From: a virus
IMG/VR virus record: IMGVR_UViG_3300020472_000115
Location: 1 to 30,545 of that record
Strand: one strand, 5' to 3'
Length of the DNA stretch: 30,545 nt
In this document: one piece after another, positions 1-30,545 of the stretch
Layout: each line of letters starts with the position of its first letter
Numbering within the stretch: position 1 is the first letter of the stretch
Notes under the pieces: generated by a model
What the model saw: the letters and a program-made list of their open reading frames with translations, nothing else
Told to the model about the DNA's origin: nothing
Databases searched by the model: none
Translations under genes and position numbers: made by a program

Positions 1-24
1 AAACAACATCCACCCCTAATACAC

Positions 25-225
25 ATGGAAAATAATAAACTAAGTGACAACGAAAACTTATATTTAAAGAGCATAAGTGAGCAAATGAAAGAACATCAAA
101 AGAGTCATTATTTGCTTGACAAACACTTAACTAATCTAGAGAAATTAGGTGCTGAATTGTTACCTAAACTCGATGAAATTAATGCTCAGTTACAGTACAT
201 TAGTTCCAAATCTTCAACCTATTAA
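25..225 (+). CDS. Small coiled-coil protein, unknown function
   Basis: A 66-residue highly charged protein. Most of it, from about residue 8 to 60, reads as amphipathic helix with regularly spaced Leu/Ile (for example LTNLEKLGAELLPKLDEI), so a short coiled coil is likely. There is no signal peptide or membrane segment. The ATG at 25 is the only reasonable start, and no clear Shine-Dalgarno is visible, as for most genes here. The stop TAA (223-225) directly abuts the ATG of the next gene, implying co-translation. I do not recognise a family. It could be an accessory or host-directed protein; that is a guess from size only. Confidence 0.7.
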   Translation: MENNKLSDNENLYLKSISEQMKEHQKSHYLLDKHLTNLEKLGAELLPKLDEINAQLQYISSKSSTY

Positions 226-444
226 ATGATCATGAACAACAACAAATTAACCGTTACAGATGCACAGTTACTAACGAAAGATTTGATTGAATTTGTATCA
301 TCTCGATCAGAAGAATTAGACTGGTTATGTGATGGTTACGTATACTCACTAAATGATAAAGAAGTAGAAGAATTACGTGAGTATATTGATAGTAAATCAG
401 AGGTAAATTGCATGGAAACGTTTATACCTGGCTTCCATGATTAA
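226..444 (+). CDS. Small acidic protein, unknown function
   Basis: A 72-residue acidic protein beginning immediately after the stop of the gene at 25-225; an alternative in-frame ATG lies at 232. The middle (DLIEFVSSRSEELDWLCDGY, about residues 19-38) and the segment LNDKEVEELREYIDSK (about 42-57) look like two helices joined by a short turn. No membrane segment or catalytic motif is visible, and I do not recognise a family. Zero spacing to its neighbour suggests a two-gene unit. It is followed by 394 bp of non-coding DNA. Confidence 0.7.
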   Translation: MIMNNNKLTVTDAQLLTKDLIEFVSSRSEELDWLCDGYVYSLNDKEVEELREYIDSKSEVNCMETFIPGFHD

Positions 445-510
445 CTCTATCACATTATTACTTAATTCACTCTAATTACTCACACTATGTTATACACAGG
501 TAATGCACAG

Positions 511-544
511 TTTTCCACAGTTAATGGACTCAATCTGTGGAAAA
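511..544. repeat. Perfect 10-bp inverted repeat with 14-nt spacer
   Basis: TTTTCCACAG at 511-520 is mirrored by CTGTGGAAAA at 535-544, with a 14-base spacer. Each arm contains a complete DnaA-box-like nonamer, so the repeat may simply be two convergent boxes. As RNA it could form a hairpin, but no T-run follows, so a terminator is unlikely. Confidence 0.75.
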
Positions 545-572
545 GTATATTAAATGCCTTTCAAAATGCTCT

Positions 573-580
573 TATAAATA
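573..580 (+). promoter_or_regulatory. T4-late-promoter-like TATAAATA
   Basis: An exact match to the T4 late promoter core TATAAATA in AT-rich DNA. No gene starts within 250 bases downstream, the next being at 839, so a transcript would have a long leader through the iteron-like repeats. It may be a chance AT-rich match. Confidence 0.3.
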
Positions 581-626
581 TACCCCTGCTTTCTATTCTT
601 TTCCACAAGGGTGTTAATAAAGGGGG

Positions 627-677
627 TGTAATTAGTGGAATAAATGTTAGTAATGGCAATGTAATCTGTGGAATAAA
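627..677. repeat. Two 18-bp near-identical direct repeats (iteron-like)
   Basis: TGTAATTAGTGGAATAAA at 627-644 and TGTAATCTGTGGAATAAA at 660-677 agree at 16 of 18 positions, with a 33-bp period. Both contain a GTGGAATA core related to the inverse complement of the neighbouring DnaA-box-like sites. Tandem sites of this kind are typical protein-binding repeats (iterons or operators). Confidence 0.65.
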
Positions 678-697
678 GGTGATATCTTGTAGTGATC

Positions 698-727
698 TAA
701 GCGAGCATTATAACACAATCTCGCTTA
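698..727. repeat. 8-bp inverted repeat around a leftward -10 box
   Basis: TAAGCGAG at 698-705 is matched by CTCGCTTA at 720-727, spacer 14 bases. The arms straddle the minus-strand -10 hexamer (707-712), the geometry expected of an operator for a dimeric repressor. A hairpin role in RNA cannot be excluded. Confidence 0.5.
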
Positions 728-736
728 TATTGTCAA
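707..736 (-). promoter_or_regulatory. Leftward sigma70-type promoter
   Basis: On the minus strand the sequence reads TTGACA (complement of 731-736), an 18-base spacer, then TATAAT (complement of 707-712), preceded by TGT as in an extended -10. Both hexamers are perfect. Transcription would run leftward into the non-coding region with no recognisable minus-strand ORF, so an antisense or non-coding RNA is the implied product. Confidence 0.6.
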
Positions 737-773
737 CCCCCCCGTTAATACTGTGTGGGGAACAATATAAAAC

Positions 774-802
774 TTGACATATACTTTATTTCATGGTATT
801 AT
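774..802 (+). promoter_or_regulatory. Rightward sigma70-type promoter for the 839 gene
   Basis: TTGACA at 774-779, a 17-base spacer, and TATTAT at 797-802 with a TGG extended -10 element. One mismatch to consensus. It lies 37 bases before the ATG at 839 and is probably its promoter. Early cyanophage promoters are expected to resemble host sigma70 promoters. Confidence 0.65.
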
Positions 803-838
803 AGCCTCATAAAGTTACTCCAATCAAACTCTAATCAC

Positions 839-1012
839 ATGGCAGTTTCTAACACTTACCGTACAACAGAAAGGTATAGAATAACGCTAGAAGTTTGTGT
901 GGAAGATGACTTTAATCCGCAACAAATTGACTGGCGTAAAGTCTTAGATTTGCAGGAGAATGAGTCAGTCAATAGTTACACTGAAGCACTAAGTATTCCT
1001 GACCGTTATTAA
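839..1012 (+). CDS. Conserved small cyanophage protein, unknown function
   Basis: A 57-residue soluble protein starting MAVSNTYRTTERYRITLEV. I recall similar small proteins in other cyanomyoviruses, where they are hypothetical. The N-terminal half reads as beta strand (RYRITLEVCVEDDF), followed by a short polar helix. The ATG at 839 is chosen because the frame can be extended upstream only through the promoter at 774-802, and because the N-terminus then matches my memory of homologues. No Shine-Dalgarno is evident. The strong sigma70-like promoter just upstream suggests early expression. No function can be assigned. Confidence 0.8.
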   Translation: MAVSNTYRTTERYRITLEVCVEDDFNPQQIDWRKVLDLQENESVNSYTEALSIPDRY

Positions 1013-1079
1013 CACTTAAGCATGGGAATGTGTTTGCCCTAAAGTTACACAAATTGAACACCTAATTACGTGCCTTATT

Positions 1080-1184
1080 ATGTCTAAAACCTTTGCAATC
1101 TTCCTTCTTGAAAATGCAAACAATGGTAATGAAATCCTTGCCGTCTTGGATGATATCAGCGAGGTGCAAACTACAGTCCTATAA
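1080..1184 (+). CDS. Possible micro-gene, 34 residues
   Basis: An ATG-started ORF translating to MSKTFAIFLLENANNGNEIL and 14 more residues (AVLDDISEVQTTVL). The composition is protein-like, with a hydrophobic strand (FAIFLL), a polar turn and a helix. It fills part of an otherwise empty 380-bp gap and sits downstream of the promoter at 774-802, possibly as a second gene of that unit. There is no recognisable family or strong ribosome binding site. Random occurrence cannot be ruled out at this length. Confidence 0.45.
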   Translation: MSKTFAIFLLENANNGNEILAVLDDISEVQTTVL

Positions 1185-1193
1185 GTAACAACA

Positions 1194-1267
1194 ACTGTGC
1201 AGGGGGGTTATTGACACTTCCCTGCATTTATGTTATAATGATAAGTAACACATAGTGGCTGCACAGT
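1194..1267. repeat. Nested inverted repeats around a promoter
   Basis: ACTGTGCA (1194-1201) and TGCACAGT (1260-1267) form an 8-bp inverted repeat enclosing the whole promoter. TGCAGGG (1198-1204) and CCCTGCA (1220-1226) form a 7-bp inverted repeat straddling the -35 box. The two pairs share bases at 1198-1201, so they could form alternative, mutually exclusive pairings or overlapping operators. Confidence 0.5.
1211..1239 (+). promoter_or_regulatory. Perfect sigma70 consensus promoter
   Basis: TTGACA at 1211-1216, a 17-base spacer and TATAAT at 1234-1239, preceded by TGT (extended -10). This is a full consensus match. It reads toward the desaturase gene, about 215 bases before the preferred ATG, so the transcript would have a long leader carrying the GC-rich repeats. 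Confidence 0.75.
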
Positions 1268-1328
1268 TTATGATAGTCTGATTATACGTATTAGCAGTCT
1301 TATGTTTATGCGTGTTGACAGTTATTAG

Positions 1329-1365
1329 GGCGCGTTGTTAATGTTGGGCGGCGGCGCGTTGTTAA
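1329..1365. repeat. GC-rich 13-bp direct repeat
   Basis: GGCGCGTTGTTAA occurs at 1329-1341 and again at 1353-1365, period 24 bp. Between and into the second copy runs GGGCGGCGGCGCG (1346-1358), markedly GC-rich against the surrounding AT-rich DNA. The repeat is exact. A binding site or leader element for the downstream gene is inferred from position only. Confidence 0.65.
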
Positions 1366-1407
1366 AAAGCTGAAAGTCCCTAACCTACAGAGGTGACAAA
1401 TCGAGAG

Positions 1408-1414
1408 CTAAATA
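1408..1414 (+). promoter_or_regulatory. Late-promoter-like CTAAATA before the desaturase
   Basis: CTAAATA lies 38 bases upstream of ATG 1453. The same motif precedes 2536, 4048 and gp8, and resembles the T4 late core TATAAATA. If it is real, the GTG at 1393 cannot be the start on the late transcript, which supports the ATG at 1453. Confidence 0.4.
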
Positions 1415-1452
1415 TAAAAAACGGCCAGAAAAAAAATATCCCCCAAGGTTTT

Positions 1453-2229
1453 ATGAAATTAGAATGGCCCACAATTAGTTTCTTTTTAGTTGTACATCTC
1501 TTAGGATTGGCAGCACTTCAACAATGGAGTTGGGGTGCATTTTTTGTATGGTTCTTTTTGTCATGGTTAACGGGTTGTCTTGGGTTGACATTAGGATATC
1601 ATCGCCTACTATCACATAAGTCATTTGAAGTACCTAAGTGGTTGGAGAGAGTATTTGCTACGTGTGGCGCATTAAGTGCTGAGTACGGTCCAATACAGTG
1701 GGTAGGGTTACATAGACAGCATCATAAGTATTCGGATGAAGCACTCGACCCACATAATATCAATAGAGGGTTTTGGTGGGCTCACATAGGATGGATGTTA
1801 TTCAGAGTACCAGGCGAGAAGAGATCAAAGAGGTATGCAGAAGACCTAGGAAGAGATCCTTATTACAGATTCTTAGATAAGTGGTTTCTACTCTTACAGG
1901 CCCCTCTCGGAATATTATTGTATAGTCTCGGAGGATGGCACTGGGTACTATGGGGTATACCTCTCAGAATTGTATCAGTATATCATTTAACATGGTGTAT
2001 TAATTCTGTTTGTCATACATGGGGTAAACAACCTTATAAGGGTATAGATGAAGCAAGAAATAATACAGCACTAGGGATTATAGCATTTGGTGAAGGATGG
2101 CATAATAATCACCATGCATATCCTACATCTGCAAAGCAAGGGTTACAGGGTCAATTTGACTTGACATGGTATGTTATACTAATGTTAAAGAAGATGGGTT
2201 TAGCAAGAAACATACGTCTTCCTATATAA
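1453..2229 (+). CDS. desC: Acyl-lipid (delta-9 type) fatty acid desaturase
   Basis: A membrane di-iron desaturase that introduces a double bond into acyl chains of membrane lipids. The three histidine boxes are intact: HRLLSH at residues 50-55, HRQHH at 87-91 and HNNHH at 217-221, numbered from ATG 1453. DPHN (99-102) and NSVCH (184-188) match extra metal-ligand positions known from stearoyl-CoA desaturases. Hydrophobic segments lie at about 8-50 and 142-185. GFWWAHIGWM and FGEGWHNNHH closely match cyanobacterial DesC-type enzymes, so capture from a host is likely, and marine cyanomyoviruses are known to carry such enzymes. An in-frame GTG at 1393 would add 20 polar residues. I prefer 1453 because it has AAGG just upstream and a CTAAATA motif between the two starts. 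It probably adjusts host membrane fluidity or thylakoid lipid during infection. The gene symbol is by family only. Confidence 0.92.
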   Translation: MKLEWPTISFFLVVHLLGLAALQQWSWGAFFVWFFLSWLTGCLGLTLGYHRLLSHKSFEVPKWLERVFATCGALSAEYGPIQWVGLHRQHHKYSDEALDPHNINRGFWWAHIGWMLFRVPGEKRSKRYAEDLGRDPYYRFLDKWFLLLQAPLGILLYSLGGWHWVLWGIPLRIVSVYHLTWCINSVCHTWGKQPYKGIDEARNNTALGIIAFGEGWHNNHHAYPTSAKQGLQGQFDLTWYVILMLKKMGLARNIRLPI

Positions 2230-2246
2230 ATCAGTTTATCTTGGAG

Positions 2247-2486
2247 ATGATGCAAAACATTGAAGACATTACATATCACATTTACTTAAAGGATAAACCA
2301 ATATATTGGAATTTAGATGAAGATGGTTTTGATGAGAAATGGCAGATGTTACATGTAATGATGGATTTATTAGATACAGATTACGAAAAGGAAGATTTAA
2401 CATATACTAAGTTATCAGGTAAGGTAGGATATGGTGGTCCAGGAAAAGTAGTATATACCTCACCTATAGACGAAGATTCTTATTGA
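2247..2486 (+). CDS. Conserved small acidic cyanophage protein
   Basis: A 79-residue acidic protein from ATG 2247; a second ATG follows immediately at 2250. The open frame extends back to 2166 inside the desaturase, but the upstream residues are out-of-frame desaturase sequence, so the internal start is chosen. GGAG at 2243-2246 lies just before it and better suits the second ATG. Features are YHIYLKDKPIYWNLDED near the N-terminus, a helical WQMLHVMMDLL segment and a glycine-rich KVGYGGPGKVVYT tail. I recall similar proteins in other cyanomyoviruses, without assigned function. It follows the desaturase by 17 bases, and TATAAATC at 2225-2232 is a possible weak late promoter. Confidence 0.82.
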   Translation: MMQNIEDITYHIYLKDKPIYWNLDEDGFDEKWQMLHVMMDLLDTDYEKEDLTYTKLSGKVGYGGPGKVVYTSPIDEDSY

Positions 2487-2492
2487 CAGATA

Positions 2493-2499
2493 CTAAATA
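2493..2499 (+). promoter_or_regulatory. Late-promoter-like CTAAATA before 2536
   Basis: CTAAATA in the 49-bp gap between genes, 36 bases before the ATG at 2536. It is the only promoter-like element at the head of the 2536-3993 gene string, which ends at the terminator 4007-4046. Confidence 0.4.
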
Positions 2500-2535
2500 A
2501 ACTGATAAAATGATATTGAAAGCGAGCTAATTTTT

Positions 2536-3333
2536 ATGGCTAAAGGATTTAAAGTTAAAACGGTTGCTCCTAAAACAAAAGCACCCGAATGGGATATTGA
2601 TGCAATCAAACAACGAATGAAGGGGAAGGCAATAGTCTTCTGCTTACCAGGTAGAGGTTGCTCTTATATCTTTCTAAAGAATTTTGTACAATTATGTTTT
2701 GACATGGTACAAAATGGAATGAGTATTCAAATTAGTCAAGACTACTCATCAATGGTTAATTTTGCACGTTGTAAGGTACTTGGTGCAAATGTACTACGAG
2801 GTCCTAATCAGATACCTTGGGATGGTAAACTAACTTATGATTATCAACTTTGGATTGATAGTGATATTGTCTTTGATACGCAGAAGTTCTGGCAATTATG
2901 CGATCTTGCTGTTCCTGCTGAAGCTGTCAAAGAAGATGGCACATTAGATGATGAGCAATGTAAAGGTGTTGTAGGTGGTTGGTATGCTACTGAAGATGGT
3001 TCTACTACTTCTGTTGCACACTGGTTAGAAGAGGATGATTTCCGTAAGAATGGCGGAGTTATGAATCATGAAACCGTTGAAACCATGTCTAAGCGTAAGA
3101 AACCATTTACGGTTGATTATACTGGGTTTGGTTGGGTAATGATTAAGAATGGTGTATTTGAGAAACTCGAATATCCTTGGTTTGCACCTAAAATGCAACA
3201 ATTTGAATCTGGAGAGGTTCAAGATATGTGTGGAGAGGACGTTTCGTTCTGTTTAGACGCAATGGATGAAGGTTTCGAAATCTGGTGCGATCCTCGTATT
3301 AGAGTAGGCCACGAAAAAACTCGTATTATCTAA
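2536..3333 (+). CDS. Glycosyltransferase-like protein (GT-A fold)
   Basis: A 265-residue protein that I recall as widespread in T4-like cyanophages. The GT-A pattern is visible. KAIVFCLPGR (31-40) could be the first strand and nucleotide-sugar loop, and WIDSDIVF (106-113) carries a DxD-type metal motif at D108-S109-D110. GGWYATEDG (147-155) and GEDVSFCLDA (233-242) resemble acceptor-side and catalytic acid regions, and RVGHE (256-260) offers a late metal-binding histidine. No signal peptide or membrane helix is seen. The family fit is to small family-2-like nucleotide-sugar transferases. The substrate is unknown; virion protein, host surface or modified DNA bases are all possible. It heads a string of tiny genes, with 3 bases to the next ATG. 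The fold assignment is fairly secure; enzymatic activity is inferred. Confidence 0.75.
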   Translation: MAKGFKVKTVAPKTKAPEWDIDAIKQRMKGKAIVFCLPGRGCSYIFLKNFVQLCFDMVQNGMSIQISQDYSSMVNFARCKVLGANVLRGPNQIPWDGKLTYDYQLWIDSDIVFDTQKFWQLCDLAVPAEAVKEDGTLDDEQCKGVVGGWYATEDGSTTSVAHWLEEDDFRKNGGVMNHETVETMSKRKKPFTVDYTGFGWVMIKNGVFEKLEYPWFAPKMQQFESGEVQDMCGEDVSFCLDAMDEGFEIWCDPRIRVGHEKTRII

Positions 3334-3336
3334 ATC

Positions 3337-3423
3337 ATGTTACTTAATCTTATCGCTATCGGTGTTATTCTTGCTGTTATTTGGTTCGTTGTTGTTTTCA
3401 TGGCGGACCCCAATAAGATGTAA
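3337..3423 (+). CDS. 28-residue membrane microprotein
   Basis: Encodes MLLNLIAIGVILAVIWFVVV followed by FMADPNKM. Residues 2-22 form a single hydrophobic membrane helix with a short polar C-terminal tail. The ORF begins 3 bases after the glycosyltransferase-like gene, and its stop shares one base with the next ATG (TAATG at 3421-3425), the same junction as in the next two pairs. This position makes a real gene likely despite the size. Function is unknown; small phage membrane peptides can act on host membranes or lysis timing, but nothing here shows that. Confidence 0.6.
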   Translation: MLLNLIAIGVILAVIWFVVVFMADPNKM

Positions 3424-3578
3424 TGAGATATTTTAATATCCTTTATAATGGGGAAGTTATTCATAGTAATCTTTCCCATGAACGCTCTCTAGAGGTATTA
3501 CAAGACCTTTCGGAGAAGTATTATAAAGGTGAAGATGATTTTGATGCTAATTTATTAAAAATGGAGGAGGTTACTTAA
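3423..3578 (+). CDS. 51-residue small acidic protein, unknown function
   Basis: Starts at the ATG that overlaps the previous stop by one base and ends in the TAATG overlap with the next gene. The protein begins MRYFNILYNGEVIHSNLSHE. The first part suggests a beta hairpin (YFNILYNGEVIHS), followed by an acidic helix (RSLEVLQDLSEKYYKGEDDF). No membrane helix or known motif is seen. The coupled position within the string supports it as real. Confidence 0.65.
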   Translation: MRYFNILYNGEVIHSNLSHERSLEVLQDLSEKYYKGEDDFDANLLKMEEVT

Positions 3579-3718
3579 TGGCTAAAGCAGTTGCATGGAA
3601 TTCCGATACGTTTATAGAGACAAAACCGAAAAAAACTCGTCAAGGGAATGGGAAGCACACCAAAATAGCGGCGACTTCTCGCAATAAGGCAAAAAAGAAG
3701 TATAGAGGTCAAGGATAA
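3578..3718 (+). CDS. 46-residue basic conserved cyanophage protein
   Basis: Encodes a strongly basic peptide: MAKAVAWNSDTFIETKPKKT at the start and ATSRNKAKKKYRGQG at the end. I recall near-identical small proteins (MAKA-WNSDT, SRNKAKK-YRGQG) in many T4-like cyanophages, always hypothetical. The high Lys/Arg content suggests nucleic-acid binding, but that is inference. GGAGG at 3563-3567 lies upstream of this ATG with 10 bases between, one of the few clear Shine-Dalgarno sites in the window. Both ends sit in TAATG overlaps with neighbours. Confidence 0.8.
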   Translation: MAKAVAWNSDTFIETKPKKTRQGNGKHTKIAATSRNKAKKKYRGQG

Positions 3719-3993
3719 TGTGGAAATTCTTTGAATGGGCATGGTCTCTATCATGGGGTGATGGTATTGCGTTGTTAATTTGTCTTTTTGTTTTTTATTA
3801 TGGTAAAAAGTGGATTGATAGTCGCTTTGGAAGCTTAAATAAACGTCAAAAACGTGAAATGAAGCAAATTGTAGTTGAAGCAATGAACGAATGGACGGCA
3901 AATTGCGAATATTTGACTCTTAAGACCGATGAAGAGGGTCGTTATTACTGCTCAAAGAGCGATTGTGAGGGAGTAAAGTTTAATAACAAGTAA
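3718..3993 (+). CDS. Single-pass membrane protein, 91 residues
   Basis: Begins MWKFFEWAWSLSWGDGIALL. Residues about 15-30 form one hydrophobic helix, preceded by a Trp/Phe-rich interfacial segment and followed by a basic stretch (GSLNKRQKREMKQ), so the C-terminus is predicted to face the cytoplasm. The C-terminal domain contains three cysteines, two in YYCSKSDCEG, which might bind metal or form a disulphide; that is speculative. No family recognised. It is the last gene before the terminator at 4007-4046 and is coupled to the previous gene by TAATG. Confidence 0.75.
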   Translation: MWKFFEWAWSLSWGDGIALLICLFVFYYGKKWIDSRFGSLNKRQKREMKQIVVEAMNEWTANCEYLTLKTDEEGRYYCSKSDCEGVKFNNK

Positions 3994-4006
3994 AATCAAT
4001 AAGTAT

Positions 4007-4046
4007 AGTGTCTAAATACCTAGAAATAGGGGTTTAGGCACTTTTT
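4007..4046 (+). terminator. Strong intrinsic terminator with GAAA loop
   Basis: A 16-position stem (5' arm 4007-4022, 3' arm 4027-4042) with one A-G mismatch and two G-T pairs closes on a GAAA tetraloop at 4023-4026, followed by Ts to 4046. It ends the 2536-3993 gene string. The 5' arm contains CTAAATA (4012-4018), and the 3' arm contains AGG (4036-4038) correctly spaced from the next ATG at 4048, so the same DNA may serve as terminator, promoter and ribosome binding site. Confidence 0.85.
4012..4018 (+). promoter_or_regulatory. Late-promoter-like CTAAATA inside the terminator stem
   Basis: CTAAATA lies in the 5' arm of the hairpin, 29 bases before the ATG at 4048. If used, transcription would restart within or after the hairpin, leaving a very short leader that keeps the AGG ribosome binding site free of the 5' arm. 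Confidence 0.4.
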
Positions 4047-4047
4047 C

Positions 4048-4194
4048 ATGGAAAAACAAATGTTAAGAGAGATCTCCAATGATGATCTCACACCTAAAAA
4101 GAGGGACAAATTAGTTGAAAGTGAACTTTTTGACCCTAAAGAAGACGATGGATTAGACTATGAAGTAGATTCTGTGGTCATCACAGAGTTTTAG
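4048..4194 (+). CDS. 48-residue acidic protein, unknown function
   Basis: Starts directly after the T-run of the terminator. The sequence begins MEKQMLREISNDDLTPKKRD and is rich in Asp/Glu toward the end (FDPKEDDGLDYEVDS). No membrane segment or known motif. AGG at 4036-4038 is a plausible Shine-Dalgarno. Read-through messages would bury it in the hairpin, whereas a transcript started at CTAAATA would expose it. An internal ATG lies at 4060. It is the first gene of the block leading into the baseplate genes. Confidence 0.65.
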   Translation: MEKQMLREISNDDLTPKKRDKLVESELFDPKEDDGLDYEVDSVVITEF

Positions 4195-4206
4195 TTAGTA
4201 AACCTT

Positions 4207-4214
4207 AATAAATA
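4207..4214 (+). promoter_or_regulatory. Late-promoter-like AATAAATA before gp25
   Basis: AATAAATA matches seven of eight bases of the T4 late core TATAAATA and lies 22 bases before the gp25 ATG, in the only gap upstream of the baseplate operon. Late expression of baseplate genes is expected from T4 biology. Confidence 0.5.
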
Positions 4215-4236
4215 ACTTATATTCTAGTACTTTTCA

Positions 4237-4638
4237 ATGCCAATAGAGAGGGTAAATCAAGGATTTAAAGATATTAGTGCATCATTTAAGATTAATCCCT
4301 TAAATTATGACCTAATTGCTTTAAAAAATACAACTGCAATTGCTCGTTCTATCAGAAATATTGTATTTACAAGTCGTGGCGAAAAGTTTTTTGATCCAGA
4401 TTTTGGTTGTGAAGTATCAAAAGCACTATTTGAGAATTTAGATGAAGTTACAGCCTTTACTATAAAGGAAGAAATTGAATTTTCTATTTTAAATTATGAA
4501 CCAAGAGTCGAATTAGTGGATGTTAATGTCGTTCCTGACTTTGACGGAAACCAATTTGCAGTCACAATCACTTATATTATTGTTGGAATTGACGTTCCAC
4601 CTCAACAATTAGAATTTGTATTGTTGCCAACAAGATAA
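4237..4638 (+). CDS. 25: Baseplate wedge protein gp25
   Basis: A 133-residue protein of the GPW/gp25 family, the same length as T4 gp25 (132). It belongs to the wedge where the baseplate meets the sheath, acting as sheath polymerisation initiator. The family core is visible: IARSIRNIVFTSRGEKFFDP (residues 35-54), then the conserved EPR triad at 88-90 in NYEPRVEL, and a final beta strand region (FAVTITYIIVGIDVPPQQ). The stop TAA is immediately followed by the gp6 ATG, so the two are co-translated. In T4, gene 25 lies elsewhere, whereas here it is directly upstream of gene 6. No Shine-Dalgarno is evident. Confidence 0.96.
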   Translation: MPIERVNQGFKDISASFKINPLNYDLIALKNTTAIARSIRNIVFTSRGEKFFDPDFGCEVSKALFENLDEVTAFTIKEEIEFSILNYEPRVELVDVNVVPDFDGNQFAVTITYIIVGIDVPPQQLEFVLLPTR

Positions 4639-6597
4639 ATGCCTCTTCAGAACTTTACTGGTCTTGATTTTGACCAGATAAAAACTACCCTACGGGACTA
4701 TTTAAAGAATAATTCGAATTTTACGGATTATGACTTTGAAGGATCTAACCTGGCAACGATTTTAGATGTATTAGCATACAATACCTACACAAGTTCTTAT
4801 AATGCTAATATGATATCTAATGAGGTATTCATAGATTCTGCCACTCTGAGGGAGAATGTGGTGGCACTGGCAAGGAATATAGGATACTTACCAAGATCTA
4901 AAAAGGCATCGAGGTCCTTAGTGACTTTCTTTGTTGATATGACAACGGTTTCTCCAACTCCTGCAAGTTTAACTCTTAAAAAAGGACCAGTTGCAAGTAC
5001 AGGAAATCAATTTGGTGGACAATCTTATGCTTTTGGAATTCCTGATGATAAAACAGTTGGAGTTATAGAGGTTTCAGATAGTACTGGTAGTGGAAGAGTA
5101 GCACAATTCAATGATGTAGAGATATATGAAGGAACTCTTTTAGATCAAACATTTACATATTCGTCTAATAACCCATTTCAGAAGTTTATTTTACCTAATA
5201 CTGGAATCGATCTTGATACATTAAGTGTTAAAGTAAAATCAAATTCCAATTCTTCAACAGCTGTAGAGTATGTTAGACAAGATAGTCTCTTTACTGCAAA
5301 AACAGGAACAACAATTAACGGAGAATCCAACATATACTTTATTAATGAAGTTGAAAGTGAACAATATGAATTAATCTTTGGTGATGGTATTTTTGGTAAA
5401 GCACTTCAAGACGGAAATGTTGTTGAAGCATCTTATATTGTAACAAGTGGTGATTCTGCTAATGGTATCAGTAACCTTACTTTTGCAGGAAGATTGACTT
5501 ATACACGAAATTCTATTGATTATAATGTAACTAGCGGAATCTCATTAATCAACACTCAGGGACGCTCCAGTGGCGGTGAGGCCATCGAAAGTGTTGAGTC
5601 CGTTAAAAAGTATGCACCACAGATTTATGCCACTCAGAATAGGGCATTAACAGCAAATGACTATGAGATCTTAATTCCTAATAAGATTTACCCTGAAGCA
5701 GAGTCAATCTCTGTATATGGTGGTGAGGAGATGGTACCACCACAATATGGGAGGGTTTTCATTAGTATAAAACCACGTACAGGTGATTTTGTACCAGGTG
5801 CAATTAAAGAAAATATTAAAAGAGATTTAAAGAAATATTCTGTTGCAGGAATTGTACCAGAAATTTTAGATCTAAAATACCTATTTGTTGAAACTAATAA
5901 TGTGGTGTATTACAATACGACAAAAGCACCTTCTGCAGCATTTGTTTCAACGGTAGTACAAGACAATATTAATAAGTATGCTGAATCTGCAGAGTTAAAT
6001 AAGTATGGGGCAAGATTTAAATATAGTCAATTCCTCAGAGTTATTGATCAAAGTCATGAGGCTGTTACTTCTACTATTACTACAGTAGAGATGAGACGTG
6101 ACTTAAGGTTAGCAATAGACACTTTTGCAGAATATGCAATTGATTTTGGTAACGAATTCCACATTGACTCTATGAATGGATATAATATTAGATCTAGTTC
6201 ATTTAGAGTATTAGATATTAATGAGGATGTGTATCTTTATGATATGCCAAATACTGATAAGAAGACAGGAACTATGAATTTATTCTCTTTGGACTCTTCT
6301 GGATCAAATACCCCTACAGTTCAAAGAAAGAATGTTGGAAAAGTTAATTATAAAACTGGTCGAATTACATTAGATCCTATTAATATAGTATCTGCTAAGA
6401 CCAAGGATGGTGTACAAATTATGGAAATATCTACAGTTCCTGAATCTAATGATGTTATCGGTTTACAGGATCTTTATTTGCAACTAGATAGTAGTAACGT
6501 TGACATGGTTGTTGATGAAATCAGTTCAGGTATTGACCCATCTGGATCCAATTACGTTGTTACCCCAAGTTATACCACTGGAAGCATAGTAAGATAA
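4639..6597 (+). CDS. 6: Baseplate wedge protein gp6
   Basis: A 652-residue homologue of T4 gp6 (660 residues), a gpJ-like protein that dimerises to form the inner ring joining the six baseplate wedges. Matches to the remembered T4 sequence include YDFEGSNLATILDVLAYNT (residues 31-49 against T4 YDFEGSRLNVLCDLLAYNT), GYLPRSKKA (82-90), the J-type FGDGIFGKAL near 250, and RALTANDYE near 334-342. The C-terminal third is more divergent. It lies between gp25 (no gap) and the gp7-position giant (4-base gap), consistent with wedge assembly order. No truncation seen. Confidence 0.96.
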   Translation: MPLQNFTGLDFDQIKTTLRDYLKNNSNFTDYDFEGSNLATILDVLAYNTYTSSYNANMISNEVFIDSATLRENVVALARNIGYLPRSKKASRSLVTFFVDMTTVSPTPASLTLKKGPVASTGNQFGGQSYAFGIPDDKTVGVIEVSDSTGSGRVAQFNDVEIYEGTLLDQTFTYSSNNPFQKFILPNTGIDLDTLSVKVKSNSNSSTAVEYVRQDSLFTAKTGTTINGESNIYFINEVESEQYELIFGDGIFGKALQDGNVVEASYIVTSGDSANGISNLTFAGRLTYTRNSIDYNVTSGISLINTQGRSSGGEAIESVESVKKYAPQIYATQNRALTANDYEILIPNKIYPEAESISVYGGEEMVPPQYGRVFISIKPRTGDFVPGAIKENIKRDLKKYSVAGIVPEILDLKYLFVETNNVVYYNTTKAPSAAFVSTVVQDNINKYAESAELNKYGARFKYSQFLRVIDQSHEAVTSTITTVEMRRDLRLAIDTFAEYAIDFGNEFHIDSMNGYNIRSSSFRVLDINEDVYLYDMPNTDKKTGTMNLFSLDSSGSNTPTVQRKNVGKVNYKTGRITLDPINIVSAKTKDGVQIMEISTVPESNDVIGLQDLYLQLDSSNVDMVVDEISSGIDPSGSNYVVTPSYTTGSIVR

Positions 6598-6601
6598 CCC
6601 A

Positions 6602-9600
6602 ATGACAGAAAAAAGAGTTCAGTTTAATACTATCGTAAAGAGCCAACTGCCAGAATATGTGCAGGATGAGTTTCCTTTGATGGGTGAGTTCTTATCTCAA
6701 TACTATCAGGGACAAGAGTATCAGGGTGGGCCTCTAGATTTAATTCAAAATATTGATAAGTATATCAAATTAAGTGAATGTGGAAATACTATTAAATCCA
6801 CTAAACTTACTGCTTCTATTTTTGAGGAAGATTCGACAATTGCCGTTGAGAATACCGAAGGATTTCCTGCTAATTACGGTTTATTAAAAATTAATGATGA
6901 AGTTATTACATATAAAAGTAAAACAAGTGTAGCATTTGTAGATTGTGCAAGAGGATTTAGTGGAATTACGTCTTTTAGGAATAGTTCTAATCCTGAAGAT
7001 GTAGTTTTTTCAACTTCTACAGCTGCTATTCATGAAGATGAAACTGTAGTAGAGAATTTAAGCATCCTATTCTTGGAAAAATTCCTTGAAAAGGTTAAAA
7101 ATCAGTTTTTATACGGATTTCAAAGCAATTTACATTCAGATTTAAATCAATCACAGTTTATTAGGCAGTCAAAAGACTTTTATTCGACAAGAGGAACTGA
7201 CGAATCCTTTAAAATTCTCTTTGGAGCACTATATGGTGAAGATGTAAGTATTATTAGACCTAAAGATTATGTAATTTCTCCTTCTGATGCTAATTTTCAG
7301 TTAAATAGACAACTTGTTGTAGAACCTGTAGAGGGAGATGTAGAAGATTTATTAAATAAGACACTTTTTCAGGATCCATTTGAAAATATAACAAAGGCAT
7401 ATGCTCCAGTTTCTAATGTAGAGAAGGTTACTGTTGGAATTTTAACCAATACTTATTGGAAAGTTAGTGTTGATGGATCTTACAGTCAAAATGATGGTTC
7501 TTCTGATTTAATATATGGACAATTTACACCAAATGCCAAGAGTAAGATAATTGGTAAAGTTGGTGTAGGACAGACATTTTTGGATGTTGATTCAACTTTA
7601 GGATTCCCAAATTCAGGTACTCTTTCTTATAGGTTTGAGGATGGAACAGCTGGAGTTTGTACATATGCCCATAAAACGATAAACCAGTTTTTAGGAATTA
7701 ATACAACAGGTATTGGTAAGACAATTCTTGATAATACTGCGATTGATCAAGATACTTATTCGTATGGTGCTGGTGCTGGTACAACAAATGGTATAAGAGT
7801 TAAAATTAGAGCAGTTTTAAAAGATCTAGTAATTCCAACAGAAACATATTACCAAAAATCAGGTTCTAAGGTTAAACTTATATCTTTGGGTAAAGTTGGT
7901 AAGGATCTTAAAAATAATAATTGGTTATTTAACACAGCACAGTCATATGTTGTTGAAAAATTAGAAATTATTGATTCTATAAACTATCTTTATCGTTTAA
8001 CTACCAAAGATCAGAATATCTTTAAAATTGGCGATAAAATTACAACTCATGAAACAGTAAACAACAGTATTAAGTGGGGATCGCTGATAACTGCTGAATT
8101 TGAACCGAGTACAGGTCTTCAATATGATGTAAATGATGTTTTTGATGAACATAGTTGTTTGATTCAAGGAACAGGTATAGTAGATGTTACTAAGATAGTT
8201 AAAGTAACCAGAATTATCTCTAAGGCTGATTCTACCGTCCATTCTCGAATAAATGAGAAAACTGCTAATGTTCAAAATGTTTATATTGATGAAAATGACA
8301 CTTTAGTCGCTTCTTCATCAATTCCTTATACTGGAAAGATAAAATTAAATCCAAGAAGACAAAAATTCGCTAATGTTACTGGAGTTTACACTAAAGGCGA
8401 CGAAATAATTAAAATTTGCAGTGGAATTGATCATAATTTCCGTACAGGAGATATGATTCATTATACTCCACAATATGAGTCTAAAACTATAACTCTTCCT
8501 GGCGGAAGAACCGAATTTATAGAATGGGTGGAAAGTTCACTCTTTGAAAAGGGTACAAATAATGATTATGGGAAGGGAATTTATTTTGTACAAAGAATTG
8601 ATGAAAATAGAGTAAAATTTGCAAAAAGTAGATCAAATCTTTATAATGAGATTTTTTCTAAAGTAACAATAGACGGTAACCTTGATACTGTTACTGTAAC
8701 CAATAATATTGTTGAAAAATATGAGAATTATGGCAAAATTATAGAATCTCAGAAACTCTTCAGAAAAGTTTCTCCACCAAATCATGATGGTCATAAACAT
8801 AGCACAATGCCAGGATATACTGGTATTCTTGTTGATGGTGTAGAAATTTTAAACTATAAGTCCACAGATCATGTTTATTATGGTGGTATCGATTCTATTG
8901 ATATTGTAAAAGGTGGTAAAAACTATGATGTCATTAATCCACCCCAATTAGTCATTACCGATTCTGTTGGAACAGGTGCAACGGGTACTGTTTCTGTTAA
9001 AGGTGATTTTAAAGAAATTAGACTTCTAAAATCTGGATTTGATTATTTGGATGAACCCATAATAAAAATTACGGGTGGAAATGGACAAGGTGCTGTTGCC
9101 AAAGCTCAATTAGTCACTATTCCTCATGAAGTTACTTTTGATTCTACTGGAATAGGATCTCATACCTCTGGAATAGGTACAGTTATAATTGGTGAGTCTA
9201 GTAATCAATCAACCATTGGATTCTCTACTTATCATAAATTTAGAGTAGGAGAAAGGGTTGTTTATAAAACTTTTGGAGAAAAGTCATTAGCAGGACTTGG
9301 TACAAATTCAATATACTACGTTTCTCTAAATGATGATTATACTGTAAAATTACATAAGACTTATGAGGATGCAGTCTCTGGACTTAGTACGGTAACCTTC
9401 ACTGCTTATGGTAAAGGTACACAAGCATTAAGATCACTTAATGGGAAAGCAATTGTAAGTTCTATTGCAATATTAGATTCAGGTTCTGATTATGAGAATA
9501 AAGAAAGAACATGTGCATCTGTTGGTATTAATACTGCATTAAATGTTGTAAACATACCCAATCATGGATTTGGTGATCGGGAACTGCTTAGATATTCTAA

Positions 9601-12600
9601 TGATCTTGCAAATGTTGGATCTGGTGCAACTACATTAGTAGCAGGTCTTTCTACCGCTAAGGATTATTATGTTTCTGTTGTTAATGAGGATTCTTTCCAA
9701 TTAGCAGCTGTTGGTGTAGGAACTACGGTAAATGACTTTTATCTCAAGACCAAACAATTTGCAGACCTTAGTAGTGTTGGATTTGGAACTCATAAATTCA
9801 ATTATCTTCCTATTGAAGTACAACTTATTGGAAGAGTCGGAATATCATCTATAGAAGGAGATACGTTTGAAGCAGTAGTACAACCTATTGTGCGTGGTGA
9901 AATAACATCAATTAACTTAACTAATAATGGTACTGGATATGGTGTAACTAATGTTGTTAATTTTGAAAGAGATCCTCAAATTGAAGTATCTTCTGGACAA
10001 GATGCACTACTTACACCCGTAATTTCTGGTGGAAAAATTGTAGATGTTAGTGTAAGTGCTGCAGGTACGAATTATAATGCTCCACCTAATCTATCAGTTA
10101 TTGGAATTGGAACAGGAGCTAATTTAGTTCCTGAAATGAATGCATTGGGCAATATTGTATCAGTACGAGTTAATCATGGTGGTATTGGTTATGGAGTATC
10201 TACTACATTTGTTCAAGTTGATGCTGCAGGACAACGATCTAAGTTTGAACCGAATTTGCAATCTTGGCAATTTAATAAGATTCGTAGAAATGAGGCTAAT
10301 CTAAATGATGATGATGTCTTCCTTTCAAAACCCACTAATAGTAATTTTGGAATACAGTGTTCATATGCATATGCACCTAGAAGTTTAAGAAAGGTACTTT
10401 ATGCAACAAATGCAGATGGAAAAGTTTTATATGGACAAAAAGATCTTAGATTAGTTAATAATGTAGAAGTAGAGAATACAAACCATTCTCCTATCATTGG
10501 ATGGGCTTATGATGGTCATCCAATTTATGGTCCTTATGGTTATTCAACATATACGGGTGGTTCTATTGCCCAGATGAAGAGTGGTTATGTAGAACAAGCA
10601 AGTTTAGTTAACGGAAGACCACCAATAAGTGAATTTCCTGCTGGATTCTTTATAGAAGATTATAAGTATATTCCTTCAAATGATCAGACTCAACTTGATG
10701 AAAATAATGGTAGATTCTGCATTACTCCAGAATTTCCAAAAGGCACGTATGCTTATTTTGCGACATTTGAATCAGTTGTTGCTTCTACTGGAATATTTAA
10801 GAATTATAAAACACCAGAATTCCCTTATTTGGTTGGTAAGGCATATAACTCTCAACCAGACAAATTTAATTTCAAGAGATTATCAAATCAAGATGATCAT
10901 GATTTAAATAAGACGAATTGGGTTAGAAATACTTATCCTTATGCTTTAACTAAAAAGTATAGTGGATATGGATATGTTTCTCAATCTTATGATTATGTAC
11001 CTCAAGATTCTACCATTGATTATGCTCAGAAAGGAACTATAGATGCAGTTGGAATACTTACTGGTGGAACTGGTTATCAAGTAAATGATAAAGTTGTTTT
11101 TGATAAAGATATAAGAAAATCTTTCAAAGCATCTGCTAAAGTTGCTAAAGTTGCTAGTCCTGGAATAGGTACTGTCAATATAACCAATACTACTTTATCT
11201 GATATTGAATTTGCTCCAACTAGGATTGGTTCTTTAGATACTGTTGTTGGAATTTATACTGATAATCTTGGTCTTTTTGACAAATCTCTTGTTACTCTTA
11301 CTGGAATTAATACCACATCTTCTGATGTTTCAGGAACTTATAATATTGGAATTAGTACAAATAAACTGACTGTAACGACAGCAATTAGTACAGAGGGTAT
11401 TACTGGTATTGTTACATATTTCTCTGTAGGTGGTGAATTGCGATGGCCACATATTAAAGAAAATGATTTATATCAAGTAGGAACTGAGCAAATAAAAGTT
11501 CTAAACATTGATAGACTTAATTCTAGAATTAGAGTTTTACGATTAGAGAATAGTGTTGCAGGAGTATCTCATACTATAAGTACGGTTTTAACCGAACTTC
11601 CTAGAAAGTTTAGTATTAATCCAGCTGGTCATACTACTTCATATATCCCTAGGATTAATAGAGAATTATATTTTGATGCTAAAGAAGCAGTTGCAATAGG
11701 AACTGCACAACCATTTAGTGTTGTTGGAGTTGGAAGTACACTTCAATTTGCAAATCCAGGTGCTGGAATAACTCAATTGGTTGCTCCTCTTCAAACTCTG
11801 TATATACCTAAGCATGGATTAGTAACAGGAGATAGAGTTACCTATCAAGCTACTGGAGGTGGGGATTATAATATAGGAATTCTTACTGCTTCTAATCAAG
11901 TAGCAACTGGTGATAGTTTTAGTTTATCTGATTATTCTTCTTTATGGGTTGGTAAAATAAGTGACCATTATATTGGATTATCGACAGTTAAGGTTGGACT
12001 CGGTTCTACAGGTTCCTTTGCAGGAATTGCTGCTACAACTCAACATCAAGGATTAGTTTACTTCCGTTGGGTTGGTGCTGGTGGAACAACTCATAGTCTA
12101 AAAACAACTTATGATGTTGTAAAAGGTGATTTAGAGAAGAACTTAGTAACTGTAAAGACTTCTGCAGGAGCAACTCATGGATTAAGTAATGATGATACTA
12201 TTTTCATGGATATTAATCCTGGACTTAGTACTACTACAACTTTAAAGTATAATAAGACAAATAGGAAAGTTCTTGTTAACCCATTAGGATTCTCTACTGC
12301 TGGAATTGTAACAACTACTTCTGTAACAGGAATTCCTGATTCTATTAATATTAATGATCATAATTTAACAACAGGTCAAAAAGTCATCTATACTCCTGCT
12401 GATGCTGGTACATCTGTTTCAGGATTGACTAGCGAATCTCAATATTATGTTTATGTGGTTGATAGAAATTATATTAAACTTACTGAAGATAAGTTCCAGA
12501 CTACACAATCGCTTCCTAGATTTGTAGGATTACCTGCTCCAGGTTCAGGAACAATATCTCCTGTTAACCCACCATTATATTACTATAGAAATTCTAATGT

Positions 12601-15600
12601 AACATTTGATCTTTCTGATTCTTCTTTATCATATACTCAGAGTAATACTGATTATGCAGCATTTGAATTGGAGTTTTACAAAGATTCTAATCTTACTCTT
12701 AAGTATGAAACTAATGGTGTAATTGATGATACCTTTAATGTTACTAGAACTGGTACGGTTGGAGTTACAGCAGATGCTAAGGCTGTATTAAAGATTGATG
12801 CTAATAGTCCTGATATACTTTATTACAAATTAATTGCTGTTGATGTAGACCAAAATCTTCCAGCAAACAGAGAAATTGTAGTAGATGAGAGTGTTAATTT
12901 AAATAATCAGATAATATTAGAAGACAGTATCTATAATGGTGAACATACCATTGTTAAGCAAACTGATCAGGTCTTTACCTATGATATAGGTAAACGTCCA
13001 GAAAGATCTTCCTATGATATATCAAATAATACGGATGTTCTTATAAATTATACAACAGATTCTACTGATGCTTATGGTCGTATTTCTGAGATCAAACTCT
13101 ATGACAGAGGTGGCGGATATGCTGAGTTACCAGGAATAACTACAGTTACTACTGATCATGGAACTGGTGCGGTATTAGAATCTTCCAGTAAAACAATTGG
13201 AAGGGTTGTACGAACTACAATTGATAATATTGGTTTTGATTATCCTTCTGATTTAACATTAGATCCAGGAGCTCTATTCCCACAAGTATTAAAGATTGAA
13301 CCACTTACTGGTTTTAAATCTATTGGAATCACTTCTTATGGAAGAGGATATAATACTAATCCAAGTTTAGTTGTTCTTGATGGAAATACTAAGAAAGAAA
13401 TTAAAGACGTTGATTTATTATATAATCGTGAGGAGAAAAAGGTTGATATTCTTAAAAATAGTTATAGTTTAACTAATACTCCTCCAACTATTATACCAGT
13501 TGGAAATGCTAATGGAGTTAGAGCAAAAGGATTCACATTCAACAGATATGATACTGGTACCATATCGGGTATTAATAGTGCAGTCTATACAAATATCCCA
13601 ACTGTAACAGTAACATTATCTGAGACATTTAATAGTGTTAAAACTGCTGGTGGAGATTATCTGAATCCATTCCCATTTGCTATTAATGATGAGGTTTTAG
13701 TAGAAAATGTTAGCGTTGGTGTTGGTTCAACTTCACAAGGATACAACTCTTCAGAATATGAATATACAAGATTTAAGATACTTGAAGTAACACCAAATTA
13801 TGGTGGTATAGGAACTGTAAAATATAGCATGGAAGGTCTTATTGTTGAAGGTGAATGGCCTGGAGTTTATGATAGTATTGATTCTGCTGCAATGTTGGTA
13901 CCCTCTCAGTGGTTCCCGCATTTTGATGCTGTACTTGAACCAAATGCATTTAATACTAATGATGAAATAAGAGCAGGGGATAAAGAAGGTATTGTCTTTG
14001 ATTGGAATTCATCTCCAAAATTCTTAACTGTAGAGAGTAATGAGGAATTTGAAGTTGGAGAAATTCTTATTGCTGATGATACTGGAGCACAAGGTTTAAT
14101 TAAAGAAAAAGTTTCTTTTGAGTCTAAGTATAATCTAGATGAGTTGTCCACTGTTGATGATGGATGGGAATATCTTACTGGGTTCTTAAACAATGAATTA
14201 CAGAGAATTCATGATAATGAATACTACCAAAACTTCTCATATTCTATTAAATCTAAAGTTCAGTATGATGATTGGAAATCTATTGTTGGTTCTTTAAATC
14301 ATACTGCTGGATTTAGAAAATTTAGTGATCTTCAGGTAGAATCCTCTTTAGGTTCTGATGCTGCTCTTCAAGTTGGAATAACAACTACTGTTTCACGAGT
14401 ACTTGATTTACATGGTCTAGAAAGTCTTAATACTGTCAAGAATTATGATTTAGCAACTGAGAATTTCCTTGTTGGTACTAAGAGAGCATATTCGGATGAA
14501 ATTAACTTTAAGACAAGACTAATTACTGATTACTCAGAATCTATTGGAAATAGAGCTTTACTTATAGATGATATTAGTGGTCAATTTAATAGTAATCCAC
14601 GATCAACTCCATATTCGGATGTTTGGAGACAAAGATTATCTGATGGTAGATCTCAGGCATTTATCATCTATATGCAAGATAGATTGTATACGGGTGAAAG
14701 GCAAATAGTAAGAGTTAATGCATTACATGATACTGGTCGTGGTATATCAATGCTTAATCAGTATGGTGATGTTTGGAGTGTTCTTGATCTTGGAGATTTT
14801 GATTATGTGATTGATGGAAGTGAGTCTATTCTTCGTTTCTATCCTCACAAGTATAAACTTAACAATTATAATGTTGTACCATTCTCATTTAATATTGATA
14901 AGAATATCTTAGGAGTAACAACAAGTCAAAGTGGTGTATCTGTTGGTAATACAGAAATACCAGCTGCACCTGCTAATCCTACTCTGGGATTGAATGGATC
15001 TCTTATTAGTATTGCTTCCACAGTAGTTGAAATTGCTGGTGGTGCTGCAGGGACAGTATTCACTCTTGCTGGTATTGGAACTACTATATCAGGTCATAGA
15101 TCTGCTAAGATGTTTGTAACTGTTGAAGGAAGTGATGGAAGTGTTGAATATGATGAATTAACTGTTATCCATGATGGAACTAATGTAGGATGGCAAGAAT
15201 ATGGTCAATTAACTATTCATTCTCTTGATGCTTATTCATCGACTGGAAATATAGGAACCTACTGGCCTTATATGTCTGGTAATGATATTATAGTATCTTA
15301 TACTCCAGATGCTGGAATGACAACTGCCCATGTTAATGCAGTCGCTATAGGTATTGCTACACAAGGATATCAAGGAATTGGTACTTATGACTTCTCATAT
15401 GGTTCTATGAGAGCACAGAGTACAGGAATTCATTCTAGTTCTACTCCAATCCCCGTTGGGGTTGCAAGTTACCATAATGATTATGATGCTGCTTATTGCG
15501 TTGTTCAAATTGCAAATGTATTAGATGGTAATTATGAAATAGCAGAAGTCATTATTGTTGATGATTATGCTGATGATTCACAGGTGTTATTAACTGAATA

Positions 15601-18600
15601 TGGTAATGTTAAAGTTGGTACTACAAATGCTGGAATGGGTACTATTAGTGGTCGCAGGGCTGCTGATGATAATACTGAAATTACCTTTGTTCCTCATGCT
15701 GGAATAGGAGTATCAATTACAACCTTCATGACTCCATTGAGACCTGAAGTTAATACATCATTACTACCTGCAGGTGCTACAAGAGCAGTTGGTGGAGAAA
15801 CTAGCAAAGATTTAGGTAATGCTCAGATAGGAAATAATATTAGTATCTACGAAGGTACTGAATCAATGATTAAGAGGCAATTTGCCTTGAAACATAAGAA
15901 TGATCCAATCTTTAGAAGAAACTTTGATGGATCAGATTCTTCCATAGTTGATCTCACTAATAATACTATTCAAATTCCAAATCATTTTTGGGTTAGTGGT
16001 GAAGAAGTTGTATATTCTGTTCAGACTGTAGCAGGTGTTGGTACTACAGGAGATACTATTGGTATTTCAAAAACAGAATTCTCTGGTATAGGAACAGTTA
16101 CATATACACCATCAGCAGTCTATGTTATTAAGAAAGGAGAAGATAAGATTCAACTTGCTAGATCTGCAGCGGATGCATTAAAAGAAATTGCTGTTCCTCT
16201 TGATCTTACTTCAGTTGGTGTAGGTACATCCCATAGTTTCACTTCTAAAGGACAGAATACTAAGGTGATGGTTGGGATTGATAATATGATTCAGTCTCCA
16301 ATTGCCGATACAACAGTATCTACAACATTGGATAGGGCTGCTCCTCTTGGTTCGGATATAGTTTACTTTACAGGAATAACGTCATTCTTTGGTGCAGACT
16401 ATGTAAGAGTGGGTAGTGCTACTACCTATGAGGTTATGAAGATCCTTTCTGTTGGTATTGGATCTACTAATGCAATTAAGGTACAGCGTGGTTGGTTAGG
16501 ATCATCTATTGTAGGACATTCTACTGGATCTGCTATTAATAAGATTAGAGGAAATTATGATATTCTTGATAACTATATTAATTTCATTGAAGCACCTAAT
16601 GGTAATCAACCTATTGGTTCTACAACCAATCCACCAGATGATCGAGATTGGATAGGTATAACTACGTCTTCTAGTTTCCACGGAAGATCTTTCATGAGAT
16701 CTGGTGTAGAAAATGGAACTAGTGAAACCTATACATTGAATTATCAATACGATGATATTTCCCATCAGTTTACGGGTCAGGTAAAAGATTTTGACTTAAC
16801 TGTTGATGGAGCAAATGTTACTGGGATTGCTACTAATAATGGTATTGTTTTAATCAATGGAGTATTCCAAGGACCTGGTAATTCAGTTGATTATACAATG
16901 TCTCAGGCAGGTGGAGTATCGGAGATTAACTTTACTGGTGGAATTGCCACAAACGCATATGATCCAAATACTGCAACGGTTCCTGTTGGTGGTCTTATCG
17001 TTTCTGTTGCATCTAGTAGAGGATTAGGTTATCAACCACTCGTTGCTGCTGGTGGTACTGTAACTGTTTCCATTGCTGGTACTATTGCATCTATAGGTAT
17101 TGGAACATCAGGTTCTGGTTACAGGGCTGGTATTCAAACTGTCACCGTTGGCATTCAAACAGAAAGTATGGGTCTTGCAGGTATCACCAGTGTTGGTGTT
17201 GCTGCAGTATCGAACGGTGCTGTTACTAGTGTTAGTATTACAAATCCACAATGTTTCTATAAACCTAGAGATATTCAGATGGTTTCTTATGGTAATACTA
17301 CAGGTTTAACTACAGTTACTACTGCTACTGCTCATGGATTAAGTAGAGGATCGGATATTATTCTTTCTGGTATTGCATTTACTTGTGGATACTCTACTGC
17401 TGTAGGAATTGCTACTGCAGATTATAATGCTGGTGCTGGTATTATGACAGTTACCACACTTTATGATCATGGATTATCTGCTACAGGAACTCAGAAGAGT
17501 ACAGTTGTATTAACTGGTCTTGCAATGACTTGCGGATTGGGTGCTACAGTCAACCACATCTACCCTCGAAACAGAGATAGGGTATATGACACCGCCGTAG
17601 GTATTAAGAGCGATGGAACGCCATATACAATAACAAATGCTGAATACACCCCTACCACTGGTATTACTACAGTTACAGTGGCTGGTCATGGATTCTCTAA
17701 TTTAGATAAGATTAAACTTGCTGATAATTCACTAACATTCACTTGTGCTAAGGATGGTCATATTTCTAATCATTCCTATCCAAGACCTACTGATCCTATT
17801 CATGGACAGTGGATTGGAATTACAAGTGTAACTACTAATACTTTTGTAATCAATGTTTTAGGTATTACTACTGGACCTACATCAGCATCTACTAATACTG
17901 GTGTTCATACCTTTGTCAGTGCCACTACAGGAGGTCTAACCTACAATGATGGTACAATCACCCTAAACGTAACTACATCTGCTGTAAGCGATCAGTACGC
18001 CCATACATTTGTAGGTGCTGCCGCAAGTACAATTATTACTGGTGCGAATTATTCTCACGCATTTAGGTGGGCGAAGAAGGATGCTGTTACCTCTGCAGGT
18101 AGTACAAATTATACTCCATATTATGCCACTTATGATGGTGCTACTGGTAATCTAGTAATGACCTTCGCTGATGCACATGGTTTAGGAACTAATGACACAG
18201 TGGGAATTGGTACAAGCACTATTGCGTTTGCTTGTGAAATGGATCAGTACGGTACTGATCATGCATATCCTCGTGCTAGTGATCCTGTAGCTGGAATCCA
18301 AACTGCTGTTACTGCAGTAACATCTACTACAATGACAGTAAATGTTGGTGCATCTGTCTTAGGATTTAATACTGTTACTGCTGCCACATATTATCAAACA
18401 ACTGGTGATATGAAGTTAAGTTTGATGAAGGCTCATACATTAACAACTGAGAATAGTGTCAAGTTACTGAAAGAATCACTAAGATTTACTTGTACTAAGG
18501 ATAGTAATGCAACTCAGCACAGATACCCAAGAGGTGGTGATCCTGGATATGATGGTATGCAGGTTGCTGGTGTAGGGAGTGCTAGAAACTTCTCAATCTA

Positions 18601-20686
18601 TGTTGGAACTTCTACAGTACCTACAAATTATGTTTCTGGAGGAACTGTACAAGCATGTATCTATGCACCTAGAAATACTGATTTAGACGAACCAGGTGTA
18701 ACAGTTAATAAGGTTATTGATGATACCTCCTTTGAGGTTCAAGTAGGTCTATCAAGTAGACATCACCTTTACAATAGAGGTGGAAAGGTTAATCAGCAAA
18801 TGAAGGTTGTATTTGATTCACCTCTCGGATATAGTGATATTCCTCTTGTACAAAGTTCAACTTCTCCTGGATCAGGTGGAGCACAAGCAACTGCTAATAT
18901 TGTTGTTGGACAAGGATCAAGTGTAACCAACTTCTCGATTAGTAATGTTGGATATGGTTATGGTGTTAATCATATATTAACCCCACAAATAACAGGTGCT
19001 GTTGGTATTCCAACAATGGCAGACTTTGTTCCTTCTACTGAATTCCAAATAACAATAGATGAAGTCCATGATGATCAATTTAATGCTTGGTCTATTGGTC
19101 AAATACAGGTTATTGACGATTTCTCAAATCTCTTTAATAATAAGAGGAAAACTTTCCCAATTGAATTGGGTGGTACTCCATTATCAATTCAAGCAAGACC
19201 TGGTGCTACTGTAACTATTCAAGATACTCTTCTTATCTTTATTAACGATATTCTTCAGATTCCTGGTGAGTCTTATGACTTTACTGGAGGAAGCAATATC
19301 AGTTTCACTGAGGCACCTAAAGCAGAAGATACAATGAAGTTCTTATTCTATAGAGGAACTGGTGGTGCTGATGTTATTGATAAGGATATTCTTGAAACTG
19401 TTAAAGTTGGTGATGATTTAACACTTGGTTGGAATGGTAGCCTACTGGCAGTCAACGAATATCAACAGAGTTGGTTGCAGGAAGGTAATCGTACAGTTGA
19501 TAAGATTAACTCTGCAAATTCAGTTGATACTAATCCATATGATGACGCTGGTGTATATGAGGAGACAACAGTTTATAGACCCATAGATTGGACTAGACAA
19601 GTTGAAGATAAGTTTATTGGTGGTAAGAAAGTTGGTAAAGATCGTGTTCTTTATAAGGCAAATCTATATCCTACAGCATATCTAACTCAGAATGTTGGTG
19701 CTGCTGGTACAATTCTTTATGTCGATAATGTAAGACCGTTCTTTAATCCTAAGAATGAAAATTCAGTATCTACAGATTTCCAGAAGACTGTTGAGATCTT
19801 TAATAATAAGGAAGTAATTTCTGCTGCTGCTACAGCAATAGTTTCTGCTGGTGGAACAATTGAATCTATTACTATATCAGGTACAGGTAATACTGGTGGT
19901 AGAGGATATTCAACTGCTCCGAGCGTAACAATTCAGAATCCTGTTGGTATGGGAACAACTGCTCGCGCAGAAGCAACAGCTACTATTTCTGGTGGTTCTG
20001 TTAACACCATTACTGTTGGTGTTCAATCTGGTGTTGGATACACAGGAACTAATCCACCACTTGTTTTAGTTGGACCTCCTGTTGACATAACAGAAAGTAA
20101 TTCTGTAGATTCTTACTCAGGAGACTTTGGTATTATTAGTGGAATAGGATTTACTTCGGTTGGTGTGGCTTCTACTGGTATTACACTTGATCTTTGTATT
20201 CCTTATGATTCTTGGTTAAGAAATTCTGATATTACTCAAGGTTCTACTAGTGGTATAACAACTAGTGGTATAGAAGTTGGCGATTACTTGGTAGTTCGTA
20301 ATTCCAATGTTGGTAATTCTGGATTTGGATTAACCTCACTACAATCCAATAATAGTGTATGTGGTGTTGGAACTATCTTTATAGATAATATATACAGAGT
20401 TGCTGCTGCTGTTGGGGTTAATACTTCAGCAATTGGATTTGGTACAGTAGGTGTTGGTTCAACTACGGTCACACGGGTAACCGTAAGTGTTAGTAGTACT
20501 GAAGGAATCTCTGGTATTGGTAATAGTAATTTCTACGGTGAATTTAGTTGGGGTAAAATTGTTCTTTCATCTAGAGCGAAATCTCAAGCATTTACTGTTA
20601 ATACTACAAATGGTATTAGTGGAATTGAAACAGGTCCAAATGTTCAAAGGGTCCTACCTTTGAAGATTGAGAATTATGATACCTAA
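6602..20686 (+). CDS. Giant baseplate protein in the gp7 position (4694 residues)
   Basis: One uninterrupted 14-kb frame, nearly half the window. Gene order 6-giant-8 places it at T4 gene 7. DFYSTRGTDESFKILF (192-207) plus GALYGEDV match the T4 gp7 core (DFYSTKGIEASYKFLF-KVLYNEEV). YYQNFSYSIKSK with DDWKSIVG and HTAGF (about 2541-2573) match the later gp7 segment YYVMKIKSN-RWKSDV-HPVGF. The two parts lie roughly 110 residues apart in T4 but about 2,300 apart here. The insertion holds Gly-x-Gly-Tyr modules, a YHYH-like domain (1249-1420) and numerous [VI]G[VI]G[TS] motifs. After the second half come about 2,100 residues of fibre-like repeats, including five HxYPR modules (about 3563-4030). The likely role is wedge scaffold with large external decorations that may contact the host. 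That it is structural is near certain; homology to gp7 is inferred from motifs and synteny. Confidence 0.88.
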   Translation: MTEKRVQFNTIVKSQLPEYVQDEFPLMGEFLSQYYQGQEYQGGPLDLIQNIDKYIKLSECGNTIKSTKLTASIFEEDSTIAVENTEGFPANYGLLKINDEVITYKSKTSVAFVDCARGFSGITSFRNSSNPEDVVFSTSTAAIHEDETVVENLSILFLEKFLEKVKNQFLYGFQSNLHSDLNQSQFIRQSKDFYSTRGTDESFKILFGALYGEDVSIIRPKDYVISPSDANFQLNRQLVVEPVEGDVEDLLNKTLFQDPFENITKAYAPVSNVEKVTVGILTNTYWKVSVDGSYSQNDGSSDLIYGQFTPNAKSKIIGKVGVGQTFLDVDSTLGFPNSGTLSYRFEDGTAGVCTYAHKTINQFLGINTTGIGKTILDNTAIDQDTYSYGAGAGTTNGIRVKIRAVLKDLVIPTETYYQKSGSKVKLISLGKVGKDLKNNNWLFNTAQSYVVEKLEIIDSINYLYRLTTKDQNIFKIGDKITTHETVNNSIKWGSLITAEFEPSTGLQYDVNDVFDEHSCLIQGTGIVDVTKIVKVTRIISKADSTVHSRINEKTANVQNVYIDENDTLVASSSIPYTGKIKLNPRRQKFANVTGVYTKGDEIIKICSGIDHNFRTGDMIHYTPQYESKTITLPGGRTEFIEWVESSLFEKGTNNDYGKGIYFVQRIDENRVKFAKSRSNLYNEIFSKVTIDGNLDTVTVTNNIVEKYENYGKIIESQKLFRKVSPPNHDGHKHSTMPGYTGILVDGVEILNYKSTDHVYYGGIDSIDIVKGGKNYDVINPPQLVITDSVGTGATGTVSVKGDFKEIRLLKSGFDYLDEPIIKITGGNGQGAVAKAQLVTIPHEVTFDSTGIGSHTSGIGTVIIGESSNQSTIGFSTYHKFRVGERVVYKTFGEKSLAGLGTNSIYYVSLNDDYTVKLHKTYEDAVSGLSTVTFTAYGKGTQALRSLNGKAIVSSIAILDSGSDYENKERTCASVGINTALNVVNIPNHGFGDRELLRYSNDLANVGSGATTLVAGLSTAKDYYVSVVNEDSFQLAAVGVGTTVNDFYLKTKQFADLSSVGFGTHKFNYLPIEVQLIGRVGISSIEGDTFEAVVQPIVRGEITSINLTNNGTGYGVTNVVNFERDPQIEVSSGQDALLTPVISGGKIVDVSVSAAGTNYNAPPNLSVIGIGTGANLVPEMNALGNIVSVRVNHGGIGYGVSTTFVQVDAAGQRSKFEPNLQSWQFNKIRRNEANLNDDDVFLSKPTNSNFGIQCSYAYAPRSLRKVLYATNADGKVLYGQKDLRLVNNVEVENTNHSPIIGWAYDGHPIYGPYGYSTYTGGSIAQMKSGYVEQASLVNGRPPISEFPAGFFIEDYKYIPSNDQTQLDENNGRFCITPEFPKGTYAYFATFESVVASTGIFKNYKTPEFPYLVGKAYNSQPDKFNFKRLSNQDDHDLNKTNWVRNTYPYALTKKYSGYGYVSQSYDYVPQDSTIDYAQKGTIDAVGILTGGTGYQVNDKVVFDKDIRKSFKASAKVAKVASPGIGTVNITNTTLSDIEFAPTRIGSLDTVVGIYTDNLGLFDKSLVTLTGINTTSSDVSGTYNIGISTNKLTVTTAISTEGITGIVTYFSVGGELRWPHIKENDLYQVGTEQIKVLNIDRLNSRIRVLRLENSVAGVSHTISTVLTELPRKFSINPAGHTTSYIPRINRELYFDAKEAVAIGTAQPFSVVGVGSTLQFANPGAGITQLVAPLQTLYIPKHGLVTGDRVTYQATGGGDYNIGILTASNQVATGDSFSLSDYSSLWVGKISDHYIGLSTVKVGLGSTGSFAGIAATTQHQGLVYFRWVGAGGTTHSLKTTYDVVKGDLEKNLVTVKTSAGATHGLSNDDTIFMDINPGLSTTTTLKYNKTNRKVLVNPLGFSTAGIVTTTSVTGIPDSININDHNLTTGQKVIYTPADAGTSVSGLTSESQYYVYVVDRNYIKLTEDKFQTTQSLPRFVGLPAPGSGTISPVNPPLYYYRNSNVTFDLSDSSLSYTQSNTDYAAFELEFYKDSNLTLKYETNGVIDDTFNVTRTGTVGVTADAKAVLKIDANSPDILYYKLIAVDVDQNLPANREIVVDESVNLNNQIILEDSIYNGEHTIVKQTDQVFTYDIGKRPERSSYDISNNTDVLINYTTDSTDAYGRISEIKLYDRGGGYAELPGITTVTTDHGTGAVLESSSKTIGRVVRTTIDNIGFDYPSDLTLDPGALFPQVLKIEPLTGFKSIGITSYGRGYNTNPSLVVLDGNTKKEIKDVDLLYNREEKKVDILKNSYSLTNTPPTIIPVGNANGVRAKGFTFNRYDTGTISGINSAVYTNIPTVTVTLSETFNSVKTAGGDYLNPFPFAINDEVLVENVSVGVGSTSQGYNSSEYEYTRFKILEVTPNYGGIGTVKYSMEGLIVEGEWPGVYDSIDSAAMLVPSQWFPHFDAVLEPNAFNTNDEIRAGDKEGIVFDWNSSPKFLTVESNEEFEVGEILIADDTGAQGLIKEKVSFESKYNLDELSTVDDGWEYLTGFLNNELQRIHDNEYYQNFSYSIKSKVQYDDWKSIVGSLNHTAGFRKFSDLQVESSLGSDAALQVGITTTVSRVLDLHGLESLNTVKNYDLATENFLVGTKRAYSDEINFKTRLITDYSESIGNRALLIDDISGQFNSNPRSTPYSDVWRQRLSDGRSQAFIIYMQDRLYTGERQIVRVNALHDTGRGISMLNQYGDVWSVLDLGDFDYVIDGSESILRFYPHKYKLNNYNVVPFSFNIDKNILGVTTSQSGVSVGNTEIPAAPANPTLGLNGSLISIASTVVEIAGGAAGTVFTLAGIGTTISGHRSAKMFVTVEGSDGSVEYDELTVIHDGTNVGWQEYGQLTIHSLDAYSSTGNIGTYWPYMSGNDIIVSYTPDAGMTTAHVNAVAIGIATQGYQGIGTYDFSYGSMRAQSTGIHSSSTPIPVGVASYHNDYDAAYCVVQIANVLDGNYEIAEVIIVDDYADDSQVLLTEYGNVKVGTTNAGMGTISGRRAADDNTEITFVPHAGIGVSITTFMTPLRPEVNTSLLPAGATRAVGGETSKDLGNAQIGNNISIYEGTESMIKRQFALKHKNDPIFRRNFDGSDSSIVDLTNNTIQIPNHFWVSGEEVVYSVQTVAGVGTTGDTIGISKTEFSGIGTVTYTPSAVYVIKKGEDKIQLARSAADALKEIAVPLDLTSVGVGTSHSFTSKGQNTKVMVGIDNMIQSPIADTTVSTTLDRAAPLGSDIVYFTGITSFFGADYVRVGSATTYEVMKILSVGIGSTNAIKVQRGWLGSSIVGHSTGSAINKIRGNYDILDNYINFIEAPNGNQPIGSTTNPPDDRDWIGITTSSSFHGRSFMRSGVENGTSETYTLNYQYDDISHQFTGQVKDFDLTVDGANVTGIATNNGIVLINGVFQGPGNSVDYTMSQAGGVSEINFTGGIATNAYDPNTATVPVGGLIVSVASSRGLGYQPLVAAGGTVTVSIAGTIASIGIGTSGSGYRAGIQTVTVGIQTESMGLAGITSVGVAAVSNGAVTSVSITNPQCFYKPRDIQMVSYGNTTGLTTVTTATAHGLSRGSDIILSGIAFTCGYSTAVGIATADYNAGAGIMTVTTLYDHGLSATGTQKSTVVLTGLAMTCGLGATVNHIYPRNRDRVYDTAVGIKSDGTPYTITNAEYTPTTGITTVTVAGHGFSNLDKIKLADNSLTFTCAKDGHISNHSYPRPTDPIHGQWIGITSVTTNTFVINVLGITTGPTSASTNTGVHTFVSATTGGLTYNDGTITLNVTTSAVSDQYAHTFVGAAASTIITGANYSHAFRWAKKDAVTSAGSTNYTPYYATYDGATGNLVMTFADAHGLGTNDTVGIGTSTIAFACEMDQYGTDHAYPRASDPVAGIQTAVTAVTSTTMTVNVGASVLGFNTVTAATYYQTTGDMKLSLMKAHTLTTENSVKLLKESLRFTCTKDSNATQHRYPRGGDPGYDGMQVAGVGSARNFSIYVGTSTVPTNYVSGGTVQACIYAPRNTDLDEPGVTVNKVIDDTSFEVQVGLSSRHHLYNRGGKVNQQMKVVFDSPLGYSDIPLVQSSTSPGSGGAQATANIVVGQGSSVTNFSISNVGYGYGVNHILTPQITGAVGIPTMADFVPSTEFQITIDEVHDDQFNAWSIGQIQVIDDFSNLFNNKRKTFPIELGGTPLSIQARPGATVTIQDTLLIFINDILQIPGESYDFTGGSNISFTEAPKAEDTMKFLFYRGTGGADVIDKDILETVKVGDDLTLGWNGSLLAVNEYQQSWLQEGNRTVDKINSANSVDTNPYDDAGVYEETTVYRPIDWTRQVEDKFIGGKKVGKDRVLYKANLYPTAYLTQNVGAAGTILYVDNVRPFFNPKNENSVSTDFQKTVEIFNNKEVISAAATAIVSAGGTIESITISGTGNTGGRGYSTAPSVTIQNPVGMGTTARAEATATISGGSVNTITVGVQSGVGYTGTNPPLVLVGPPVDITESNSVDSYSGDFGIISGIGFTSVGVASTGITLDLCIPYDSWLRNSDITQGSTSGITTSGIEVGDYLVVRNSNVGNSGFGLTSLQSNNSVCGVGTIFIDNIYRVAAAVGVNTSAIGFGTVGVGSTTVTRVTVSVSSTEGISGIGNSNFYGEFSWGKIVLSSRAKSQAFTVNTTNGISGIETGPNVQRVLPLKIENYDT
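8891..9112 (+). repeat. Gly-x-Gly-Tyr beta module, copies in giant protein
   Basis: Encodes two linked units: IDIVKGGKNYDVINPPQLVI then EIRLLKSGFDYLDEPIIKIT. The pattern is strand, GG/SG-x-x-Y, PP-x-hydrophobic strand, then GTGATG or GNGQGA. Further copies lie at 9896-10221, 13076-13400 and 19850-20080, with partial ones near 11040 and 18930. The function is unknown, and the units look like a repeating beta-sandwich or decoration domain. Confidence 0.6.
9896..10221 (+). repeat. Gly-x-Gly-Tyr beta modules, second group
   Basis: Three consecutive units of the same pattern: ITSINLTNNGTGYGVTN, IVDVSVSAAGTNYNAPPNLS and IVSVRVNHGGIGYGVSTTF. The units are about 35-40 residues apart. They sit directly before the YHYH-like domain. 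Confidence 0.6.
10346..10861 (+). other. YHYH-like domain within the giant protein
   Basis: Residues about 1249-1420 of the giant protein. GWAYDGHPIYGPYGY (1300-1314), LDENNGRF, TPEFPKGTY and FPYLVG follow the order of the YHYH domain. The name-giving tetrad, normally in GTYHYH, reads GTYAYF (1381-1386), so both histidines are lost. The domain's biochemical role is not established; here it is an insert between beta modules. Confidence 0.75.
13076..13400 (+). repeat. Gly-x-Gly-Tyr beta modules, third group
   Basis: Units ISEIKLYDRGGGYAELPGIT, VVRTTIDNIGFDYPSDLTL and FKSIGITSYGRGYNTNPSL. Same pattern as the groups at 8891 and 9896, located about 800 bases before the second half of the gp7-like core. 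Confidence 0.55.
17288..18690 (+). repeat. Five tandem HxYPR modules in the giant protein
   Basis: Five related units begin near 17288, 17420, 17642, 18119 and 18386. Each typically has TTG-x-hydrophobic strands, a HGL/HGF/HTL turn, a strand FTC or FAC, then H-x-YPR and in three units DP (SYPRPTDP, AYPRASDP, RYPRGGDP). The spacing is about 45-90 residues and the first unit lacks the YPR part. The segment from about 17540 to 18130 has visibly more G and C than its surroundings, suggesting that some modules were acquired more recently. Confidence 0.65.
19850..20080 (+). repeat. Gly-x-Gly-Tyr beta modules near the giant's C-terminus
   Basis: Two units: GTIESITISGTGNTGGRGYS and VNTITVGVQSGVGYTGTNPP, separated by an Ala-rich strand (ARAEATATI). 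They match the pattern seen in gp8 and the DUF4815-type protein. Confidence 0.55.
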
Positions 20687-20689
20687 ATA
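20683..20689 (+). promoter_or_regulatory. Late-promoter-like CTAAATA before gp8
   Basis: CTAAATA overlaps the stop codon of the giant gene (TAA at 20684-20686) and lies 21 bases before the gp8 ATG. It is flanked by a 6-bp inverted repeat, TACCTA (20680-20685) and TAGGTA (20703-20708), the second arm containing the AGG ribosome-binding candidate for gp8. Confidence 0.5.
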
Positions 20690-20710
20690 AGTAAAAAAAC
20701 TATAGGTAAA

Positions 20711-22261
20711 ATGGCTGCCATTATAACTGATCAGATCAGAATATTGAATGCAAAGAATTTTGTTGCTGGTGTTTCTACCTCGACCAATTCCTACTATACC
20801 TTTGTGGGACTTCCCAATCCTACAAGTATTCAGTCTGACTGGGATGATAGTCCTCCTGCGCCTACAGACAATTTTGAGTCTGAGAATGATTATTGGGATA
20901 CAATGATTGCTCTGAAGAAGATAACTTCTGATGATGTAAAGCAAGTTGTAAGAAAGAATAATTGGGCATCAGGTACAACATACGATTATTATAGATCTGA
21001 TTATAGTATTACAAATACTCCAAAACACGCTCAAGGAACTTCATTATATTCTGCTAATTATTTTATTGTTAATACAGATTATAGGGTATATGTTTGTTTG
21101 CAGAATGGAACTGATCCAGAAAATCTTGAAGGAAGACCATCTTTAGATGAACCAACTTTTACAGATTTAGAACCAAAAGCAGCGGGAACAAGTGGTGATG
21201 GTTATATTTGGAAATATCTTTATACAATTAAACCAGCAGAATTAATTAAGTTTGACTCTACTGAATATATGCCTGTTCCTAAAGATTGGGAATCTAGTTC
21301 AGATAATGCAACTGTCAGAGACAATGCGGTTGATGGTGGACTTAAAGTAGTTGTTATACAAAATAGGGGAGTTGGTTTAGGAACTGCTAATAGAACATAT
21401 ACTAGGGTTCCTATTAAAGGTGATGGTTCTGGTGCAGAGTGTACTGTTGTTGTTAATGCTGATCAAAAGATTGGTAGTGTAACTCTCTCCAATGAAGGAT
21501 CGAATTATACCTATGGTACTGTTGATTTAGTTGCTGGTGGACTTCCTAAACCAGATACTTGGCCACAACTTGATGTTATTATTCCTCCACAAGGAGGACA
21601 TGGTTCAAATATCTATAGAGAGTTAGGTGCAACTAATGCATTACTTTATTCTCGTATAGAAAATGATACAGAGAATCCTGATTTCATAACAGGAAACCAA
21701 ATTGCTAGAATTGGGGTTGTATGTAATCCTAAAGCATATGGTTCTACTTCTATTCTTTCTTTAGAAAAAGCAAGTGCTACTTATGCATTGCGTTTAACTG
21801 GAACTGGATATAGTTCTGTTACATTTACTGGTGACTCTGAGGTTACTCAGACAACTGGAACTGGGGTAACTGCTGTAGGTAAGGTTATTAGTTATGATCA
21901 AGTGACTGGAGTATTAAAATTCTGGCAGGATAGGACAACTGCTGGATTTAACACAGTTGGTGCTGCTGTTACTGATCCTGCTTACGGATTTAAGGCAGAG
22001 CGTTTTACTGCTGATATTACTTCAGGTGGATCTTTTACAATTATTGGCGGTAGTTCTAATTTATCAATTAGCACTACATTTAGTGGTCTATCAACCTCAA
22101 TAAATAATAAAACATATTACCTTGGTCAATCATTTACTGAAGGTGTTTCCAACCCAGAAGTTAAAAAATATTCTGGAAATATGATTTATGTTGATAATAG
22201 ACCAGCTATTACACGATCTTCAAATCAAAAAGAAGATATTAAAGTTATATTGCAGTTTTAA
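20711..22261 (+). CDS. 8: Baseplate wedge protein gp8
   Basis: A 516-residue homologue of T4 gp8 (334 residues), a wedge component that binds gp10 and gp7 in T4. Matches to remembered T4 gp8 include PPAPTDNFESENDYWDTMIA (48-67) against the T4 PPYPTD-MWTHMM region, and GDGYIWKYLYTIKPAELI (162-179) with EYMPVP against T4 GDGYVWEYLFEIPP and EYIVVP. The excess over T4 includes a Gly-x-Gly-Tyr module at about residues 208-279 (LKVVVIQNRGVGLG, GSGAECTVVV, VTLSNEGSNYTYG), of the type found in the giant and in the next gene. It lies 24 bases after the giant and 6 bases before the DUF4815-type gene. AGG at 20704-20706 is a close, weak Shine-Dalgarno. Confidence 0.93.
   Translation: MAAIITDQIRILNAKNFVAGVSTSTNSYYTFVGLPNPTSIQSDWDDSPPAPTDNFESENDYWDTMIALKKITSDDVKQVVRKNNWASGTTYDYYRSDYSITNTPKHAQGTSLYSANYFIVNTDYRVYVCLQNGTDPENLEGRPSLDEPTFTDLEPKAAGTSGDGYIWKYLYTIKPAELIKFDSTEYMPVPKDWESSSDNATVRDNAVDGGLKVVVIQNRGVGLGTANRTYTRVPIKGDGSGAECTVVVNADQKIGSVTLSNEGSNYTYGTVDLVAGGLPKPDTWPQLDVIIPPQGGHGSNIYRELGATNALLYSRIENDTENPDFITGNQIARIGVVCNPKAYGSTSILSLEKASATYALRLTGTGYSSVTFTGDSEVTQTTGTGVTAVGKVISYDQVTGVLKFWQDRTTAGFNTVGAAVTDPAYGFKAERFTADITSGGSFTIIGGSSNLSISTTFSGLSTSINNKTYYLGQSFTEGVSNPEVKKYSGNMIYVDNRPAITRSSNQKEDIKVILQF
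21332..21547 (+). repeat. Gly-x-Gly-Tyr beta module inserted in gp8
   Basis: Residues about 208-279 of gp8. The pattern (hydrophobic strand, Gly-rich turn, YTRVPI strand, GDGSGAECTVVV, VTLSNEGSNYTYG) matches units in the giant protein. As I remember T4 gp8, nothing equivalent is present, so this is probably an insertion. Confidence 0.55.
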
Positions 22262-22267
22262 CTAACT

Positions 22268-25200
22268 ATGGCTCAGCAAACCAACCTCAACGTCTCACCA
22301 TATTTTGATGACTTTGATGCATCAAATGATTACTATAGGGTGCTGTTTAAACCTGGTTATCCTGTTCAAGCAAGAGAACTAACAGGCCTGCAATCCATAT
22401 TGCAAAACCAAATTGCAAAATTTGGTCAGCATATGTTTAAGGAAGGTGCTAAGGTAATTCCAGGGAATACGAACTATAATAGACATTATGCTGCTATAGA
22501 AATAAATGGAAATCACTTAGGAGTTCCTGTAGAATCTTATATTGATCAATTATTAGGTACAAAGATTGTTGGTTTGCAATCAGGTATTACTGCAGTTATT
22601 AATAAAGTTCTAAAAGCAGAAGATTCTGAGAGAGATCATTTAACTTTATATGTTAAATATCACTCTTCAAATGTTACAGATAATCATCTTGGCGTATTTG
22701 GTGATGGAGAACTTTTAGCAGCTGATAGTGATATAATTTCTGGGCCTTTAAATAATGCATTTATTCCTTCTGGGGAATCATTTGCGTCTGCAGTCTCCTC
22801 AAATGCAGCGTCTGAAGGTACTTCTTTTTCTGTATCAGAGGGAGTTTATTTTATTAGAGGAACTTTTGTAAATGTTGCTACAGAAACTCTTATTGTAAGT
22901 CAATATACAAATACTCCTACAGGAAGACTTGGACTTAGGGTTACTGAAGAAACAATTAATTCAGATGAAGATCCTAATTTAACTGATAATTCAAAAGGAT
23001 TTAATAACTATGCTGCATCAGGTGCAGATAGATTAAAAATTACATGTTCTTTAATGTTTAAGGAAGATGGTGATTTTAATGATGATAATTTTGTTCAATT
23101 AGCGGAAGTTAAAGAAGGAGAATTAATTTCTCATCAAGTAAATACTGAATATAGTATTTTAGCAGATGAACTTGCTCGTAGAACATATGCAGAATCGGGA
23201 GATTATACTGTTAAACCTTTTAGGATTACAGTTAGGGATTCTTTAAATAATGGAATAGCAAATAATGGTGTATTCAGTGATGGTCAATTAACTGATGAGG
23301 GAACTCTAGCTAATGAAGATTTAGGGTTATATGAGGTTACTCCAGGAAAGGGATTTGTAAAGGGGTATGAAATTGAGAAAATTTCAACTACACTTAAAGA
23401 TGTTCTAAAACCTAGGACAACTAAGACATTAGAAAGTCAGTCAGTAAATTATAAAACTGGTGCTACATTAACTGTTAATAGTGTTACTGGATCACCAACT
23501 ATTGGTATTGGTAATACCTATGTTTTAAGTTTAAGGGATCAGAGAGTAGGAGTAGCTAGAAGTTCTGCAGGTGGTTCTGAAATTGGTCTTGCTAGGGTTT
23601 ATGATGCTGCTTTAGAGTCTGGATCTTATAGTACATCAAATTCAAATACGAATGAATGGGATCTTGCATTATATGATGTTCAGACATATACAACAATAAC
23701 TTTAAATGAAGCAATTACTCTTAATACTCCTCAATTTGTAAAAGGAAAATATAGTGGTGCTACTGGATTCTTAAGATCAAATACAACAACAGATGCAATA
23801 ACACTATATGAAACTGCTGGAACATTTTCTAAGAATGAACCATTCCTTTTCAATGGAATAGAAAATAGTCGAGTTGCTGTTGCTGTCACTTCCTATGGAA
23901 TGGGTGATGTTAAATCTGTTTATGGAGGAACTGCTGTATCTTCAGGACCTGGTTCTGTTGGAACTGGTGTAACATTTACTGCAGATACTGTTCAAGCTAA
24001 TGAGTGGGTTATTGGTGATGCTAATATGACATCAGCAACTGGAACTGGTGCTGTTTCTATTAGTACAATAACAAGTGGAAATCCATTATTCCCAGGACCT
24101 TTGAAGAAAAATCAGATTCTTAAGTTTGGTGGATTGGGAAATAGTGATCAATCTTATGTAAGAATTACTGCAGTTAATACTAGTAATGTTGTTGTAACTG
24201 GTGTTACTACTGTTAGTGGTGTTGTAGAAGGTGCATTGTATAAGAGTACTGCTGGTACTACATTACAAGTACCCGATTTAACTCTTGTTACTAGTCCATT
24301 TGCTAAGAGTTACGATAATACATTATATACTCCAATGCCGAAACCAATGATTTCGGATGTTGATCTTACTGATTCTTATATAAGAATTAGAAAAACACAA
24401 GAAGTTACTATTAGTCATGCTAATGATAAATTGACTGCTGTTGTTCAAGCTGGATCCAATGAAACTTTCTTACCATTTGATGAAGAGAGGTACTCTTTAA
24501 TTAGATCAGATGGTCATACTGAGATACTTAATTCAAGTAAGTTCTCTTTTAATGCTGGAATGACTGAACTTCAACTTGAAGGTATTGGTAGTGATTTGGC
24601 TGTTAATAGAACTGCAACCCTAATTACTACTCTTTCCAAATCTCAAGTAAAAGCAAAAATAAAACGTAAGGAGAGAGTTAATACAATTGTTATTGATAAA
24701 TCAAGACTTATTGGATCTGGTATTGGTGCAACAACTTTAAATGATGGTTTGGACTATCATAGTGGATATGCTTATGGAACCAGAGTTCAAGATGAGAAGA
24801 TTTCTTTAAATATTCCTGACCTTGTTAATATTTTAGGTATTTTTGAATCAGCGGATACTTCTGAAGCATCTGCTCCAAAATTAACATTGACATCTATTGA
24901 TGGAGCGACTGGTAAAACTGGAGATTTAATTATAGGAGAAAAAATTACTGGTGAAACTTCTGGTGCAATTGCAGTTTATGCTGAACAATTAAGTGATAGT
25001 CAGATATCTTATACATTCAGAAATGAGAAAACGTTTGTTGAAGGTGAAACGATCTCTTTTGTAGAATCAAATGTTAAGGCAGTTATAACAACTATTGATG
25101 AACCAAGCATGAATGTTGGTTCTAGTTTTAAATTTAATACTGGTCAAAAGGGAACTTTCTATGGTTATGGATTTATAACCAGAAAGAATAAGGCTAAAGC

Positions 25201-28200
25201 ACCTGCAAAGCAATTAAAAGTTTACTTTATGAATGCTTATTATGATTCTGCAGATGATGGAGATATTACGACTAAAAATTCCTATGATTCATTCAATTAT
25301 AATAATGAGATTGCATCTGTAAATGGGGTTAGAAATACTGATATAATTGATATTAGACCTAGAGTTTCTAGTTATACTCCATCATCAACTAATAGTAGAT
25401 CTCCCTTAGAATTTTTAGGAAGAACTTTTGATCAAAGTGGCAATTCAGCTGCAAATATTTTAGCATCTGATGAAGCAATTAATACAAATTATTCATTCTA
25501 TTTGGGTAGAATGGATAGAATCTATTTAACTAAGGGTGGTGAAATTAAAGTTGTACAAGGTACTCCTGCAGAAAATCCAGAGTTGCCAGTTCGTCTAGAT
25601 GATGGAATGGAACTTGCTACTACGGTTCTTCCACCATATCTTTTAAGTACAAGTGAGGCATCTATATCTTTCTTAAAGCATAAGAGATATAGAATGAGAG
25701 ATATTAGAAAATTAGAAGAAAGAATTCAGAACTTAGAATATTATACTTCCATGTCTCTATTAGAGACTGCAACTGAGAATATGTTCATTCCAGATGCAAA
25801 TGGATTGAATAAATTTAAATCTGGATTTTTTGTTGATAACTTTACTAGTTTCAAAGCACAAGAACTTGCAACTCAGGTTAAAAATAGTATAGATGCAACT
25901 AATAAAGAAGCAAGACCAAGCCATTATACTAATGCAATTGATTTACAGATTGGACCTGTTGAAGGAAATCAGTCTACTATGGTTTATCCTCCTACTCCAG
26001 AAGGAACTGGTATTAAGAGGACTGGTGATGTTATTACTTTGGATTATGAAGAAGTTGCATGGCAAAATCAACCATTTGGTACTCGTACCGAATCTGTTAC
26101 TCCTTTCCTAATTGCACTTTGGAGAGGTGATATTGAATTAACTCCAGCATCAGATACTTGGGTTGATACTGTTAGACTTGAAGCTCAAACTATTAGAGTG
26201 GAAGGATCTTTTGCTCATGCAGTAGATGTTGCAGCAAGACAGTTTGGTGGATGGGATCCTCAGACTGGACTTACTCCAATTGTTTGGAATGGTTGGGAAA
26301 CTGCTTGGACTGGAACTGATAACCAAGTTAGAACCAGACAAAGAACTGAAACTGATACTAGAACATGGGAACAGAACCGAGTTGATACAGGTAATAATAC
26401 CTTTGAAAATAGAGAATGGACTGAAACTACAAATACAACTTTCCGTGATACAACAACTGATACTTTCCGAACAGGAACACATTCTAGAAATGGAAATAGA
26501 TTACTAATTCAAGAGCAATGGGATAACTTTACTCTTGGAGATAGAACTATAAGTGAAGAAATTACACCTTATATGCGTTCAAGAAATATTGCTTTTGATG
26601 GTTCTGGATTTAAACCTTTAACTAGATTATATGCTTTCTTTAATCGTGAGAAGATAGCAGATTTAATTACTCCAAAATTATTAGAAATTGAAATGATTAG
26701 TGGTACATTCCAGGTAGGTGAAACTGTTTGGGGTAATGGAACTGGATTTATTGGTAATGCAGGTGGCGATCTTAGATTTAGAGTTGCACAAGCAAATCAT
26801 AAGGAAGGTCCTTATAACGCACCAACAAGAGTATATTCTGCGAATCCATATACTTCTTCTGTTGGAGCAACCCAATTAGAAGTATATACTGGACTACCAG
26901 GATCAATGCAATTGGGTGATAATACAAATACACTTCCTGAATCATATTCATCAACTTCTACTATATTGAATGTTGATACTATATCAATGGCAAATGAGGT
27001 TCAAGGTGATTGGTATGGTTATATTGCGGGTGGTCCTGGCATGAAATTGAAAGGTCTAACCAGTGGTGCTGAAGCTAAAGTTGTTAATTCAAGATTGATT
27101 AGTGATTATAGTTCCACAGTACAGGGATCCTTCTTCCTTCCTAGTCCACATATTGCTACCAACCCTAAATGGGCATCAGGTACACAAACATTTACTTTAG
27201 TTGACCAATCTGATAATCATCAGAGTTGTGCAGAAACTCTTGGTGAAGAGAATTATGAATCTTCTGGAACTATTGAAACAGTTCAAGAAAATATAATTTC
27301 TGTCAGAAATCATAGGCAAGAGAATATTGGCACTAGACAAGAAAGAGCTGCTAGAGAATTCGTCAGTTCTAATACTGAAAGTGATGTTATAGGATCAACA
27401 TCTAATACAACTGTACGAGTTACAGATAGATGGACAGAAGGTAGTGATCCCCTCGCACAATCTTTCTCTGTAAGCGAACCTACAGGAGTTTTTGTTACAA
27501 GTTGTGACGTTTATTTTGGAAGAGTTTCTGCAGAAAATTTACCTGTTATATTTGAACTTCGTCCAATGGTAGCAGGTGTACCTTCTACTAAGGTATTACC
27601 ATTCTCAAAAGTTCTCAAAAACCCCTCTGAAATTACTGTTTCAGAAAAGGGTGATGTAGCGACTAGATTTGACTTTAAAGCACCTGTTTATCTAGAAGGA
27701 GGGATGGAATATGCAATTGTTTTACAATCTCAATCAAACAGATATAATGTCTTTATTTCAAGAGTAGGAGAAAATGATCTTATAACTGACGAGTTTGTTT
27801 CTCAGCAACCATTCTTCGGATCTTTGTTTAAATCTCAAAATGGTTCAACATGGGATCCAAGTCAGTGGGAAGATATGAAGTTTACTTTAAATAGAGCAAA
27901 ATTCGAGACAGAAGGTACTTTACAAGTTTACAGTCCTATTCTTTCTGAAGGTAATAAGCAAGTTCCCAAATTAATGCCAGATTCTATTAATCTCCAATCT
28001 AAAAAGATTAGAGTTGGTTTAGGAACAACATTGGCTGGTAATACACAGTTACATGAAGGAGTAACAGTTTCTCAAACTGGTTCTAAGGGTGCTTCTGGTA
28101 ACTTAGTTGGGTTTGCTGGTAGTCTTGCTTTAGCAGCAATGAATGTCATTAATGCTGGATATGGATATACTAATGGAACAGTTACTGGAGTTGGACTTAC

Positions 28201-29914
28201 AAATATAACTGGTAATGGTTCTGGAATGACAGCAACAGTGGTTGTTTCAGCTGGTGTTATTGACTCAGCAACTGTTACAGGAGTAGGAGTTGGTTATCAA
28301 GTAGGTGATGTTCTTGCATTCAACCCCGCCAATAATGGACCTGGAATAGATGCTCAAATATCAGTTGTATCTCTTGGTTCAACTAACCAAATAATTCTTG
28401 ATAATGTTCAAGGAGACTTTGTTACAGGAGCAGGAACTACACTTCTCTACGATAGAGCAGATACTGGTATTACGACTCAGATGAACTGGGGTGCTCAGAG
28501 AATATACGGTGCAACTCTTGATATTGTTACAGTTGATGATGGTTTACACTTTACTGTAGATCATAAGAATCATGGTATGCATCATGAAACTAATAGAGTT
28601 ACTCTTTCAAATATACTTTCTGATGTAATTCCAACAAAACTTAATTCACCTTATAACACATCTTCTACTGCATCTATCTCTGTATCTGATAGTAGTGAAT
28701 TTAGCACATTTGAGAATGTTTCTGTTGCATCAACTAATCTTGGTTATGCATTGATTGGTCAAGAAATTGTTAGTTATAGTGGAGCATCAGGTAATACTTT
28801 AACTGGAGTTACACGGAATGTAGACTCTACTCAGTCTATGAATTACATAAAAGGACAATCAGTTTATAAGTATGAACTTGGTGGAGTGTCCTTGAGAAGA
28901 TTTAACAAGACTCATATTTTAAGTGAAGTAGGAATTCAAACTACTACAAATCCTATAACATTTGATTCTTATACAATTAGATTGGATACTGCAATTTCGG
29001 GGACTGGTAGGTCAGATGGTACTTCATTCCCAGCTCTCTTTATGAATGAAAATAAATCGAGTGGAGGAAACATTACTCGTGCTACTCAGAACATGCCATT
29101 TGAAGTTCTTAATCCACAAATTCAAAATATGACAGTTCCTGGAACTTCTATTAATGCGGAAGTAAGAACAGTCAGTGGAACAAGTTTAAATACTGGTTCT
29201 GGACAAGGTTCGGATTTACCTTTTGTAGACAAGGGTTATGAAGCAGTAGCTTTGAATGAGAATAATTATCTAGATGCGCCAAGAATAATTGCTGCTAGAA
29301 TTAATGAAACTTCTAATTCAAGTTTAACTGATCTTGCAGGTGATAGATCAATGAACTTAAGTATAAATCTTAATTCGGAAAATGATGCATTATCACCTGT
29401 AATTGATACTCAGAGAATGAGTGCTATTCTGACTTCTAATCGTGTTGATAATATGGTTTCTAACTATATTACAGATGGTAGAGTTGATAATGTTTCTGAA
29501 GATCCTAATTCATTCCAATATCTTTCTAAAGAAAATGTATTAGAAACTTCTGCTACATCCATTAAGATTATGTTTGATGCTCATATTAATGACTATAATG
29601 ATGTCAGAGCATTCTATGCTATTAGCGATCAACCTGCATTTGATCCTGTCTTTAGTAACTTCCCTGGATATGAGAATTTAAATGAAAGAGGTGAAGTCGT
29701 TGATTCTTCTCAGAATAACGGTCATCCTGATAGTTTAGTTCCAAAAACTGATCCTGCTGGATTTACTCCTGACGAACTGGCTTATAGAGAGTATAGTTTT
29801 ACTATTAATAACTTACCCTCATTTAAGGCATTTAGAATTAAACTTGATTTTACATCAACCAATCAGGCATTTGTTCCAAGGATGCAGAATCTAAGAGTTA
29901 TCACTCTTGCATAA
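22268..29914 (+). CDS. DUF4815-type baseplate/tail structural protein (2548 residues)
   Basis: The N-terminus, with DYYRVLFKPGYPVQARELTG (21-40), QSILQNQIAKFGQHMFKEG (42-60) and VIPG, is the hallmark of DUF4815-family phage structural proteins. A helical, coiled-coil-like part follows at about 1136-1175 (RKLEERIQNLEYY), then an Arg/Thr/Glu/Trp-rich stretch (about 1352-1412). YMRSRNIAFDGSGFKPLTRL (near 1435) is a motif I know from other phage tail proteins. DPLAQSFSV (near 1727) opens a segment running to PFFGSLFKSQNGSTW that is common in phage tail fibres. Gly-x-Gly-Tyr modules appear near 1960-2030. It occupies the T4 gene 9/10 position, so an outer-baseplate or fibre-attachment role is likely; I cannot equate it with a named T4 protein. 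Confidence 0.88.
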   Translation: MAQQTNLNVSPYFDDFDASNDYYRVLFKPGYPVQARELTGLQSILQNQIAKFGQHMFKEGAKVIPGNTNYNRHYAAIEINGNHLGVPVESYIDQLLGTKIVGLQSGITAVINKVLKAEDSERDHLTLYVKYHSSNVTDNHLGVFGDGELLAADSDIISGPLNNAFIPSGESFASAVSSNAASEGTSFSVSEGVYFIRGTFVNVATETLIVSQYTNTPTGRLGLRVTEETINSDEDPNLTDNSKGFNNYAASGADRLKITCSLMFKEDGDFNDDNFVQLAEVKEGELISHQVNTEYSILADELARRTYAESGDYTVKPFRITVRDSLNNGIANNGVFSDGQLTDEGTLANEDLGLYEVTPGKGFVKGYEIEKISTTLKDVLKPRTTKTLESQSVNYKTGATLTVNSVTGSPTIGIGNTYVLSLRDQRVGVARSSAGGSEIGLARVYDAALESGSYSTSNSNTNEWDLALYDVQTYTTITLNEAITLNTPQFVKGKYSGATGFLRSNTTTDAITLYETAGTFSKNEPFLFNGIENSRVAVAVTSYGMGDVKSVYGGTAVSSGPGSVGTGVTFTADTVQANEWVIGDANMTSATGTGAVSISTITSGNPLFPGPLKKNQILKFGGLGNSDQSYVRITAVNTSNVVVTGVTTVSGVVEGALYKSTAGTTLQVPDLTLVTSPFAKSYDNTLYTPMPKPMISDVDLTDSYIRIRKTQEVTISHANDKLTAVVQAGSNETFLPFDEERYSLIRSDGHTEILNSSKFSFNAGMTELQLEGIGSDLAVNRTATLITTLSKSQVKAKIKRKERVNTIVIDKSRLIGSGIGATTLNDGLDYHSGYAYGTRVQDEKISLNIPDLVNILGIFESADTSEASAPKLTLTSIDGATGKTGDLIIGEKITGETSGAIAVYAEQLSDSQISYTFRNEKTFVEGETISFVESNVKAVITTIDEPSMNVGSSFKFNTGQKGTFYGYGFITRKNKAKAPAKQLKVYFMNAYYDSADDGDITTKNSYDSFNYNNEIASVNGVRNTDIIDIRPRVSSYTPSSTNSRSPLEFLGRTFDQSGNSAANILASDEAINTNYSFYLGRMDRIYLTKGGEIKVVQGTPAENPELPVRLDDGMELATTVLPPYLLSTSEASISFLKHKRYRMRDIRKLEERIQNLEYYTSMSLLETATENMFIPDANGLNKFKSGFFVDNFTSFKAQELATQVKNSIDATNKEARPSHYTNAIDLQIGPVEGNQSTMVYPPTPEGTGIKRTGDVITLDYEEVAWQNQPFGTRTESVTPFLIALWRGDIELTPASDTWVDTVRLEAQTIRVEGSFAHAVDVAARQFGGWDPQTGLTPIVWNGWETAWTGTDNQVRTRQRTETDTRTWEQNRVDTGNNTFENREWTETTNTTFRDTTTDTFRTGTHSRNGNRLLIQEQWDNFTLGDRTISEEITPYMRSRNIAFDGSGFKPLTRLYAFFNREKIADLITPKLLEIEMISGTFQVGETVWGNGTGFIGNAGGDLRFRVAQANHKEGPYNAPTRVYSANPYTSSVGATQLEVYTGLPGSMQLGDNTNTLPESYSSTSTILNVDTISMANEVQGDWYGYIAGGPGMKLKGLTSGAEAKVVNSRLISDYSSTVQGSFFLPSPHIATNPKWASGTQTFTLVDQSDNHQSCAETLGEENYESSGTIETVQENIISVRNHRQENIGTRQERAAREFVSSNTESDVIGSTSNTTVRVTDRWTEGSDPLAQSFSVSEPTGVFVTSCDVYFGRVSAENLPVIFELRPMVAGVPSTKVLPFSKVLKNPSEITVSEKGDVATRFDFKAPVYLEGGMEYAIVLQSQSNRYNVFISRVGENDLITDEFVSQQPFFGSLFKSQNGSTWDPSQWEDMKFTLNRAKFETEGTLQVYSPILSEGNKQVPKLMPDSINLQSKKIRVGLGTTLAGNTQLHEGVTVSQTGSKGASGNLVGFAGSLALAAMNVINAGYGYTNGTVTGVGLTNITGNGSGMTATVVVSAGVIDSATVTGVGVGYQVGDVLAFNPANNGPGIDAQISVVSLGSTNQIILDNVQGDFVTGAGTTLLYDRADTGITTQMNWGAQRIYGATLDIVTVDDGLHFTVDHKNHGMHHETNRVTLSNILSDVIPTKLNSPYNTSSTASISVSDSSEFSTFENVSVASTNLGYALIGQEIVSYSGASGNTLTGVTRNVDSTQSMNYIKGQSVYKYELGGVSLRRFNKTHILSEVGIQTTTNPITFDSYTIRLDTAISGTGRSDGTSFPALFMNENKSSGGNITRATQNMPFEVLNPQIQNMTVPGTSINAEVRTVSGTSLNTGSGQGSDLPFVDKGYEAVALNENNYLDAPRIIAARINETSNSSLTDLAGDRSMNLSINLNSENDALSPVIDTQRMSAILTSNRVDNMVSNYITDGRVDNVSEDPNSFQYLSKENVLETSATSIKIMFDAHINDYNDVRAFYAISDQPAFDPVFSNFPGYENLNERGEVVDSSQNNGHPDSLVPKTDPAGFTPDELAYREYSFTINNLPSFKAFRIKLDFTSTNQAFVPRMQNLRVITLA
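28142..28380 (+). repeat. Gly-x-Gly-Tyr beta modules in the DUF4815-type protein
   Basis: Units around NVINAGYGYTNGTVTGVG, GNGSGMTATVVVSAGVID and ATVTGVGVGYQVGDVLAF, followed by a GPGIDAQISVV strand. They follow the same strand/Gly-Tyr/strand/Gly-rich/strand order as in the giant and gp8. Confidence 0.6.
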
Positions 29915-29915
29915 T

Positions 29916-30131
29916 ATGAAGTATATTAAAGTAAAAGATCGTAAGGATTTAGTTCGAGATCCTCATACTGGGTCTATTATTAATACTAATGTTTCTCAAT
30001 ATAATGAATATATAACTCTACGAGATGCAAGAGAAAATGACACTAAGACTATGAAACAAGATCTTGATGATTTAAAAGGCGAAATTAATGAAATCAAGCA
30101 ACTTCTAAGGAGTCTGGCAAATGGCAACTAA
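29916..30131 (+). CDS. 71-residue coiled-coil protein of the tail block
   Basis: Begins MKYIKVKDRKDLVRDPHTGS. A near-identical N-terminus (MKYIKVKD-x-LVRD-TxxIINT) is familiar from small proteins in many cyanomyoviruses. The second half (RDARENDTKTMKQDLDDLKG and onward, ending KQLLRSLANGN) is a charged helix with heptad-like spacing. The frame opens upstream at a TTG (29907) inside the previous gene, but ATG 29916 gives the conserved N-terminus and is chosen; the preceding stop ends at 29914. Its end overlaps the start of the next gene by 11 bases. Probably a small virion or baseplate accessory protein; function unproven. Confidence 0.85.
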   Translation: MKYIKVKDRKDLVRDPHTGSIINTNVSQYNEYITLRDARENDTKTMKQDLDDLKGEINEIKQLLRSLANGN

Positions 30132-30545
30132 GAAAATTACATTTGATCCAGAGGCGGGAGTAGCATATGCTGCAGATTTAACAATTAATACTGGAGCAGA
30201 TTTTACAGGTACTTTTGAAGTAGTAGATACTTCTAATACTGGATTTAATTTTTCTACAACAAATGCAGTTGGTATTGCAACAACAACTGGATGGACAGGA
30301 TCATCCCAAATGAGAAAAAGCGTTTCGGTGGGGTCTGGTACCACTGCTGCGGCTACCTTTATTGTTGGAATTGATACTACTAGTTCTACTGCAGGTAAGT
30401 TTACTATATCTTTAGGGTCAACTTCTACAAGAAGTTTAACTGAAGGGAGATATGCGTATGATGTTCTGGTAAGTTCTGGAGCTACTGTTTATAGAATCGC
30501 TGATGGTAATATTATGGTAAGAGGCGGCGTTTCCTCTGCACCCTA
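30121..30545 (+). CDS. Virion structural protein, N-terminal part (cut by window end)
   Basis: An ATG at 30121 opens a frame that stays open to the last base (141 codons visible). The protein begins MATKKITFDPEAGVAYAADL, followed by TINTGADFTGTFEVVDTSNT and, later, SSQMRKSVSV and LTEGRYAYDVLVSSGATVYR with a RIADGNIMVRGGVS strand. This N-terminal beta domain (LNI-x-GADF-T, SQMRK, LxxGRYxYDV, G-x-IxVRPGVS) is familiar from structural proteins of many T4-like cyanophages and probably anchors a fibre or tail decoration. It overlaps the previous gene by 11 bases, so translation is coupled. The rest of the gene lies outside the window. Confidence 0.85.
   Translation, partial: MATKKITFDPEAGVAYAADLTINTGADFTGTFEVVDTSNTGFNFSTTNAVGIATTTGWTGSSQMRKSVSVGSGTTAAATFIVGIDTTSSTAGKFTISLGSTSTRSLTEGRYAYDVLVSSGATVYRIADGNIMVRGGVSSAP

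Follow-up and report, generated by a model that had tools for sequence, protein, structure and literature searches.

A conserved array of host-type DnaA boxes upstream of gp25 may be the replication start point of T4-like marine cyanophages

The window analyzed here, the whole 30,545-b contig of a T4-like cyanophage, carries a compact array of cyanobacterial-type DnaA boxes that is conserved in sequence, position and orientation upstream of the baseplate gene gp25 in many related phages. The clustering is real and not due to chance, and from sequence comparison we judge the boxes to be genuine host-DnaA-binding sites. The most likely reading, to which we assign a probability of about 0.5, is that the array is a DnaA-assisted replication origin and may be the point at which these cyanobacteria-killing ocean viruses start to copy their DNA.

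The array in the window

The box-bearing stretch is located between the open reading frames at 226-444 and 839-1012 and looks non-coding; an open frame is present at 487-777. It starts with TTATACACA at 490-498 (plus strand), followed by three exact copies of TTTTCCACA. Two of these, at 511-519 (plus) and 536-544 (minus), face each other across a 16-b spacer as a convergent pair, and the third, at 599-607 (plus), is found 88 b (8 x 11) from the first. A one-mismatch box, TATTCCACA, is located at 667-675 (minus). The preliminary description of this DNA had claimed three exact boxes, one TTATACACA and one near match in a cluster, with two exact boxes forming a perfect inverted repeat. Both claims were confirmed, the former at 490-675 and the latter with 10-b arms at 511-520 and 535-544. 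A count over the whole contig, proposed there as a check, found the exact boxes confined to this cluster: no other exact TTTTCCACA occurs in the 30,545 b scanned, where the pattern TTWTNCACA matches only the three TTTTCCACA and TTATACACA. In most complete box-bearing relatives, too, the boxes are concentrated at this place.

By itself the window has just three exact boxes, which might be put down to chance clustering in AT-rich DNA. According to shuffles of the sequence, 0.55 exact boxes are expected per whole contig, and at least three anywhere were seen in 1 of 100 shuffles. When the letters of the 9-mer are permuted in all 1,260 ways, the true order alone has three copies within 120 b. This permutation test, the control scans, the conservation and the phasing described below all oppose chance, which is refuted by the conservation already and has a negligible probability.

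Immediately right of the array is a small conserved phage gene of 57 aa (839-1012, plus; phrog_12516) with no assigned function. The T4-like baseplate wedge gene gp25 (4237-4638, plus), our positional landmark downstream of the array, and gp6 (4639-6597) were both identified with Pfam and PHROGs. Between the array and gp25, a fatty acid desaturase gene (PF00487) at 1453-2229 is likely an auxiliary metabolic gene, and downstream of gp6 a single open reading frame of 4,694 aa spans 6602-20686. No RNA families or tRNAs were found in the window.

Conservation upstream of gp25

In order to follow the pair across viruses, 2.9 million viral contigs were scanned, with at least 120 loci matching TTTTCCACA-N5-30-TGTGGAAAA and at least 120 matching the same pair with a fixed 14-b spacer (N14). 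Located by its profile, gp25 was present in 56 loci among the N5-30 matches listed and in 69 among the N14 matches listed. In all of these gp25-bearing loci (56/56 and 69/69, among the matches listed) it was found downstream of the pair and in the same orientation, even with a palindromic pair query. Each of the 51 listed N14 loci that lack gp25 breaks off within 8 kb on one side or both, and the true gp25-bearing fraction may therefore be higher. Many T4-like cyanophages carry the inverted pair, at 2-9 kb upstream of gp25, and the S-CAM22 element used as a blastn query retrieved 194 phage records. A permuted control, TTCTTCACA...TGTGAAGAA, matched 94 loci in total, with gp25 in 0 of the 80 tested. 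Convergent pairs of the E. coli-type box TTATCCACA in viral contigs were likewise accompanied by gp25 in 0 of 120 loci, and the position upstream of gp25 therefore belongs to the cyanobacterial box. In the matches to the control pattern TTCTTCACA-N-TGTGAAGAA itself, one spacing (29 b) predominates across many viral contigs that look unrelated, a hint of a further conserved element.

A second set of loci was chosen by gp25 relatives and not by boxes. With at least 4.5 kb upstream needed for the clade counts, the box pair was found in 32/41 loci of the S-CAM22 clade, 3/10 of the window's clade and 2/19 of the P-SSM2 clade, while none of 60 permuted 9-mers formed a pair in any gp25-sampled locus. 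Of the 30 S-CAM22-clade loci whose upstream sequence extends to 5.3 kb or more, 29 carry the N14 pair. When 9-mers were ranked by clustering upstream of gp25 with no prior motif, TGTGGAAAA came first, in 30/30 S-CAM22-clade loci; the next non-overlapping 9-mer clusters in 6/30. Across 10 nonredundant rows of this clade, mean conservation was 1.00 and 0.98 for the boxes, 0.86 for the spacer, 0.82 for the next 30 b and 0.58 for the preceding 60 b. In many cases the last bases of the 14-b spacer, immediately ahead of the second box, read TGCGGAAAT or TGCGGAGAT, which amounts to a degenerate third box in register. Arrays of the window type, with a third box at +88, +98/99 or +109/110, were found in about 10 other contigs, and a search for other box variants in relatives without TTTTCCACA found no paired variant. 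Conservation of position in relatives, which had been named earlier as a further check, was thus borne out both by the blind scans and by the gp25-sampled loci.

A coding explanation was considered and rejected. In S-CAM22 and Syn33 a small CDS extends with its 3' end into the pair, but in many relatives the pair directly follows a stop-like TAG or is located in non-coding DNA, and it therefore seems to be the DNA, not a protein, that is conserved.

Among named isolates, arrays upstream of gp25 were found in Syn9, S-PM2, Syn33, S-CAM22, S-SM2, P-TIM68 and ACG-2014d, and in ACG-2014g the pair occupies the syntenic position. In Syn9, Syn33, S-CAM22, S-PM2, ACG-2014g and P-TIM68 the array is the densest 300-b box cluster genome-wide, with one such cluster per genome in these six complete isolates. 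No box pair was found in the stretch examined of P-SSM2, P-SSM4, P-HM2, HTVC008M, S-CRM01, S-RSM4, T4 and KVP40; Bellamy has no exact boxes, and the two of SynMITS9220M01 are scattered. Most P-SSM2-clade relatives and several of the window's clade lack the array, which is therefore not a general requirement of T4-like phage replication. Neither does it travel with one gene, since its right-hand neighbor changes from clade to clade (phrog_12516 in the window and S-SM2, phrog_718 in Syn33 and ACG-2014g).

Identity of the boxes

TTTTCCACA is the cyanobacterial DnaA box consensus, with binding assays for the Cyanothece and Anabaena origins (PMC4674748). In 14 cyanobacterial genomes, mostly small and hence presumed to be picocyanobacteria, the roughly 570 b around the dnaN start hold 17 copies of TTTCCACA, a density of 2.13 per kb versus 0.05 per kb further upstream. 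When the convergent pair was sought in public bacterial genomes, dnaA or dnaN was found within the 8-kb stretch in 37/120 loci, which we infer to be far above chance for 8 kb of a several-Mb genome. The boxes might instead be sites for another phage or host protein with DnaA specificity, serving genome organization, recombination or packaging; in favor of this, profiles detected no DnaA in the phages, nor any DnaN. The exact host consensus, the additional presence of TTATACACA and the same pair beside bacterial dnaA/dnaN speak against such a protein, and we regard it as quite improbable.

A copied host oriC was also considered and rejected. No tight convergent pair (spacer 3-33) was found in 26 genomes of picocyanobacterial size, and no layout was shared with the host origin beyond the boxes themselves. 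In several host-type genomes a convergent TTTTCCACA pair recurs whose spacer is always 35 b (44 b from start to start), in three of them in similar AT-rich surroundings, and this may be a host DnaA site away from dnaN. In two host-type genomes TTATACACAgcTTTTCCACA faces a second TTTTCCACA about 272 b away; the box combination of TTATACACAgcTTTTCCACA resembles window positions 490-519.

Helical phasing, AT-rich block and promoter-like sites

In 210 nonredundant arrays, box spacings repeat every 10.7-10.9 b, in a test that counts related arrays as independent, making its nominal P value too small. The search patterns had partly preselected the convergent spacings, but the periodicity also holds for direct repeats (11-12, 21-22, 32, 42 and 52 b), for which no search selected.

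Directly 3' of the pair is an AT-rich block (545-580), a candidate unwinding element. Over the first 30 b 3' of the pair the AT fraction is 0.73-0.76 versus a background of about 0.62 (78 nonredundant loci). Inside this block, TATAAATA at 573-580 matches the T4-type late promoter, NATAAATA (PMC2984593). Two divergent sigma-70-like sites follow. The leftward one (707-736, minus) combines TTGACA at 736-731 with TATAAT at 712-707 across an 18-b spacer and is directed at the boxes. The rightward one (774-802, plus) combines TTGACA at 774-779 with TATTAT at 797-802 across a 17-b spacer and is directed at the gene at 839. Among the 78 loci, the best minus-strand -35 element is an exact TTGACA in 27, and plus-strand matches reach 11-12 out of 12 in 31. 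No minus-strand ORF of at least 60 aa was found left of the leftward promoter-like site, and a leftward transcript would therefore be non-coding or antisense. Around this site, window positions 701-736 form a conserved stretch whose form varies among clades; in the window, an AAGCGAG...CTCGCTT palindrome covers the -10 region. T4-like cyanophages are without MotA and AsiA (review PMC2984593).

These promoter-like sites raise the possibility of a DnaA-controlled transcription switch, in which bound DnaA would repress or activate the divergent promoters and couple phage expression to the replication state of the host. Such promoters adjoin the array in many loci, the leftward one pointing at the boxes, and Bellamy and SynMITS9220M01 retain the AT-rich stretch and promoter-like sites at the same locus without the box pair. 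Against a switch, the first rightward gene varies among clades, the boxes are about 60-230 b away from the promoters, and each genome has one array and not several operators. We consider a switch possible but rather unlikely.

A DnaA-assisted origin and its rivals

The general view is that T4-like cyanophages rely on nothing but their own machinery to copy their DNA. A DnaA-assisted origin would be expected to take the form seen here, a single, fixed, phased array with an AT-rich block and a promoter next to it, and in our analysis several clustered, non-random boxes of host consensus are in helical phase and beside a candidate unwinding element, as at DnaA-dependent origins. In the model we posit, host DnaA would occupy the convergent pair together with the helically phased outer boxes and so unwind the neighboring AT-rich block. 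RNA made from the leftward host-type promoter may contribute, either to duplex opening or as a primer for the first fork. From there on, replication would pass to the phage's own replication proteins and then to the recombination-dependent mode.

One property of such origins, a turning point in nucleotide skew, was not found at the array. The cumulative GC skew, proposed in the preliminary description as a check, gives no support in eight complete genomes, and neither does AT skew; the skew has one sign almost throughout, which makes this a weak test, and P-SSM4, without boxes, has a profile similar to that of array-bearing phages. The earlier interpretation is upheld in part: the cyanobacterial-type identity of the boxes is strongly supported, the proposed checks mostly came out in its favor, and GC-skew support for an origin did not emerge. 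Of the three functions offered there (origin, titration site or switch), we rate an origin highest. T4-like phages also have other ways to start replication.

The array might alternatively act by DnaA titration, with growing numbers of phage copies sequestering host DnaA and thereby halting host replication. Several exact, conserved host-type boxes per array would fit such a sink. Each phage genome copy, however, brings two to six boxes versus about 8-45 TTTTCCACA per host genome, and titration needs no fixed genomic place, strict phasing or adjoining AT block. In our view this role is improbable.

The fixed, conserved array makes directly testable how T4-like cyanophages choose their replication start. 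With slightly less confidence than in the origin itself, we suggest that in a large lineage of lytic T4-like cyanophages host DnaA opens a single compact origin from which replication starts. If true, infection would be coupled to the replication initiator of the host and to any control acting on that initiator. Through a host-DnaA array of fixed position, viruses that are among the commonest in the ocean would be linked to this protein.

Comparison with known systems

DnaA boxes are known from chromosomal and plasmid origins and from those of some temperate phages. No literature on DnaA boxes in T4-like cyanophages was found in a search of mainly open-access journals; DnaA-box origins themselves are known, and it is the conserved array of putative host-DnaA sites in lytic T4-like phages that the searched literature did not contain. 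On where these phages start replication, a review (PMC2984593) cites only the prediction of a single theta origin for Syn9.

The array resembles P1 oriR-type origins in placing host DnaA boxes on a non-chromosomal replicon. P1 oriR represents a DnaA-dependent origin type of plasmids and temperate phages, with its own initiator encoded beside the origin, whereas the array-bearing phages are lytic and T4-like. The E. coli datA locus is a DnaA-titration site, a DnaA-box cluster outside the chromosomal origin; the array differs from it in being small, of fixed geometry and virus-borne, and in having an AT block and promoter-like sites next to it.

At T4 oriF (ori-uvsY), transcripts help to open the duplex or prime the first fork. 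Like the array, oriF belongs to a T4-like phage and is near gene 25; it is promoter-linked (NC_000866 annotation), as the array may be. It lies past the 3' end of gene 25 and works through the uvsY transcript, while the array is upstream of gp25, and T4 has no box cluster near gene 25. In the window and many relatives a leftward promoter-like site is found near the AT block, at a position different from that of T4 oriF.

The cyanobacterial oriC regions of Synechococcus elongatus PCC 7942, Anabaena PCC 7120 and Cyanothece 51142 differ from the array, which is on a phage, not beside dnaN, and has a tight convergent pair that was not detected in the 26 cyanobacterial genomes of picocyanobacterial size. 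They share with it TTTTCCACA boxes in non-coding DNA, and at cyanobacterial oriC these boxes are bound by cyanobacterial DnaA (PMC4674748).
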